Assembly (NCBI RefSeq): GCF_034424315.1
Contig: NZ_CP139972.1
Coordinates: 2,170,001 to 2,234,000, forward strand
Reading direction: 5' to 3'
DNA: 64,000 nt
Source of the DNA: Chitinophaga sancti
GTDB lineage: Bacteria; Bacteroidota; Bacteroidia; Chitinophagales; Chitinophagaceae
Positions 1 to 64,000 of this stretch are shown piece by piece. The translations under genes and the position numbers were made by a program. Position 1 is the stretch's first letter; every line of letters starts with the position of its first letter. The notes beneath the pieces were generated by a model, which was given only the letters and a program-made list of their open reading frames with translations, had not been told where the DNA came from and ran no database searches.

Positions 1-3000
1 GCAGCTTATAATCCATTTCTTTCATCATACCTGCTGGTATCGCAAAATTCAATTGAGCCATACCGGAGTCATAAGCAAATGATGTTTTCAAAGAATCACC
101 ATTTTGATCAGCAAATTTTATCCCTATGTCATCAGCAAACAAATAGGGTTGTCCGCGTTTCAGTTTGATATACCCATTGGGAGATTCTTTTGGCAGGAAA
201 TGAGATTGTTGTTTTACCGGGTATGCATAAGCTATATTCTCCCATGGAATATAGGCGGGCGCTGTGCCGGTAGTAAATGAGGTGGCCTTTGTTTCATGGT
301 CATCCAATGCGAGCCAGGTAGTTCCATTTTGTCTTTCTATGTGTACTCTGGCACTGGCATTTAAAGTCGTATTAGGTGGCAGAATATCACGCAGGTTCAG
401 GGTAGCGGTCGTACCATCCCCGGAGATTTCGGTGGTACCTGTTATCATTGTTTTATCGTTCAAGATATTAATCCCATCCAGTTGCACACGGTAGGTCTCC
501 ACCTCATCATAATTATTCAGCATAGAAAAGGGTTTCATCACGGGTATATTGAAAGCCACCTGTGGTGCGGCAAATACACTTACTTCGGCAGATTGAGGTG
601 CGGGTCTTATATCATTGATAATGGCAAGGTCCAGTTCCTTTGCATCGGCGATTTCACATTGCGTACCTAGTTCAACTTTTATACGGGCAGTACCGTGTAC
701 CATTCCTCCTAATACGGAATACTTCACACCTACTACACCTTTCATCCAGACCGGGTTTGGCATCTTTGCCTGTAATAAAACTGCTGCTGCCAGTTTGGCG
801 ATAGGAAAACCTCTTTTCTTTCCAAATACTTTTACCCGCATGCCTACTTCTCCATTCAGGTAAGCATAGGCTTGTCCGGTGGCATACCATCCATTGATCC
901 CAATGATCTCATTACTCCCCTTACACCTGGCCTCTCCATAATCGCGGAGGCAGATATCTGCACCTGCCCCAATATTAAAGTCTCCATACACCCCGTAGTC
1001 AAAACTAAATCCCATAGAAAAATGTGCCCCAAAAGCAAGGCCTCCACCAGATTTCAATGGAAATTCCATGGTATTGTAATCACCTAAAACATCACTCACT
1101 TCTTTGGGTAGCGGTGGCATATCCTCCAGCTGTGAGCCAGTCATAAAGTACGTCTTAGCCGTCGCTAATCCGGCGATGTCCAGGTTAAACATCTGTGAAG
1201 GACGACCTATATAAAAATACCAGCCATCGGGTCCTGTATGCAAGGCACTTTCTCCATTCCCTTTTATAAAGCAATTAATATAGGTTTTCGCGATCGCATC
1301 AAATGTACCATTCACATTATCGTATCGCATTTTTAATGTAATGCGGATGGCTGCACTTTCATCACCATTGGCAGCGGTGCTGTTCACTGCTTTTACCGGC
1401 AAATGCAAAACATATCCGGCACCATCAAATTGTGCATACCGGAAAGCACCATCAGTACCGAACTGCACTTCCAGCGAAGCATTGACATTGACGATCATTT
1501 CTTTTACCAGTGCCAGTGAAACGCCGCCCATAAAACCCAGGCCAGCTTCCTTACTGGGTATGTATTGGAAGATCTCATCTACTTCTTTCAATCCTCCCTG
1601 CTGATCTACTTTATTCCTGGAAGCATAAGGATCGAAATCGCGCGGTCTTTCCATGTGATAAGATAAACCACCCATCAGGCCAGTTAGATTTAACATGGGA
1701 GGTATTGGTATATTGGTACCTACATAAGCATCCACATGGTAATACCTGTAATCGTCTTTCGATCCGAAATAAGCAGTGGCCCTTGCTTCCGGGATCGGCC
1801 CGGGTAAGCCGAATTTCAGGTAGCCCCTGAAGCCGTTTCCATATATAGGATGTTTGTCAAACAGCGTAAGAATGCCATCCATTTTAAAAGCCATGACAGC
1901 AACGGATAAACGGATATCATCGATGCTGGCTTTTTCTTCAGTTAGCACAAATGAGGTGGAGCCACTAAATCCCTTATCAGCAGCATTCATGAAATTCAGT
2001 TTCACGGCAGCCCCGATGGCGATCTTACCTGCTGAAATACCCAGGCGGATACTATCAAATGAAATGGGGAAAGCGGCCATTTTACTGCTGGTGCTACCCA
2101 GGGAAAAAACGCCACTATGCACATAAGGCTGTTGGGTAGAAAGCACCAGGTCCTGGAAGGCGACGCCTTGAATATTCAATACCCCTTTGTTGATATTTAC
2201 TTTCCCATGCAGCGTAGCAACCGGCACAAAGTTACTTACTTCAATCCTGGAGTTCTTATCCAGGGAGATCTCTCCTGCAAAACATGCATACTTTCTATCC
2301 TCTGCTATGGACAATGCAAAGGAATAGTAAGGCACTGTACCCCGCATATTTACAGCTGCTTCATAATCGATCGGTGTTGTACCCAGGAAAGGTATTTGCA
2401 ATTGCCCGGCCAGTGAACCGCCATTCAGTTTATTCTTACAGAAATTAATGCCTATTTGACTGACTGAAATGGGCCATCCGCCAAGATTGGCATCTCCTAA
2501 TTGCAACAGGTTTTTTCCTGTCAATGTGCCACTGATCCCCTGGTCATCGATGATAAAATCAGTGACCTTCACCACGGGCCGGCCAAGTTGCACAGGCAAT
2601 CCCACTTCCAGTTCCTGTAAATAAAATCCCCGCCACAAGGCATCTGTTGCCGCTAGCCCGGCAGGATTTGCCAGGTCACTTAAATCGACTATTGCATTCG
2701 TTACTTTAAAACTAAAATCTTCCAGACCGGCAATATGAAAGGCCGGCAGGTCTATGCCTGCTATAATATCACTGAGATCAGATACGTGTAACTGCAAAGT
2801 GGCTTTTAGCTGGTTGGCGGCTGGATCTTCCGGGGTAAGCCACTTGTTATCAAATTCGAATACAGCGCTTAAATTAGCCCCTTTAAAGCCGTTACAATCC
2901 CAATCAATATAATTCCTGCCATCACCTGGAAAAACGAGATCCAGGTGCTCATTCAGGCCAATAACCTGGTCTTTTAACAATACCAGCTTCGTAGCCCCGG

Positions 3001-3370
3001 ATACCCCTATCCCTCCCGGGGTGAAAGCGATATCCTTTCCCCCGAAGATCAGGTCATGGTCCGTACCCGGAAATGTAAATTTGAAATAAGCATTCAGATA
3101 GGCACCCATAGGGGTGAAGCGCGCACTGTCAATAGCAATGACATATACACGTCCATTGATTTCCCGGACAAGGCCCACTGGTAAGTGACCCATTTCCTGC
3201 GAACCCAGTGAGCTTACATAGCGCCCGCTGTCCTGGATTGATTTGAAGACACCTGCTACATAGTTTGTATCCGGTGTAGCATCCGCCAGGGACGTGGCGG
3301 GATTTAACAGGCATAGGATGACTACGCACAATTGCTGTAGCACAGGTATTGGGTTAGCGTTAAATTTCAT
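1..3370 (-). CDS. very large secreted protein, N-terminal part (C-terminus outside window)
   Basis: I read this frame codon by codon from the ATG at 3370 to the window edge and met no stop in 1123 codons, so it is a real gene cut by the window border. The N-terminus looks like a signal peptide: Met-Lys start, hydrophobic run LCVVILCLL, likely cut after SLA near residue 34. The rest is rich in Gly, Ser and beta-type alternation, with repeated phrases such as L..G.IG and several G-G-L/G-A-G stretches, suggesting stacked beta domains on the cell surface or in the periplasm. I recognise no named family and see no catalytic motif. GC content and codon use match the neighbouring metabolic genes. 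Existence is close to certain; function is unknown. Confidence 0.85.
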   Translation of the reverse strand, partial: MKFNANPIPVLQQLCVVILCLLNPATSLADATPDTNYVAGVFKSIQDSGRYVSSLGSQEMGHLPVGLVREINGRVYVIAIDSARFTPMGAYLNAYFKFTFPGTDHDLIFGGKDIAFTPGGIGVSGATKLVLLKDQVIGLNEHLDLVFPGDGRNYIDWDCNGFKGANLSAVFEFDNKWLTPEDPAANQLKATLQLHVSDLSDIIAGIDLPAFHIAGLEDFSFKVTNAIVDLSDLANPAGLAATDALWRGFYLQELEVGLPVQLGRPVVKVTDFIIDDQGISGTLTGKNLLQLGDANLGGWPISVSQIGINFCKNKLNGGSLAGQLQIPFLGTTPIDYEAAVNMRGTVPYYSFALSIAEDRKYACFAGEISLDKNSRIEVSNFVPVATLHGKVNINKGVLNIQGVAFQDLVLSTQQPYVHSGVFSLGSTSSKMAAFPISFDSIRLGISAGKIAIGAAVKLNFMNAADKGFSGSTSFVLTEEKASIDDIRLSVAVMAFKMDGILTLFDKHPIYGNGFRGYLKFGLPGPIPEARATAYFGSKDDYRYYHVDAYVGTNIPIPPMLNLTGLMGGLSYHMERPRDFDPYASRNKVDQQGGLKEVDEIFQYIPSKEAGLGFMGGVSLALVKEMIVNVNASLEVQFGTDGAFRYAQFDGAGYVLHLPVKAVNSTAANGDESAAIRITLKMRYDNVNGTFDAIAKTYINCFIKGNGESALHTGPDGWYFYIGRPSQMFNLDIAGLATAKTYFMTGSQLEDMPPLPKEVSDVLGDYNTMEFPLKSGGGLAFGAHFSMGFSFDYGVYGDFNIGAGADICLRDYGEARCKGSNEIIGINGWYATGQAYAYLNGEVGMRVKVFGKKRGFPIAKLAAAVLLQAKMPNPVWMKGVVGVKYSVLGGMVHGTARIKVELGTQCEIADAKELDLAIINDIRPAPQSAEVSVFAAPQVAFNIPVMKPFSMLNNYDEVETYRVQLDGINILNDKTMITGTTEISGDGTTATLNLRDILPPNTTLNASARVHIERQNGTTWLALDDHETKATSFTTGTAPAYIPWENIAYAYPVKQQSHFLPKESPNGYIKLKRGQPYLFADDIGIKFADQNGDSLKTSFAYDSGMAQLNFAIPAGMMKEMDYKL

Positions 3371-3566
3371 GATTACCAGGTTTCAAACAATATTTTGAAT
3401 ATAGGATTATTTTCGCACTAATAAATATTTAATTATTTTTTAAAAATATTATATGACAGTATTTATCGTCCTTGTCAGGCGCGCATGATATAAATAAATA
3501 ACTGGCGATTTAATATGGAGAGTATGTTTCAATGATTGAGATCAATATTAGCTAACTGGCAATTGC
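3371..3566. other. AT-rich intergenic stretch
   Basis: No open frame of useful length is seen. The first 120 bases upstream of the large minus-strand gene are very AT-rich, as expected of its promoter region, but I cannot place a convincing TAnnTTTG element. Confidence 0.5.
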
Positions 3567-3780
3567 TTATTGATGAATGACATTCGTTGTTGCATTTACC
3601 GGCAAATCAATTTCTTTCGAGGTTGTATTCCCCGGCAGATGAATGTCTATCTCTGTTTCATTTCCTCGCAGTTTGATTGCTTTCAAGACTGCGTTTCCGG
3701 CAAATCAATCTCTTTCAAGGTCGCATTCCCCGGTAGATGAACGTCTATCTCTGTTTCATTTCCTCGCAGTTTGATTGCTT
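3567..3780 (-). pseudogene. frameshifted 3' continuation of the 3781-4332 gene
   Basis: Immediately after the stop of the 183-codon gene the minus strand can be read on, in other frames, as further copies of the same motif. The gene itself ends LPGNATLKEIDLPETQS. Downstream, KAIKLRGNETEIDVHLPGNA is readable, then a second copy, then LPVNATTNVIHQ and a TAA at 3567-3569. Restoring one G in each CCGGAAACG (to CCGGGAAACG) joins all copies into one frame with LPGNA at every junction. The C-terminal tail therefore seems to have been about 70 residues longer before a 1-base loss. Confidence 0.6.
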
Positions 3781-3838
3781 TCAAGACTGCGTTTCCGGCA
3801 AATCAATCTCCTTCAAAGTCGCATTCCCCGGCAGGTCA
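3590..3838. repeat. 98-bp tandem repeat (about 2.5 copies)
   Basis: Near-identical units begin at 3687 and 3785, exactly 98 bases apart, and a more diverged copy lies at 3589-3686. The diverged left copy keeps one extra base at the place where the other two read CCGGAAACG, so the ancestral unit was 99 bp or 33 codons. The two near-identical units share the deletion, which suggests that the deletion came first and the duplication later. Confidence 0.85.
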
Positions 3839-4332
3839 AAGACCTGGATTTTTATTTTCCCCGCAGGTGGTAAACTATTCGCTTTATAATACCAATCCAC
3901 GCCATTCCTGGCCATCACCGCCTTGCCTCTTTCCTGCAAACTGCCCGCCGCATCAAATACACAAACCTCTACTTCCGCTACCCTGAATTCATCCTTCGAC
4001 CGCACTACCACTGTCGTTTCTTCCAGCTGTGCCGCCTGCACTTCAGGGGAATGAAACGCATCCTTTACCGCCATATTATAAGCATTCTGCCCCGGGCCAG
4101 CTAAGGATTGATAATAAGCCTTGATTTCCGGATCCGCCATCATCACCTTTGCATAAGCCGCCGCAACGCGCATCTTGTACCTCGCTTCCAGCTGCTTTTC
4201 CGTCGGTTTCTTATTAGACTTTCCGCGTTTTTTGGCCACTATAACCTGGCCGTTCCTCCTGTAAATTGAAATTTCCTTGCCGATAGAACCTTCGACAAAT
4301 TGTAATAAGCTGTTGTCTTTTAATAAAGCCAT
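3781..4332 (-). CDS. hypothetical protein, basic N-terminus, repeat-type C-terminus
   Basis: A 183-residue protein with no signal peptide. Residues 20-60 are strongly basic and include YRRNGQVIVAKKRGKSNKK. The central part (60-110) looks helical and the last third beta-like, ending in the LPGNATLKEIDLP motif that recurs in the DNA downstream. The overall plan (short N-terminal beta segment with YRR.G, then a helical QLEAR.K....A region) recalls small Bacteroidota-only hypothetical proteins, but I cannot assign a family. It is transcribed divergently from the SDR gene at 4577, with a perfect hairpin between them. Its stop comes from a frameshift inside a repeat, so the present C-terminus may be truncated. 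Confidence 0.65.
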   Translation of the reverse strand: MALLKDNSLLQFVEGSIGKEISIYRRNGQVIVAKKRGKSNKKPTEKQLEARYKMRVAAAYAKVMMADPEIKAYYQSLAGPGQNAYNMAVKDAFHSPEVQAAQLEETTVVVRSKDEFRVAEVEVCVFDAAGSLQERGKAVMARNGVDWYYKANSLPPAGKIKIQVFDLPGNATLKEIDLPETQS

Positions 4333-4417
4333 AAAATTGCTTTTGGGGTTATGAAATGAATATACAAATAAAGGGTCAGCCTTTGTACTTCTTTTACTCT
4401 AAATAAGTACTAATACA

Positions 4418-4470
4418 TCATTTGAAGGTCACTTCAATATCAAGTAGATATTGAAGTGACCTTCAAATGA
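4418..4470. promoter_or_regulatory. 24-bp perfect inverted repeat between divergent genes
   Basis: Bases 4418-4441 pair perfectly with 4447-4470 around the loop AAGTA. Each arm contains a near-palindrome, TGAAGGTCACTTCA on one side and TGAAGTGACCTTCA on the other, so several nested dimer sites are possible. No T-tract follows, which argues against a simple terminator. It sits 85 bp upstream of the gene starting at 4332 and 106 bp upstream of the gene at 4577, so an operator or a structured 5' region is plausible. Confidence 0.6.
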
Positions 4471-4576
4471 CCTTAAAATAAATTATTAGTGTAAAACATA
4501 AGCCCTGTTTAACTAACAAATGTCAAGTAGATTCCCCTGCTCTGTGCTGACATTTGTGTGATCAAAACAAAACACA

Positions 4577-5587
4577 ATGGCACAAAAGAATTTAGCACTC
4601 GTATCTGGCGCAAACGGACATTTAGGCAATAACCTGGTCAGACTTCTTATCAAAAAAGGTATCCCTGTCAGGGCCACTGTCCGGAATATCAATAATAAAA
4701 CCCCATTTCATGGCCTCGATTGTGAAGTAATGCAGGCCGACATCACCGACAAAGCCTCTTTTATCAAAGCCCTGCAAGGTGTTGAGACCTTTTATGCTGT
4801 AGGTGCCTCCTTCAAACTCTGGGCAAAAGATCCTAAGAAAGAGATCTATGATGTAAATATGGATGGTACCCGCAATACGATCGAAGCGGCGGCAGCGGCA
4901 GGTGTAAAAAGGATCGTATATGTCAGCTCAATTGCAGCCCTGAACTATACCCAACTTCCGACTAAAGAAAGTAATGGATACAATCCGGACCGCCGCGACA
5001 TGTATTACAACTCTAAAAATGACGGGGAATTACTGGCTTTTAAACTGGCAAAAGAATTAGGGCTTGAACTGGTATCTGTGATGCCCGCTGCCATGATCGG
5101 AAGTGAGGCCTTCCTGCCACTGAACGTTTCTTATAGCGTGCTGCGACTTATTCTCAATAAACAGATCCCTGTGGATACCCGTATCACTTTAAACTGGGTC
5201 GATGTGAAAGATGTAGCCGAAGGCTGCTACCTGGCCGCGCAAAAAGGGAAACCCGGTGAGCGGTATATCCTGGCAAATGAACAATGCATGACGATTACAG
5301 ATACAACAAAATTAGCACAGGAATTATACCCTGCTCTGAAACTGAAAATACCGGGAAGTGTACCTAAATTCATGCTCTTTGCGATTGCAGGTATAATGGA
5401 GCTTTCAGCGCGGATGAGTAATAAGGCCCCCGTACTGACCCGGAAAGATATAGCGATGTTCTCCGGTTTGCAGCAAAACTTCGACATCTCTAAAGCCAGG
5501 AGAGAATTAGGTTTTAACCCTACATCTCCCAAACAGGCGGTGACAGAAGCATTGGCTTACCTGGTGGAACACAGGGAATTATTGTAA
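4577..5587 (+). CDS. NAD(P)-dependent extended SDR (epimerase / dihydroflavonol reductase-like)
   Basis: A 336-residue cytoplasmic oxidoreductase with the Rossmann motif GANGHLG at residues 11-17, an acidic segment after strand 3 (QADITD), Ser near 117-118 and the catalytic pair Tyr143/Lys147 in YYNSK. Length and plan fit extended SDRs of the NAD-dependent epimerase/dehydratase group, close to dihydroflavonol-4-reductase-like enzymes that reduce ketones or aldehydes. The substrate cannot be read from sequence. A Crp/Fnr-type gene begins 8 bases after the stop, so the two are probably co-transcribed, and that regulator may control the pair. Confidence 0.9.
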   Translation: MAQKNLALVSGANGHLGNNLVRLLIKKGIPVRATVRNINNKTPFHGLDCEVMQADITDKASFIKALQGVETFYAVGASFKLWAKDPKKEIYDVNMDGTRNTIEAAAAAGVKRIVYVSSIAALNYTQLPTKESNGYNPDRRDMYYNSKNDGELLAFKLAKELGLELVSVMPAAMIGSEAFLPLNVSYSVLRLILNKQIPVDTRITLNWVDVKDVAEGCYLAAQKGKPGERYILANEQCMTITDTTKLAQELYPALKLKIPGSVPKFMLFAIAGIMELSARMSNKAPVLTRKDIAMFSGLQQNFDISKARRELGFNPTSPKQAVTEALAYLVEHRELL

Positions 5588-5595
5588 TTTTGGCG

Positions 5596-6180
5596 ATGCA
5601 TAAAAAACTACTGCATTATATCGCTTCTAATATAAGGCTCACTGAAAAAGATATAGCACTGATAGAGAAATATTTCGAACCTGTGCTATATCCTAAAAAC
5701 AGGATCCTGGAGGAAGCAGGCAAGGTACCTCAATACCTGTACTACATTGTATCCGGCTACCTGCGCCTGTTTCATTACAATGAAAACGGGGATGAAGTCA
5801 CTACGCATATCAATTGCCCTCCGGGCTTCTTTACGGCTTATTTCAATTTTATCAATCAAACAAGGGCGGATGAAAATGTAGAATGTGTGACGGATTGCGA
5901 ATTGCTCCGCATTACGAAGGATGACCTGGACCTGCTCACAGCGGAAAGCGATGTGATGAAGGATTTTAGTATCCGCGTATTCCAGCAGTCTATTACTTAC
6001 AACGAGAACAGGTCAAAGGAACTGGCGACCCTGACTGCGGAGCAACGATATGTAAAATTGATTCAGAACTATCCGGACATTTTGCATAATGTCCCGGTTC
6101 AATATATTGCGTCTTTCCTTGGCATGAAGGCAGAAAGCCTGAGCAGGATCAGGAGGAAGCTGATGAATGATCACAAATAA
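5596..6180 (+). CDS. Crp/Fnr family transcriptional regulator
   Basis: A 194-residue regulator. Residues about 20-115 form a cyclic-nucleotide-binding-type beta-roll (ILEEAGKVPQYLYYIVSGYL), followed by a dimerisation helix and a C-terminal winged helix (VQYIASFLGMKAESLSRIRR, residues about 165-185). I prefer the ATG at 5596; a TTG two codons upstream is possible. The phosphate-binding cassette of true cAMP receptors is not obvious, so the ligand is unknown, as is usual for this large Bacteroidota subfamily. It follows the SDR gene by 8 bases and is probably in the same transcript. Confidence 0.88.
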   Translation: MHKKLLHYIASNIRLTEKDIALIEKYFEPVLYPKNRILEEAGKVPQYLYYIVSGYLRLFHYNENGDEVTTHINCPPGFFTAYFNFINQTRADENVECVTDCELLRITKDDLDLLTAESDVMKDFSIRVFQQSITYNENRSKELATLTAEQRYVKLIQNYPDILHNVPVQYIASFLGMKAESLSRIRRKLMNDHK

Positions 6181-6213
6181 AATACCCCTTAATAAGGCTA
6201 TTATAGCCTAATA

Positions 6214-7266
6214 TTGCGTTGCCTTTTGCCCGGTGCCTGCACCCCGAAGGGCGTAAATGACGACTATATGCAAATGACCGATGACGTTGTTGCCAGGGGT
6301 GATGGTAGTCTCCAGGACACCAATATCCTTTACTTTGGCAGATGGAATTTCAGTGACAGCACACAATTCAATGCCTGCTGGGGAGGTGCTTATATTAAAG
6401 TAAACTTTACAGGCACTACTGTAAAACTTCTAACTGCCAATACCAGCAATTTTCATGTAAGGATCGATGCTGGCCCGTGGGTATCTTACAAAAACAGGGG
6501 CGGCATCATAGACCTTACGGCAACGCCATTAGTTGCTGGTAATCATACCCTCAGTATTGCGCAGGGCAGAGACTTTGATTACCACTTCAGTTTCCAGGGC
6601 CTGGTCCTGGATGCCGGTGCTACTACCAGCAAGCCCACCGCATCAGACTACCTCATTGAATACATTGGCGATTCTATTACCGCCGGTTACCTCAACGAGC
6701 AGGCGAATGTATCGGCTTATGCATGGATCTGCTCCGAAGCGTTAGGTGCTGAACATACACAGATCGCCTATCCAGGTATTGCGCTGGTGAGCAGTGCCAC
6801 GCATGGTATTGCGATGGACAGCCAATATTTCAAATTGCAAGCGCCTGGTTATTCGCCCCGTGTAGCATGGGATTTTACGAAGTATACACCGAATGCGATA
6901 GTACTGAACCTGGGTACAAATGACGGTGATTATGAAGATAGCGATGATACTTTCCAGGCGGTATACGAGTACCTGTTGAGTGGTATCAGGAATAAATTTC
7001 CGCAGGCGGAGATCTTTGTAATGCGTACTTTCCTGGGGATCCGGGCGCAGCCTACGGCAGCTGCAGTGGCGGGCCGTATTGCCGCGGGGGATCAAAAGAT
7101 CCATTATGTAAATACCGAAGGCTGGCTCACACCATCAAGTTCCGATTACCTGGCGGATAATATTCATCCAGGTGAATCAGGGCATATTAAAATAGCAGGC
7201 TTATTGCAGGCGGTATTAGCGCCTTATGTGAAAGATGTTTCGGTCATTCCGGATGGCATGATGTAA
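6214..7266 (+). CDS. CE2-type acetylesterase (SGNH hydrolase), probable lipoprotein
   Basis: About 350 residues. An N-terminal jelly-roll-like domain (residues 35-135) is followed by an SGNH hydrolase domain with GDSITAG (Ser154), the block III motif GTND (Asn236) and D-N-I-H-P (Asp315, His318). This two-domain order is that of carbohydrate esterase family 2, which removes acetyl groups from plant polysaccharides. The residues just after the start, LLPGAC, make a lipobox with Cys9, so the enzyme is probably surface- or periplasm-anchored. The start is odd: TTG at 6214 gives only eight residues before the lipobox, no ATG lies upstream before the in-frame TAA at 6193, and the first ATG (6268) would lose the Cys. 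Either a non-ATG start is used or the signal peptide is damaged. Confidence 0.85.
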   Translation: MRCLLPGACTPKGVNDDYMQMTDDVVARGDGSLQDTNILYFGRWNFSDSTQFNACWGGAYIKVNFTGTTVKLLTANTSNFHVRIDAGPWVSYKNRGGIIDLTATPLVAGNHTLSIAQGRDFDYHFSFQGLVLDAGATTSKPTASDYLIEYIGDSITAGYLNEQANVSAYAWICSEALGAEHTQIAYPGIALVSSATHGIAMDSQYFKLQAPGYSPRVAWDFTKYTPNAIVLNLGTNDGDYEDSDDTFQAVYEYLLSGIRNKFPQAEIFVMRTFLGIRAQPTAAAVAGRIAAGDQKIHYVNTEGWLTPSSSDYLADNIHPGESGHIKIAGLLQAVLAPYVKDVSVIPDGMM

Positions 7267-7343
7267 TTGGAAATCAAAGCAGGGGGCTGTTAGTGGATGC
7301 AGCAGACAGCGTGCACCAATTCAGCCTTTCTTATTGAATTGAA

Positions 7344-7553
7344 TTATTTAAACATCGTGTGGCGCCTCACAAATTCCCAATCCTCATCATCTGTGTTGAT
7401 CAGGACATACGTAACTCTCAAACCATAGTGGCTATCATAAATATTCATTCTCCTTTTATCAGCGTCCAATTCGACAGTATCACCAACTTTAACAGTTAGG
7501 GGAACATACCCATAAAATTCTGCGTAGGTGCCTTTTATTCTATAGGGAAACAT
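7344..7553 (-). CDS. small hypothetical protein, possibly the detached end of the gene upstream
   Basis: From the ATG at 7553 this encodes 69 residues (VPLTVKVGDTVELDADKRRMNIYD...), a beta-rich sequence with no recognised family. The same frame is open backwards without interruption to the TAA at 7617-7619 that ends the lipoprotein gene, with readable sequence such as WETNTHEFIDTSNQRMFPYR in between. It may therefore be an independent short gene or the lost C-terminus of the lipoprotein, cut off by a nonsense mutation. AT-rich like its neighbours in the Rhs scar. Confidence 0.4.
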   Translation of the reverse strand: MFPYRIKGTYAEFYGYVPLTVKVGDTVELDADKRRMNIYDSHYGLRVTYVLINTDDEDWEFVRRHTMFK

Positions 7554-7616
7554 CCGCTGGTTTGAAGTGTCAATAAATTCGTGCGTATTAGTTTCCCATA
7601 TTTTGATTCCGATCTT

Positions 7617-8255
7617 TTACTTTCGGTACCTGCCTTTTTTTGTTGCAAGGTCCACGTGCTCGTTTGCAAAATAAATAAGCGGATCGAGATAGCTCCTGAG
7701 TAAGGGAGATGTTAACTGCCCCCCATCCCAACCTTCCACTAATTTATAACGCTCCCCTACACGACTTTCAAGATACCATATAACTCCATCCTGTGCATCT
7801 GAAGTGTTTTCTGAAGTGTTGTTCCAGAAACCATTTTTAGTAAGAATACTTACAAAATCATTCCATTCTTTTGCACCGAGATTTATAATTGTATCCTTCA
7901 AAATCCCTTTTTGTTCAGAGCTGATATCTAACTCCTTGATATTCGCATATATGGTATCGGCAAACCTATTCACACGTATTACTATTGGATTCTCAAAGGA
8001 CCGTAACCAGATAAATCTTATAAATTCGCCCCTACCGGTATACTTTTTCAGAACCGGTTCCCTCATTTTAAAAAGAATATCATCTATCCAAGATCCGTAA
8101 TAACCTGAAGTTGTATCGTGGGGAAAGTATTGAACTGACGTATCATTAGGTATTAGCAGATTAAATTTATCAGCCACCACTTCTATTCTCCTACTCTTTT
8201 CCAGGCACGCAAGCTGTGTAACACATAATAGCAATACTAGTAGTATATATTTCAT
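7617..8255 (-). CDS. hypothetical lipoprotein, candidate immunity protein of the Rhs remnant
   Basis: A 212-residue protein with a short Lys-led hydrophobic N-terminus and a lipobox ending LAC at residue 17, so it is probably anchored in the periplasm. The rest is soluble and mixed in character; no family is recognised. Its ATG overlaps the stop of the Rhs tip fragment in an ATGA arrangement (8252-8255), which is typical of toxin-tip/immunity coupling. I infer, but cannot show, that it is the immunity partner of that tip. Codon use is AT-rich compared with the SusCD and metabolic genes. Confidence 0.6.
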   Translation of the reverse strand: MKYILLVLLLCVTQLACLEKSRRIEVVADKFNLLIPNDTSVQYFPHDTTSGYYGSWIDDILFKMREPVLKKYTGRGEFIRFIWLRSFENPIVIRVNRFADTIYANIKELDISSEQKGILKDTIINLGAKEWNDFVSILTKNGFWNNTSENTSDAQDGVIWYLESRVGERYKLVEGWDGGQLTSPLLRSYLDPLIYFANEHVDLATKKGRYRK

Positions 8256-8602
8256 ATTGGTAATCTTAATATCTCAGAAATAGTCTTCGGTTGATCCATT
8301 GGTGCTTCAACCTTAGGTTCATTTTTATTGAAAATAATCGCACTTTGCCCATTTCGCCTTGGCTTGTCGCTGGGATCACAGGGAAGATTATAACGCATCA
8401 CAAAATCTTTTGCCGCTTCAGCTATCGATTTAAATTTGTCTCCAGGGTCTACTACCATACTCCCATCAGGGTCAATAAAGCGTGAAGGAATATCTATCGC
8501 TTAACCATATGAAGAAAACCTTCTCATACTATCAGCAAGTGAGTCTATCGTATGCCATCTCCCTATTTGTTGATCATACATTCTCGCTCCATAGTCATAC
8601 CA
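8252..8602 (-). pseudogene. second Rhs core end plus C-terminal tip (nonsense mutation)
   Basis: From 8602 downwards the minus strand reads [20 protein letters not shown], the standard end of a Bacteroidota Rhs core, then SSYG, a TAA at 8501-8503, and on in the same frame to SRFIDPDGSMVVDPG. Compared with the neighbouring intact core ([18 protein letters not shown]) the alignment has no gaps, so the stop replaces a Tyr codon. After FIDPDG comes a unique tip of about 68 residues containing EAAKDFVMRYN. That resembles the start of tip domains found after Rhs cores, but I cannot name its toxin family. An ATG at 8458 could still express the tip alone. Confidence 0.7.
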
Positions 8603-8922
8603 TCGATCCATTCTGGAGCCATACCATCGGGATCAATAAACCTGATTGGGTTATCAAATGCATAATTATAAGGTGAATATCTTCGCATCTTATCGGCTAA
8701 AGGGTCTGGAGTAAGCCATCTCCCTATCTGCGCATCATACATTCTGGCTCCATAATCATACAATTCCAGACCGCTACCATCCTTAAACTCTCCATTCAGC
8801 AATTCCCTCCCATTGTACTTCATCCTATTCTCCGGATAATTCATACCCTTCAACGCATTACTACTAATCCCCGCCATCGTCAAACCGAATGGATAATAAT
8901 GCGTTTCCTCCGTTATGCACAA
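8563..8922 (-). pseudogene. Rhs repeat-associated core domain fragment
   Basis: A 119-codon open stretch carrying the highly conserved end of a Bacteroidota Rhs protein: [51 protein letters not shown] and PIRFIDPDG. After MAPEWIDG it runs out of frame into a second, tandem copy of the core end. It has no proper start: the preceding part of the core lies in another frame, with about 10 bases missing between the IVHN and TEETH blocks near 8915-8925. Rhs proteins wrap a toxic C-terminal tip in a beta-cage; this copy is clearly broken. Confidence 0.8.
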
Positions 8923-9038
8923 TAGTCAGCTTATCAAAATATACATCCTCACCGCTCTCATTGCTGGTACAAATATACATAAAGCCCGTATTCTTTATGA
9001 CCATTCCTGAAGTTGCCAGCGTTTGCAATACGTCCGGG

Positions 9039-9401
9039 CTACTGCACCTGCTTCACCCCACTGTTACCATTTACCAATGTAAATGCATCATCAAATAGAA
9101 CATAATTCAGATAAGCTTTCGGTTTATCACTCAGGTTCTGGCCGGGATCCTTTTGCTTTAGCTTATCATAATTGCTACCCGTGAAGCTCTGCACTATCAG
9201 CGATCCTTCACCAGTAGCTCCATGCGTACCATCCACAATACCATTACCACTAAATGCCTGCAATATAGCCGTCAACATAGCAGATGATGTTGTCGCAGAT
9301 GTACTCGCAGCAGTAGTTTTAGAAAATGCCTTTGCTCCCGGTTGAACAGTATCACCCCTATCCCCCCAGGCTATCCTGCCATTCCTCAATTCGATCCCCA
9401 T
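9039..9401 (-). pseudogene. upstream part of the same broken Rhs gene
   Basis: Contains the Bacteroidota Rhs phrases SFTGSNYDKLKQKDP and KPKAYLNYVLFDDAF. It ends in a stop at 9039 caused by a small deletion (about 2 bases) just before a stretch that continues the core in another frame (VLQTLATSGMVIKNTGFMYI, about 9025-8925). The N-terminal 1500 or more residues of a normal Rhs protein are absent: at about 9400 the sequence changes abruptly into an AraC gene fragment on the other strand. This is therefore the 3' end of an Rhs gene delivered by recombination, with at least three lesions. Confidence 0.75.
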
Positions 9402-9887
9402 CCCCTGCTACATAGCTGCCTTTCTTCTTTACTGCCTTATTTTGACATGGCCGATCCCTTCCCTTCAACAATCGCTGATATCAAGCTTACAGAAGCTATT
9501 ACCATTCTCAGAACAATAGATCCCTCCATTGATCATATCCTCGCAAATTTCGAAGATCCACATAAACTGGACCTGATCAATTTCATGGAGAAACATTACA
9601 TGTTTAATATGACTTTAGAAAAATTCAGTTATCTTACAGGAAGAAGTTTATCCACGTTTCACAGGGATTTCAAAAAGAAGTTCAATGCTTCCCCTCAAAA
9701 ATGGCTTACACGGAAAAGACTGGAATTAGCCCACTACCAGATCAGCGAGAAAAATAAAAAACCAGTGGAAGTATACCTGGACGCAGGGTTTGAATACCTT
9801 TCCCACTTCTCTTTTGCCTTTAAAAACACGATGGATATTCACCCAACAAAATTGCCAAATACGTTTGAACATACTAATTTAAAGTAA
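9396..9887 (+). pseudogene. AraC-family regulator lacking its N-terminal half
   Basis: About 160 residues beginning HPLLHSCLSSLLPYFD and continuing through a complete C-terminal AraC-type double helix-turn-helix (FMEKHYMFNMTLEKFSYLTG, then PQKWLTRKRLELAHY, then HFSFAFK). The N-terminal sensor domain, normally 100-130 residues upstream, is missing and is replaced at about 9396 by antisense Rhs sequence. A frame upstream to 9342 exists only as antisense of Rhs. It could still make a short DNA-binding protein, but I regard it as a gene cut by the Rhs recombination event. Confidence 0.75.
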
Positions 9888-10148
9888 ACATAACCTTGAA
9901 TTAACAACAAATTCCGGAAAGCGCACTATCATTACACCCTGTTTTACCTAAGGTAGTGCCAATGATTAATTGAGTATTCGAATAAATCACCTTGCGTTCC
10001 GATCGTGGTATTTTCCAATGGGGATTAACTAGCTGTGTATCGTAGCATACCACATTACGCATTTATTAATGACCTGATAATAACTAGCACCGCCCTCCGG
10101 GCCAGGACTTACTATGTCTTTTAACATCAAGCATAATAGCAGATTGCA

Positions 10149-13100
10149 ATGAACAATCAATTACTTTTAATGCTAGCCGTATGGCTTTCGGCGGCAAGCC
10201 CCGCCATGGCGGCTAATAGCACCCACAGTATCTATGAACAGGCGAATCGCCAAACGCCTGTAAAGGGGATTGTAACAGGACCAGACGGCACACCGCTTCC
10301 GGGTGTCTCTATCAAATCTGTGTCTTCCGGCAAAGGGACAACAACCAATGATCGCGGAGAATTCACTATCGATGCCAATCCAGGTGACCAGTTAGTGTTC
10401 ACCTTTATCGGCTACACTCAACAGACGATCGCTGCTACCAGCGGATCGATGAAAGTAACCATGGCCAGCAGCAACAGCCAGCTGGGCGAGGTAGTGGTAG
10501 TAGGGTATGGTAGTCAGACCAAAGCTGATGTAACGGGTGCGCTGACCCAGTTGAAAGCTGATAATATTAAACAGGGTGCTCCTATCTCTGTAGACAATAT
10601 GCTGCAGGGTAAAGTATCCGGTGTACGTATCGCTCAATCCAGCGGTGAACCCGGTGCAGGCGTGGATGTATTCATCCGCGGTGTGGGCTCTATCCGTAGC
10701 GGTAGTACGCCGCTCTTCGTCGTAGACGGCGTTCCTTTGAGTAATGATAACGTGAGCGCAGGCGGTGCTGATTTCGGCCTGGGCTCTTCTGAACCCAAGA
10801 ACCCGCTGAACTTCCTGAACACCAGCGACATCGAAACGATGACTATCCTGAAAGATGCTTCTGCCGCCGCTATCTACGGTGCCAGAGGTTCTAACGGTGT
10901 AGTGCTGATCACCACCAAACATGGTAGCAAAGGAGCACCTACCCTCACCTACGACATGTATGTAGGTAATTCTCAACTGATCAAAAAACTGGACGTGCTG
11001 AATGCAGCAGAATACCGCAAAGCACTGGTAGATCCGGCTTATGATCATAAAGGAAATACCGACTGGCAGGATGTAATTTTCCGCAATGGTTTCCTGCAGA
11101 ACCACAACATCTCTTTTGGTAAAAACAGCAATTCAGGTAGCTACCTCGCTTCCCTGTCACGTATGAACCAGGATGGTATCGTTGAAAAAAGCAGTTTCAA
11201 AAGAACCACTGCGCGACTGAATGCTGAAGAATCTTTCCTTGATGACAAACGTCTGACCGTAAAGATGAACCTGACAGCGAGTGATATCAATGAGACAGGT
11301 ATTCCAAACGGTAACACCGCCGGTTCCGATGGTCAGCTGATCATCCATGCACTGATGGCGAATCCTACCCGCTCCCTGCGTGACTCCCTGGGCAAGTATA
11401 CCAACTTCAACATGAACGCGCATTACAATCCTGCATACCTGCTGAGCATCTGGGATGATCATACCAATACCTTCCGTGTACTGGGTAACATCGAAGCTGC
11501 TTTCAGGATCCTGCCAGGTTTGAACTACCGCTTTAACTATGGTGTAGACAAATCTACTTCCGAACGTAATACAACTATTTATCCTAACTATACCGACAGA
11601 CAACCAAGTGGTGCTTATCAGCAGAACAACCTGAAGTCGCTGACAACATTGATTGAGCATTACCTGACTTACAACAAGTCTTTCAACAAACACAACCTGG
11701 AATTACTGGGTGGTTTCTCTTACCAGAAATTCAAATTCTCCGGTACGACTTATGGTCTGCAAGGTATCGCAGCACAGGGCGTAGGCGTTGCGCCTGAATA
11801 TAACCCTGGCTATTCCGGTACCACTACCAGTCCAAGTGGCTATGCCCAGGAAAATGAATTGCAGTCTGGCTTTGGTCGTATCAACTATAACTACGACAGC
11901 CGTTATATGCTGACTGCTTCCCTGCGTGCTGATGGTTCTACCCGTTTTGGTGCTAACAACAAATACGGTTACTTCCCATCATTCGCTTTAGGATGGACCA
12001 TCTCACAGGAAGGTTTTATGAAAGACATCAAACAGGTACAGGATCTGAAACTCCGCGCCAGCTGGGGTCAGACAGGTAACCAGGAAGTAACGAACAAGAT
12101 CACCCAGGCAAGCTACTCCCTCTCTGCAGCATCTGGTTACTACCTGTACAATGACCTGAACCTTGTAAATGGTGTGACTGTAAACCGTACTGCGAACCCC
12201 GATCTGAAATGGGAAATGGTGGAACAGCTGAACATTGGCCTGGACTTCACCCTCTTCAAAGGCAAACTGTATGGTTCATTAGAATACTACAACAAGACAA
12301 CCAAAGATCCGATCCTGAACATTCCATCAGGTCCGCTGAGCCCTACTACTACTGTATGGAAAAACGTGGATGCAAGTATCGTGAACAAAGGCTTTGAATT
12401 TACCCTTGGTACACAGCTGGTACGTACCAAAGATTTCAGCTGGACGCTGGATGTAAACGGTTCTACCCTGAGTAATACCATCAAGGATCTGCCTGTATCT
12501 GAGCTCTACTCCGGTAGCATCTCCGGTCCTGGTTTGTCTGGTGTAAATGCAAACATCTATAAGAACGGTTATGAAGCAGGTGCTTTCTATATGCTGAAAC
12601 ACCTGGGTTATGACAAGGATGGTAAAGATATTTTCGAAGACAAGAACAAAGATGGTGTGATCAACTCTAATGACAGGGAGATCTTCCAGGGTGCACTGCC
12701 TAATTTCAACTTTGGTCTGAACAGTAACCTGCGTTACAAAGCGTTTGACCTGGGCTTCAACTTCATTGGGCAGACCGGTGGTTTGTTAGTTAACAATACC
12801 GCACTGGACCTGAACATCAATAGTCTTGCTTCTGACCGTAACGTACTGAGAAAATTCTATAATGCAGGGGCCAGCACCACCAACGCGGTGCAGCTGTCAA
12901 GCCTGTACCTGGAGAAATCAGACTTTATCCGCCTGGCCAACCTGCGCCTGGGTTATACGCTGACGATTCCTCACCAGGACTGGCTGAAATCCATCAACCT
13001 GTATGTAAGTGCACAGAACCTGTGGACCATCAGTGGTTATTCCGGTTACGATCCGCTGGTAAACACCACGAAGACCGTAGGTGGTAACCAGTCTCTCGGT

Positions 13101-13163
13101 ATCGACTACACTACATATCCTGCTGCTAAGACATTCCTCGTAGGTGCAACCGTTAAATTCTAA
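10149..13163 (+). CDS. SusC/RagA-family TonB-linked outer membrane protein
   Basis: A 1004-residue outer-membrane transporter with a signal peptide (cut after AMA near residue 21), a carboxypeptidase-D-like domain at about 35-105 (VKGIVTGPDGTPLPGVSIKS), the EVVVVGYGSQ TonB-box region near 115, a plug domain (about 125-250; IRGVGSIRSG, LFVVDGVPL, YGARGSNGVVLITTK) and a C-terminal barrel ending in VGATVKF. It imports oligosaccharides or other large ligands together with its SusD partner, whose ATG lies 5 bases after this stop. No sigma/anti-sigma pair or glycosidase is adjacent, so the substrate is unknown. Confidence 0.96.
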   Translation: MNNQLLLMLAVWLSAASPAMAANSTHSIYEQANRQTPVKGIVTGPDGTPLPGVSIKSVSSGKGTTTNDRGEFTIDANPGDQLVFTFIGYTQQTIAATSGSMKVTMASSNSQLGEVVVVGYGSQTKADVTGALTQLKADNIKQGAPISVDNMLQGKVSGVRIAQSSGEPGAGVDVFIRGVGSIRSGSTPLFVVDGVPLSNDNVSAGGADFGLGSSEPKNPLNFLNTSDIETMTILKDASAAAIYGARGSNGVVLITTKHGSKGAPTLTYDMYVGNSQLIKKLDVLNAAEYRKALVDPAYDHKGNTDWQDVIFRNGFLQNHNISFGKNSNSGSYLASLSRMNQDGIVEKSSFKRTTARLNAEESFLDDKRLTVKMNLTASDINETGIPNGNTAGSDGQLIIHALMANPTRSLRDSLGKYTNFNMNAHYNPAYLLSIWDDHTNTFRVLGNIEAAFRILPGLNYRFNYGVDKSTSERNTTIYPNYTDRQPSGAYQQNNLKSLTTLIEHYLTYNKSFNKHNLELLGGFSYQKFKFSGTTYGLQGIAAQGVGVAPEYNPGYSGTTTSPSGYAQENELQSGFGRINYNYDSRYMLTASLRADGSTRFGANNKYGYFPSFALGWTISQEGFMKDIKQVQDLKLRASWGQTGNQEVTNKITQASYSLSAASGYYLYNDLNLVNGVTVNRTANPDLKWEMVEQLNIGLDFTLFKGKLYGSLEYYNKTTKDPILNIPSGPLSPTTTVWKNVDASIVNKGFEFTLGTQLVRTKDFSWTLDVNGSTLSNTIKDLPVSELYSGSISGPGLSGVNANIYKNGYEAGAFYMLKHLGYDKDGKDIFEDKNKDGVINSNDREIFQGALPNFNFGLNSNLRYKAFDLGFNFIGQTGGLLVNNTALDLNINSLASDRNVLRKFYNAGASTTNAVQLSSLYLEKSDFIRLANLRLGYTLTIPHQDWLKSINLYVSAQNLWTISGYSGYDPLVNTTKTVGGNQSLGIDYTTYPAAKTFLVGATVKF

Positions 13164-13168
13164 GAAAA

Positions 13169-14926
13169 ATGAGAAAGAAATCTTTATATACATACCTGGG
13201 TATTGCGCTTACTGTAGCAATGGTAAGCTGTACTGACCTGAAAGAAAAAGTAATTGATGAAGTATTGGGTTCTAACAATTCCAATCCTGAAAATGCGATA
13301 GCTGCTGCATATGGTCAGCTGGGCAGTGCGACCTTTACCGACCATAATAATGTATGGGGCCTGCAGGAGTATCCTACCAACGAGGCCCTGTTGCCAACAC
13401 GTGGTAGTGACTGGGGTGACGGTGGTATCTACCGAGCTATTCATGAATTTACCTGGGGCCCGGACAACTCGCTCGTTGCTAATGGCTGGAATAACCTGAA
13501 CAGTGGTATTACCAAATCGCTGACAGCTGTGACCAGTGCATTCCAGGCAAATGGAAATACGAATCAGAAACTCTTCCTGGCAGAAGCAAGAGGTTTGCTG
13601 GCTTTCTATACCTTCCATACCCTGGATCTGTATGGTCAGGCACCTTACAGGAATCCTTACGTTGCAAATGCACCACTGGAAGTAAAGAGAGCAGATACAG
13701 CCATCGATGGCCTGATCAGGGAAGTAGAAGCTATTATTCCGGACCTTGCTAACCTGAAAGAACAGGGTACGCACAATGGCCGTTTCACCAAACAGGCTGC
13801 TTATGGCCTGCTGGCGGATATGTACATGAACCGTGCTGTGTTCAAAAACCGTTACGGTGCAAGCTTCGATTTTAAAGAGGCCGCTGTGGATGGTAATGGT
13901 ACTGATATGGACAAGGTGATCTATTATACCACGCAGCTGATAGATAACACACAGTTCTTCCTGGAAACAAACTATTTCAGGAACTTTGATATTGATAACA
14001 ACGGCAGACCTGAGCTGATTTTCGTGATCTCCCAGGATATCAATACCTCCCGCAGCAGCAGTAACAGTATCGCCTATATGCCAATGGAAAGGAACCAGAA
14101 ACCTTCTTCCAATAACAGGGGTACGAATGCTACCTGTACTACACCTTCGTTCTACGCCACCTGGGATGGTAATCATGATGACCCGCGTTTTTCCCGTAAG
14201 TACCAGTATAGTGATGGTACCTGGTTCAAGAATGATGGTACAGACGTGAGTGTGCCAGCCACCAGCCTGGTAGCGAACAGCACTTTGCCATGGTTCCACT
14301 TTAACCGTGGTTTCCTGGCAGGTCAGCAGTATGGTCCGATCCTCACCGGTGGTTCATTGAAAACGACCAGCGATGGAAGGATTGCTGTAGAGAAACTGTA
14401 TTGCGAAAAGAATACAGCACTGGCAATGGATTTTACACCTGAGCTGAATTTCGACAACCCCGTGCAGTCAGTGTTCACACAGGCACAGATCAATCGTGGT
14501 GTACGTATCTTCAAGTTCGAGTTCGACCCTGAGAAAGATAACAGCTCCAGCAATGTAGATATTCCATTATACCGCCTGGGTGGTATGTATTGCATGCGTG
14601 CCGAGGCTTATTACCGTAGTGGCCAAACAGCGCTTGCACTGGCTGATATCAATAAGCTGCGTACCACCAGGACCCGTGAGGAATATTATGGCAGCACACC
14701 AGGTGCAGCTATTCCATCCCTGACTGATGAGATCCTGTACAACGAGATTGCGTTTGAGATGTATTGGGAACAGTGGAGAAGGAAGGAAGCGATCCGTTTC
14801 GGTAAGTTTGAAGCGGCAGATGCAGGTTCTGCAAAACCGAAATCAGAACCTTACAGAAGGGTGTATCCTATACCACAGTCTGCAATGGATGCAAGTAATG
14901 CATTCACGCAGAACCAGGGATACTAA
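13169..14926 (+). CDS. SusD/RagB-family nutrient-binding outer membrane lipoprotein
   Basis: A 585-residue lipoprotein (signal peptide, then Cys21 in VSC) with the SusD layout: N-terminal TPR-like helices (AEARGLLAFYTFHTLDLYGQ), a central loop-rich ligand-binding region, and the C-terminal block with RLGGMYCMRAEAYYRSG and EILYNEIAFEMYWEQWRRKEAIRFGK. It forms the lid over the SusC barrel and captures the ligand at the cell surface. It follows SusC by 5 bases and is followed by a strong terminator, so the operon is just the pair. Confidence 0.96.
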   Translation: MRKKSLYTYLGIALTVAMVSCTDLKEKVIDEVLGSNNSNPENAIAAAYGQLGSATFTDHNNVWGLQEYPTNEALLPTRGSDWGDGGIYRAIHEFTWGPDNSLVANGWNNLNSGITKSLTAVTSAFQANGNTNQKLFLAEARGLLAFYTFHTLDLYGQAPYRNPYVANAPLEVKRADTAIDGLIREVEAIIPDLANLKEQGTHNGRFTKQAAYGLLADMYMNRAVFKNRYGASFDFKEAAVDGNGTDMDKVIYYTTQLIDNTQFFLETNYFRNFDIDNNGRPELIFVISQDINTSRSSSNSIAYMPMERNQKPSSNNRGTNATCTTPSFYATWDGNHDDPRFSRKYQYSDGTWFKNDGTDVSVPATSLVANSTLPWFHFNRGFLAGQQYGPILTGGSLKTTSDGRIAVEKLYCEKNTALAMDFTPELNFDNPVQSVFTQAQINRGVRIFKFEFDPEKDNSSSNVDIPLYRLGGMYCMRAEAYYRSGQTALALADINKLRTTRTREEYYGSTPGAAIPSLTDEILYNEIAFEMYWEQWRRKEAIRFGKFEAADAGSAKPKSEPYRRVYPIPQSAMDASNAFTQNQGY

Positions 14927-14963
14927 TCTATGGCAATTTCTGCTTTAATTGTTTTGATAAATG

Positions 14964-14993
14964 GCCTCCCAATGATGGGAGGCTATTTTTTTT
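14964..14993 (+). terminator. rho-independent terminator after susCD
   Basis: Perfect 8-bp stem GCCTCCCA / TGGGAGGC around the loop ATGA, followed by an eight-T run. It lies 37 bases after the SusD stop. Confidence 0.85.
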
Positions 14994-15053
14994 GCGCTAA
15001 TGCCAGCTGTTAAAATTGGGTTCAACAGGCGCATCTTTCAAACTTTATTTTGC

Positions 15054-15096
15054 GAAACCGATTGGTTTCATATATATTTGCAACCATATGGTTTCA
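15054..15096. promoter_or_regulatory. promoter and probable ArsR operator
   Basis: A -7 element TATATTTG (15073-15080, matching TAnnTTTG) is flanked by two palindromes: GAAACC-GATT-GGTTTC (15054-15069) and AACCATATGGTT (15082-15093). GGTTTCA occurs in both, 26 bases apart. The ArsR-type gene starts at 15112, so autorepression by dimers bound across the promoter is the likely reading. Confidence 0.7.
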
Positions 15097-15111
15097 CAAA
15101 CAAGCTAACCC

Positions 15112-15432
15112 ATGAGAAGAGATATATTCCAGGCCATTGCGGACCCGACCAGGAGATCGATTATAGGACTATTAGCCATGCAGGCAATGACGCCAAATGG
15201 TATTGCTGAGCACTTCCAGACTACCCGTCAGGCCGTGTCGAAGCACCTGCGGGTATTGACAGAATGCGAGGTAGTAAAACAGGAGTACCAGGGCCGGGAG
15301 ATTTACTATCACCTTGAAATCGAAAGAATGAAAGAAATTGACAAATGGCTTGAACAGTTCCGCAAACTTTGGGAAACGCGTTTTGAGCAATTGGATAACC
15401 TATTAGCAAACCTCAAAAAAAATAAGAAATGA
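15112..15432 (+). CDS. ArsR-family winged-helix repressor
   Basis: 106 residues beginning with FQAIADPTRRSIIGLLA and containing the recognition helix region TTRQAVSKHLRVLTECEVV, then a wing and a C-terminal helix. This is the type of metal-independent ArsR regulator usually encoded next to SRPBCC (AHSA1-like) proteins; no metal-binding Cys pair is present. The stop overlaps the next start (ATGA at 15429-15432), so translation is coupled. The palindromes just upstream are its likely target. Confidence 0.92.
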   Translation: MRRDIFQAIADPTRRSIIGLLAMQAMTPNGIAEHFQTTRQAVSKHLRVLTECEVVKQEYQGREIYYHLEIERMKEIDKWLEQFRKLWETRFEQLDNLLANLKKNKK

Positions 15433-16385
15433 ACAAGGCAATCCTCTTTAACTTCGATGTAGATAAGGTCAACAAAAAGATCAAAGTAGAAAGGTCCTTC
15501 AACGCGCCGCTGGACCTGGTTTGGGCTGCATGGACAGAAGCCGATATCCTGGACCAGTGGTGGGCACCAAAGCCTTATCATGTAGAGACAAAATCTATGG
15601 ATTTCAGGGAAGGTGGCCGATGGTTTTATGCCATGGTGAGCCCTGAAAATGAAAAGCACTGGTGTGTATTTGATTATGAAACGATTCAGCCGGAAAAAAT
15701 GTATGCCGGCAAGGATGCATTTACTGATGAAAACGGTGTGATCAATACTTCTTTTCCTTCTACGAACTGGACAAACAATTTTGTGGCGACAGCTGTTGAA
15801 GTTACGACTGTCACCTGCGAACTTCAGTTCAAGGCACTGGAAGAGCTGGAAACGCTGGTGAAGATGGGCTTTAAGGAAGGGTTTACTGCGGGCTTACAGA
15901 ACCTGGATGCGTATATCAGTGCACAGTTTTATTTGCGTAAACAGAAGAAGCCGGATAACCGCGCAAGGGTTTCTTATTATGTGAATTTCCCGGGTAATAC
16001 AGAAGAAGCTTTTAATTTTTACAGGTCTGTTTTCAGGACAGAATTCGTAAATGGTATACAGCGTTTGGGTGAAGCGCCTGGCCAGGAAGGCTTGAGTGAG
16101 GCCGTAAAGAAAATGGTGCTGCATGTAGAATTGCCTTTGCTGGGTGATCATATCCTGATGGGCACAGATGCGCCGAAGGAAATGGGATTCACGCTGACAC
16201 AGGGGAATAATATGCATATCAACGTGGAGCCTTCTACAAGGGATGAAGCGGATAGAATATTCAATGAATTGTCTGCAGGCGGGAATGTGACGATGCCTTT
16301 GCAGGATATGTTCTTCGGGGCTTACTATGGTAGCTTTACGGACAAATTTGGTATCAACTGGATGATTAATCACCAAAATATATGA
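15429..16385 (+). CDS. SRPBCC (AHSA1-like) and VOC/PhnB-like fusion protein
   Basis: 318 residues with two domains that are usually separate proteins. Residues about 10-155 form an AHSA1-type SRPBCC domain (VERSFNAPLDLVWAAWTEAD, WWAPKPYHVE, FREGGRW). Residues about 170-316 form a VOC/PhnB-like domain (VSYYVNFPGNTEEAFNFYRS, FGAYYGSFTDKFGINWMIN). Neither half shows a complete classical metal site that I can be sure of, so a binding or hydrophobic-ligand role is as likely as catalysis. It lies between the ArsR gene and DoxX with ATGA overlaps on both sides, which makes a three-gene coupled operon. Confidence 0.9.
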   Translation: MNKAILFNFDVDKVNKKIKVERSFNAPLDLVWAAWTEADILDQWWAPKPYHVETKSMDFREGGRWFYAMVSPENEKHWCVFDYETIQPEKMYAGKDAFTDENGVINTSFPSTNWTNNFVATAVEVTTVTCELQFKALEELETLVKMGFKEGFTAGLQNLDAYISAQFYLRKQKKPDNRARVSYYVNFPGNTEEAFNFYRSVFRTEFVNGIQRLGEAPGQEGLSEAVKKMVLHVELPLLGDHILMGTDAPKEMGFTLTQGNNMHINVEPSTRDEADRIFNELSAGGNVTMPLQDMFFGAYYGSFTDKFGINWMINHQNI

Positions 16386-16759
16386 AGAAAATAATCCTTA
16401 ACATTCTGTCTGTGCTGTTCGGGCTTTTGCTCCTGAATGGCGGTTTTGCCAAATTCTTTCACTACATGCCTGAGCCGAAAGACCTGCCTCCTGCATTGAT
16501 GGCAGACAATGCCGCTTTTATGGAGATCTCCTGGCTGATGCCCCTGGTGGCAGTGGCAGAAATTCTCGGCGGGATCCTGATTATGATCCCTAAGACGAGG
16601 GCATTGGGTGCAGTGGTTATTTTTCCTGTGATGGTGGGGGTTGCCCTTACGCATATTACGGTGGCGCCGAGCGGCCTGCCGATGGTGTTTGTGATATGGG
16701 CGATATTGTTGTGGATTATTTTTGAGAACAGGAAGAAATATCTGCCCATGATCAGTTAA
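16382..16759 (+). CDS. DoxX-family membrane protein
   Basis: 125 residues with four predicted transmembrane segments (ILNILSVLFGLLLLNGGFAKF; about 50-68; 75-93; 98-115), matching the small DoxX-like proteins. Its start overlaps the stop of the SRPBCC-VOC gene. In other bacteria such genes are often found with ArsR/SRPBCC operons, but their role is poorly defined. A hairpin follows the stop. Confidence 0.88.
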   Translation: MKKIILNILSVLFGLLLLNGGFAKFFHYMPEPKDLPPALMADNAAFMEISWLMPLVAVAEILGGILIMIPKTRALGAVVIFPVMVGVALTHITVAPSGLPMVFVIWAILLWIIFENRKKYLPMIS

Positions 16760-16765
16760 GTTATA

Positions 16766-16801
16766 AAAGAGAGGTCGTTTTTTGGACGCCCTCTCTTTAT
16801 A
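16766..16801 (+). terminator. hairpin after the ArsR-DoxX operon
   Basis: 9-bp arms AAAGAGAGG (16766-16774) and CCTCTCTTT (16790-16798), starting 7 bases after the DoxX stop. The downstream tract is weak (TTTATATTTG), so terminator strength is uncertain. Confidence 0.6.
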
Positions 16802-16840
16802 TTTGTACCATGTTAGTTAGCTATATCCTCCTAAGTCTTT

Positions 16841-16872
16841 AAAAAAAGCATCCCGTGCAGGATGCTTTTTTT
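16841..16872 (-). terminator. strong hairpin terminator abutting the 16873 stop
   Basis: 13-bp perfect stem (AAAAAAAGCATCC / GGATGCTTTTTTT) with a 6-base loop. It can work for both strands because each arm ends in A/T runs; it lies directly against the stop of the minus-strand 816-aa gene. Confidence 0.85.
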
Positions 16873-19323
16873 TTATTCTAAAATGATATTACATTCTTCG
16901 CTGATCGCTTCATATTTTTCACACCAGCTCAACCAATGATCCAGTTCCGGTTCCATCAGAGGCGCATCCTCTTCACCTCTGAACAGGGCCGCCGTGCCTC
17001 CTTTTAGTTCCAGTTGATATTTCAGGTCGTCGATCCATTCCTGCCAGTATCTGACATCCCCCCTTTCATTGTAGACATAATCCCATAATTGCGCCTGGTG
17101 TATACGGGCTGCATGTAAGGCAACTATTTCTGCTTTCTTCAATGCTTCTGCTATCTTTTTCAATGCTGCTTCCTCTTCTTCATCTGCATCTGTAAAGTAT
17201 TTTGGGAATACCCCAAATGGATGCATCAGTTCATTCAGGATGTCCAGGTCTTTGACATGCATACCTGCAATGATAAAAGAACCGACCCCTGCATCCAGTC
17301 TTAACAAAGCGCCTCCCCGATCCATGAGCATGCCGTTCAGTCCGCACATAAATAATTTATCGATCGGGTCTTTTACAAAGCGTTCATGCAATTGAATGTT
17401 TACTCCCCAGTAGTAATCCAGGACACTATTCAGATCATCTATGCTCTCTGACAATGGAACTGATCTCGTGATCTCTCCTGCCAATCCTGCTGTGATCAAG
17501 CCATCCAGCAGTGCAGCACCGGTAAGCCAATACGGGCTGTCAGCCAGGCCACGGTGCTCACTTTCTTCAGGATACCTTGTAAAGATGTAAGCATATGGAT
17601 ATTCCGCAGCATACAATACCCTGTTAAATACAGCAATGGCCAACCCCTGGAAAACCGTTTCATCCGCTGTGTTCCTGAACATCCAGATGAGTTGCCAGAG
17701 CTTGTCTTTATCGATCGTTTTTTTCAGTTTATTATTCCAGGTGATCTTCCTGTTTACATAGTTTTCAGCAATAGAAAATACTTTCAGCACCTCATCCTCC
17801 ATATCGGCAGGCGCGCTTACCCAATTTTCATCTTCATCTTCTACCAGGGCGCCCACTGTATTATCTTCCCTGATGTAATAGAAAAAGTTCTTTTCATCGT
17901 CTGTATGAATGGCGGTGATAGAACTGGGTACCTGCTCACCGTCTTCATCGATCTCTCCTCCCCTGTTCAGGGCAATGTGCCAGCCATCTTCATTGATGGC
18001 TACACGGGTATGATCCGGGCCAAACAAGGGTGCATTCAGCAGCCTGGAGAAGTCTTGCAGGGTGATCACACTACGTTGTACAATGGGCTTGAGTAAGGGA
18101 ATACCTTCCCTGGCTACACTATAATACAGGAACCATTCTTCCTGATCGAATAATTCATCGATCACTTTTTCTTTGATGATCTCTTTATCATCGTCACCAT
18201 TAAAATCAAGCACCTTTACACCTGCGAAATCCTCAAACTGAAAACGGTAATCATCAGCTATCACTACCGGTGCCCATACATAGGAATGGCTGGTAAATTC
18301 CCCGTGGTTATAAATCCCCATCAGCAGCTCCTGCACAGCCACATAACCAGTTACATAGATGAGCTGTCCGCCTACGATGATGTTCTTTGCTTTCAGGTTG
18401 CCCAATACGACCAGGGAGCAGGCACCATCTGTATTTTCATTGAGGATATTGCCATTTACAATGAGGTCTCCGGCTACGACGATACCGAAGTAGGCCGGGT
18501 CATCCAGGTCCAGTGATTCCAGTACGGTAGTACCATCAAATAAGAGGAATTTCAGCTCATCGCGTTCCGGCATTTTTTCTGCCAGGGCCATGGGATAGTC
18601 TTCGTACCAGGCAGGTAAATGCTGCAACAGTGGTTTGATACTATCGAAGCCGACTACCTGTGGAGCAGGGTTATTGTTGGCCGAAATGTGTCTCAGTCCG
18701 GGTTTAAAGATGAGTGTTCCATCCTGTAATAATTTCAGGAAGCGAACATCGCCGGCAAAGAGGTAATGATCTTCATCCAGCAATTGCGCTGCGACTTCCG
18801 GCAGGAGAATGCTTTTCCAGGAGCTGTAATCAGCAGCAGGGATCTGCCATCCACGGCAAAAGGTAGCGGCATCGATCTTTCCTTTGATGCTGGCACCGTG
18901 ATCGTCGATGATCAGTAGTGTTGCATGCAGATCTCCCCCGATCTCGATAGTACCATGGTTGTAATACGCGACCATCACATCGGCAACAGTGAGGTTTCCT
19001 CCTACAATGATCTCCGCACAGCCTGCAGCCAGGCGGGTACAATCCAGGGATCCGCTTACCAGCAAAAAGCAACTGTAAGTATCCAGTTCAAAATCGATAA
19101 TGGGGGCGTGTACGCTCAGGTTTCCGTTTACGACAATGCCTGCAATGTTTTGTTCAGTATACAGGTCATGCAGGTCTAAAAATTCGTTCAGTACAGTGTC
19201 GCCATCATAGATCCTGATTTCCAGGGTGTCCAGGTATTCATCGAACAAATCATAATCAGTTGACAGGGCATCTAACAAATCAGTTTCCAGGGCTTGCCTG
19301 AGTGGCATGGTTTTGAAGCTCAC
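16873..19323 (-). CDS. large cytoplasmic protein with two polymer-type beta-solenoid segments
   Basis: 816 residues, very acidic, no signal peptide or membrane segment. Two regions (residues about 55-165 and 265-360) are built from short repeats of the kind IVVNGNLSVHAPI, IIVGGNLTVADVM, TIEIGGDLHATLL, IVVAGDLIVNGNI and LVVLGNLKAKNII. These V.G.L....I steps resemble the beta-helix of bactofilins and other polymer-forming proteins. The second half is helical and acidic without a recognised domain. I cannot name the family; a scaffold or binding role is only an inference. It is a single gene with its own terminator and is divergent from the esterase gene at 19372. Confidence 0.8.
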   Translation of the reverse strand: MSFKTMPLRQALETDLLDALSTDYDLFDEYLDTLEIRIYDGDTVLNEFLDLHDLYTEQNIAGIVVNGNLSVHAPIIDFELDTYSCFLLVSGSLDCTRLAAGCAEIIVGGNLTVADVMVAYYNHGTIEIGGDLHATLLIIDDHGASIKGKIDAATFCRGWQIPAADYSSWKSILLPEVAAQLLDEDHYLFAGDVRFLKLLQDGTLIFKPGLRHISANNNPAPQVVGFDSIKPLLQHLPAWYEDYPMALAEKMPERDELKFLLFDGTTVLESLDLDDPAYFGIVVAGDLIVNGNILNENTDGACSLVVLGNLKAKNIIVGGQLIYVTGYVAVQELLMGIYNHGEFTSHSYVWAPVVIADDYRFQFEDFAGVKVLDFNGDDDKEIIKEKVIDELFDQEEWFLYYSVAREGIPLLKPIVQRSVITLQDFSRLLNAPLFGPDHTRVAINEDGWHIALNRGGEIDEDGEQVPSSITAIHTDDEKNFFYYIREDNTVGALVEDEDENWVSAPADMEDEVLKVFSIAENYVNRKITWNNKLKKTIDKDKLWQLIWMFRNTADETVFQGLAIAVFNRVLYAAEYPYAYIFTRYPEESEHRGLADSPYWLTGAALLDGLITAGLAGEITRSVPLSESIDDLNSVLDYYWGVNIQLHERFVKDPIDKLFMCGLNGMLMDRGGALLRLDAGVGSFIIAGMHVKDLDILNELMHPFGVFPKYFTDADEEEEAALKKIAEALKKAEIVALHAARIHQAQLWDYVYNERGDVRYWQEWIDDLKYQLELKGGTAALFRGEEDAPLMEPELDHWLSWCEKYEAISEECNIILE

Positions 19324-19371
19324 AATAATGGTTTTTATAGGCTGTGAAAATAAATGTTTTAAATTTATGCC

Positions 19372-20643
19372 ATGAGATGTTTTTTGCTCCTGTTATTGTT
19401 GCAGGCAAGTGCCTGTAGCAGTCATGAATCCTTCCCTACCGGGAAAGTCGTGGACACCGTAGCCTGTAAGGCCGATCCATCGCAGACGTACGCTGTCTAC
19501 GTTCCCTCCAATAATAATGGAGCGGTTATTTATTGCTTCGATGCGCATGGTGCCGGGGCATTGCCACTGAATAACTATAAATCCCTGGCAGACAAGTATG
19601 GATACATCCTGGTGGGTAGTAATAATTCTAAGAACGGGAATGACTGGAGCACTACCGAAAACATCTGGCAGGCATTGGTAAAAGATACGCGGGAGCGATT
19701 ACCTGTCGATACCAGCCATGTGTATACACTGGGATTTTCTGGCGGAGCAAAGGTAGCGGGTTATGTGGCCCTGAATCACCCGGGTATTAAATCAGTGATT
19801 GTCAATGGGGCGGGTTTACCGGATGGTACCCCTCCGGGCAATTTTCCTTTTACGTATACTACGCTGGCGGGTGAGGGTGACCTGAACCTGACCGACCTGC
19901 TGGCCTATGACCAGGCTTTGAATAAAACGGCCACCAAACATCACCTCATTTCTTACAAGGGGAAACATGAATGGGCACCGGCTACGGCAATGGACATCGC
20001 ATTTGGAGGCTTAAAAGCGGATGAAAGTCTTGCGCCTACGGATTTAATGCCAAAGACCAGGACCAGGATGGAAATGGCCGTACAGGCCAACCAGTTCCTG
20101 AGAGCGGAAATGGAATGCAGGTTGTGGCTGAGTTACAGCCCGAATGATGCTTTCTTTAAAAACCAGCTGGAAATTATTACCGGCAATCCTGCATATAAAG
20201 CTCAGGCAAAGGAGCAGCTGGCGGTATTGGTAAAAGAACAGAAAACCAAGGAAGATTATAGCGCCAACCTGGGCACAAACGATAGTACTTACTGGCCGGG
20301 CGTCATAAAAGGACTGAATGCGGGGGCGGCATTGCCAACGCTGGAAGGGCCTATGAACCAGCGATTACTGGCTTATCTGTCATTGATGTTTTATTCCGTG
20401 AGCAATCACTACCTGGCCAGTCATGCAGATGCGGTGGCCAGGCATTTTGTTGACCTCTATAAACTGGCTGATCCTGCCAATAGTGAAACATATTATATGT
20501 CTGCAATGCTGTATGCCCGTGCGGGAGATACAGGAAATGCGATGAAGGAAATGAACCTGGCCATGAAAAACGGGTTTAAGGATAAGGAGCGGTTTAAACA
20601 ACAGGCGGAATTTCAGGCTATCAAAGAATCCTTGAAGTGGTAA
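19372..20643 (+). CDS. lipoprotein with alpha/beta-hydrolase domain and C-terminal TPR-like region
   Basis: 423 residues. A hydrophobic signal ends in ASAC (Cys15), so it is probably a lipoprotein. Residues 35-215 look like an alpha/beta hydrolase: strand-rich start, YCFDAHG, and the nucleophile elbow GFSGGAKVAG with Ser123; a His that could complete the triad lies in KGKHEWAPA (about 205). The C-terminal part, after about 330, has helical TPR-like repeats (YYMSAMLYARAGDTGNAMKEMN). The substrate is unknown. Single-gene unit with a strong terminator. Confidence 0.8.
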   Translation: MRCFLLLLLLQASACSSHESFPTGKVVDTVACKADPSQTYAVYVPSNNNGAVIYCFDAHGAGALPLNNYKSLADKYGYILVGSNNSKNGNDWSTTENIWQALVKDTRERLPVDTSHVYTLGFSGGAKVAGYVALNHPGIKSVIVNGAGLPDGTPPGNFPFTYTTLAGEGDLNLTDLLAYDQALNKTATKHHLISYKGKHEWAPATAMDIAFGGLKADESLAPTDLMPKTRTRMEMAVQANQFLRAEMECRLWLSYSPNDAFFKNQLEIITGNPAYKAQAKEQLAVLVKEQKTKEDYSANLGTNDSTYWPGVIKGLNAGAALPTLEGPMNQRLLAYLSLMFYSVSNHYLASHADAVARHFVDLYKLADPANSETYYMSAMLYARAGDTGNAMKEMNLAMKNGFKDKERFKQQAEFQAIKESLKW

Positions 20644-20654
20644 TGAAGCTGTTT

Positions 20655-20690
20655 ACTCCGGCAGAGAATTCTCTGCCGGAGTTTTTTATT
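20655..20690 (+). terminator. rho-independent terminator
   Basis: A perfect 14-bp palindrome (ACTCCGGCAGAGAA and its complement; effective loop 4 bases) followed by TTTTTATTTTAT, 12 bases after the hydrolase stop. Confidence 0.85.
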
Positions 20691-20762
20691 TTATGAGGAT
20701 CACCGGGAACGGATTTTGGCCAGTGGGGGAATGGTATTGAACCTACAGGAGTAAATATCCGC

Positions 20763-21677
20763 TTAGCCATGTTTTCCCAAAAGCTGATCAGCTAAGATCC
20801 CCCATTTAAGATCATATGCAGAAAGGCTTAAGCGATTTATATCCATGTGCTCCAGCACATAATCCGTAATAATAGCTGCAATCACAATCATGTCTACACG
20901 CAGGGAGATCAGGCCTTTCATACCGGCTCTTTCCTGGTGGGTAGAGGTAATTAAATGTTTCGAGAGAGTTTTGTATTGATCTATATCAAGACTTGCAGAT
21001 GGTACGCCGCTTATTTCATTCCCATCATTCAATAAAGCCGCAAAGGATTCAAACGCGCCGGCAGATCCTACCAATAAAGAAGGTGTATGCGCAGCACAAG
21101 CCACTTTCAAATCTGTCAGTGTGTTATCAAGGAGATTTAAGATAGATCTGTGTTCGTCTTCACCCAGGGGATCGGCGTGAAAATAGGCCTGCATCAATCG
21201 GGCAGCACCAATATTATAACTCTTCTTCCATAGCTCACCCTGCGGATTGCAGATAATGAATTCCGTACTGCCGCCACCGATATCCATCACAAGGGTGGTT
21301 TGTTGTATTAACCCCGTAGCCATGACACCTTTGAATATATACCCCGCTTCTGCTTCGCCACTGATCACTTCTATATGAATGCCGGTTTCCGCTGCTTTAT
21401 CTACAAACTCCTGTCCGTTCTCCGCACTACGCACTGCCGATGTAGCCACGGCTTTGACAACATCTGCCTGGTAACTATCGATAGTGGCTTTGAACTGGCT
21501 CAATGTACGAATTCCTCTTTCCATTGCCTCCGGAATAATGATATGCTGATTGATCCTCCCCTGCCCTAACAACACGGGTACAGTCGTTTTATACAGGATC
21601 TTATCTATTCCTTCCGCTATCAGCAAATGAAATGTATTGGTTCCAAGGTCTATAACTGCAAGTCTCATATCATCCAC
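20763..21677 (-). CDS. Ppx/GppA-family phosphatase (exopolyphosphatase-like, short form)
   Basis: 304 residues of the ASKHA fold: N-terminal phosphate motif AVIDLGTNTFHLLIAEG (residues 7-23) and second motif VMDIGGGSTEFI (about 138-149), with the catalytic acidic region between. It has only the two N-terminal domains and lacks the HD-like C-terminal half of E. coli Ppx, as is normal for the short forms. It probably removes terminal phosphate from polyphosphate or hydrolyses pppGpp; which of the two cannot be told. It is divergent from the secreted esterase at 21740. Confidence 0.92.
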   Translation of the reverse strand: MDDMRLAVIDLGTNTFHLLIAEGIDKILYKTTVPVLLGQGRINQHIIIPEAMERGIRTLSQFKATIDSYQADVVKAVATSAVRSAENGQEFVDKAAETGIHIEVISGEAEAGYIFKGVMATGLIQQTTLVMDIGGGSTEFIICNPQGELWKKSYNIGAARLMQAYFHADPLGEDEHRSILNLLDNTLTDLKVACAAHTPSLLVGSAGAFESFAALLNDGNEISGVPSASLDIDQYKTLSKHLITSTHQERAGMKGLISLRVDMIVIAAIITDYVLEHMDINRLSLSAYDLKWGILADQLLGKHG

Positions 21678-21739
21678 TTTAATTATTGCAAAAGATATAA
21701 AAATTCTCTTTAATTTAGGTAGAAGACACCTATTCTGTT

Positions 21740-23197
21740 ATGAAACTACTTTCCGTTTTTGTTTGCTCAATGCTCTTTTGCATTCAATCTTTTGCCCAAC
21801 GAATCAGCGTCAGTTTTCCTGACAGCCTGCTCTCCACCCCTTTCTCCGGAAGCATTCTCTTTTACTTATCCAAAACGTCCAAAGAGCCCAGGCTGGCTTC
21901 ATCGTTGCTGGATAATGCGCCCTGTTTTAGAATGGATGTAGAGAATGTATATCCCGGTGAAACAAGGATGCCTGCATCCCCATTAACTTATCCCGTACCA
22001 TTTAATGACCTGGAACAGGGTGAATATTATATACAGGTGGTATGGGATCGCAACCTGGGTGGGCAGTTCATCGGACAATCACCAGGCAATTTGTACAGCG
22101 CTCCACAAAAAATCGCTCTCCGCCGGGAACGTCAGCAAATCATTCATATCGTAGCGGACAAGGTTATTCCTGCCTACACTTTCAAAGAGAATGAATACCT
22201 GAAGGAGTTCATAGTACCTTCTGCTTTACTGACTGCATTTCATCATACACCTTATTCACTGAATGCGGCGATCCGGTTACCGAAGGAATATTATACCCAG
22301 CCTAAACGAAAATTCCCTGTGAAGTTTGTCGTATTTGGGTACACCGGCAATTATCATTTATTCTCCGGCTATCCAAACCCAATGGAGCCCATCGATACGG
22401 TTCCCTGCATTGGGGTGTACCTGGATGGGAATTGTCCGCTGGGGCATAGCGTGTATGCGAACAGTGATAACAATGGCCCCTGGTCCGATGCGCTGATCAA
22501 AGAATTCATTCCGCAGCTGGAAAAGCAATATCGCTGTAATGGAGCGCGTTTCCTGCATGGGCATAGTAGTGGCGGATGGACCGTGTTATGGTTGCAGACA
22601 CAATATCCTGAGCAGTTTATGGCCTGCTGGTCCAGTTCTCCTGACCCGGTAGATTTTCATAGTTTTATGAAGGTGGACATGTATGCGCATGAGAACATGT
22701 TTTATGACAAGGATAGTACCTTGAGACCTTTAGGCACGATCGCCGGGCAAATACCATGGATCTATTTACGCAATGCCTACCAGATGGAAGCAGTGATAAA
22801 CAGGGGTGAACAAATGCATTCATTTGATGCCGTGTTTGGGCCTAAAGGCGCAGATGGAATTCCCATGCGGATAGTAGATGCCAGGACCGGGGAGATAGAC
22901 ACAACGGTGTTTAATCACTGGAAGCAATATGATATTACAGCCTACCTGCAGCAGCACTGGGAACAGATTGGAGGAAAACTGAATAGTAAAATAAGGATCA
23001 CGGTGGGCAACCAGGATAACTTTTTGCTGAACTACCCGATCAGGTTAATGGAGGAGAAGATGAAAAAACTCAATGCTGATATTGAATTCGGGTACTATAC
23101 CGGGGATCATTTTACGGTACAGTCGCAGCAGTGGTTAAAAGATGGAAATGCGTTTATGGAGAGCAGGTATGTAGAATGGTTAAAAAAACAAAAATAA
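21740..23197 (+). CDS. secreted esterase-like alpha/beta hydrolase
   Basis: 485 residues with a signal peptide (LLSVFVCSMLFCIQSFAQ). An N-terminal beta domain (25-130) is followed by an esterase-type alpha/beta hydrolase: oxyanion/strand region VKFVVFGYTGNYHLF, nucleophile motif HGHSSGGWTV (near residue 275), and a late His in YYTGDHFTVQ. The layout recalls the putative esterase (EstD/Fes-like) family of Bacteroidota exported enzymes. It is followed by the inverted-repeat element at 23203 and is convergent with the alcohol dehydrogenase gene. Confidence 0.85.
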   Translation: MKLLSVFVCSMLFCIQSFAQRISVSFPDSLLSTPFSGSILFYLSKTSKEPRLASSLLDNAPCFRMDVENVYPGETRMPASPLTYPVPFNDLEQGEYYIQVVWDRNLGGQFIGQSPGNLYSAPQKIALRRERQQIIHIVADKVIPAYTFKENEYLKEFIVPSALLTAFHHTPYSLNAAIRLPKEYYTQPKRKFPVKFVVFGYTGNYHLFSGYPNPMEPIDTVPCIGVYLDGNCPLGHSVYANSDNNGPWSDALIKEFIPQLEKQYRCNGARFLHGHSSGGWTVLWLQTQYPEQFMACWSSSPDPVDFHSFMKVDMYAHENMFYDKDSTLRPLGTIAGQIPWIYLRNAYQMEAVINRGEQMHSFDAVFGPKGADGIPMRIVDARTGEIDTTVFNHWKQYDITAYLQQHWEQIGGKLNSKIRITVGNQDNFLLNYPIRLMEEKMKKLNADIEFGYYTGDHFTVQSQQWLKDGNAFMESRYVEWLKKQK

Positions 23198-23202
23198 TCA
23201 GA

Positions 23203-23313
23203 GAGCTTGCACCAAAAGTAATTTGAAGGCATTGAGCATTTCATCAACAAAAATTCTCGCCATCAATGATCCGAATTAAATCCGGGTAGTTTTACTTTTG
23301 GTCCAAGCTCTTT
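23203..23313. repeat. intergenic inverted-repeat element, copy 1
   Basis: The ends are imperfect inverted repeats: GAGCTTGCACCAAAAGTAA on the left and TTACTTTTGGTCCAAGCTC on the right. Internal phrases CAAAAGTAATTTGAAGGCAT and ATCCGGG are shared with the element at 31191-31288. It fills the gap between two convergent genes, so it may act as a two-way terminator or be a REP/MITE-like element. Confidence 0.75.
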
Positions 23314-23317
23314 TACT

Positions 23318-24358
23318 TTATAAGCTACTCATATCGATTACAAACCGATACAGCACATCTCCTTTTTCCAGTCGCTCCATGGCTGTATGGATCTCCTGTA
23401 TTTTGATCACTTCCACATCGGATACGATATTATGTTCCGCGCAGAAGTCCAGCATTTCCTGGGTCTGGGCCAGGCCTCCTGCACCGGAACCGGCCACCAC
23501 CTTATTACCTGCGGCGAGGCTGAATGAAGGGATGGACCAGGGTTTTGCGGGCATCCCCACGTTAATGTAAACACCATTGGTTTTTAATGCGGCGATGTAA
23601 GGATTGATATCGTGATCGGCAGCTACGGTGTCGATCATGAAATGGAAGGAACGTTGTACGGATTTGAATTGCTCTTCGTCGGTAGTGACCACGAAATGAT
23701 GTGCGCCGAGTTTCAAAGCGGCTTCCTTTTTCCGGGCGGAGGTACTGAGTACGGTGACCTCTGCCCCGAATGCTACGGCGAATTTCACGGCCATGTGACC
23801 AAGACCACCTAAGCCCACTACTGCAACTTTATGGCCCTTACCTACCTGCCAGTTGCGCAGAGGAGAATAGGTGGTGATACCTGCGCATAAGAGCGGTGCG
23901 ACACCTTCCAGGGGCAGTGTATCAGCAATATGATGAACGAATTCCTCGCGCACTACGATGAGGTTGGAATAACCACCATAAGCGGGTGTGCCGTCTTTCT
24001 GCAGATTACCATATGTCTGCACGGGACTCACCTGGCAGAATTGCTCCTGGTCATTGCGGCAGTCTTCGCATTCCATGCAGGCATCTACCATTACACCTAC
24101 CCCACCAAGATCTCCAACCTTGAATTTAGTAACATGTGCACCGGCTTCGATCACCCGGCCTACGATCTCATGACCGGGCACCATCGGGAAGATACCGGGA
24201 AACCAGTCGTTCCTGATCATATGCAGGTCTGTGTGGCATACACCACAGTATAATATTTCAATCAGTACATCATGAGACGTAAGGGCTCTTCTTTCGAAGG
24301 TCCAGGGAGAGAGTACTGTGCCGGTTTGCAGGGCGGCGTATCCTTTGGCTGCTATCAT
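23318..24358 (-). CDS. zinc-dependent NAD(P) alcohol dehydrogenase (cinnamyl alcohol dehydrogenase/YahK type)
   Basis: 346 residues of the medium-chain dehydrogenase family. Catalytic zinc ligands Cys38 (in YCGVCHTD) and His63 (GHE) with Cys158 (LLCAG); structural zinc ligands Cys94, Cys97, Cys100 and Cys108; cofactor motif GLGGLGH near 180. Length and the CGVCHTDLH signature fit the YahK/CAD-like group that reduces aldehydes with NADPH in the cytoplasm. Single gene; the physiological substrate is unknown. Confidence 0.93.
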   Translation of the reverse strand: MIAAKGYAALQTGTVLSPWTFERRALTSHDVLIEILYCGVCHTDLHMIRNDWFPGIFPMVPGHEIVGRVIEAGAHVTKFKVGDLGGVGVMVDACMECEDCRNDQEQFCQVSPVQTYGNLQKDGTPAYGGYSNLIVVREEFVHHIADTLPLEGVAPLLCAGITTYSPLRNWQVGKGHKVAVVGLGGLGHMAVKFAVAFGAEVTVLSTSARKKEAALKLGAHHFVVTTDEEQFKSVQRSFHFMIDTVAADHDINPYIAALKTNGVYINVGMPAKPWSIPSFSLAAGNKVVAGSGAGGLAQTQEMLDFCAEHNIVSDVEVIKIQEIHTAMERLEKGDVLYRFVIDMSSL

Positions 24359-24565
24359 ATATCAGGTTTTAGGTCAAAGTTAGGATGGGGCCATTCGGGA
24401 GAATTCAATTATTCAAAGTGAAAATTATAGTTTTCAAACAAAACAACAGGTTGCAGGGGCTTAGTAGTACAATAAGTTTGCAATGAGCCGCATGGAATGA
24501 CAATGCAGGAATTCTTTGACAGGTGCCAGGAGGAGTGACCCTTCGAAAATATTTTCAGATACCCC

Positions 24566-24600
24566 TGACATAGGGCTGTCATATCCCCCTGATAGCTTTG
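24566..24600 (+). promoter_or_regulatory. operator-like repeat and -7 element upstream of the small ORF/YdeI pair
   Basis: An inverted repeat TGACA-N6-TGTCA (24566-24581) is followed by TAGCTTTG (24593-24600), which fits the Bacteroidota -7 consensus TAnnTTTG. The first start codon is 20 bases further on (24620). No clear -33 TTTG is seen, which may mean that an activator is needed. The 200 bases upstream of this (24359-24565) show no gene. Confidence 0.5.
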
Positions 24601-24619
24601 TGGTATAAACCAAAAGTTA

Positions 24620-24766
24620 ATGATCACTCAATTTGCACACTTAAACCGGATGAGCGTAGCCATCACATTTGTAGCCTATTTTATGCCGGGGGCCCGGCTG
24701 ATCAGCGGTAGCTATCGCCTGGTGGGCATCCTTATTGTCAATTTGACCTTAATAGCGAAGAAGTAA
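24620..24766 (+). CDS. 48-aa hydrophobic small protein upstream of ydeI-like gene
   Basis: An open frame of 48 codons, ATG at 24620, with two hydrophobic stretches (VAITFVAYFMPG and YRLVGILIVNLTLIAKK), ending TAATG so that its stop shares a base with the next start. The position directly behind a promoter-like sequence and the overlap suggest translational coupling. I know no homologue; the product would be a tiny membrane protein. It could also be a leader without function. Confidence 0.45.
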   Translation: MITQFAHLNRMSVAITFVAYFMPGARLISGSYRLVGILIVNLTLIAKK

Positions 24767-25311
24767 TGGAAGCAGTTACCTTTTGTCCGGCGAACCGGCA
24801 GGAATGGCGGCAGTGGCTCCAGGAAAACCATGAAAATGCGGCTTCTGTGTGGCTGGTTTATTACAAAAAAAAGGCGAATCGCGCTACGCTCAGCTGGAGT
24901 GAGGCTGTAGATGAAGCCCTTTGTTTTGGATGGATTGACAGTACCGCCCGGCCTATTGACGAAGAAAAATTTATGCAATTCTTCACGAAGCGAAAAGCGG
25001 GCAGTGCCTGGTCAAAGATCAACAAAGAAAAAGTAAAGCGCCTCACGGCTGCCGGGCTGATGATGCCGGCAGGCAGGAAATGCATAGCCCTGGCCCGAAA
25101 AAACGGTAGCTGGTCTATATTGGATGAGGTCGAAGCACTGAAAATTCCTGATGACCTGGAGAAAGCTTTTAAGGCCAGACGTGGTTCAAAGGCTTATTTT
25201 ACAGGTTTAAGCCGGTCGGTGCAAAAAACTTATCTGCAAAAATTGGTACTGGCTAAACGACCGGAAACACGGTTAAAAAGGATTCAGGAAATAGTCAACC
25301 TGGGAGAGTGA
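24766..25311 (+). CDS. YdeI/OmpD-associated family protein
   Basis: 181 residues matching the YdeI-like plan: N-terminal FCPANRQEWRQWLQENH, the invariant block VWLVYYKKK...LSWSEAVDEALCFGWIDS (residues 28-58), FMQFFTKRKAGSAWSKINKEK, and a C-terminal domain ending in AKRPETRLKRIQEIV. E. coli YdeI has been linked to resistance to antimicrobial peptides; the biochemical role is not established. It is coupled by a 1-base stop/start overlap to the small hydrophobic ORF. Confidence 0.9.
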   Translation: MEAVTFCPANRQEWRQWLQENHENAASVWLVYYKKKANRATLSWSEAVDEALCFGWIDSTARPIDEEKFMQFFTKRKAGSAWSKINKEKVKRLTAAGLMMPAGRKCIALARKNGSWSILDEVEALKIPDDLEKAFKARRGSKAYFTGLSRSVQKTYLQKLVLAKRPETRLKRIQEIVNLGE

Positions 25312-25341
25312 ACGAAGATCGTTTGCTCTCCTTTTATTTTT
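25303..25341 (+). terminator. hairpin with T-rich tail after ydeI-like gene
   Basis: Arms GGAGAG...AACGA and TCGTT...CTCTCC with two mismatches. The left arm overlaps the TGA stop, and CTTTTATTTTTAT follows. Confidence 0.6.
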
Positions 25342-25404
25342 ATCCTCAGAAATTATTAAATGCTATTAAATTAACATACATTTACCCCAAAACATTAACG
25401 TAAA

Positions 25405-26307
25405 TTGTCTTTTTCGTATTACCTCCTACAACTTGTTGCTTACGGCGTAGCACGCTTACCGTTCAGGGTATTGTACCTGCTATCTGACGTAATGTATGTG
25501 CTGCTTTACTACGTTCTTTCTTACAGGAAAAAGGTAGTCATGACCAACCTCCGTACTTCCTTCCCGGAGAAGTCGGAAAAAGAACTGAAAAGGATCTGCA
25601 AGGATTTTTACCATTATCTCTGCGACATGTTCCTGGAAACATTCAAGACGCTTACCATCAGCAGGGAAGACATGGTGAAAAGGTGTGAGTTTACACCAGC
25701 TACCATCGCCCTCTTTAACCAGCTGGCGGAGGATGGCAAGAGTGTCATCCTGGTAATGGGTCACAAGGGGAACTGGGAATGGGCAGGCAATTCGTTCAGT
25801 ATTCTGCTCAAACAACAACTGTATGTCATTTACCATCCGCTGTCCAACAAGGGTATGGATGCCCTGATGTACAAAATGCGGACCCGCTTTGGCACTAAAC
25901 TGTATGCCATGCAGGATACTTTCCGGGAGATGGTGAAGAACAGGAAAGAGATCAATGCCACCGCATTCATTGCGGATCAGTCACCTCAGCCGGCTACGGC
26001 TCACTGGACAAGGTTCCTGAACCAGGATACACCGGTGTTTAAAGGCACTGAAAAGATCGCGCAGAAAATGAATTACCCCATTGTATACGTGGCCGTGAAC
26101 AAGGTGAAGAGGGGTTATTATTCCGTAGAAGCTTCTATGCTCATCGACGAACCAACCAAACTGGGAGAAGGTGAGATCACAGATATTCATACACAACAAC
26201 TGGAGCGGGATATTATCGCCCAGCCATCTACCTGGCTTTGGTCTCACAGGAGGTGGAAACACAAACGCCAACCACAACCGCAGGAAGAAGCGGTAGCAAG
26301 CATATAA
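25405..26307 (+). CDS. lysophospholipid/lipid A acyltransferase (LpxL/HtrB family)
   Basis: 300 residues, TTG start at 25405 giving the typical N-terminus YYLLQLVAYGVARLPFRVLYLLS with one membrane anchor. The catalytic motif H-x4-E is in MGHKGNWEWAG (about residues 118-128), and YPIVYVAVNKV and PSTWLWSHRRWK are standard blocks of the family. It transfers an acyl chain to a lipid A precursor or to another inner-membrane lipid acceptor. The fatty acid desaturase gene begins 38 bases downstream in the same direction, so the two may form a membrane-lipid operon. Confidence 0.92.
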   Translation: MSFSYYLLQLVAYGVARLPFRVLYLLSDVMYVLLYYVLSYRKKVVMTNLRTSFPEKSEKELKRICKDFYHYLCDMFLETFKTLTISREDMVKRCEFTPATIALFNQLAEDGKSVILVMGHKGNWEWAGNSFSILLKQQLYVIYHPLSNKGMDALMYKMRTRFGTKLYAMQDTFREMVKNRKEINATAFIADQSPQPATAHWTRFLNQDTPVFKGTEKIAQKMNYPIVYVAVNKVKRGYYSVEASMLIDEPTKLGEGEITDIHTQQLERDIIAQPSTWLWSHRRWKHKRQPQPQEEAVASI

Positions 26308-26345
26308 TTTCGATTTACACTACAACGTTAAAATTAAAACAACTT

Positions 26346-27377
26346 ATGCGCGAAGGGAAAGACCTTATCCTGGCAACGAAACCATTTGCCAACGAAATCA
26401 GGTCCAGGAGCTGGTTCCACCTCATTACAACTTTGGGGCTGCTGATACTCGCTTTGAGTGGCACGTTGGTATTGCCTTATTTTTTAGCGAGACTGGCTGC
26501 CAGTATTTTTGCAGGATTAGTGATTGTGCGGACTTTCGTTATCTATCATGATCATCAGCACCATACCATATTACATCATTCAAAACTGGCGGATGCCATT
26601 ATGACCGTTTTCGGCATTTACATCCTGGCGCCTACCAGTATCTGGAAGAGATCTCATGACTATCATCATAAACATAATTCCAAATTGTTCAGTGCCAGCA
26701 TAGGTTCCTACCCTATTGCCACCAGGCAGAAGTTTGAGCAGATGAGCCGTAAGGAAAGAAGGTCTTACCTCTTTACCAGGCATCCGCTCACGATCCTGGC
26801 AGGATACCTCTCTATGTTTATGATCGGCATGTGCCTGCAATCATTTTTGAGCAGTCCGAAGAAGCACCTGGATAGTTTACTGGCCCTGGTGCTACATTTT
26901 TGTGGTAGTGCTGCGGTGATCTATTTCCTGGGCTGGCAGGCATGGGCACTGTTTATCCTGATCCCTTTTTCTATTTCCTGTTGTATGGGGGCTTACCTGT
27001 TTTATGCGCAGCATAATTTCCCGGGTGTGACTTTCAACGACAATGAGGATTGGTGTTATCACGAGGCGGCTTTGTTGTCTTCCAGTTTTATGATGATGTC
27101 ACCGTTTATGAACTGGGTAACGGCGAATATCGGCTATCATCATATCCATCATCTGAATGCGCGTATTCCGTTTTATCGCTTGCCGCAGGCAATGGCGGAG
27201 ATCCCGGAATTGCAGGATGCGAAGACCACCAGTCTGCGGATCAGGGAGGTTATTGCCTGTTTAAGGCTGAAGATCTGGGATCCCCAGCTAAAGCGCATGA
27301 TCACCCTGCGCGAGGCCGCAGCGCTGAAAGCACCTGCATATAAAGTGGCTGGCCCGCAACCTTTAGGTTTTTCTTAA
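26346..27377 (+). CDS. membrane fatty acid desaturase
   Basis: 343 residues from the ATG at 26346; a longer frame to 26238 overlaps the acyltransferase gene and is unlikely. It has four or more membrane segments and the three di-iron histidine boxes HDHQHH, HDYHHKHN and HHIHH, with AQHNFPGV before the last. These are diagnostic of integral-membrane acyl-lipid desaturases, which introduce cis double bonds using O2 and an electron donor. Next to the LpxL-like gene it suggests a unit that adjusts membrane lipid composition. Confidence 0.92.
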   Translation: MREGKDLILATKPFANEIRSRSWFHLITTLGLLILALSGTLVLPYFLARLAASIFAGLVIVRTFVIYHDHQHHTILHHSKLADAIMTVFGIYILAPTSIWKRSHDYHHKHNSKLFSASIGSYPIATRQKFEQMSRKERRSYLFTRHPLTILAGYLSMFMIGMCLQSFLSSPKKHLDSLLALVLHFCGSAAVIYFLGWQAWALFILIPFSISCCMGAYLFYAQHNFPGVTFNDNEDWCYHEAALLSSSFMMMSPFMNWVTANIGYHHIHHLNARIPFYRLPQAMAEIPELQDAKTTSLRIREVIACLRLKIWDPQLKRMITLREAAALKAPAYKVAGPQPLGFS

Positions 27378-27390
27378 CATTTATAATTAT

Positions 27391-27434
27391 GGAAAAAGGA
27401 TTTTCTGCGAATCATGGTAGAAAATCCTTTTTCC
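27391..27434. promoter_or_regulatory. 16-bp perfect hairpin directly against the VWA gene start
   Basis: GGAAAAAGGATTTTCT (27391-27406) pairs perfectly with 27419-27434, leaving a 12-base loop that contains an ATG (27414). The ATG at 27435 begins at the base of the stem. No T-run follows, so it is not a standard terminator; control of translation start, or a two-way stop for the desaturase transcript, are both possible. Confidence 0.65.
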
Positions 27435-28646
27435 ATGAGTCCGAAGTACCTTATCCCCGTTGGCACTTTTTTCTGTGCTTTGATATTAATGGGCGCTGTA
27501 AATAAACGTGCCGATGTTGTTCCCCCTCCTTCCAATATCGATTCTCCTTACACTATTGCAGATTCTCCTCATTCCCAGGCAAAGATCCAGGTAGTTTTTG
27601 CATTGGATGCTACCGGCAGTATGTCTGGTTTGATTGGCGCTGCCAAGGAGAAAATATGGTCTATTGCGGGTAGTCTTGCACAGGCAGATCCTGCACCGGC
27701 TATTGAGATTGGGTTGATCTTTTACCGTGACAGGGGGGATCAGTTTATTACGAGAAGGGTGGCATTGTCAGGCGATATGGATGATGTGTATGAGCAGCTG
27801 ATGCAGATGACGGCAGATGGTGGAGGTGATAGTCCGGAGAGTGTGAACCAGGCCTTGAATGAGGCAATCACGCGGTTTAAATGGGATACGGCGGCGAGTA
27901 CATATAAGACGGTGTTCCTGGTGGGGGATTGTCCTCCACATATGGATTACAGGGATGATGTGAAGTACCCGGTGAGTTGTAAACTGGCAGCGCAAAAGGA
28001 TATTGTGCTGAATACGATACTGATGGGGGATAACTATAATGCGAAGAAGGTGTGGAGGGATATTGCGAATTGCAACCAGGGGAGTTTTACCCAGGTGAAT
28101 ATGGATGCAAATGATATACAGGTGAATACTCCTTATGATGACCAGATAGCGGAGTTGTCAGACAAGCTGGATAATAGCAGGATCTATTATGGGAATGAGG
28201 AGGAGAAAACGGCTTATTCAAGGAAGGTATCCAAGAGTAAGTACATCAGTGAGAATGTGTCATCTAATGTAAAGGCGCAAAGAGCGGAGTATAATACAAC
28301 GAAGGCGGGGAAAGGGGCTTATTATGGAAAGAAAGAATTGCTGGAGAATTATAGGGATAAGTCTGTGACCGTAGGAACGATTAAAACAGAGGAATTGCCG
28401 GATGAGATGAAAATGATGACGATGGAAGAGCGGGAGGCATACCTGAAAAAGAAAGTGGCAGAGCGGGATAGCCTGAATAAAGAATTAGGTAAATATGTGA
28501 AAATGCGGCAGGAGTATATAGAGAAGGATCTGAAGCAGCGGAAGGCGGAAGACGTGGATAGTTCATTTACGAATAAGATATATAAGAGTATACAGCAGCA
28601 GACGGAGAAGAAGAAGATATATCTGAAGAAGGATGCGAAGTATTAA
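27435..28646 (+). CDS. secreted or anchored von Willebrand factor A domain protein
   Basis: About 403 residues from the ATG at 27435. The in-frame ATG at 27414 would add 7 residues and lies in a hairpin loop. There is an N-terminal hydrophobic segment (YLIPVGTFFCALILMGAV), then a VWA domain at about 60-230 with the MIDAS variant DATGSMSG, GLIFYRDRGD and ADGGGDSPE. The C-terminal 170 residues are charged and probably coiled (MTMEEREAYLKKKVAERDSL). Such proteins bind divalent metal and partner proteins outside the cytoplasm; the partner is unknown. Confidence 0.85.
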   Translation: MSPKYLIPVGTFFCALILMGAVNKRADVVPPPSNIDSPYTIADSPHSQAKIQVVFALDATGSMSGLIGAAKEKIWSIAGSLAQADPAPAIEIGLIFYRDRGDQFITRRVALSGDMDDVYEQLMQMTADGGGDSPESVNQALNEAITRFKWDTAASTYKTVFLVGDCPPHMDYRDDVKYPVSCKLAAQKDIVLNTILMGDNYNAKKVWRDIANCNQGSFTQVNMDANDIQVNTPYDDQIAELSDKLDNSRIYYGNEEEKTAYSRKVSKSKYISENVSSNVKAQRAEYNTTKAGKGAYYGKKELLENYRDKSVTVGTIKTEELPDEMKMMTMEEREAYLKKKVAERDSLNKELGKYVKMRQEYIEKDLKQRKAEDVDSSFTNKIYKSIQQQTEKKKIYLKKDAKY

Positions 28647-28693
28647 AGTTTATATAAGGATAGATGTAGGATTTTAATTTTAGGTTTTGATAC

Positions 28694-28727
28694 ACCCCGG
28701 GGTATTTACCCCGGGGTTATTTTTTTG
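28694..28727 (+). terminator. GC-rich terminator after VWA gene
   Basis: Two copies of ACCCCGGGGT separated by ATTT, able to form one 10-bp stem, followed by TTATTTTTTT. 48 bases after the VWA stop. Confidence 0.85.
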
Positions 28728-28876
28728 TTAAATGGCGGGTGATGATTTGAACAAACCTGTTTATTTATCAGTTATTAATAGACACCCATCATATAGATAT
28801 TAACTATTAAAATATAGAATATATTAATTGTGTTTATATCCCTAAAGTCCTAATTTTATCATCCTGGTAATTATAA

Positions 28877-31177
<2,301 letters not shown>

Positions 31178-31190
31178 CTTTTAAGTTTAA

Positions 31191-31288
31191 GAAGAGGAGT
31201 TTGGATCAAAAGTAATTTGGAGGCATTGCGGGCTTATGAAAAGTGGATTAGATCCGGGAAATTACTTTTGATCCAGGCTCCTCTTTAT
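31191..31288. repeat. intergenic inverted-repeat element, copy 2
   Basis: GAGGAG at the left end pairs with CTCCTC at the right end. Inside are GATCAAAAGTAATTTGGAGG and TTACTTTTGATCCAGGCTC, an imperfect inverted repeat clearly related to the copy at 23203-23313. As in that copy, it fills the space between two convergent genes (katG and the FtsX permease). Confidence 0.75.
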
Positions 31289-31302
31289 TTGCAGTAAGGC
31301 AT

Positions 31303-33669
31303 TCACTCTGTTCTAAGGCTTTTAACAGGGTTTGCCAAACCAGCAGTGATTGCTTTATGGCCTACGCTGACTATAACAACCAGCACTGACAGTAGTATGG
31401 CATACAAAAATATATCCCACCCTATTGAGATATGGTACTGATAGCCTGTGAGCCAATACGCCATATAATAATACCCCAGCGGTGCTGCTACTAAAAAAGC
31501 CAAAACAGACAGCCACATAAACTCTTGCAGGAACAGCTGTACGATTTGCTGCACAGAGGCCCCCAACACCTTTCGAATACCGACCTCCCGGGTCTTTTGC
31601 ACCACGAGGAATGATACCAGCCCATACATACCCATGCAGGAAATAAATATAGCAACCAGGGTAAACAGGTGAAATAACCTGTTGACTAATATTTCAGTAC
31701 TATAAAAACGGCTCACTGTTTCATCTATGAAGGTGGGTTCAAAAAGGCGGGAAGGCAATTGTTCATGAAATAATTGCTCCAAAACCGGCAGCTGTGCCAG
31801 ATCCATTTTCACCGCCATCTTAAAAAGATTGCCTGGTTTCGATGTCATCAACATCGGTACGATCTTATCTTTCAAAGGAGCATTGTGATAGTCTTTCAAC
31901 ACTCCTACAACGGGGATCAGCGGGTAACTGGTATCGCCCAGTCTCAATCGTTTCCCGATAATGTCTGCAGGATTCTTAAACCCTAATACCTTTACTGCGG
32001 TTTCATTCAGTATTACCTCATTTGCATTGCGTGGGAAATTACCTTCCTTCAGTTGCAAACGAAAGGTTTTTACATAATCAGTATCCACATTCCTATAAGT
32101 GATCTCAAAACTCTCGGGATGAATGTTATTTTCAAAAGTAATGTAACTCCCTCCTGGTCTGAGCACTGCCGGAGGCGCATCGCAAAGTGTGACGGATTGT
32201 ATACCGGGTAATTGCTGCACCTGGCTTTTCAGATAATGATAGCCATCCTGTTTCCAGGGCAGCTCCAGTAATACAATAGCATCTTTATCAAAACCCATCG
32301 GCTGATCTCTGAAGAATTTCATTTGCCGGGATACGACCAGGGTGCCTATAATCAATAACTGGGCAATAATAAACTGCGTTATAATCAATCCCCGGCGTAG
32401 TGAGATACCTCCCGCCTGCTTCATGATCTTCATCGGGTTCAGACGGGATAATATGAGCGCCGGATATACGCCAGCCATCAATGTGATCACCAGGCCCAGG
32501 ATGATGATAAATAAGATCGTCGCAGGGCTTAATATCTGCATTGTGACGGGCTTGTTCAACCATTCCCGGATTTGGGGCAATGCAAATGCTGCCAGGATAA
32601 CGCCAGCTATTACAGCCATGCCTACCAGCAATGCCGTTTCTTTCATAAAGAGTGCAAATAACTGGCGCCGGTTGCTGCCCAGGGCCTTCCTCACGCCCAC
32701 TTCCTTTGCGCGCGTGATAGACTGTACCGTAGAAAGATTGACAAAATTAATACATGCCACCATCAGCAGGAACAAGCCTATCAGACTCATAGCTGACAGC
32801 TCTCCATATGACCAGCCGGTATCTCCATAACGATCAAAGGTGGTATTGAAATGGATGTCTTTCAGTGACTGGAAATAACTGGAATCGCGGGTATTTGAAT
32901 TAGCAAATAAGGGGGTATAATGCCGTGCTACAAAGGCTGGCAATTGGGCCTCCATATTCTCTATTTTCTGATGCTTTCCCAGCAGGAAGTAACATTGAGA
33001 GGAGAGGATGAAATTATCCCATTTCAATGGATCATTAAAAGAGCTCGTCCACCAGGTGCGGAGTGTGGCATAAGACAAAACAACATTCAACGAAATATCT
33101 GTATTTCCGGGAGGATTTTCCAGCACACCTGTGATACGATAAGGTTTGCGTTCATTTCCTTCCAGCACCACTTTGCCTATCGCGTTTTGCCAGTTACCGA
33201 ACCACTTCTCCGCTATACTTTGGGAAATAGCAGCTGTGTAGGGTTCCTTCAACGCTGTTTTTGGATCGCCTGCCAGCCAGGGGAAATCGAAGATTTCAAA
33301 GATCTCCGGCTCTGCAAAGTAAACCAATGGCGCGCTGAAAAGCTGATCTCCAATCGCAAACTGATATCGCCTATCTCTATACATCGCAGCCACCTTTTCT
33401 GCCTGGGGGAATTCTCGTCTCAGCGCATCTGACATAGGCAGGGGCGAGCAGCCATCGTAGTCTATTCGCCCATCCCGGTAAGTCTCTGTCGATACGACTC
33501 TGTAAATTCTATCGCGTTTGCTGTGGAAAGTGTCAATACTCAGTTCATGGCGGATCAGGATGAATAGCAACAGGCTGGCAGCAATACCTACTGCCAGCCC
33601 GGTTGTATTAAGTAAGGTGAACATTTTCCGTTTTCCGAGACTGCGGAACAGCCATTTCAAATGGGTCAT
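31303..33669 (-). CDS. MacB/FtsX-type ABC transporter permease
   Basis: About 788 residues from the ATG at 33669 (MTHLKWLFRSLGKRKMFTLL), the usual N-terminus of this family; an in-frame start at 33732 is possible. An N-terminal membrane helix (LLNTTGLAVGIAASLLLFIL) precedes a MacB-like periplasmic domain, then an FtsX unit with three helices (about 300-430). A second periplasmic domain (about 450-670) and a second FtsX unit (KTREVGIRKVLGASVQQIVQLF) follow. In Bacteroidota these long permeases are often encoded without an ATPase, as here, and are thought to share one. The substrate is unknown. Confidence 0.92.
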   Translation of the reverse strand: MTHLKWLFRSLGKRKMFTLLNTTGLAVGIAASLLLFILIRHELSIDTFHSKRDRIYRVVSTETYRDGRIDYDGCSPLPMSDALRREFPQAEKVAAMYRDRRYQFAIGDQLFSAPLVYFAEPEIFEIFDFPWLAGDPKTALKEPYTAAISQSIAEKWFGNWQNAIGKVVLEGNERKPYRITGVLENPPGNTDISLNVVLSYATLRTWWTSSFNDPLKWDNFILSSQCYFLLGKHQKIENMEAQLPAFVARHYTPLFANSNTRDSSYFQSLKDIHFNTTFDRYGDTGWSYGELSAMSLIGLFLLMVACINFVNLSTVQSITRAKEVGVRKALGSNRRQLFALFMKETALLVGMAVIAGVILAAFALPQIREWLNKPVTMQILSPATILFIIILGLVITLMAGVYPALILSRLNPMKIMKQAGGISLRRGLIITQFIIAQLLIIGTLVVSRQMKFFRDQPMGFDKDAIVLLELPWKQDGYHYLKSQVQQLPGIQSVTLCDAPPAVLRPGGSYITFENNIHPESFEITYRNVDTDYVKTFRLQLKEGNFPRNANEVILNETAVKVLGFKNPADIIGKRLRLGDTSYPLIPVVGVLKDYHNAPLKDKIVPMLMTSKPGNLFKMAVKMDLAQLPVLEQLFHEQLPSRLFEPTFIDETVSRFYSTEILVNRLFHLFTLVAIFISCMGMYGLVSFLVVQKTREVGIRKVLGASVQQIVQLFLQEFMWLSVLAFLVAAPLGYYYMAYWLTGYQYHISIGWDIFLYAILLSVLVVIVSVGHKAITAGLANPVKSLRTE

Positions 33670-33792
33670 TTCTGAAACTTTAGAAAAAGACGTTGTACAA
33701 AAATGGAGCAACTTTATAAGTCTCTGATTCACAATAAACTCCTTTGTTATAACTGTCCATTATTGAACAGGAAAACGTTCCATCATGAACGC

Positions 33793-36303
33793 CTAATTTT
33801 TCACCTTGCAATTTAGTAATCCTGTTCCCGTATCAGTAGAAATATTAAAATTATCAAATGTCATATTAGCGGCATGCACGCGCAGCCCTGCCTTACCGCT
33901 GATAAACGGATTCGGATCAGTGTATGTTATAACAGGTGTGAGCATATCATCCAGGTAGATCTTAATATCCGCACCATTGATCACCGCCCTGAGTTTGTAA
34001 GATTGTCCTGCTGTCAATACCTGGCTTTTATACGCGAGGGTTGTCCAGTTGTAATTCTCTTTACCAAACACAATACCCCCTGCTTCTATACCTGCATAAT
34101 AGCCCTGTTGGTAATCAGAACTGGTAGCGGTTGATTGTCCAAACTGCTCTGCTGCCGGGTTACGCGTACGGAAAATCAAGCCACCGTTGCCAGAGGATGG
34201 ACAGGTGACATCTGCTTCTACGGTGTAATCCGTCCAGCCTACATGGCCCATGGTTCTCTTGCCGAAGCCATTAATGCCGGCTTTCGCAGCTGTTACGCCC
34301 CATGGACCATTGTCGTAATTCCATAATGCAGCAAAATTACCTGCATCGAAATTGTCAGCGCCACTGGGTACGATCGTGCTTCCTGTTTCAAATTTCAGGC
34401 TGGCAAAATCAAATTCTCCTTCTACCGTTTCTAACCTGAGCGTGTGATAGCCGGCGGGAAGCTGCAGGTTCTTTAATACAGCGGTACGCCAGGTCGTCAA
34501 GGCACCGGTGGCAGGAATGGCAATGATGCCGGATATATCAGCCCCATCACAGTATACCCGTAATTTACAGGCAGTGTAGGTAGTTGCATATCGTAAGCCC
34601 AGGTGGTAGGGGCCTGCTGCCTGCACGTTCACGTTGTAATTGTACCATTCACCTGTTTGATTCCAGCCAATATTCTGTCCGCCTTCCTCACAATCGCGGA
34701 TATCAACATTATCTGTACGGTATCTGCCACCGGTATTACCGGCGGAAAGGTCGTGGTAAGCGACTCCTTCCCCACCCTCATTGTAATGCACGGCGGGTAT
34801 GGTGCCGGGAACGGGTTTGTAAAAACTAAATACACCACTGCCATTAACCTTATTGCTAAAAGCAGTGTAACCAAAATCTGCATGATCGCTATAGGTAGTG
34901 ACCCCAATTTTACCACCAGTTGCGATATTGGCTGTACGTGTAGATTTCAGCATACCATCGATATAAATCCTGAAAGTTGCGCCTTCTTTTTCTACCCGGA
35001 TCACGTGCCATTTCTGGTAGTCGTACCCGGGAGGAAGGGCAATGGCATTGACACCGATGGAGGTTCCGTTTACTTTGATATCTGTCTCCAGTGTGTTGTC
35101 GTAACTACTTAGCAGGGCAGTACCATAGGTATTTTCATCGATGTAGGAAAACACAGCGCCAAAGCGGGCAGCATTGGCACCTCTGCCCATTTCCTTCATA
35201 TTGAATTCAGCGGTATAATTTGCAGCACTGGTTGCGGTGTTGATTTGTTTGTACCAGGTAGCAGTCGTTTTCGTATCCTGCCACATGAGTTCCTGGTTGT
35301 AGATACCCCATGTACCGCCATTGATATTCGTCCAGTTGCTACCAATATCCGTGCGGTCAAAGCGATCATAGCAGGTAGGCAGCGCAGGTGTAGGCTGTGT
35401 CCAGTTGGTAGGGCCATATACCTGTATCCTGTCGCCATTGAAGCCCATCGGATCGATGTTTAATTTCCGGTTTGGGCCCACAATACTGCTTTGTCCGAGC
35501 AGGTTATGATAGGTGATGTACCAGCTGTCGAGGTCAGGACCAATAAAGGAAGTGCTATGGCCCAGGCCAAAGAAAGTACCTTCGGTGTTCAACAAAACCG
35601 GGTTGTTAGCAGCTGCTGTATAACTCCCTAAAGGGGTGGTAGCAGTAGCATAGTTAACCCGGTAACCTTTACTGAATACATGATTGCCGGTGTAGGTCAG
35701 GTAGTATGTGCCATTGCGTTTGAACAGGGTAGAGCCCTCGGTCCATCCGTTCAGATTGGCACCGCTCAGGGTAGTTGCGGATCCGATCAACAAAGGACTG
35801 CTCATCGTAGATCCCTGGATACCACTGCCACCAGCATTTGTAAAATACATAGCGGCATTGTCATCAATGAACACAGAACCATCGATAGAATGGCCCAGGT
35901 TAGCTGTCTGCAAAGAGAAAGGACCTGTAGGGCTATCAGCGGACAAGACATAATGCCCGTTGCCTGCTGGTGAGGTATACATGTAAAAAGTGCCGTTCCA
36001 GTAAATGACTTCAGGGGCATAGGCACCTTTGGAAGTCGTAAGGGATGCAGGCACGGCCAGCCCTTCGTAGGTCCAGCTGGCCAGATCCCAGCTGCTCCAG
36101 CATTTTACGCCACTCTGATCATCGCGGGTACTACAGTACAGGTAGAACTTACCCCTGAATTTAAAAATGTAAGGATCACCGATACCGTATTCACTCCATT
36201 CGTCAGAAAGGGTACGTGGATTTGTAATCTGGCAAAATGTTTGAAGGGAACAGCAAAGAAAAAAAATCAATAACGTGACTTTGAGGGAATTCATGTTGGC
36301 CAT
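33793..36303 (-). CDS. secreted multidomain GH43 glycoside hydrolase with carbohydrate-binding modules
   Basis: 836 residues with a signal peptide (LKVTLLIFFLCCSLQTFC). Residues 28-320 form a five-bladed GH43 catalytic domain with Asp43 (GDPYIF) as base, Asp141 (IDGSVF) as pKa modulator and Glu189 (GWTEGSTLF) as acid. Then come a concanavalin-like/DUF1080-type module (about 320-480), a CBM6-like module (about 500-640; GGEGVAYHDL, GEWYNYNVNV) and another concanavalin-like module to the end. The likely substrate is an arabinose- or xylose-containing polymer. There is no SusCD pair next to it. A start three residues later (ATG 36294) is equally possible. Confidence 0.92.
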   Translation of the reverse strand: MANMNSLKVTLLIFFLCCSLQTFCQITNPRTLSDEWSEYGIGDPYIFKFRGKFYLYCSTRDDQSGVKCWSSWDLASWTYEGLAVPASLTTSKGAYAPEVIYWNGTFYMYTSPAGNGHYVLSADSPTGPFSLQTANLGHSIDGSVFIDDNAAMYFTNAGGSGIQGSTMSSPLLIGSATTLSGANLNGWTEGSTLFKRNGTYYLTYTGNHVFSKGYRVNYATATTPLGSYTAAANNPVLLNTEGTFFGLGHSTSFIGPDLDSWYITYHNLLGQSSIVGPNRKLNIDPMGFNGDRIQVYGPTNWTQPTPALPTCYDRFDRTDIGSNWTNINGGTWGIYNQELMWQDTKTTATWYKQINTATSAANYTAEFNMKEMGRGANAARFGAVFSYIDENTYGTALLSSYDNTLETDIKVNGTSIGVNAIALPPGYDYQKWHVIRVEKEGATFRIYIDGMLKSTRTANIATGGKIGVTTYSDHADFGYTAFSNKVNGSGVFSFYKPVPGTIPAVHYNEGGEGVAYHDLSAGNTGGRYRTDNVDIRDCEEGGQNIGWNQTGEWYNYNVNVQAAGPYHLGLRYATTYTACKLRVYCDGADISGIIAIPATGALTTWRTAVLKNLQLPAGYHTLRLETVEGEFDFASLKFETGSTIVPSGADNFDAGNFAALWNYDNGPWGVTAAKAGINGFGKRTMGHVGWTDYTVEADVTCPSSGNGGLIFRTRNPAAEQFGQSTATSSDYQQGYYAGIEAGGIVFGKENYNWTTLAYKSQVLTAGQSYKLRAVINGADIKIYLDDMLTPVITYTDPNPFISGKAGLRVHAANMTFDNFNISTDTGTGLLNCKVKN

Positions 36304-36375
36304 AAAATATAGGATTTGTACGATAAATTATGGAATTTCGCTCAACCTGCGTCTGATTATTTTAAACATATACTC

Positions 36376-37407
36376 ATGAGAAAAACCTTGCTTATTCTTG
36401 CGCTGCTTTATTGCAGCCATTCGCTTGTTGCCCAGCAGTTTACAGCCATTTACAATGCCGACTCCACTTTAACCGGTTTTGATAACTCCAGCACCCAAAC
36501 AAGGATAGCCCCACAACTTGTAACAGTAGGCGGCAGCAAATTTCAGGATGTCGTTGCCGTTATGAAAGAAGATAAGCAGGGAAAATGGTATGGTTATTAC
36601 CTTTTCAGTTCAATGAAAACTGCGGGAACGGATAGTTTGTACATGTTTGACAATGCATTTGATTGTGAAAATGAAGGTTTCATCCGGTTTACAGATCACA
36701 AAACGGAGCAGACAGGGATCTTTAACCGTAATGGAAAGATCGTGGTTCCGGCGGCATATAATTACGTTTCCATGGTGACGAACGGGATGGTGATTGCATT
36801 GCAGGGTGCTAAAAAAGTGCAGGATGGAGAACATTTTTACTACAGTGGGGGAAAGACTTTACTGATAGATACCACTAATAAGGTATTGGTGAGCGATTTC
36901 GGCAAGGCAGAGGATCTGAATATGTATTCTGTAAAGATAGCAGATACACCCAGTGCAGATACAACGAGAATGAGTTTTGCGGGCGTAAACGGGAAATACT
37001 ATACTTTCCAGGTGTATGGTAAGGAGTTTAGTCAGTGGCTGCATCAGGAGCTGTTGCCTGGCCTGACAAAAGAAAAACTGGCAGCGAATACATTTGCAGA
37101 GGTTACGTATTGGGATGAAGAGAATTGGATCCATGAGGATAAAAAAAAGTTTATTGACAAGCATTGGGATTTCCTGCTGGCAAAGTTCCGGGATGGAGCT
37201 GCATTCAATTTAGTCAGTGGTAATTTCAATCCGTTTATTATGGAAGGGCCACTATATGATAAGTATATGAATAATTGTTTTCAGTCCAAAGACTGGCAAT
37301 ATCCATCCTGGAGCATTTTCTTTGGGGGCAGTAATGAGAAAGGGCAACTTGATTTTTTAAGAACAGAAGAGGGGTATAAATTGATTGGGGTAGGATTTGC
37401 GAAATAA
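36376..37407 (+). CDS. exported hypothetical protein with WG-repeat-like segment
   Basis: 343 residues from the ATG at 36376, whose product starts with a clear signal peptide (KTLLILALLYCSHSLVAQ); a frame reaching 36316 lacks this advantage. Residues about 110-150 (GIFNRNGKIVVPAAYNYVSM) resemble one WG/KWG beta repeat; the rest is not recognised. Divergent from the GH43 gene, with only 72 bases between the starts. Probably periplasmic. Confidence 0.7.
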   Translation: MRKTLLILALLYCSHSLVAQQFTAIYNADSTLTGFDNSSTQTRIAPQLVTVGGSKFQDVVAVMKEDKQGKWYGYYLFSSMKTAGTDSLYMFDNAFDCENEGFIRFTDHKTEQTGIFNRNGKIVVPAAYNYVSMVTNGMVIALQGAKKVQDGEHFYYSGGKTLLIDTTNKVLVSDFGKAEDLNMYSVKIADTPSADTTRMSFAGVNGKYYTFQVYGKEFSQWLHQELLPGLTKEKLAANTFAEVTYWDEENWIHEDKKKFIDKHWDFLLAKFRDGAAFNLVSGNFNPFIMEGPLYDKYMNNCFQSKDWQYPSWSIFFGGSNEKGQLDFLRTEEGYKLIGVGFAK

Positions 37408-37449
37408 CAATTTTAGGTATATTAGCATGATTAACCCACATTAGAGATT

Positions 37450-37575
37450 ATGAAACACCTATTATTGGTGCTAACTGTATTGTTAACCAGTTCAACCCAG
37501 GCTCAGACTTTATTTGATGGAGATTTTGAAAAAGGTACCAGCGGATGGGTATTAGGTAATTCATTGATGGCTTAG
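37450..37575 (+). pseudogene. N-terminal remnant of a secreted protein
   Basis: 41 codons: a good signal peptide (HLLLVLTVLLTSSTQAQ) followed by LFDGDFEKGTSGWVLGNS, the typical first strand of a carbohydrate-binding (CBM4/9-like) module, and then a TAG. A full module would need some 130 more residues, which are absent downstream. It is the start of a gene deleted from its 3' side. Confidence 0.6.
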
Positions 37576-37699
37576 TGGCAGGCATGAGAATCGTCGAACT
37601 GTAAATTAAACTAAATACCCGGATTAGATCTTTTAGCGTAATTTTGCCAATTGCTTGTAGTGTGGAGTAGATTCACTCCATTCAATTTATCAAAGAAAA

Positions 37700-38305
37700 A
37701 TGAAAACAGAATTTTCGGGAGTATTGCAGGAAAACCTGCTATTCTGGAATATGTGGAATATAGCTTACGCATATGATCTGCTGGAGAAAGACCATGAGGG
37801 ATATGAGGCGCATTTTGAACTACTGCGTGAAATGTGGGAGTACTGCTGGAGGGCAGTGGCAGCTAAACGTATAGATAAGGATGAGTTTAATGAAGTATTT
37901 GGAAAGACTTACCCGGCAGAGTTTAATGATGAAGGAGAGTTTATAAATCCCAGGAATATATTGCATGAAACGTATGATGACATGCGGGAAGATGTATTGA
38001 GCGAGTTTTGCATTACCCTGCTGGTCGAGGCATTTAGCAATATCTATGATGGGGTGACATCAGGCAGGAGATATGGGGTGCGTGCGGGGGAGTTACCAAT
38101 AGAGGTGATTCATGGAATTGTGGCTTCTAACGGAGCGGCCTATGAGTTCGTATCCTTGCCGATCGTGCAAAATGAGCTGGCGGCGCAGACCAGGTTGCTG
38201 CAGGATTTAAGTCAGCCGAACCAGTATACGATGCAGGACAGGAATATTTTTAGAGATATTGCGGCCATGCAATCTATGCGGTTTATTGATACAGTGAGAA
38301 AATAA
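37700..38305 (+). CDS. hypothetical cytoplasmic protein
   Basis: 201 residues, acidic and mostly helical, with many aromatic residues near the N-terminus (NLLFWNMWNIAYAYDLLEKD). No signal peptide, membrane segment or known motif is seen. It is the last ordinary gene before the possible island border at 38393. Confidence 0.65.
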   Translation: MKTEFSGVLQENLLFWNMWNIAYAYDLLEKDHEGYEAHFELLREMWEYCWRAVAAKRIDKDEFNEVFGKTYPAEFNDEGEFINPRNILHETYDDMREDVLSEFCITLLVEAFSNIYDGVTSGRRYGVRAGELPIEVIHGIVASNGAAYEFVSLPIVQNELAAQTRLLQDLSQPNQYTMQDRNIFRDIAAMQSMRFIDTVRK

Positions 38306-38392
38306 AGGGGCAGGTTCAAGTTTTCAACCTGATCCTTTACTATAACAAAGTCAGTATTTCCTATAAAAGGAAAAGAGATAAGACTTATCCCT

Positions 38393-38423
38393 TTTTGTGC
38401 CCCCGGTTGGACAATTCTCGAAC
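38393..38423 (-). other. tRNA 3'-end-like remnant, possible left border of an island
   Basis: On the minus strand this reads as a T-arm-like GTTCGAG, then AATTGTCCAACC, then GGGGGCAC and a short A-rich tail. It matches the sequence at 52564-52594 at 18 of 25 positions over the conserved part, including the shared block ACAATTC-CGAAC and the preceding TTTTGTG. No tRNA body remains. I infer an old integration scar; the two copies enclose the peptide locus. Confidence 0.4.
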
Positions 38424-38533
38424 CAGCTTTATGAACTTTTTAAATTAAAAGCGTTGATAATTAAATAGATATAATGCACCTCCGTAAGGTATGCAACTAT
38501 ATTTTAGTAAGAGTGCTGTTCTGTCAGGTGACC

Positions 38534-39946
38534 TCAGTGGTTTGGGATAAAGTGAATCAGTTTTAAGGCGTAATCCATCGCCTTATCAGCAGGTATTTTT
38601 AGATCCGGATTAACACCATTCCAGTCATTTTTATCTGCTCCGATATTGTAGTAAAGCTTACTTGAAATAGTAAATACCAGTTGCGTATGTGGCAAATGAC
38701 TGGTAACAATATCACCATAGCTGACAATTAAGCCCCCAGTCTCCTCTCCTATTATTTTTCCCAGTTTATAATGTTTAATGCATTGGGCAAAATCGGCAGC
38801 TGATGAAAATGTATAGGAACTGGTAAGTACATATACATTACCGTCAAAACGAAAGGGTGTATTTTTAAGCGGAATATCTTCGTAAACTTCTGTATCCAAT
38901 AGCCCCTCTGATTTGTTCAGGAAAATGCTGTCTTCTTTGGTCAATATTTTGCCAATCCTGTGATCGAGTAATCTTTTTTTTAATAACCTGCTATGTTTTT
39001 CGATTACCTTGTCATATTGCCTGAAGGGTGTTTTTGCAAGATATTGTATAAACTCATCTCCGATATCGGAATCCCCGCCGCTGTTTTTCCTTATATCAAT
39101 AATTATGTTCTTTATTTCATTCTTTTTAATGACAGCAAAAGCGGAATCAATAAATACATTAAATCTGTCAAGGTCCTCGAAACTGCGAAAGTCGAAGAGA
39201 GCGGTTTTTATTTCAGGTAATAGTTTTAAGCTATAATAAACATTTTCAGGCGATGGGGTGTTGGATGCGGAATCATTATAATGTTTCAGGAGTTTTGAAA
39301 ATTCCTGTTGCGGTATCCCTTTTATTATAACATCTTTCTTTCTGTTATTATGCAAATAAGAGATCCTGTATGTGCCGTTTGTCTTATAAAGGGATTGTAA
39401 ATAGAAGTCAAAATAGTTGGCACCAAAGTCTGCTCTGAATGCGCGGGTTTCTCCTGTATTCAGATTAATGATATCATTTACGATTTTCCTGGCGGGTACA
39501 TTGTTGATACTAATAATTTCAGCACCGTCGGGAAGCTGTTTTGATAAAGGAAGAGAATATTGGCTTGAAATGATGTATGGTTTCGATGGAGATAATTTGA
39601 TTATATATGGAAGAACGGCGGGATTGCTTTGATTATATAAATGTATAGGTGGTTTGATGTCTGTATGACCATCTTCAAGTTTAGCTATTAAAGGTTGTAT
39701 CAACAGATAAAAATCTACGGTATTCAGTGGATACTTTAATTGTTTTTTCAATACACGCACATCGCTGTAAAAATCTGTTTTGGAATATTTGTAATAGGGA
39801 TTAATATGAGTGTCTTCAATGGACTTGACCAGTGTATCTATATCATCCCTCATCTCTGACAGATTAAAAGTGTTCAGGGATTGACTTATAATAAAATTGT
39901 TTATGGAGAAGAACAGGAATAGAGTAATCGAGATTGTCTTATTCAT
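38534..39946 (-). CDS. secreted S41-family (C-terminal processing) peptidase
   Basis: 470 residues with an N-terminal export signal (ISITLFLFFSINNFIIS). It has the S41 arrangement: N-terminal helical part with DGHTDI, a degenerate PDZ-like part (LPDGAEIISINNVPARKIV), and the catalytic domain with DIRKNSGGDS, the nucleophile region SSYTFSSAADFAQ and GEETGG. It would cut proteins or peptides in the periplasm or outside. AT-rich like the rest of the region; it lies at the left edge of the peptide locus on the opposite strand, so a role in that pathway is possible but not shown. Confidence 0.85.
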   Translation of the reverse strand: MNKTISITLFLFFSINNFIISQSLNTFNLSEMRDDIDTLVKSIEDTHINPYYKYSKTDFYSDVRVLKKQLKYPLNTVDFYLLIQPLIAKLEDGHTDIKPPIHLYNQSNPAVLPYIIKLSPSKPYIISSQYSLPLSKQLPDGAEIISINNVPARKIVNDIINLNTGETRAFRADFGANYFDFYLQSLYKTNGTYRISYLHNNRKKDVIIKGIPQQEFSKLLKHYNDSASNTPSPENVYYSLKLLPEIKTALFDFRSFEDLDRFNVFIDSAFAVIKKNEIKNIIIDIRKNSGGDSDIGDEFIQYLAKTPFRQYDKVIEKHSRLLKKRLLDHRIGKILTKEDSIFLNKSEGLLDTEVYEDIPLKNTPFRFDGNVYVLTSSYTFSSAADFAQCIKHYKLGKIIGEETGGLIVSYGDIVTSHLPHTQLVFTISSKLYYNIGADKNDWNGVNPDLKIPADKAMDYALKLIHFIPNH

Positions 39947-40410
39947 TTGTGATTTCTTTTAAAATGCAGCTGTTTGCTTCCTGGCACATAAGCCGGCATA
40001 TTTTTGATCAGCCATTACCAGGAAGCAGGCAATATAAAGGTGCAAAAAAAATAAAAAAAATCACTTTCATATTGTTTATTTCAATTTTCTTCTTTATTTT
40101 CATCATCCGAACAGATTAGTTAATTATTTTAATAGACCCAAACGAATAATTCATTAAGCCCAACATTGAAAATGTTTGTTGAAGTTGTTATCCAAATTAG
40201 TACGGGCACTCGTTCTTGACCTGTATGTTTTAATAAGTGACCCATTTCTGTACTACTCAGTTATTCAAATAAAAAAGTAATCAATATAACCATAGTAATT
40301 TTTTCGTTCCATTAGCGATTACATTACTCTCGTTAATATTCCAGGTACCCGGAACAATAATAGAATTGTCCATTCCGCAAGCAAACTTGCAGGGAGAAAA
40401 TCTTCTTATT
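39947..40410. other. AT-rich intergenic region with a 9-bp inverted repeat
   Basis: No gene is seen in these 460 bases between divergent genes. GCTTCCTGG (39976-39984) is repeated inverted at 40018-40026, followed by an A-rich run. The promoters of both flanking genes must lie here, but I cannot place TAnnTTTG elements with confidence. Confidence 0.4.
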
Positions 40411-40998
40411 ATGGAATTTAAGATCGATGAAAGAGGTTCATGGATAAGCGACTCACTCGAAGGGCATTGTTTTGATCCTTCATTATGCCGGGCTATCGGT
40501 TCTGTTCTGAAGCATGAAGGAGCAAAAACGATTGTGGATCTTGGCTGTGGGCCCGGATGGTATGTAAGAGGGCTCTCTGATCTGGGATTTGATGCCTGTG
40601 GATATGATGGTAATCCCTATACAGCGTCCATTTCTGCTGATATAGTGGAAAACGGAAGATGTAAGACACTTGAATTAACAGTTCCGTTTGATCTTCAGGT
40701 TAAATATGATTATGTTTTAAGTTTAGAGGTAGGCGAGCATATACCAATTCAGTTCGAAGATCTGTTTATCGGGAACTTACTTCGTCATTGCAAAAAAGGA
40801 CTGATTATCAGTTGGGGTATAGTGGGTCAAAACGGTACCGGACATGTTAATTGCAGAGATAATGATTATATCATTGATAAGATGACATCTAACGGTGCTG
40901 TATTGAACTATACTGCCAGTAATTACCTCAGGGACAAGGCATCTTTATCGTGGTTTTTTAACTCAATAATGGTTTTTAACCTTTCTCCGAAAGATTGA
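40411..40998 (+). CDS. class I SAM-dependent methyltransferase
   Basis: 195 residues from the ATG at 40411; a TTG at 40366 in frame is less likely. SAM-binding motif I is IVDLGCGPGWYVRGL, followed by the acidic motif II CGYDGNP and YDYVLSLEVGEHIP as motif IV. The length is that of small Methyltransf_11/25-type enzymes. The target is not readable. It precedes the outer-membrane barrel gene by 26 bases and may belong to the peptide locus, where it could methylate the peptide or a sugar. Confidence 0.82.
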   Translation: MEFKIDERGSWISDSLEGHCFDPSLCRAIGSVLKHEGAKTIVDLGCGPGWYVRGLSDLGFDACGYDGNPYTASISADIVENGRCKTLELTVPFDLQVKYDYVLSLEVGEHIPIQFEDLFIGNLLRHCKKGLIISWGIVGQNGTGHVNCRDNDYIIDKMTSNGAVLNYTASNYLRDKASLSWFFNSIMVFNLSPKD

Positions 40999-41024
40999 AA
41001 GTTCTTTCATCTCATAAAAGAAAA

Positions 41025-43445
41025 ATGAAAAATCCATTAAGTGTTCTCCTGTTCTGTTTTGGAAAATTCCTATTTCTCTCTTCATTGCAAAGTTTGGGGC
41101 AGGATAGAATTTCCGGACAGGTTATCAATAAAAGCAATAAAAGTATACAGGATGTGTCGGTCATTTTATTCAGCAAAACAGACGGACATGTGCTAAAAAC
41201 TTCGATAACGAATGCTGATGGTTATTTTGAAATCAGCTCAGATCATTTACTGAATAACGATTTAAAATTTACTCATTTAAATTATGATGAACGTATCATT
41301 CATCTTGATACCGAAGCCCTGAAAAATGGTATAATCACTGTATTATTGGATGAGGCTTCACGCCGCAACCTAAAGGAAGTTCAGGTTACAACGAGAAAAC
41401 AGCTGATTGAGCGGAAAATTGACCGCACTATTTTTAACGTGGAGAATAGTATAGCTGTTATAGGAGGAGACGCGATGGATGCCTTGAGTAAAGCTCCAGG
41501 CGTAAGGGTAGGAAGCAATAATTCAATCAGTATAATCGGTAAAAACACGATAAAAGTACTAATAAATGACAAGTTGATACGATTATCTGGTGATGATCTG
41601 GTCAATTATCTGAAATCAATTCCGGCGGCAGACCTCAGCAGAATAGAAGTCATTACAAATCCACCTTCGAAATATGACGCTGAGGGAAATTCCGGCCTAA
41701 TCAACATAGTTACCAGAAAGGTAAAGCGTGAGGGGTTTTATGGAAATGTGAGAATGAATTTCATTAAGACGGTATATCAATCTGAAAACGGGGGAGTGTC
41801 ATTTTCATATGTCAAGGATAGAATGACGTTAACCGGAGGCATAAATGGTAATCATAACAGGACGTATTCCACCAATACAAAACGGACTTTTTACCCGGAA
41901 CAATTATGGGATGAGTCGGCAAACAAAATAAGAAAGAACAGGAGTATTTCAGGATCGATAGGTCTTGATTATAAAATCAATAGCAAACAGCTGATCGGGT
42001 TTCAATATAATGCTTCATTCCCAGGAAATGATGATAAAGCATCCTCTCTGACAACTGTTGGGTCGCATGAAAAACTAAAACCCGATTCTTTAATTACAAC
42101 TAATTCTTTGACGTCATCAAGAATACAAAACCATAGTTTTAATATTCATCACGAAATCGAAATCGATACTGCAGGAAAAGGTGTTTTTACTGATGCTGAC
42201 TACTTTTATTATACGAAAGGATCCAATGGGATATATAGTAGTTATACACAGAATGATGCAATGTCTGATCCGGCTCATATGTCAGGAGCATTGAATCAAA
42301 CGCCACAGAAAATAAAATTAATGTCGGCACAGACCGAATTCAGATACCCTGTCAGAAATTATAAACTTTCGTGGGGAGCTAAGATTTCTATGATCAGGAA
42401 TAACAGCAATTCGAATTTCTACATTGAAAATGCAGACACATTGTTGCTGGACACTTCAAGGACATTTAAATTCCGCTATAAGGAGAATACAGAGGCACTT
42501 TTTTTCAGCGGGAACAGAAGTTTCGGAAAGTTAGAAGTACAATTAGGTTTAAGGGCAGAGTATACACAGATCAATGGAGTGTCTGAAACTTACAATCAGG
42601 AAAACGAAGCGTTCTATCTGAAGATCTTCCCAACTGCGTATTTCCTATATAGGTTTGATGATGAACAATCATTATCTCTCACCTATGGAAGGCGGATAAG
42701 CAGGCCCGAATATTCAAGGTTAAATCCTTTCAGATATTATTCAAGTCCTTACTCTTATTCGGAGGGTAATCCATACTTACTTCCCTCTTACAGCAATAAC
42801 TTTGAAATCTCACATAATTATAAAGACTTAGTAACGTCGCAGGGGTTTGTAAGCATACTTTACAATGGTTTTGATCAGATCGGAATTCCGGATAAGAATA
42901 CTAACATCATAGGAATTGTGCAACGTAATTTTCTTAAAGTTACCAGTTGCGGTATTAATGAAACAATAAATACTACCTATTCCAGCTGGTTGGAGAGTTA
43001 CCATGAAATATCGGTATATTATAACAGTGCGGTTTCGTCCAATATCAATACCCCTAAAAAAGTTGATGGCTGGGGGGCGTATTTATCTACGAGTAACACA
43101 ATAACATTCAATAAAAAGAAAACCATTTTGGGAAGTGCCGATTTCTGGTTCCAATTTCCGGAGATAAGTGGGGTAGATAAAGTAGAAAGCTATTATAGTT
43201 TGGATTTGGGACTAAAACTATTACTTCTTCACAAGAAATTGACTGTAATTATTAATGGAACTGATTTGCTTAAGACAAACAAAGTATATTTTGGTAGCAT
43301 TACAAATTCCATTGTACAAAATTATGGAGGCTATTCCGGCGCCAGGTCTGTTAGACTATCTTTTTCTTATAAGTTTGGTGCCGCTATAAAATCACAGCGG
43401 AAGAAAAATTCTGTTAGTAACGATAGTGAAAAGAAACGGATATAA
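41025..43445 (+). CDS. outer membrane beta-barrel (TonB-receptor-like) protein
   Basis: About 806 residues from the ATG at 41025 (signal peptide with LSVLLFCFGKFLFLSSLQSLGQ). Residues 30-115 form a carboxypeptidase-like regulatory domain (ISGQVINKSNKSIQDVSVIL). A plug-like domain follows (VLINDKLIRLSGDDLVNYLK, SRIEVITNPPSKYDAEGNSG), then a long barrel ending near SVRLSFSYKFGA. This is the OMP_b-brl_3 type of Bacteroidota barrel, which has no SusD partner. Such receptors are often encoded beside secreted-peptide loci; here it could export or re-import the product, which is inference. AT-rich. Confidence 0.88.
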   Translation: MKNPLSVLLFCFGKFLFLSSLQSLGQDRISGQVINKSNKSIQDVSVILFSKTDGHVLKTSITNADGYFEISSDHLLNNDLKFTHLNYDERIIHLDTEALKNGIITVLLDEASRRNLKEVQVTTRKQLIERKIDRTIFNVENSIAVIGGDAMDALSKAPGVRVGSNNSISIIGKNTIKVLINDKLIRLSGDDLVNYLKSIPAADLSRIEVITNPPSKYDAEGNSGLINIVTRKVKREGFYGNVRMNFIKTVYQSENGGVSFSYVKDRMTLTGGINGNHNRTYSTNTKRTFYPEQLWDESANKIRKNRSISGSIGLDYKINSKQLIGFQYNASFPGNDDKASSLTTVGSHEKLKPDSLITTNSLTSSRIQNHSFNIHHEIEIDTAGKGVFTDADYFYYTKGSNGIYSSYTQNDAMSDPAHMSGALNQTPQKIKLMSAQTEFRYPVRNYKLSWGAKISMIRNNSNSNFYIENADTLLLDTSRTFKFRYKENTEALFFSGNRSFGKLEVQLGLRAEYTQINGVSETYNQENEAFYLKIFPTAYFLYRFDDEQSLSLTYGRRISRPEYSRLNPFRYYSSPYSYSEGNPYLLPSYSNNFEISHNYKDLVTSQGFVSILYNGFDQIGIPDKNTNIIGIVQRNFLKVTSCGINETINTTYSSWLESYHEISVYYNSAVSSNINTPKKVDGWGAYLSTSNTITFNKKKTILGSADFWFQFPEISGVDKVESYYSLDLGLKLLLLHKKLTVIINGTDLLKTNKVYFGSITNSIVQNYGGYSGARSVRLSFSYKFGAAIKSQRKKNSVSNDSEKKRI

Positions 43446-43601
43446 TCATACTATAAGAAATTGTAGTAACGTATTGCGATTGGCCATAAGCATTCGTTTA
43501 TTACACTATGCGACTATATCGCATTAAAAAAAATAGCGTTGAAATGACTTAACAACGAGATCAAGTAAGTCGAATTGTTTCCAATCCAATTTCTTTGTAA
43601 C

Positions 43602-43775
43602 ATGAAAAACAAAAATTTGCAGGATCTGCTTGATAAGGTAATCCAGGAAGAAAAGAATGAAATTAACTCTTTAGACGATTATTCGTCCCACCTTATTAAA
43701 GGCGGATATGATGAACTATCCTTAGATGACGATGGATGTTCAAAGCTGAAAGGATGTTCAAAAATTAAGAATTAA
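43602..43775 (+). CDS. GG-leader RiPP precursor peptide
   Basis: 57 residues from the ATG at 43602. An acidic, helical leader (residues 1-35) ends in the double-glycine motif IKGG at 32-35, as cut by C39 peptidases. The predicted core has 22 residues (36-57): YDELSLDDD, then two imperfect hexamers GCSKLK and GCSKIK, then Asn. Cys46 and Cys52 are the only cysteines. The leader form recalls the GG-type natural product precursors of Bacteroidota. The next genes are a radical SAM/SPASM enzyme and a C39 exporter, so this is very probably their substrate. Thioether, disulfide or S-glycosyl links at the Cys residues are all possible. Confidence 0.85.
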   Translation: MKNKNLQDLLDKVIQEEKNEINSLDDYSSHLIKGGYDELSLDDDGCSKLKGCSKIKN

Positions 43776-43782
43776 TCCAATT

Positions 43783-43809
43783 GATCAGGTAGCGTCATGC
43801 TGCCTGATC
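43783..43809 (+). terminator. intercistronic hairpin between precursor and maturase
   Basis: 11-bp stem (GATCAGGTAGC with GCTGCCTGATC, one G-U pair) and a 5-base loop, 8 bases after the precursor stop and 28 bases before the maturase ATG. A T-run follows only after 20 bases. It probably acts as a partial terminator or mRNA stabiliser so that more precursor than enzyme is made. Confidence 0.6.
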
Positions 43810-43836
43810 TTACGACTAATCTTCATATTTTTTTAT

Positions 43837-45192
43837 ATGGTTACTGATTATAAAAAATCATTTTACCTGGTGTCTTCTAATTCTCTGAAATTTGATAATG
43901 ATTACTCCGAAAGGCTGATCTTCTCGACCAGGACAAGTTCGCTTTTGTTGATACGTGAAGATCATTATCAGGAATTCAATGAGGAAAGGTTTGGAGAAAT
44001 TCCTGAACAGGTTTTAGATGAGTTGATTAAGATCCAGGCCGTTGTGCCAAAGGAACAGGATGAATTGGATTATGTAATATCGGCGAATAATGCTGCTATT
44101 GAAGGAAATGAAACGCTGGATATTGTAATTCAGCCAGGAGCTTCCTGTCAGCTCGGTTGTCATTATTGCGGACAGCAGCATACCAGTAAGTATATGGATA
44201 AAAATCTGCAGGAGAAGGTAGTTAACAGAATACGGTTAAAGATTGAAGCATCCGGATGTAAACAGTTAAATGTAACATGGTATGGGGCCGAACCTCTAAT
44301 GGCAGTCAATCATGTTTATGAAATGAGTGAAGCGCTGTTACTTGTCTGCAAAGAATATAATATCAGTTATACAGCAAGCATGGTGACAAACGGATTGAGT
44401 TTAAAACACAACATTTTCTTAAATCTTATTCAGAAATACCAGATTAAAACCTTTCAGATAACGTTGGACGGGATTGCAGCTTATCATGATTTGAACAGGT
44501 ATACGAAGAAGGAAAAAGGACCAACATTTTCTATCATCTTCAATAATATTCTTGCTATTGTGAATGCACCCGGATTTAAGGAGCTGGATGCAAATATTGT
44601 GATAAGATGCAATGTGGATACAAATAACGTTGATGGACTTAATGAATTTATTGATCTGCTGGCAGAGCATAAATTGCAAAAGAAAATTAGTTTTTACCTT
44701 GTTCCTATTCATAACTGGGGTGATAATGGTATTGAAAATAGCAAGGGTGTGGTAAAAGACAATTTTTCAGTTGCAGAGATTGACTGGATGATGAAACTTC
44801 TACAACTTGGGTTTGACGTAGAAATATTGCCGGAAAGGACAAAGATTGTTTGTAGTGCGGTGAAGAAACATTCTGAGGTATATGATGCGTATGGAACTGT
44901 TTCTACATGCTGGGAGGTACCCTATACCCCATTGTATAACCAGACGAAGTTTGAAATTGGACATCTGAATGTACCGTTTGAAGAAGATGTAAGTAAGACC
45001 CCAATGAGGAACTGGAATAATGATGTAAAGAACAGCGATGATTCTACCTGTATGAAATGCAATTTATTACCAGTGTGTGGGGGTAGCTGCCCTATACATT
45101 GGTTAAGCGGAACACCAGCTTGTCCTTCCTTTAAGTTTAATATGCAGGATCGCCTCGTATTACAATATCTCAGGAGTAAAAAAGTAATCTAA
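43837..45192 (+). CDS. radical SAM/SPASM peptide maturase
   Basis: 451 residues. The radical SAM cluster motif is Cys104-x3-Cys108-x2-Cys111 in SCQLGCHYCGQQH; WYGAEPL is the GGEP-like SAM motif. The C-terminal SPASM region carries Cys405, Cys408, Cys414, Cys418 and Cys429 (CMKCNLLPVCGGSCP), for one or two auxiliary Fe-S clusters. The N-terminal 90 residues may be the leader-peptide-binding part. Such enzymes make thioether, ether or C-C crosslinks, or epimerise residues, in ribosomal peptides. It is encoded 61 bases after the precursor and 13 bases before the exporter; its reaction on the two-Cys core is unknown. Confidence 0.92.
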   Translation: MVTDYKKSFYLVSSNSLKFDNDYSERLIFSTRTSSLLLIREDHYQEFNEERFGEIPEQVLDELIKIQAVVPKEQDELDYVISANNAAIEGNETLDIVIQPGASCQLGCHYCGQQHTSKYMDKNLQEKVVNRIRLKIEASGCKQLNVTWYGAEPLMAVNHVYEMSEALLLVCKEYNISYTASMVTNGLSLKHNIFLNLIQKYQIKTFQITLDGIAAYHDLNRYTKKEKGPTFSIIFNNILAIVNAPGFKELDANIVIRCNVDTNNVDGLNEFIDLLAEHKLQKKISFYLVPIHNWGDNGIENSKGVVKDNFSVAEIDWMMKLLQLGFDVEILPERTKIVCSAVKKHSEVYDAYGTVSTCWEVPYTPLYNQTKFEIGHLNVPFEEDVSKTPMRNWNNDVKNSDDSTCMKCNLLPVCGGSCPIHWLSGTPACPSFKFNMQDRLVLQYLRSKKVI

Positions 45193-45205
45193 TAAATTTT
45201 CCCCT

Positions 45206-47437
45206 TTGTTTATAAGCAAAAAAAGAACGGCTTTTTATCGGCAGTATGACGCAATGGATTGTGGTTCTACTTGTTTGAAAATGATAGCCAGCCATTATGG
45301 TAAAGAATATCCGCTGGATTTCTTAAGGGAAATTTCGTTTATAGGCAGAGAAGGTGTCAGTTTATTAAACTTAAGTTATGCTGCAGAAAAAATCGGCTTT
45401 AAATCGCTCAGAGCAAAGCTGACCATTAATGCCTTAATAAAAGACTGTCCCCTACCCTGTATATTACATTGGAATCAGAACCATTTTGTTGTTCTTTATT
45501 CTGTAAGAAAGTCACTCAATGGGAAGGTCAAATCTTTCAAAATAGGCGATCCAGCACATGGAATGTTGACGGTTGACAAAGAAGAGTTTTGTCGCCGGTG
45601 GCTGACTACAGCTCATAATGAAGGAGTGGCTTTATTGTTGGATACTACTCCCGAGTTTTATAAAAGGAACGATGAGAATAAAAGCCGGAAGAGTGCATCC
45701 GATTACATTTACAGATATTTAAAACCTCATTACAGGTATATATTTCAGTTCCTGGTTGGCATGCTTGCATCCAGTGGTATTTCATTAATGTTCCCTTTTT
45801 TGACACAAGCGCTTATTGATCATGGGGTGGGTGATAAGAATATCAAATATGTATATTTAATACTTTTCTCGCAACTTTTTCTTTTTTTTGGCATGTTTGC
45901 CATCCAGATGGTACAAAGCTGGTTAATGCTTCATATTAATATCCGGATCAGTCTTAATATTATTTCTGATTTTTTGATTAAGTTATTAAACCTGCCGATA
46001 AAATATTTTGATACAAAAACGGTCGGAGATATTTCCCAAAGACTTAACGACCATCACAGGATCGAGGATTTTTTAACAGGGGTAACCCTTAACACCGTCC
46101 TGTCAATAATAAATATTGTTGTCTATTCTGTTGTGCTAATGTTTTATAGCACTTCCATAATAATTATTTTCTGGGGCTTTACACTACTTGCACTGGGTTG
46201 GATCTTTATTTTTCAGAAGAAACGTAAGAATATAGATTATAAGCGTTTCCGACTGAACAAAGATAACCAGGATAAGCTTACGGAGTTAATATACGGAATG
46301 CAGGAAATTAAGTTATATGGTGCAGAAAGATCTAAAAGATGGGAATGGGAGCATCTTCAGATAAAGTCTTTCAAACTGAATATGAAAAGTCTGACTATTG
46401 AACAATATCAGAAATTCGGATATGTATTCCTCACGCAGATAAAAAATATCATTATCACATTTATTGCTGCAGGAGCAGTTATACAGGGAGAATTATCACT
46501 TGGTATGTTGTTGAGCATCTCATATATAATTGGCCAGACTAACGGTCCGATTGAGCAGCTTGTTGCCTTTATAAAGTCTGCGCAGGATGCCTCTTTAAGT
46601 ATTAATCGTATGAATGAGATCCACGCGCAAAAAAATGAAGTTGCAGAAAATATTGATAATGGTGGAGAGAATAGCGCCAGGGAAACTGATTATTCACAGC
46701 AGGATATTGAAGTAGCGAATGTTTCCTTTCAGTATGAAGGCCCCAAATCGCCTATGATATTGAAAAACATTAACCTGATAATCCGTCAGGGCAGTATTAC
46801 CGCAATAGTGGGCGCCAGTGGCAGTGGAAAGACCACACTTATGAAATTATTATTGGGATACTACACACCCTCGAATGGAAAAATTTATGTGGGCAATGTG
46901 GAGTTAAAAAACATTGAACCAGCTGAATGGAGAAACCGGTGTGGTACTATCATGCAAGAAGGATATATATTTTCGGACACGATTGCCAGGAATATTGCAT
47001 TGGGAAGAGATGATATCGATCATGAAAGAATGAGGATGGCTGTACACACCGCTAATATAGAGGAGTTTATTAAAGGAAAACCTTTGGGTTATACTACAAA
47101 AATAGGAAATAATGGTGTAGGGGTCAGTGGAGGGCAAAAGCAAAGGATCTTTATAGCCAGGGCTGTTTATAAAAACCCTGCATATATTTTTCTCGACGAA
47201 GCCACTAGTAGTCTGGATGCAAATAATGAAAAGGAAATTATGGAGAAACTCGATGTGTTCTTTGAAGATAAAACGGTAGTAATTATCGCACATAGGCTTA
47301 GTACTGTAAAGAATGCAGATCAGATCATTGTCTTGGACAATGGAGAAATAGTGGAAAGGGGAAATCACAGGGAGTTGATTCGAATGAAAGGAGTTTATTT
47401 CAAACTAATAAGAAATCAACTTGAATTAGGAGAATAA
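45206..47437 (+). CDS. peptidase-containing ABC exporter (C39 type)
   Basis: 743 residues, TTG start at 45206 (no ATG is available before the catalytic site). Residues 1-130 are a C39 peptidase: Gln13, catalytic Cys19 (AMDCGSTCL), His93 (QNHFVVLY) and Asp115 (GDPAHG). A six-helix membrane domain spans about 165-450. The ATPase domain has Walker A GASGSGKTT, signature GVSGGQKQR, Walker B IFLDEAT and the H-loop His in IAHRLS. It should cut the precursor after GG and export the core through the inner membrane. Its stop is directly against the next ATG. Confidence 0.95.
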   Translation: MFISKKRTAFYRQYDAMDCGSTCLKMIASHYGKEYPLDFLREISFIGREGVSLLNLSYAAEKIGFKSLRAKLTINALIKDCPLPCILHWNQNHFVVLYSVRKSLNGKVKSFKIGDPAHGMLTVDKEEFCRRWLTTAHNEGVALLLDTTPEFYKRNDENKSRKSASDYIYRYLKPHYRYIFQFLVGMLASSGISLMFPFLTQALIDHGVGDKNIKYVYLILFSQLFLFFGMFAIQMVQSWLMLHINIRISLNIISDFLIKLLNLPIKYFDTKTVGDISQRLNDHHRIEDFLTGVTLNTVLSIINIVVYSVVLMFYSTSIIIIFWGFTLLALGWIFIFQKKRKNIDYKRFRLNKDNQDKLTELIYGMQEIKLYGAERSKRWEWEHLQIKSFKLNMKSLTIEQYQKFGYVFLTQIKNIIITFIAAGAVIQGELSLGMLLSISYIIGQTNGPIEQLVAFIKSAQDASLSINRMNEIHAQKNEVAENIDNGGENSARETDYSQQDIEVANVSFQYEGPKSPMILKNINLIIRQGSITAIVGASGSGKTTLMKLLLGYYTPSNGKIYVGNVELKNIEPAEWRNRCGTIMQEGYIFSDTIARNIALGRDDIDHERMRMAVHTANIEEFIKGKPLGYTTKIGNNGVGVSGGQKQRIFIARAVYKNPAYIFLDEATSSLDANNEKEIMEKLDVFFEDKTVVIIAHRLSTVKNADQIIVLDNGEIVERGNHRELIRMKGVYFKLIRNQLELGE

Positions 47438-47916
47438 TGCCAGTAAAGGATATATACGAGCAACGCAGTATGGAAGTGCAGTCGGTCCTTAATCGTCCGC
47501 CAGGGAAAATCATTGTCTGGGGAAATCTTGTTTTGGTGACTGTCATCGGGCTCTTTCTTTATTTATCAGATTTGATTAAAATCCAGAAACGTTATTCAGG
47601 TACTTATAGTGTGGAAAATCAACGTGTAAACCCTGATTCTATAATTATGTTATCAACGGATTTGCCCCATGATATATTTTTAAAAGAGAAACTTCCTCTG
47701 AAGGCCAGACTATCTGTCATAGGGGCCCCGGATGACACTGTTACATGCAATATTGTTTCGTTCAAAACAGTAAAAGGCAAGGTATACCTATATGTACGCT
47801 TTTTTAATATTGGGGAAGAAAATGCAGGGCAAATAGTCGTCGAGGCAGACAGTGAAACTTTGCTTACAAATATATATAATGGAATAGTTAAAAACAGCAT
47901 AAAAAGACCACTATGA
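47437..47916 (+). CDS. short HlyD-like membrane adaptor
   Basis: 159 residues. The N-terminus, EVQSVLNRPPGKIIVWGNLV, followed by one membrane helix, is that of Bacteroidota HlyD-family secretion proteins. The expected 200-residue coiled-coil hairpin is absent; after a short stretch comes a beta-rich end (LPLKARLSVIGAPDD, KGKVYLYVRFF) like the adaptor's C-terminal barrel. It starts at the last base of the exporter stop and overlaps the next gene by ATGA, so it is fully embedded in the operon. It is probably a reduced partner of the exporter; no TolC-like gene is seen nearby. Confidence 0.7.
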   Translation: MPVKDIYEQRSMEVQSVLNRPPGKIIVWGNLVLVTVIGLFLYLSDLIKIQKRYSGTYSVENQRVNPDSIIMLSTDLPHDIFLKEKLPLKARLSVIGAPDDTVTCNIVSFKTVKGKVYLYVRFFNIGEENAGQIVVEADSETLLTNIYNGIVKNSIKRPL

Positions 47917-49628
47917 TATTTATGTGTGCTCAGCCGGATTCGGTATATCTGAGGTGGCAATTGGAGATCTTACTTTTTAATTTAAAAAGACTTTCAGTTG
48001 CCAGAGAAGATATCCATATACTAATTGGATATGATCCATCCAGAGGGCCAAATCCCTTATATACCAGGCCATCTCCCCCCCTGTCTGATTCCGCCTGCTT
48101 CTATTTTTATGAGGATACCCGGATTAATAAGACTTATGAACCAACTATCAGGCCGCATATAATTAAGAAGCATTTTCTTCAACACCCGGATCTCAATAAC
48201 CAGTGTATATTTTATCACGATGCGGATATTATATTCAGAGAGATGCCGGATTTTTCTGCCATGACAAATGATGACTATTGGTATGTTTCTGATACGCTTA
48301 CCTATACCAGTGCCGATGCTATAAAAAAGGCCGGTAAGATTGTACTGGAAGAAATGTGTTTTGTTTTAAAAATCCCTGTTCATTTGGTTGAACAAAATTC
48401 CATTCATTCAGGGGGAGCACAATATTTAATGAAGGGGCTTACATATGAATATTGGGATAAAATAGAGTATGATAGCCTCAAACTTTACCTGCATCTGAAA
48501 AAGAATAAAGACAGGTATGTGCAGCTTTTTGCTGAGCAAACGCTTAAAAGTAAAGATGATTATGATAGCGTAATAGAATGGTGTTCAGATATGTGGGCCG
48601 TTCTCTGGAATGCATTTGATGCAGGATTTAAAGTGAAGGTTTCAAAAGAGCTGGATTTCTGCTGGCCGAAAGATGAGCTTAAAAAGTGGCATGAGGTGAA
48701 GATCTTTCATAATGCAGGTTTAGATAAGCACGAGGCATGGGAGTATTTTTTTAAAGGTGATTATATAAGTACGTTTCCTTTTAATGTTTCCCTGGATTAT
48801 GTAAGAAAGGATAAGTGTACATATATGTATGTAAAGGAAATAGAGAATTATAAAGAATCAAAAAAGATCGATTTATGTGATGTCACATTTCTGATTCCTG
48901 TGAGAATAGATTCGGGAGACAGGTTATTAAATGTAATCACTACCACCAGTTATTTATTCAAACACTTTAAAACTAATATAATACTTACTGAAGCCGATAA
49001 AGAACAAAGAATTGATTCAAAAAAGCTACCTCCAAATGTGGAATATTCATTTATATATGATACAAATAGGTGGTTTCATAGGACAAGGTACAATAACTAT
49101 ATGGTTGAAAAAGTTAAAACACCAATTATAGTATTGCATGATGTAGATGTTATTATTAATCCGGATCAACTATTGCAGGCTGCGAATGCCATCAGAAATG
49201 GCGAAGCAAAAATTTCGCTGCCGTTTGATGGTTGTTTCAAAATGTGTCGTTCTAAAACTCAGGTAAACCTGTTCAGAAAACAATTAGATGTTAAAATACT
49301 GGAAACCGAAGAATCTTTTATTGCCAGGGAAAAGGCCTGCGGGGGATGCGTGATGATAGATAAAGCTACTTTTATTGAATGTGGAAAGGAGAATGAATCA
49401 TTTTATAAATGGGGGCCGGAAGACATTGAAAGAGTAAGGCGTTTGGAAATTATGGGATACAAAGCAAAGTGGATAGATGCTGGTCATCTTTACCATTTGC
49501 AGCACGAAGTTTTTGAAAATTCTGAATATACTTCAGATGAGGAATATGCCGAACTTATGAAAATTCAGCTAAGTATAATAGGAATGACCAAACAGGAACT
49601 TAAAGAACATATCTTATTATGGAAATGA
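47913..49628 (+). CDS. two-domain glycosyltransferase (tandem GT-A)
   Basis: 571 residues with two GT-A-like halves. The first (1-310) has a metal-binding DxD in FYHDADIIF (Asp103, Asp105). The second (320-571) has HDVDVI (Asp410, Asp412) and the galactosyltransferase-type end GGCVMIDKATFIECGKENES...YKWGPEDIERVRR, ending in GHLYHLQH. Two different sugar transfers by one protein are likely. No membrane helix or signal is present. It overlaps the adaptor (ATGA) and the next gene, so it is translated as part of the peptide operon; the acceptor could be the peptide or a carrier. Confidence 0.85.
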   Translation: MIFMCAQPDSVYLRWQLEILLFNLKRLSVAREDIHILIGYDPSRGPNPLYTRPSPPLSDSACFYFYEDTRINKTYEPTIRPHIIKKHFLQHPDLNNQCIFYHDADIIFREMPDFSAMTNDDYWYVSDTLTYTSADAIKKAGKIVLEEMCFVLKIPVHLVEQNSIHSGGAQYLMKGLTYEYWDKIEYDSLKLYLHLKKNKDRYVQLFAEQTLKSKDDYDSVIEWCSDMWAVLWNAFDAGFKVKVSKELDFCWPKDELKKWHEVKIFHNAGLDKHEAWEYFFKGDYISTFPFNVSLDYVRKDKCTYMYVKEIENYKESKKIDLCDVTFLIPVRIDSGDRLLNVITTTSYLFKHFKTNIILTEADKEQRIDSKKLPPNVEYSFIYDTNRWFHRTRYNNYMVEKVKTPIIVLHDVDVIINPDQLLQAANAIRNGEAKISLPFDGCFKMCRSKTQVNLFRKQLDVKILETEESFIAREKACGGCVMIDKATFIECGKENESFYKWGPEDIERVRRLEIMGYKAKWIDAGHLYHLQHEVFENSEYTSDEEYAELMKIQLSIIGMTKQELKEHILLWK

Positions 49629-50749
49629 TAATTTCATCTATCAATGAAAATCTGGGAACTAATAGTGTGAGATGTGAAATGTCACAGTATATAGCCGATA
49701 GATTCGCCAGTCAGAAGTATCGCTTCAATAGTGACTTCGTACGTACGCCCAGTGCTGCGATTTTATTCTTTTACTATCTTTCTGATGTATTAGCTACTGA
49801 CAAGTATGAACAATACACCCGTGAACTACTTGTAGATACATTCCGGATTCTGCTAAAGACAAAGAAGGGTGTTAATGAAAGTATTGTTTCGGGTAACGCC
49901 TGGATTTTCTCGCATCTGGTTGATAAAGATATGATCAATATTAACCTTGATAATAACCTTGCGGATATTGATTTATTGATATGCAATGATGTTCAGACAA
50001 AATTCAGTAACAACCTTGTTCATGGCGGTTTGCTAAGTAAGGCCAGTTACCTCACAGACCGGTTGAGAAATACAGCATGTAATATAAACAAGCACAAAAT
50101 TGCTGAGAGTCTTGCATATGTGGTTGAAGAAATTGATTACCGTTTGACACTGAAAGACAAGCACAATATTACAGTGGCGCATCTCGAAGAGTTACAAAGG
50201 ATTTTCTTCTATATGAATAAGCTGTATCCTGAAAAAATTTATCGGGTCAAACAGGAAAGTATTTTTTCAAGTGTTGTTCCAAAAGTATTGACGTCCTTCA
50301 ATTCTCTTATCAGGGGAGATATCAGCTATTTTAATCTTTTGGAAGATATGGCATTGACATTAGGTATATATAACTCTCTTCTGAGATTCGCCGGTAATAA
50401 GATGCTATCTGAAGATGTTCCCGATTTATCAGGTTATATTAAGAATATTAATCTGGATATTATTAAATCGGAAACAATTAAGAAGCCATACGCAGCCATT
50501 AAGTGCATGAAGCTTCTGTTAAACATAAGGCCTTTGTATAAGGAATTGTATGAGTATAATACCTTACTGCATCGTTTGTATGATGCGCTGTCTTTATTTT
50601 CACTTAGCAGGCAACCAGGGCATTTTTCCAGCAATATAGGGTTCCCGAATATTGGGTTTTCCGGAGCCATAGGGATCGGGCTTGCATTACTTGAATTTGA
50701 GTCTAATAAAAAGATAGATTGGGAAGATGTGTTTATGCTTTATTCATAA
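49625..50749 (+). CDS. LanC-like protein lacking the classical zinc site
   Basis: About 374 residues, starting at the ATG at 49625 (ATGA overlap) or at 49619. It is helical throughout, with LanC-like phrases: VHGGLLSKASYLTDRL in the middle and GFPNIGFSGAIGIGLALLE at the C-terminus. The zinc ligands of true lanthionine cyclases (WC..G and CHG) are not visible; only two Cys occur. It may be a degenerate cyclase that binds the peptide, or an unrelated alpha-toroid. It follows a glycosyltransferase in the same transcript. Confidence 0.55.
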   Translation: MIISSINENLGTNSVRCEMSQYIADRFASQKYRFNSDFVRTPSAAILFFYYLSDVLATDKYEQYTRELLVDTFRILLKTKKGVNESIVSGNAWIFSHLVDKDMININLDNNLADIDLLICNDVQTKFSNNLVHGGLLSKASYLTDRLRNTACNINKHKIAESLAYVVEEIDYRLTLKDKHNITVAHLEELQRIFFYMNKLYPEKIYRVKQESIFSSVVPKVLTSFNSLIRGDISYFNLLEDMALTLGIYNSLLRFAGNKMLSEDVPDLSGYIKNINLDIIKSETIKKPYAAIKCMKLLLNIRPLYKELYEYNTLLHRLYDALSLFSLSRQPGHFSSNIGFPNIGFSGAIGIGLALLEFESNKKIDWEDVFMLYS

Positions 50750-50801
50750 GACTAAATAGAAGAACAGGAACGTACTTGAGTGCTGTTAAAATCCGTAAAA
50801 A

Positions 50802-51596
50802 ATGAGTATAAGGCAAGTGGTTTTATTGCTTACTAATAATTTATGTTTATCAACGCAATCTCTTTTCAAAGAAATTGCTGATGGCGTTGATATTTCAGAC
50901 GATGCGTTTATGTTATATCATCATCAACCGGGCAATGAAATACCGGGGTTTCTCTCGGAAGTGAATAGCCACATTTTCACCGATGATATTCTATATAACC
51001 TCGGGTATGTTCCTTTGTTCAACAAGCTTTTACCTGGAAGTAATCACTTCCCTTTACTGGATTTTTATAAAAAGTATTCTTCCTATGACTATTACTGGAT
51101 TATTGAAGATGATGTTCGCTTTACAGGAGACTGGTTATTCTTTTTCCAGTATTTTTCTAAATTAGAAGAATACGACTTAGTTACTTCACATGTCAGGTTT
51201 TTTGAGGAAGAACCCTATTGGTATTGGTGGGATACATTGAAACATTCGAGATATTTTATACCATTTGAAAGCAGGATCAGATCGTTTAATCCTATTTACC
51301 GTGTATCAAGAAAGGCGCTGGAACTCCTGAGTGATGTACTTGATATGAAATGGATAGGGCATCACGAAGTACTTCTGCCCACTATAATTTCCCTTGGTAA
51401 CTTGAAGCTGCTGGATTTTGGAGGAAATGGCCGATTTGTATTGCCTGGTTCTGAGAATAAGTTTTATACAAGTGAGAACGAAATAGGTGCGTTAAAAAAG
51501 GGTACAATGAGATTTCGACCTGTAAGGAGGAACGCAGGTCCGCTGAAAAATAAACTATATCATCCTGTTAAAGCAAAACATTCTTCTCTGTTATAA
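50802..51596 (+). CDS. glycosyltransferase-like protein (DUF3405-like)
   Basis: 264 residues. YYWIIEDDVRFTGDW (about 99-113) holds an acidic triad where GT-A enzymes bind metal-nucleotide, and EVLLPTIISLGNL is a later block; the aromatic motif PYWYWWDTLKH between them is striking. It resembles proteins grouped as DUF3405, thought to be glycosyltransferases. It starts 52 bases after the LanC-like gene in the same direction. Confidence 0.6.
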   Translation: MSIRQVVLLLTNNLCLSTQSLFKEIADGVDISDDAFMLYHHQPGNEIPGFLSEVNSHIFTDDILYNLGYVPLFNKLLPGSNHFPLLDFYKKYSSYDYYWIIEDDVRFTGDWLFFFQYFSKLEEYDLVTSHVRFFEEEPYWYWWDTLKHSRYFIPFESRIRSFNPIYRVSRKALELLSDVLDMKWIGHHEVLLPTIISLGNLKLLDFGGNGRFVLPGSENKFYTSENEIGALKKGTMRFRPVRRNAGPLKNKLYHPVKAKHSSLL

Positions 51597-51640
51597 GTGG
51601 TTTTATAATTTCCTTAGGATTTGCCAACAAAAAAGAAAAA

Positions 51641-52534
51641 ATGAGAATTGCATATCTGATCTTAGCCCATAGGAATATTTCACAGTTATCAACTTTAATA
51701 GACCTGCTGACAACTGATACTGATAACTTTTGCTTTATTCATCTCGACGCCAAAATAGCGAACAACAGGGTTAAAGACCTGGTAGCCAATAAGGTTACTT
51801 CGGGGAAATATAAGATAATTAAGAACGCAATAGATGTTAAATGGGGAGGATTCTCTATGATAGAAGCATCCTTACATTTAATTAAAGGGGCCTTAAAACA
51901 TAAAAAAATAGATTTTGATTATTTCGCTTTATTGAGTGGAATGGACTTGCCTATAAAAGATAATAACTATATCGATAAATATCTAATTAGCAATTCAGGA
52001 GAATATTATTTGGAGAATTTCAAAATTCCTAACTACGACCAATGGAGTGGAGATGGCGGAAAGAATAGACTTGAACATTATTGGTTTGTGGATGAATTAG
52101 GTATAAAAGAATCTACAAGACTAGTTAAATGTCAGAAGGATATGGGGCTAAAAAGAGAGATGCCGCGGTATGTCCGGCAGTTTTACGGAGGATCTCAATG
52201 GTGGACAATTTCAAGAAGATGTGCGGAGTTTGTCATGGATTTTGTAAATAATAACGCGGAAGTATATGAATTTTTCAAACGATGCCTTATTCCTGACGAA
52301 CTCTTCTTTCATACAATTATAATGAATTCAAGATTTGCATCACGTGGATATAATAATAACCTTCGTTGTATAGATTGGGCATCCGGACCGGAATTCCCTA
52401 AAGTTTTTGATATCAGCGATTTTGATTTCCTTATTACTCATGCTGCATTATACGCACGCAAGTTTGACATTCTCCATGATGCTGATATCATGGCTAAAAT
52501 AATAAACCATATAAAAAATAGGCCGCGTGAATAA
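51641..52534 (+). CDS. GT14-type (core-2/I-branching) glycosyltransferase
   Basis: 297 residues beginning MRIAYLILAHRN, followed by FIHLDAK, the substrate motif KWGGFSMIEASLHLIK, YFALLSGMDLPIK, and later GGSQWWTISRRCAEFV and PDELFFHTII. This is the standard GT14 signature of bacterial core-2/I-branching enzymes, which transfer GlcNAc, xylose or related sugars. It is the last gene of the operon before the right border remnant at 52564, and 44 bases after the previous gene. Confidence 0.88.
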   Translation: MRIAYLILAHRNISQLSTLIDLLTTDTDNFCFIHLDAKIANNRVKDLVANKVTSGKYKIIKNAIDVKWGGFSMIEASLHLIKGALKHKKIDFDYFALLSGMDLPIKDNNYIDKYLISNSGEYYLENFKIPNYDQWSGDGGKNRLEHYWFVDELGIKESTRLVKCQKDMGLKREMPRYVRQFYGGSQWWTISRRCAEFVMDFVNNNAEVYEFFKRCLIPDELFFHTIIMNSRFASRGYNNNLRCIDWASGPEFPKVFDISDFDFLITHAALYARKFDILHDADIMAKIINHIKNRPRE

Positions 52535-52952
52535 AACGGAGCATGTTATTTATAATTACCCTCTTTTGTGATCCCATTTGCACAATTCACGAACTTATTT
52601 TATTAGATGCTTAAATCTGAATTAAAATCTTTCGAGATCAAGCAAGCGTAAATGAGCTATATTGTTTAAATGATTGAAGCAGGGAATCCATTTTTTAATA
52701 TACAAAATAAGCGGGTCACTGAGTGTAACAAGAACAACTGAAATGCTTACAGAATTGATTGTTGATTTTTTGAAACGCTTATAACAGACGACATTTGAAC
52801 AATAATAATGCAAATAGGTGAAGCTTACCCCAACACCTTCACCTTATTCAAAAATAGCTACTTAATCAATAAATAGGATGTTTGCAGGTGATTCACTTAA
52901 AAACCCGGTGAAACTCAAACCTCGCTAATGGTTGACAGTGACTAAAGCTACT
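52535..52952 (-). other. intergenic zone with tRNA 3'-end-like remnant (52564-52594)
   Basis: On the minus strand 52564-52594 reads GTTCGTGAATTGTGCAAATG followed by GGATCACA, the end of a tRNA-like sequence (TGATCCC is shared with the intact tRNA-Lys at 53000). It resembles the remnant at 38393-38423. The rest of these 400 bases is AT-rich without a gene; an inverted repeat AGGTGAAG / CTTCACCT with a 14-base spacer lies at about 52821-52850. I see no integrase. Confidence 0.4.
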
Positions 52953-52996
52953 AAAAGAGAAAGCTTCAAGTCTTTGAACTTGAAGCTTTCTCTTTT
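52953..52996 (-). terminator. terminator of tRNA-Lys
   Basis: An 18-bp perfect stem, AAAAGAGAAAGCTTCAAG and its complement, with an 8-base loop directly downstream (minus strand) of the tRNA; the distal arm ends in CTCTTTTAG. Confidence 0.85.
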
Positions 52997-52999
52997 ATG

Positions 53000-53072
53000 T
53001 GATCCCGTTGGGACTCGAACCCAAGACCCATACATTAAAAGTGTATTGCTCTACCAACTGAGCTACGGAATC
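53000..53072 (-). tRNA. tRNA-Lys (anticodon UUU)
   Basis: On the minus strand a complete cloverleaf: acceptor GATTCCG pairing with CGGGATC and discriminator A, D-arm GCTCAGTTGGTAGAGC, anticodon loop CACTTTTAATG with anticodon TTT, T-arm with GGTTCGAGTC. The CCA end is not encoded. Followed by a strong terminator. Its 3' part recurs in degenerate form at 52564 and 61159, so this locus looks like an integration hot spot. Confidence 0.96.
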
Positions 53073-53245
53073 GGACCACGTTTTCTGTCAAACGGAGCGC
53101 GAAGATAGGAAAATATTTATTCCCACCAAATAAGTTTTACTATTTTTAATAAATGAGCGCTCGTTCCCATCAATTGAAGTTCCCTGTCTGCGGCGCAAAT
53201 AATATCTCTAATTTCCCATACAAAATGAACCTGCTTAACACAGGT

Positions 53246-54412
53246 TCATTTTAATCGCTGCATGATTAAAGAAGAAAAACTATCCACCCCAATACGCATA
53301 CATTTCTCGTCCACCTTAAAGCCTGGCGCGTGATTCAATGCCGCAGTAGAACCACCTAAGAGAAAATAAACGCCTGGTACCTTTTGCTGGAAATAAGCAA
53401 AATCATCATTAAAATAAGGCACCTGCCCATAGTCAATATGGATATTTTTTAAAGTACGGAGCGCATTATCCGTCAGCCTGACATCATTTACAACCGTCGG
53501 GTTTTCCTGTATAAAAGACACTGAAAGCAGCTGATCTCCCACGATACTTTTTATGCGGGGAATGATCTTTTGAAGATTCGATTTATTCGTTTCGTATAAA
53601 TATGCTTCTAAAAATAAGGTGTCTTTGATGGCATAGGTATTAAAGTTCCTGTCCATTACCAGGTAGTCCTTAAAAATAGTATTAGGTGTCATCAGGCCAA
53701 CAACAGGGTCATTCACCAGCTGTATATCCCAGGGCCGGCTATTAGGTTGTGCACGGGATAATGATGTATAAATTTTCGAACTTACTTCCGGGGAAAGCGC
53801 TCCTTTCACTTTAATCCTTAACCTCTTCTGATAGGCAAACATCTCATTGGGCTTTACGAGGATTTCCCCAACTGGTAATGCTGTCACGTGCAATGCATAG
53901 ATTTCATCAGGTTTGATATTGTTAAATAATCCCTGGTCGATCATCCCTTTTGCGCCCCTAAAGGTTTCCTCTTCCGGCTGAAAAATGAAATAGACCGTAC
54001 CAGCCAGGGAAGCTTTATTTTTAGCAAGCACTTCTGCTATCCCCAGTGCAATAGCCATATGCACATCGTGTCCGCAGCCATGCTGCACGCCTTTAACCAG
54101 TGAAGGTAATTCATCAGGAAAATCATTCGGCAGGGCATCCATTTCTGCTCTCCAGGCAATCTTCCGGCCAGGCTTAGCTCCTCGTATTATACCAATTACA
54201 CCATGCCCATAAATGTCTGTTTTCACTTCAAGCCCAAGATCCTGTAAGTGTTGTACGAGGTAGGCCTGGGTATGTATTTCATTTCCTGCCAGTTCTGGGT
54301 TTGCATGCAATTCTCTTCTGATGCGAAGCAGTTTATCGTACAGGCTGTCGGTCTGCAAAGTGGCTGTGGGGGGCCAGCTAACCAGGGTTAATAGTAACAG
54401 GAGTAATTTCAT
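53246..54412 (-). CDS. exported M20-family amidohydrolase/peptidase
   Basis: 388 residues with an N-terminal signal (LLLLLLTLVSWPPTATLQ). M20D-type metal and catalytic motifs: RRELHANPELAGNE, RAEMDALP, GVQHGCGHDVHMA (Cys and His ligands), FQPEEETFRGA (Glu-Glu) and a late His in NHAPGF. The family removes N-acyl groups or cuts small peptides (hippurate hydrolase/aminoacylase-like). Here it is probably periplasmic. Single gene. Confidence 0.92.
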   Translation of the reverse strand: MKLLLLLLTLVSWPPTATLQTDSLYDKLLRIRRELHANPELAGNEIHTQAYLVQHLQDLGLEVKTDIYGHGVIGIIRGAKPGRKIAWRAEMDALPNDFPDELPSLVKGVQHGCGHDVHMAIALGIAEVLAKNKASLAGTVYFIFQPEEETFRGAKGMIDQGLFNNIKPDEIYALHVTALPVGEILVKPNEMFAYQKRLRIKVKGALSPEVSSKIYTSLSRAQPNSRPWDIQLVNDPVVGLMTPNTIFKDYLVMDRNFNTYAIKDTLFLEAYLYETNKSNLQKIIPRIKSIVGDQLLSVSFIQENPTVVNDVRLTDNALRTLKNIHIDYGQVPYFNDDFAYFQQKVPGVYFLLGGSTAALNHAPGFKVDEKCMRIGVDSFSSLIMQRLK

Positions 54413-54854
54413 AATTCAAATGTAGAAGATAAAATCTCCGTGTAACTACAAATGTGATGAAACCTGGTTGGCTGGTGATAAATCATGCATGCTTTACTAC
54501 AAACCGCCCTTTTGCCCTCCCTGCCTGGATTGTTTGCAATGCCTGCGGTAATTCATCTAACCCGATAATCTTCACCATTTCCTTCAGATGCAGGGGTTTC
54601 CAATCTCCCGCCAACAATTTCCAGATTCCTTCTTTCACCCCGGTGGCAGGAAGGACGGAGTCAATACCTGCCAGTTTCACGCCCCTCAAAATAAAAGGGA
54701 ATATGCTGGTATTTAACTCTACCGCAGCCACATTTCCACAACAGGTCACAACTCCATTGTAAGCCGTTGATTTGATCATGCCTGAAAGAATATCCCCTCC
54801 AACCGTATCTACCCCTGCGGCAAATACAGCAGGTGCCAGGGCTTTGCTATTATA

Positions 54855-56574
54855 GGGTCTGCTGAATAAGTTCCCGATCTGTTATTTTTCATTTTTACAC
54901 CGAATCGATTTACCCTTCTTAATGTCTCAGATACCGGGATATAAATTGTGTATCGGATCTATTCCCCATTGTGGTCAAATAGCCCTCCTTTACCAGCCAG
55001 TAATAGATCTGCAGTACTGACAACAAAGAACCTGCTGCCAGTTTAAGCAGATTCATAACAAAGTATATAGACATCACCCAACTCTCAGCTGTATCCTTGA
55101 GGCGGGCCTTGATTTTGCCCAGTCCATATGCATTTTTCCCCTGTCCAAACTTCCCTTCGATCGCATTTCGTTCCGGCATCTCCTTTTGCAATAATCGCTT
55201 TTGCTCCTTACTATTTGATGAGGGCCGACCCAATGGCTTGCCCACATAACGGATCCCTTTTCCACTCATGAATCGTCTGTTTTCACGTGTGCCGAACAAC
55301 TGATCTCCCAATACACGCTCTGGATAGCACCCAAACAAGCGTTTATATGTTTCAAGGCTTTCGGTCAACAATGAACCTTCATTGTAATTATCCCAGCTCA
55401 GTTTTTCTATATGGGTGTAGCCATCTTTCAACATCACCAGTTGTTTGCTGCCAAACTCAGTTGATACACGGTCTTTACCTCTCGGTATTGGACGTACATG
55501 CGGTTGATAGATACTTACAATCCGATCCGATATTTTATGCTCTCTATTCTTATACATCTCTGCCTGCTGACGATACATTTCCTGGATCACCCGTATTAAC
55601 CTCCAGTCTTTCATTTTCAGCACCCCCTTGAAATTAGCTTCTGATTCTATCAGCCAGTTGATGTACTTTAAATCTCGTTTAACATATTGTAATTGCTGTC
55701 GGATACCTCTGCGTATATCTCGTTTGCTTTTGTTCTTTTTTTTGGCAATGTTCAAATATTGCTTCCTCGCTATTCTCCGATACATGCGCGGCATCACCAG
55801 TTCTGCTACCTGACATCCCCGCTCTATCATCCTTTCCAATTGACGGCGACCCTCATTTAATAATTTGATATCTGTTGGATATTCGATCTGTTGCTCTGAC
55901 ACTGTCGCATCTAACATGACTGTTCCTGATAGCCCATCAGATGACTTTCCTTTTACGCTCTCTGTATGCTCATTCAAGACATTGTTATTACTCTTTCCAC
56001 CATTCCCATCCTGATCATCCTCACTGCGGGTATCCGCTGTTTTCTCTTCATTCGCTTTGATTAGTCCGGCTTCCTGCAAAATAATCTCATTCAATCTGGA
56101 CATCACATCTATGCCTAATCTTTTTCTAATACTGACCATCAATGATGCATCAAAGGGAGCCTCCTGTTGAAAACTGCTTAAGCCTACAAAATATTGCAGA
56201 TATATATTTTCCGTGATCTGCTCTACTACCTCCCGATCATCTATGTTAAGTATATGTTTGATGATCACTGCACCTATTACCATCCGGGCACTCAATGTTG
56301 GAGCACCGAAATCTGCCCGCATTTTTTTATAATACACGTCCGCCAGTTTGTCCCACGGAATCTTTGCAGCTAGTATAACCCATCGGTTTGTAGTGGATAA
56401 TTGCTGCGAAAAAGGAGTTGAAAATCCTTCTAAGGTTAACTGTTTTGCAGGAGTGTAACGTATCATTGCTGCATGATTTTGAAGATGAATCTTTCAATAT
56501 ACAAACACTTCTACAGCAAAAAACAAGCCACATCATATTGATTAACAATGTTTTATTACTATATCAGCAGACCC
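54855..56574 (-). mobile_element. complete insertion sequence, IS5/IS1182 type
   Basis: 1720 bp bounded by 11-bp terminal inverted repeats GGGTCTGCTGA (54855-54865) and TCAGCAGACCC (56564-56574), flanked on both sides by the direct repeat TATTATA (54848-54854 and 56575-56581). It contains one transposase gene on the minus strand. The clean ends and intact gene indicate a recent insertion. No second copy is in the window. Confidence 0.95.
54919..56466 (-). CDS. IS5/IS1182-family transposase
   Basis: 515 residues. The N-terminal DUF772-like region (WVILAAKIPWDKLADVYYKK, LSARMVIGAVIIKHILNIDDREVVEQI, FVGLSSFQ) is followed by a low-complexity insert (140-170). A DDE domain follows with VMLDATV (first Asp), VLGDQLFGTRENRRF (second Asp) and EMPERNAIEGKFGQGK (Glu). 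Full length and without lesions. Whether it belongs to IS5 proper or IS1182 cannot be settled by eye; the 7-bp target duplication is unusual for classical IS5, which makes 4 bp. Confidence 0.93.
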   Translation of the reverse strand: MIRYTPAKQLTLEGFSTPFSQQLSTTNRWVILAAKIPWDKLADVYYKKMRADFGAPTLSARMVIGAVIIKHILNIDDREVVEQITENIYLQYFVGLSSFQQEAPFDASLMVSIRKRLGIDVMSRLNEIILQEAGLIKANEEKTADTRSEDDQDGNGGKSNNNVLNEHTESVKGKSSDGLSGTVMLDATVSEQQIEYPTDIKLLNEGRRQLERMIERGCQVAELVMPRMYRRIARKQYLNIAKKKNKSKRDIRRGIRQQLQYVKRDLKYINWLIESEANFKGVLKMKDWRLIRVIQEMYRQQAEMYKNREHKISDRIVSIYQPHVRPIPRGKDRVSTEFGSKQLVMLKDGYTHIEKLSWDNYNEGSLLTESLETYKRLFGCYPERVLGDQLFGTRENRRFMSGKGIRYVGKPLGRPSSNSKEQKRLLQKEMPERNAIEGKFGQGKNAYGLGKIKARLKDTAESWVMSIYFVMNLLKLAAGSLLSVLQIYYWLVKEGYLTTMGNRSDTQFISRYLRH

Positions 56575-57315
56575 TATTATAAGCAGCCAGGAAATCTTCC
56601 CTTGACATGATACTACCTGCGCCGATTATATTATAGAAGAAGGTATCGTCCTGTTTGCCTGAAATAGCCAGCACATCATAACCCTGTCTTGAAAGGATTG
56701 CCACTGCTATACTTCCTACTCCCCCGCTGGCACCACTAACCGCGACCTTACCACTTTTTATACCGGCAGCCACAATTTGCTGTACTGAGAGGCCAGCTGT
56801 AAGACCAGCCGTACCCAGGCACATGGCCTCAAATAAACTCAGGCCATCAGGCAGGGCTACAACCCAGGCCGCCGGTACACGAATGTATTCACCAAACCCA
56901 CCCCATGTATTCATGCCCAGATCATTGCCGGTTACAATCACCTGGTCGCCGGGTTTAAAAGCTTCAACACCGGATGACACTACCGTACCCGCAGCATCAA
57001 TGCCTGGTACATGCGGGAACTTTTTAGTTACACCCTTATTCCCCGAAGCTGATAAGGCATCTTTATAATTAACTGAAGAATAAGCCACCTTGATCGTTAT
57101 TTCTCCCGCAGGTAAATCTGCAATAGCGACATCGGTTACTGTTGCTGTATAAGCGCCCGCTGATTCCTGTACCAACAAAGCTTTAAATCTATCTTCCATA
57201 CTTGTATTTTTTGTAAATTTGACGAACATTCATTTGTAAAACAATAAGTTACAATCCATTCAGTTACTGAAATAAAGTACAGTTATATTGATTATGAACG
57301 ACATAAATTTTGAAA

Positions 57316-57642
57316 ATGCAGGAAATTGAATTTGTATGTCCTTCTGATGTTTTTCTGAAGGTGATAAAAGGGAAATGTAAAACCACCTTAATTGTACTGA
57401 TCAAAAAACAATGTAACCGATTCAGTGAGATGAAACGGACCTTGCCAACCATCAGTGAAAGGATGATCGCCAAACAATTGGACGAACTGGAAGCAGATGG
57501 GATCATTGAAAGAAAGGTATTTGCAGAGGTGCCACCGCGGGTAGAGTATTACCTGACTGAATATGGTGAGAGTATATTTCTTATCGTACATGATATGAGG
57601 AAATGGGGGTATCAGCACCTTGAAAGGACGAAGCAGGTTTAG
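57316..57642 (+). CDS. HxlR-family transcriptional regulator
   Basis: 108 residues from the ATG at 57316 (a TTG at 57310 is also in frame). HxlR winged-helix features: KCKTTLIVLIKKQCNRFSEMKRTLPTISERMIAKQLDELEADGIIERK, then PPRVEYYLTEYG. HxlR proteins are usually encoded divergently from the oxidoreductase they repress, as here. The N-terminal Cys10, in a FVCPSDV context, could be a redox or electrophile sensor as in related regulators. Confidence 0.92.
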   Translation: MQEIEFVCPSDVFLKVIKGKCKTTLIVLIKKQCNRFSEMKRTLPTISERMIAKQLDELEADGIIERKVFAEVPPRVEYYLTEYGESIFLIVHDMRKWGYQHLERTKQV

Positions 57643-57676
57643 AAAGAACAATAATCAGCCTTTCGCTTTAACAACA

Positions 57677-58372
57677 TTACTTCCACCACTGGGTTTCCTT
57701 AAACTCACCGGCTATATTCATAAATTCTTCCCAACCATTCTTTTTATACTTATCATTGATATATACTTCTCCTGCCCCGATATCCAGGTCTCCGCTATCC
57801 GGCATTCTATAATCCCCCCAGTTACATTTTTTGCTTTTGCCGGTTTTATAACTTGTCCAGGTAGCTTTACACTGGTTATTTTCAAAGCCATCGGCTATCA
57901 GCATCAAGGCATCATACTGGAGCTTCCCTTTCTTATCCACCGTAAAACCGCTTAAGAGCTGACCTTTAATTACACCGCTACCGGCATGTGTACTGTCTTC
58001 GTGGAACAATACATCGCAGGTGACAATGCCTACCTTATATGCTGGAATTTCCCGCGACCTTTCAATCGTTGCTTTCCTGACAGTAATCGTTCCTGTAAAG
58101 CTGCAGATATTTTCTTTTACTTTCGTTTTGCCGCAGACGATATATTGATACGGGTTTTCTTTGCTTTTTGTTACGCTGGTATAATGAATGCAAAAGCGCT
58201 GGTAATTATCCCCTATATAGCCCAGTGGTTCAGGAAAGGGAATGATATCGCCGTCTCCTTCTGCCTGAATAGTATCTGCCCGCCATAATTTCGTTAAATC
58301 ATAGTCTTTGATAGTGGCAGTAAAATCTGTCAATAACAAAGTGCAGGCAAGTATGAGTTTATCAATCATCAT
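57677..58372 (-). CDS. hypothetical exported protein
   Basis: About 231 residues from the Met-Met pair at 58372/58369, with a short hydrophobic N-terminus (LILACTLLLTDFTA) that may be a signal peptide. The mature part is beta-rich with several Cys (ICSFTG, GIVTCDVLFHED, NNQCKATW, KKCNWGDYRMPDSGDLD). No family is recognised. The start overlaps the end of the gene upstream, so the two are co-translated. Confidence 0.7.
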   Translation of the reverse strand: MMIDKLILACTLLLTDFTATIKDYDLTKLWRADTIQAEGDGDIIPFPEPLGYIGDNYQRFCIHYTSVTKSKENPYQYIVCGKTKVKENICSFTGTITVRKATIERSREIPAYKVGIVTCDVLFHEDSTHAGSGVIKGQLLSGFTVDKKGKLQYDALMLIADGFENNQCKATWTSYKTGKSKKCNWGDYRMPDSGDLDIGAGEVYINDKYKKNGWEEFMNIAGEFKETQWWK

Positions 58373-58904
58373 ATGCTGAAGATATTGTATCAATTACATC
58401 CTGAATCATTTCATCAGATTCAGCCAATACCATTTTATCAATCTGAGTAGTATCAGTTGTATGTTTCAATTCGGCGTGTCCTGCTTTGATATCCAGGTGT
58501 GCCAACACATCCCCGTCTCCCCAGAAATAATCGTAAATAATGGCGATACCTTCTTCTCCTGGTTCCATATATAATGCGGCACTTTTCAGGACAGCCAGCA
58601 TAGGGAGAATCTCATGAAAGTTCTCGCTAAAAAAGCCGCTGATAAAATAAAATACGCCATTTTCCAGTTTCGCCTGACTGAATGAATCTTTGAAGTTGAC
58701 GCAGGATTCAAATACAGCGCCATTGGTTTGTTGCAATGCGGTGGGTATTTCCTCTAAGGAAGATTTGGAATACATCTTCCGGCTATCCCACCATGCAGTC
58801 CAGTCTTCATCTACCACGGGGGCAGTTAGTGCTGCGGCTAAAAAACGATCGAGGTTTTCCTTTTTAATGTTGAGTTTAACGAATAAGGATCTGAGTTCTG
58901 ACAT
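58362..58904 (-). CDS. hypothetical cytoplasmic protein
   Basis: 180 residues: a helical N-terminus (LRSLFVKLNIKKENLDRFLAA) with an aromatic stretch EDWTAWWDSRKMYS, then an alpha/beta part. Acidic, no signal. Overlaps the start of the 57677 gene by 11 bases, so the pair forms an operon. No family is recognised. Confidence 0.7.
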   Translation of the reverse strand: MSELRSLFVKLNIKKENLDRFLAAALTAPVVDEDWTAWWDSRKMYSKSSLEEIPTALQQTNGAVFESCVNFKDSFSQAKLENGVFYFISGFFSENFHEILPMLAVLKSAALYMEPGEEGIAIIYDYFWGDGDVLAHLDIKAGHAELKHTTDTTQIDKMVLAESDEMIQDVIDTISSAYDD

Positions 58905-59068
58905 AAATGTTTATTTGAATGACCAGGGTTTTACAATTGAATCATTATACCCAGGGTCAATATATAAAAAAGATCCAATACTATCATACATGTGGTTACA
59001 AACTCCTTACATCCGGTTACATCCTTCTATCCTCTCTGCCTGACCTTTGTGGTACAAAAACGCAAATC

Positions 59069-59479
59069 ATGGATATTGAAAAAAACAAAGCTATTATCGC
59101 CCGGTTTGATCAGGCCTGTATCGAACAAAACAACGCTGCATTAATGGATGAACTGGTATCTGACAGGGTAATCAACCATGCAGCCCAGCCAGGCAAGCCA
59201 AATGGCAAAGAAAGTTTTCATCACTTCCTGGATGCCCTGCATGCCGGTTTATCAGGGATAAAAGTCACCGTACTACACCAGGCTGCGGAAAACGACCTGG
59301 TCATGACACACAAACTAATCAGTGGCATGCATACCAGCCATCTTTTTGGGGTACCTGCCAGTGGCCAACCGATTAGTTTTGAGGCCATCGAGATCATCCG
59401 TTTAGAAAACGGTAAATATGCGGAGCACTGGGTACAAAGCAACATGGCAGCGGCACTCGGTACATTACAAGGACATTAA
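59069..59479 (+). CDS. SnoaL-like polyketide cyclase / NTF2-fold protein
   Basis: 136 residues from the ATG at 59069; a longer frame to 58919 has no family match upstream. The plan is that of ester-cyclase-like NTF2 folds: N-terminal helices (IARFDQACIEQNNAALMDELVSD), VINHAAQPG, a barrel with MTHKLISGMHTSHLFGVPASG, ISFEAIEIIRLENGKYAEHWVQSN. Small-molecule binding or cyclisation is the general role. An AraC regulator gene follows by 18 bases, so it may be regulator and target together. Confidence 0.85.
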   Translation: MDIEKNKAIIARFDQACIEQNNAALMDELVSDRVINHAAQPGKPNGKESFHHFLDALHAGLSGIKVTVLHQAAENDLVMTHKLISGMHTSHLFGVPASGQPISFEAIEIIRLENGKYAEHWVQSNMAAALGTLQGH

Positions 59480-59497
59480 ATGTCGTAGCTTTAGTAT

Positions 59498-60421
59498 ATG
59501 AAAAATGCATCACCATTTCGCGTCCATTCTATTAGCGAACTGCATCGGCTCAGAAAGTTTCCGCCACCGATGCATCCTTCAATCAGCGTATTGGAACTAA
59601 CAGCTGTCAATGATGAATTCCTGGAAGTATCCAGGTCGATGGTATTTGATTTTTATGTGATTGCGCTTAAGCGGAATTTTAACCTGAATCTCAGATATGG
59701 CCAGCATAGATATGATTTCGATGAAGGGGTGCTTTACTTTATGTCTCCCGGACAGGTGTTCGGAATGGGTCAGGATGCAGCTGGTGATGGCAATGAAGTG
59801 AGGGGCTGGATGTTATTGATCCACCCCGATTTTCTTTGGAATACCCAACTGGCAAAAGGGATTAAGCAATATGAATATTTTGACTATGCTGTCAACGAAG
59901 CACTGTTCTTGTCCGATAAAGAAGAAGCGATCATCATAGGCATCCTGCAAAATATTCAACAGGAGTACCAGGCCAATATGGATAAATTTAGTCAGCAGAT
60001 TATTATTAACCACCTGGAAGCTTTGCTGAACTACGCCGACCGCTTTTATAACAGGCAGTTTCTAACAAGAAATATTGCCAACCACCAGGTGCTGGAGCGA
60101 CTAGATGACTTGCTGAATAAAGCGTTTAGCAGTGAGCGTTTAATGAGTGATGGTATACCTACGGTACAGCAGATTGCAGACCAGCTGCATCTTTCCAGGA
60201 ATTACCTGAGTGCACTGCTCATGGTAGCAACAGGCCGGAATACCCAACAGCATATTCAGGATAAATTAATTGCAGTGGCGAAGGAACGGATTTCTACAAC
60301 GAACATGACGGTTAGTGAGATTGCTTATGAACTGGGCTTTGAGCATCCGCAGTCTTTTAGCAGGATCTTTAAAGCGAAGACAGGGATGTCTCCATTGGCA
60401 TTCAGGGAATCATTTAATTGA
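59498..60421 (+). CDS. AraC-family transcriptional regulator
   Basis: 307 residues: N-terminal cupin-like sensor (about 20-170; DEGVLYFMSPGQVFGM) and C-terminal double helix-turn-helix (about 215-305): TVQQIADQLHLSRNYLSALL and TVSEIAYELGFEHPQSFSRIF, with KTGMSPLAFRE at the end. It lies 18 bases after the SnoaL-like gene in the same direction. Its last 12 bases overlap the convergent gene at 60410. Confidence 0.93.
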   Translation: MKNASPFRVHSISELHRLRKFPPPMHPSISVLELTAVNDEFLEVSRSMVFDFYVIALKRNFNLNLRYGQHRYDFDEGVLYFMSPGQVFGMGQDAAGDGNEVRGWMLLIHPDFLWNTQLAKGIKQYEYFDYAVNEALFLSDKEEAIIIGILQNIQQEYQANMDKFSQQIIINHLEALLNYADRFYNRQFLTRNIANHQVLERLDDLLNKAFSSERLMSDGIPTVQQIADQLHLSRNYLSALLMVATGRNTQQHIQDKLIAVAKERISTTNMTVSEIAYELGFEHPQSFSRIFKAKTGMSPLAFRESFN

Positions 60422-61024
60422 GGGGGTTCTTCTTATAAGCCATATTGCTATTAAATACAGAGAAAAACCAATAATCAACCACCAGCTGCTATCCCATATT
60501 TCACTCATTTTAATCAACAGCTTCTCCCAATAAGTTTCCCGGGGCGGTACCTCAGCCACACACCAAACTAACATACAATCAATTCCCTTATACGGAGTGT
60601 TGTCACGGGGAACATTCAAAAACCAGATATCATTTTCATCCACCAGGTACTGCTCCGCCATTTCTATATGTAATATATTCAATGCTTTGATGAAGCTCCC
60701 ATAGGTTGCACTATCGCCGAAATGATAATGAATACCCTGGCTGGCATTGTTTTGTTGCAGCATCTCACGTACCCTGATCTGCGAATAGGTTAGTTTAATC
60801 TCATCTAACGCCGCGACCCCCGTTATATTTATATCCTCGTATTTTCTTTTAGGAGGATAACCTTCAGGAAAAAGAAAGGGGTGTTTTTTGGCATATTCTT
60901 TATTCACACTTATCAAAGGCATTACATAGTATACTTTCCCTTTGCCACTCCATTTTAAAAATCCGATAAACAAAACCGGTAACAGCAATAAACTAAGGAG
61001 ACCAGGAACGTAGTATATCTTCAT
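60410..61024 (-). CDS. hypothetical membrane protein
   Basis: 204 residues from the ATG at 61024. An N-terminal helix (YYVPGLLSLLLLPVLFIGFLKW) and a C-terminal helix (WWLIIGFSLYLIAIWLI) frame a soluble domain that includes YVMPLISVN and IKLTYSQIRVREMLQQNNAS. This frame is reminiscent of small proteins in TonB/ExbD-like surroundings, but no family can be named. Convergent overlap of 12 bases with the AraC gene. Confidence 0.65.
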   Translation of the reverse strand: MKIYYVPGLLSLLLLPVLFIGFLKWSGKGKVYYVMPLISVNKEYAKKHPFLFPEGYPPKRKYEDINITGVAALDEIKLTYSQIRVREMLQQNNASQGIHYHFGDSATYGSFIKALNILHIEMAEQYLVDENDIWFLNVPRDNTPYKGIDCMLVWCVAEVPPRETYWEKLLIKMSEIWDSSWWLIIGFSLYLIAIWLIRRTPSIK

Positions 61025-61117
61025 TTTTATTTTAAAGATGAAATTACCGGGGGATTCCATAAATTATTCCAGCCCTCCCTGTAAAAGCTTCATCTTTCCG
61101 CTACTACAAACAAAAAA

Positions 61118-61175
61118 CCGCTTCCATCAAACGATCGAAGCGGCTTAATACTTTTCTGTGATCCCGTTCGCACTA
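61118..61175 (-). other. tRNA 3'-end remnant with its terminator
   Basis: TGATCCCGTT (61159-61168) is identical to the end of tRNA-Lys at 53000, and the following bases match partly before the sequence diverges. Downstream on the minus strand lies a 7-bp stem CCGCTTC/GAAGCGG followed by TTTTTTG, a typical tRNA terminator. The tRNA body is gone and IS66 remnant sequence begins about 30 bases on: a scar of integration or deletion. Confidence 0.55.
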
Positions 61176-61205
61176 TACATCTGAAGGAAATGTATAAATA
61201 TATAC

Positions 61206-61621
61206 TACTGGCATACTGACGAGACCTGCATTGCTGTGCCGTATAGAGCTATGCAAAAAGAAACTCAAAAAGGCTTCTTTCGGACCTTCCTGACAGGTGA
61301 TGGTCAAATGATTTATTATGATTACCAACCTGGTCGTGGAGGTGAAAGACGACTGAATATTTTAAAGGCTTTTAAAAGCCATCTAAAGGCTGATGGTTAC
61401 ACAGTGTACGGCGAGTTGCCATTAGAGATTATCACAGTCTTCTACTGCTTTGCACATACCGGCAACTTAGACCGGAATCCCTTATTGTGCAAGCGTTTGC
61501 TCATAGTATTAAGAGGTGGAAGAAATTAAATCTTTATGCCCATACAGGAAACCTTATGCAGGATAATAATGCGTTCGAGAGATGTATGAGAAATGCGGCG
61601 GCTCACCAGGTCCAGGTTTAA
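61206..61621 (+). pseudogene. IS66-family transposase remnant
   Basis: The translated segment runs through ADET-like HTDETCIAV, DYQPGRGGERRLNILKAFK, DGYTVYGELP and AHTGNL. After a frame change near 61500 it continues with WKKLNLYAHTGNLMQDNNAF and ERCMRNAAAH, the usual end block of IS66 TnpC proteins (DNN.vEn.iRp). The N-terminal half, the accessory genes and the terminal repeats are missing and the frame is broken. Confidence 0.75.
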
Positions 61622-61656
61622 AGATTTCTTCCAGAAAAATATGATCGATTAGGCAC

Positions 61657-62172
61657 CTATAAAACTTTTTCTCTTATTAAAGAAACTTCACTCGTCTCAA
61701 TTTTTACGATACCCGCCGTTACACTAAACCAATATCGTAAAGTCTCACCAGCATTATAATTAACAGGACAGGCTTCATAAACCATACATTTTCCCCCTCG
61801 AAACATTTGTCTATCAATAGGCTTAAAATAAAACCAATATCCTTCTATTTTAATTCTGGGAACTACTTTTTCTTTTATGGAATAAAACAGAACCCATTTC
61901 CCATTGACCTTAACATACCAACATCCATTACTAACTTTAAAAACATCTGTATTATCGTTTGATTTCCCAAACAGTTTCTCTTCTTTGAAGATACTATCAG
62001 CCAAATAAATTCTCCGGTAACGGAATTCTAAGTTTTCTCCTTCATATAATCCCGTTGTACTATCAAGAATTATTTTGTTCTCAACTGTGAATTTATATGA
62101 AATATTTTTTTGGGCACTTAGCAAGCTCACGAAAGAGAATATAAAAATGCAGGTACATATAAATTTTTTCAT
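61657..62172 (-). CDS. hypothetical exported protein
   Basis: 171 residues from the ATG at 62172 with a signal peptide (KKFICTCIFIFSFVSLLSAQ). The mature part is beta-rich with many aromatics (GCWYVKVNGKWVLFYSIKEK, GYWFYFKPIDRQMFRGGKC). No family is recognised. AT-rich, next to other fragments in the scar zone; an immunity-type role is possible but not shown. Confidence 0.65.
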   Translation of the reverse strand: MKKFICTCIFIFSFVSLLSAQKNISYKFTVENKIILDSTTGLYEGENLEFRYRRIYLADSIFKEEKLFGKSNDNTDVFKVSNGCWYVKVNGKWVLFYSIKEKVVPRIKIEGYWFYFKPIDRQMFRGGKCMVYEACPVNYNAGETLRYWFSVTAGIVKIETSEVSLIREKVL

Positions 62173-62189
62173 GCTATTGTTTTTTAGTA

Positions 62190-62405
62190 CTACCATTCTC
62201 CGTACTTTTTTTGCTCAAATGTAACGATAACTAACTTACCATCTAACATCTGATCCTTACTGATAGTAAGCACTACAGGATGATTGTATAGAACTGTATA
62301 AGACCCCAAAAGATTTTGGAGTAGATAAAAAACACTTCCCTTTGTTTTATAACATTGGTATAGATGTTTGCTTATGGACGCGCAGACATACTTCCTCATT
62401 GCCAT
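62190..62405 (-). pseudogene. possible C-terminal gene fragment
   Basis: The last 50 codons (VFYLLQNLLGSYTVLYNHPV, then ISKDQMLDGKLVIVTFEQKK) look like real protein, while the first 20 do not and no good start is seen. It ends 18 bases before the exported protein gene at 62172, as a toxin tip might end before its immunity gene. It could be chance. Confidence 0.3.
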
Positions 62406-62519
62406 TTTTCATTTTGGTACCAGCAAAAATGCTTTCTATTTATCTACATCTATTTTCCACTGCTTCGCTTTGGAAAACTTACCGAAGTATTGATTATACG
62501 AATATCAAACAATGGATCC

Positions 62520-63077
62520 TCAATAGGAAAACCTCTGCCACTCAAAGTCAATGTGCCGATTATAGAAGTTCACTTTCTCAACGACATCGTCAGGAACGGC
62601 TACTCTTAAAACCCTCAACTTCTCTAAATAGAAATTTATTCTATCAAAATTTTCAATACTAAAAACAATTCTCCTCAATTTCTCCAATATAATCATCTCA
62701 ACATTAGCAATACCCTTTTCGATTAGTATGTTCAATCCCAACAATTCTTTATCATCTTCGTTATTGGCCACATGCCTGTAAATATCAAGAATAAAATCAT
62801 CATTTCTATCATATATCGCTAATAGTGAACTTAACCAAAAGCGTAAATCGCTATCTTCTTCGTTTTCTAGATACCCTCGCTCCAGTTGTCTTTTATTTTC
62901 ATGAATTATTCTATAAAATCGTTCCGCTATAAATGGTCTAAATTCGCTATTTTTTCTTAATATCATAAATGATCTGGAGCTAAGACACAACAATTCATTC
63001 ACTATAAAATCAATAGCCGAAATAATCTCGTCAATATTGTCACTTTCTAACTTCTTAACTATCTCGCTTCTTTCCAT
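62520..63077 (-). CDS. hypothetical helical protein, possible immunity protein
   Basis: 185 residues, all-helical by appearance and acidic, with HEAT-like alternation (IISAIDFIVNELLCLSSRSF, LRFWLSSLLAIYDRNDDFIL, LLGLNILIEKGIANVEMI). No signal. Such small HEAT-like proteins occur as immunity proteins in polymorphic toxin loci, but no family can be named. AT-rich. Confidence 0.6.
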   Translation of the reverse strand: MERSEIVKKLESDNIDEIISAIDFIVNELLCLSSRSFMILRKNSEFRPFIAERFYRIIHENKRQLERGYLENEEDSDLRFWLSSLLAIYDRNDDFILDIYRHVANNEDDKELLGLNILIEKGIANVEMIILEKLRRIVFSIENFDRINFYLEKLRVLRVAVPDDVVEKVNFYNRHIDFEWQRFSY

Positions 63078-63170
63078 ATTAGTAATGCTTTTAAATTTTA
63101 TATACTCCCTTTAATTTTGTGTTTGCAGGAATTGAATAAATACCTCTATTAGGATTATTGCCTTTAACTC

Positions 63171-63577
63171 TTACCCCCTACCTTCAGACAAACTGATTAA
63201 ATATTGCTGCTTTCCTAAAGACTTAAACACACCAATCGTCCCCAGCTGGCCTTCCGTAAGGGAAATCTCTAAGTCATTAATATATATCCAGCATTCCCTG
63301 TTGTTGTCCAAAAGTCCGTACCCCCTGTTCCCAACTTTAATTCTCTGACTATTAAACTCCCACCCGCTTTAAGAGCGCCTAACTGCTCCGCACTTACACC
63401 TGTTAGACCAGCAACTGCTGCCACATCTATAAAATGATGAAAAATTCTACCTCCTCCTAAATCAGCTATCACGGTCAACGGCTGGTTTGCAGTTCTAATT
63501 GCATCATCTAAAAATTCCGCAAAATTAGCTTTCGAGAAATCAAAATTCTTTATTGAGAACTTCGATGCAGTTCCCAA
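63171..63577 (-). pseudogene. frameshifted gene fragment
   Basis: A reading frame without a normal start (open up to about 63634, TTG at 63577) encodes FSIKNFDFSKANFAEFLDDA, RTANQPLTVIADLGGGRIFH and VRELKLGTGGTDFWTTTGN, and ends at 63269. In the next frame the protein-like text continues as CWIYINDLEISLTEGQLGTI and KSLGKQQYLISLSEGRG to a TAA at 63171. One frameshift near 63290 therefore splits a longer C-terminus. The family is not recognised. Confidence 0.5.
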
Positions 63578-63670
63578 GGGTAATATACTACGTGATGCTA
63601 AAGCCAGAACGGCATATAAATAAAAGACAATTTACATGATTCAGATTGACATATCGAGATTATAATAAAA

Positions 63671-63820
63671 TTAAGGTGTTATTCTAATAACAGTTTTCCA
63701 TTTTCCCTCTTCAGTATTTCTAAATGCTTGTTCAAGAAAAATACAATCATTTTCCAACTCTTCCCCGTACTCACTTCCTAACTTCAACTTTTTAAGCTTT
63801 TCCCTGATTGAATAGAGATC
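63671..63820 (-). pseudogene. C-terminal gene fragment
   Basis: 49 open codons between a TAG (63821) and a TAA (63671) read DLYSIREKLKKLKLGSEYGE, then FLEQAFRNTEEGKWKTVIRI: protein-like, charged and helical, with no start codon. Probably the tail of a small deleted gene. Confidence 0.35.
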
Positions 63821-63837
63821 CTAAGTTTCTTGCCTAA

Positions 63838-63975
63838 TTGGCCGATGGTAGAATTAAGAAAAGTAAAGAAGAAATTAAGGCTGCATTACAAGGACAGTGG
63901 AGAGACGATCTACTGTTTGAATTAAAATCATGTCTATATTTCTATGATAGTTATGTGCAACAAATAAGGGTCTGA
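63838..63975 (+). pseudogene. IS110-family transposase remnant (partial)
   Basis: 45 codons, LADGRIKKSKEEIKAALQGQ then WRDDLLFELKSCLYFYDSYV, match the middle of IS110-type transposases (R....K..L..AL.G....HH.F.L......). The frame stops at 63973 and no DEDD catalytic part is visible here. Confidence 0.5.
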
Positions 63976-64000
63976 GAAATATTTGCGGAGATCTGCCTGT

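Follow-up and report, generated by a model that had tools for sequence, protein, structure and literature searches.

Several described systems combine some of the activities encoded at the locus reported here. Radical SAM enzymes occur together with LanC and S-glycosyltransferase in 41 of 1,340 areas tabulated in Bacteroidales (PMC10352776), radical SAM chemistry with oligo-glycosylation is reported for mycofactocin (PMC7491314), and sugars are reported on thiopeptides (PMC11406533). The original prediction for this DNA had treated the union of radical SAM chemistry and multiple glycosylation as undescribed, a claim that these examples do not support.

The window, the whole 64,000-nucleotide stretch of Chitinophaga sancti DNA that was analysed, contains ten genes on one strand at 40.4-52.5 kb (Table 1). 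This ordered, one-direction run was found as predicted, and the overlaps of 1-10 bases expected between 45.2 and 49.6 kb were identified as 1 base (C39 exporter/short protein), 4 bases (short protein/GT571) and 10 bases (GT571/LanC-like gene). The remaining intergenic gaps in the run measure 13-156 bases. All ten open reading frames are considered real genes because they are conserved in C. silvisoli at 90-98% protein identity. A divergent S41 peptidase gene also lies inside the originally delimited interval and was absent from the gene list of that prediction. Promoter and terminator scans gave chance-level results (51 vs 50.8 and 9 vs 7.6, respectively); one match to what we take to be the Bacteroidetes-type promoter pattern is located on the plus strand at 39973.

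Table 1. Features of the cassette, in window coordinates.
Feature	Position	Strand	Evidence and motifs
Mobile cassette	38458..52617	.	single block common to C. silvisoli, 94.6% nucleotide identity
Divergent S41 peptidase gene	38534..39946	-	Pfam 3.9e-16
SAM methyltransferase (Methyltransf_23)	40411..40998	+	Pfam/NCBIfam
Outer-membrane beta-barrel protein (OMP_b-brl_3)	41028..43445	+	Pfam/NCBIfam
Precursor peptide, 57 aa	43602..43775	+	leader end ...SSHLIKGG; 22-residue core, two Cys
Radical SAM/SPASM maturase	43837..45192	+	Pfam/NCBIfam; CX3CX2C at 104, CX2CX5CX3C at 405
C39 peptidase-ABC exporter	45206..47437	+	Pfam/NCBIfam; listed frame starts at TTG
Short protein, 159 aa	47437..47916	+	no family match
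GT571, tandem two-domain glycosyltransferase	47913..49628	+	Glyco_transf_7C; DAD 103, DVD 410, WGPED 500
LanC-like protein	49619..50749	+	without WCxG and CHG zinc motifs
DUF3405-like putative glycosyltransferase	50802..51596	+	under family cut-off; EDD at 102
GT14 (Branch) glycosyltransferase	51641..52534	+	best solved match is human xylosyltransferase 1

Comparison with C. silvisoli revealed a shared block of 14.16 kb, more similar than the 11 flanking pieces (76.7-89.1% identity). The corresponding C. silvisoli site lacks the block, and the flanks join there; the cassette therefore moves as a unit. Besides the ten cassette proteins, the divergent protease gene is shared at 94%. The possibility that the glycosyltransferases are separate from the peptide genes, on which the predicted system would have foundered, was not borne out, as both lie on this single block. 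These comparisons support the view that the glycosyltransferase genes, the LanC-like gene, the precursor, the maturase and the exporter form one co-inherited and co-transferred unit.

The precursor leader carries a GG end and a hydrophobic residue at -4, and a core pattern (C-S/T-K...C-x-K) is kept in the precursors of the window and of two related loci, L028 and L029. In the maturase, the radical SAM CX3CX2C and SPASM Cys motifs are intact, and the same patterns were observed in 120 of 120 homologues among the matches listed. Against curated families, its best score was to TIGR04463 (206.9 vs a cut-off of 525 bits), and among the 25 families shown, the general SPASM domain alone reaches its cut-off. 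The C39 exporter (Pfam 9.9e-30) contains DCGSTC, HWNQNHF and GDPAHG, presumably the catalytic Cys, His and Asp motifs. The 159-aa protein had been labelled HlyD-like, which stays unconfirmed because neither it nor two homologues match any Pfam or NCBIfam family; similar short proteins occupy the equivalent position in several loci.

Among the relatives, L028 and L029 display the order barrel-precursor-maturase-C39-short protein-GT14-GT571-LanC, with 26-64% identity to the cassette and no S41 peptidase match, so that the glycosyltransferase and LanC-like genes co-occur with precursor and maturase in both. In a maturase tree of 50 rows, including the top 30 database matches less two already present as loci, a single 14-row clade (support 100/100) gathers the GT571-linked maturases. 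Ten of these rows are linked to GT571, three are undeterminable (contigs under 15 kb) and one has no GT571 match; a further GT571-linked maturase, in L030, is placed elsewhere in the tree. The concern that homologous maturases might lack glycosyltransferases elsewhere is answered by these linked rows and L030, GT571 being the only glycosyltransferase family scored in the 18 distant maturase loci. A scan of genome contigs with the maturase returned one locus. The methyltransferase has relatives in the cassette of C. silvisoli and, in L079, next to a GT571 half.

Across Chitinophaga, GT571 was observed in 20 places, and 19 of these have a LanC-like neighbour; eight of the 20 proteins counted were part of the profile. 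A C39 domain lies nearby in 15 of the 20; within the stretches retrieved, the other five (L072, L077-L080) have none. In 10 genomes with 56 C39 domains, 10 of the 11 GT571 places have a C39 domain no more than 10 kb away, against about 1.4% expected per place; these ten comprise nine exporters and one C39-VKOR-thioredoxin fusion. The zinc motifs are absent from 14 of 15 GT571-linked LanC-like proteins, and all seven strong-scoring Chitinophaga LanCs carry them. The window protein itself scores 22.5 bits, just short of the Pfam cut-off of 23.2, and its predicted structure, a low-confidence model too poor for fold comparison, is mostly helical (mean pLDDT 53.7, from four near-identical sequences). 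Because a search with it yielded two near copies only, the wider LanC-like set was taken by position beside GT571. The fold of the N-terminal half of GT571 is assigned from two-domain matches, with VIA-align rows spanning chiefly 316-569. In another family, 2 of 246 genomes had a GT571 match, to the N-half only, and an order-wide draw gave 2 of 298 genomes, one being the window's own. GT571 also occurs without this maturase, and the radical SAM and GT571 chemistries are therefore separable. GT571 and the LanC-like protein are a recurrent pair, new here; no description of it was found in the open-access literature.

The GT14 enzyme resembles human XT1 (5.2e-14; 1.9e-16 for the L028 GT14), with a Branch domain and equivalents of E529, W392 and R598-K599, the Arg-Lys pair coming from a second, low-scoring alignment piece. 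XT1 D494, which contacts xylose, is replaced by Gln in the window and by Cys in L028 and L029. No description of an XT1-like glycosyltransferase in a RiPP cluster was found in the open-access literature. The DUF3405-like protein scores 19.4 bits against a family cut-off of 25, with no convincing relative of solved structure.

We propose, with a probability of roughly 0.7, that the cassette produces a GG-leader peptide that is radical-SAM-modified, glycosylated and exported, a sugar on the peptide being what we infer from the sequence. The sequence shows a precursor, a maturase whose cluster motifs are intact, a leader-cleaving exporter and glycosyltransferases whose DxD motifs are intact, all co-inherited. 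The SPASM maturase would crosslink the core through its Cys residues, a thioether being the most likely link, after which the cytoplasmic glycosyltransferases would put sugar on the core. GT14 may place the first sugar, on a Ser, and further sugars would come from the two domains of GT571. The zinc-less LanC-like protein would have lost cyclisation and would bind the peptide and present it to GT571. The C39 exporter would then cleave after GG and export the product, with the barrel acting at the outer membrane. The weakest step is the role, which is likely to be competition with neighbours or signalling.

Ser/Thr-rich core tails, conspicuous on inspection in L028, L070 and further loci, were considered as a glycosylation sign and rejected, showing no difference from controls. 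Precursors were found in 14 of 18 GT571 loci (the window entered as L005, L080 outside the set; none in L069, L072, L079 and L081) and in 23 of 40 control C39 loci. Ser/Thr/Pro-rich stretches were not commoner beside GT571 (4 of the 14 precursor-containing loci vs 8 of 23 controls, p 0.77), the controls being 12-kb stretches, some of them lanthipeptide clusters, and the GT571 loci 16 kb. Core Ser/Thr content gave p 0.14 against the control C39 loci and p 0.074 against six maturase loci without GT571.

The sugar enzymes could have another target. The glycosyltransferases and the LanC-like protein may modify a surface glycan or outer-membrane receptor of the producer, for self-protection or display, and never the peptide. 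GT14- and GT2/7-type enzymes are frequent in surface glycan loci, the peptide acceptor is our own deduction, and the ten proteins otherwise include no recognisable immunity gene. However, no family of polymerases, flippases or lipid-carrier transferases was matched by any of the ten, GT571 is locked by overlaps between the exporter side and the LanC-like gene, and it recurs close to C39 domains in clusters whose GG-leader precursors are quite dissimilar; we regard this explanation as improbable. We give slightly less credit still to a glycocin-like S-glycopeptide, in which the glycosyltransferases would use a Cys acceptor and the maturase would form, in place of a thioether, a carbon-carbon or other link. 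The window core has just two Cys and the ten cassette proteins include no thioredoxin-like one, against which stand thioredoxin or VKOR domains in some GT571 loci (L073, L074) and a glycosyltransferase-C39-precursor arrangement that is the glycocin layout (PMC12457901).

A less improbable, still unlikely alternative is that the LanC-like protein works as an alpha/alpha-barrel enzyme that processes glycans, not as a peptide-binding helper. Motif-less LanC-like proteins near carbohydrate enzymes were suggested to resemble endoglucanases (PMC10352776), and all 11 sequences of an alignment keep W95, D118, R148 and E163; however, the window protein has no glycosidase family match, and the constancy of its glycosyltransferase neighbour argues against such an enzyme. 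The boldest form of the glycosylated-peptide reading, to which we attach the least belief, is a miniature bacterial proteoglycan assembly: the XT1-like GT14 would start a glycan on a secreted peptide with a radical-made crosslink, a two-domain glycosyltransferase of LARGE/chondroitin-polymerase layout would extend it, perhaps repeatedly, and the dead LanC would be a dedicated peptide-presenting glycosyltransferase subunit.

Since sugar and peptide genes move together, a sugar-bearing peptide of this kind is worth seeking. The cassette, small and mobile, offers a genetic handle on the puzzle of zinc-site-less LanC-like proteins recurring in Bacteroidota RiPP clusters, which here almost always neighbour a single glycosyltransferase family and mostly lie beside peptide exporters. 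If the GT571-LanC pair is a glycosylation module, sugar-bearing peptides are predicted across Chitinophaga clusters of otherwise differing chemistry, and the pair would be a portable means of adding sugars to peptides.

Compared with known systems, the cassette GT14 shares sequence similarity with XT1 and keeps the presumed base, the Trp and the Arg-Lys pair but not Asp494. Like LARGE1 and K4 chondroitin polymerase (K4CP), GT571 has two glycosyltransferase domains per chain, but identity is 9-13%, the TM-score is about 0.3 and the domain arrangement differs. Glycocins share the GG leader, C39 exporter and glycosyltransferase; in contrast, the cassette has a radical SAM maturase, a two-domain glycosyltransferase and a LanC-like partner, and lacks the thioredoxin-like partner and disulfide-rich core. 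Class I lanthipeptide features are likewise missing, as the LanC zinc ligands are absent and no dehydratase (LanB) family occurs among the ten proteins. Sactipeptide and ranthipeptide maturases (TIGR04463, Clo7bot, CefB, PapB) also pair a radical SAM/SPASM enzyme with Cys-containing cores, whereas the cassette maturase falls far under their curated cut-offs, in its own GT571-linked clade. Mycofactocin resembles the proposed cassette product in being a radical SAM RiPP reported to carry oligo-glycosylation (PMC7491314). It is a redox cofactor of mycobacteria and is not known to have a C39 exporter or LanC-like protein. Also close are the BGC3-type areas of Bacteroidales (PMC10352776), which share, by gene type, a radical SAM enzyme, a zinc-motif-less LanC-like protein, a glycosyltransferase and a GG-type precursor, without LanB. 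Those areas have pseudo-rSAM proteins, none of which was recognised in the cassette, and BGC3 is without a C39 exporter. The cassette, in contrast, unites a C39 exporter, the tandem GT571 and GT14 in one mobile unit.

The window lies in a single-contig genome of 8.42 Mb, and the open reading frames listed in the original prediction are present at the positions and on the strand it gave. In an NCBIfam and Pfam scan of ten proteins, matches above the families' own cut-offs were obtained for the methyltransferase, the barrel (OMP_b-brl_3, 2e-82), the radical SAM/SPASM maturase, the C39-ABC exporter, the tandem glycosyltransferase GT571 (Glyco_transf_7C, mapping to its second half) and the Branch-family glycosyltransferase GT14 (2.6e-32). 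The LanC-like protein fell slightly below its LANC_like cut-off (22.5 bits vs 23.2); the DUF3405-like protein scored below that of DUF3405 (19.4 bits vs 25). Neither the precursor nor the 159-aa protein matched any family above noise, and the "HlyD-like" label of the latter was not confirmed. The predicted overlaps were confirmed, with spacings of -1, -4 and -10 bases from the C39 gene through the LanC-like gene; the remaining intergenic gaps between the ten genes measure 13 to 156 bases.

Features of the cassette and of related loci (L-numbers, loci from other genomes)
Feature	Location	Orientation	Remark
S41 peptidase gene	window 38534-39946	divergent	S41 match 3.9e-16
Perfect 20-base inverted repeat, then tRNA-Lys	window 52952-53072		just beyond the right edge of the cassette
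~325-340-aa protein	L030:8833-9804; L032:8784-9788; L034:9512-10531		between maturase and C39 exporter; no convincing Pfam match
541-aa C39 peptidase-VKOR-thioredoxin fusion	L073:7293-8915		immediately before GT571
Three tandem 86-aa GG precursors	L074:6389-7434		upstream of thioredoxin-like gene, GT571 and LanC-like gene
648-aa protein with intact LanC motifs	L075:10587-12533		adjoins GT571
GT571 halves as separate genes (genome G793)	L077:9166-10143; L079:9178-10116		different contigs, each adjoining a LanC-like gene
Precursors sharing a NISKC motif and Thr-rich tail	L112:2349-3037; L070:14464		L070, GT571 locus; L112, 12-kb control stretch, the genome's single GT571 on another contig

The close relative found in the search was C. 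silvisoli, of the same genus. By blastn of the whole window against its cassette locus (L005), a single piece aligned, window 38458-52617, at 94.6% identity, and the window flanks gave no alignment within that locus. The flanks were found in order on the same C. silvisoli contig as 11 pieces of over 200 bases at 76.7-89.1% identity, so that the cassette is more alike between the two species than its surroundings. There, the left flank stops at 105095 and the right flank restarts at 107498, with a tRNA-Lys at about 106.3 kb and no cassette between them; the cassette is located at 129303-143453 and is thus displaced relative to its surroundings. Its G+C content, 36.2%, is lower than that of the left 36 kb (45.6%) and of the right side (40.4%). 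In these two species, a small sample, the precursor, maturase, exporter, glycosyltransferase, LanC-like and protease genes are carried together, and the glycosyltransferases do not form a separate unit.

Homologous maturases also occur with GT571 elsewhere (L028, L029 and L030, the first two with a precursor as well), and the combined-system idea thus withstood both refuting conditions named in the original prediction. L028 and L029, two more distantly related Chitinophaga loci, have their genes arranged as barrel, precursor, maturase, C39, short protein, GT14, GT571 and LanC-like, with identities to the window of 57-60% (maturase), 61-64% (C39), 48-52% (GT571), 34-35% (GT14) and 26% (LanC-like). 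The methyltransferase and DUF3405-like protein had no match in either locus and therefore look like accessories. Among eighteen further maturase loci (L030 at 42% identity, seventeen at 33-41%), only L030 contains GT571, with an adjoining LanC-like gene. Several of these distant loci encode a ~325-340-aa protein that the window cassette lacks.

In a maximum-likelihood tree built from 50 maturases (that of the window, those of 21 loci and 28 of 30 top database matches), the window maturase belongs to a clade with 14 members and 100/100 support. Within it, the GT571 neighbourhood was read directly in 4, 6 were tied to GT571 by proxy, their longest contig being equal in length to one among the GT571 matches listed, 3 lie on contigs under 15 kb, too short to judge, and 1 (P0006) had no counterpart among those matches. 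None of a neighbouring group of 9 (5 on contigs longer than 15 kb and 4 on short ones) had a proxy link among the matches listed, a missing counterpart being no proof that GT571 is absent. The L030 maturase falls outside the clade, and its GT571 link therefore looks independent.

Across 79 genomes of the genus, GT571 or one half of it was found in 20 places in 18 genomes. A LanC-like gene adjoins it in 19 of these (exception L080) according to a home-made profile that included 8 of the 20 proteins. Pfam LANC_like matched all 14 GT571-linked proteins on which it was run, 12 with an E value no higher than 0.001 and 7 over the cut-off; L076 (0.0033) and L082 (0.033) were weak. In ten genomes with 56 C39 domains in about 78 Mb, a C39 domain lies within 10 kb of GT571 in 10 of 11 places (nine exporters and, in G801, one C39-VKOR-thioredoxin fusion), where we estimate about 1.4% per place by chance, although these places, mostly the better-scoring ones, are not independent of one another in descent. 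BLAST with the window exporter located C39 in four of the other nine (L005, L075, L076 and L082) and, in L081, a fragment of it at the end of the contig, but none in L077-L080, giving 15 of 20 places overall. GT571 and the LanC-like protein form a module.

Both zinc motifs, WCxG and CHG, are missing in 14 of 15 GT571-linked LanC-like proteins (a sample outside L076-L079), the first-motif region being an alignment gap in 13; the exception, in L075, has intact motifs. Both occur in 7/7 strong-scoring LanCs of the genus, compared irrespective of position relative to LanB. The GT571-linked proteins are not ordinary cyclases. The same loss is described in Bacteroidales LanC-like proteins, for which the authors lean to an endoglucanase-like role (PMC10352776); here, their glycosyltransferase partner instead suggests that the LanC-like proteins may assist glycosylation.

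We consider glycosylation of the peptide probable (roughly 70%), and a proteoglycan-like reading of the cassette improbable; neither estimate was altered by the maturase tree or the additional Pfam scans. A C-S/T-K...C-x-K pattern is common to the window core, YDELSLDDDGCSKLKGCSKIKN, and the L028 and L029 precursors; recognised precursors of maturase loci outside the clade also have mostly Cys-containing cores. Ser/Thr/Pro-rich stretches are conspicuous by eye in some GT571 loci, but they are no commoner beside GT571 (4/14 loci) than in control C39 loci (8/23, p 0.77), which speaks against readily taking the core tails for glycan sites. Ser/Thr content of the cores likewise did not clearly differ (p 0.14 relative to these controls; p 0.074 in comparison with six maturase loci lacking GT571).

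The combination of radical SAM chemistry with multiple glycosylation, originally put forward as not known to be described, is not in itself new; the new elements are the GT571/LanC-like module and the mobility of the cassette that carries it. GT571 clusters are otherwise diverse: some have thioredoxin or VKOR domains, some an enzyme of the GT11 type, and in some no maturase was recognised. The L074 cluster resembles a multi-product, glycocin-like system.
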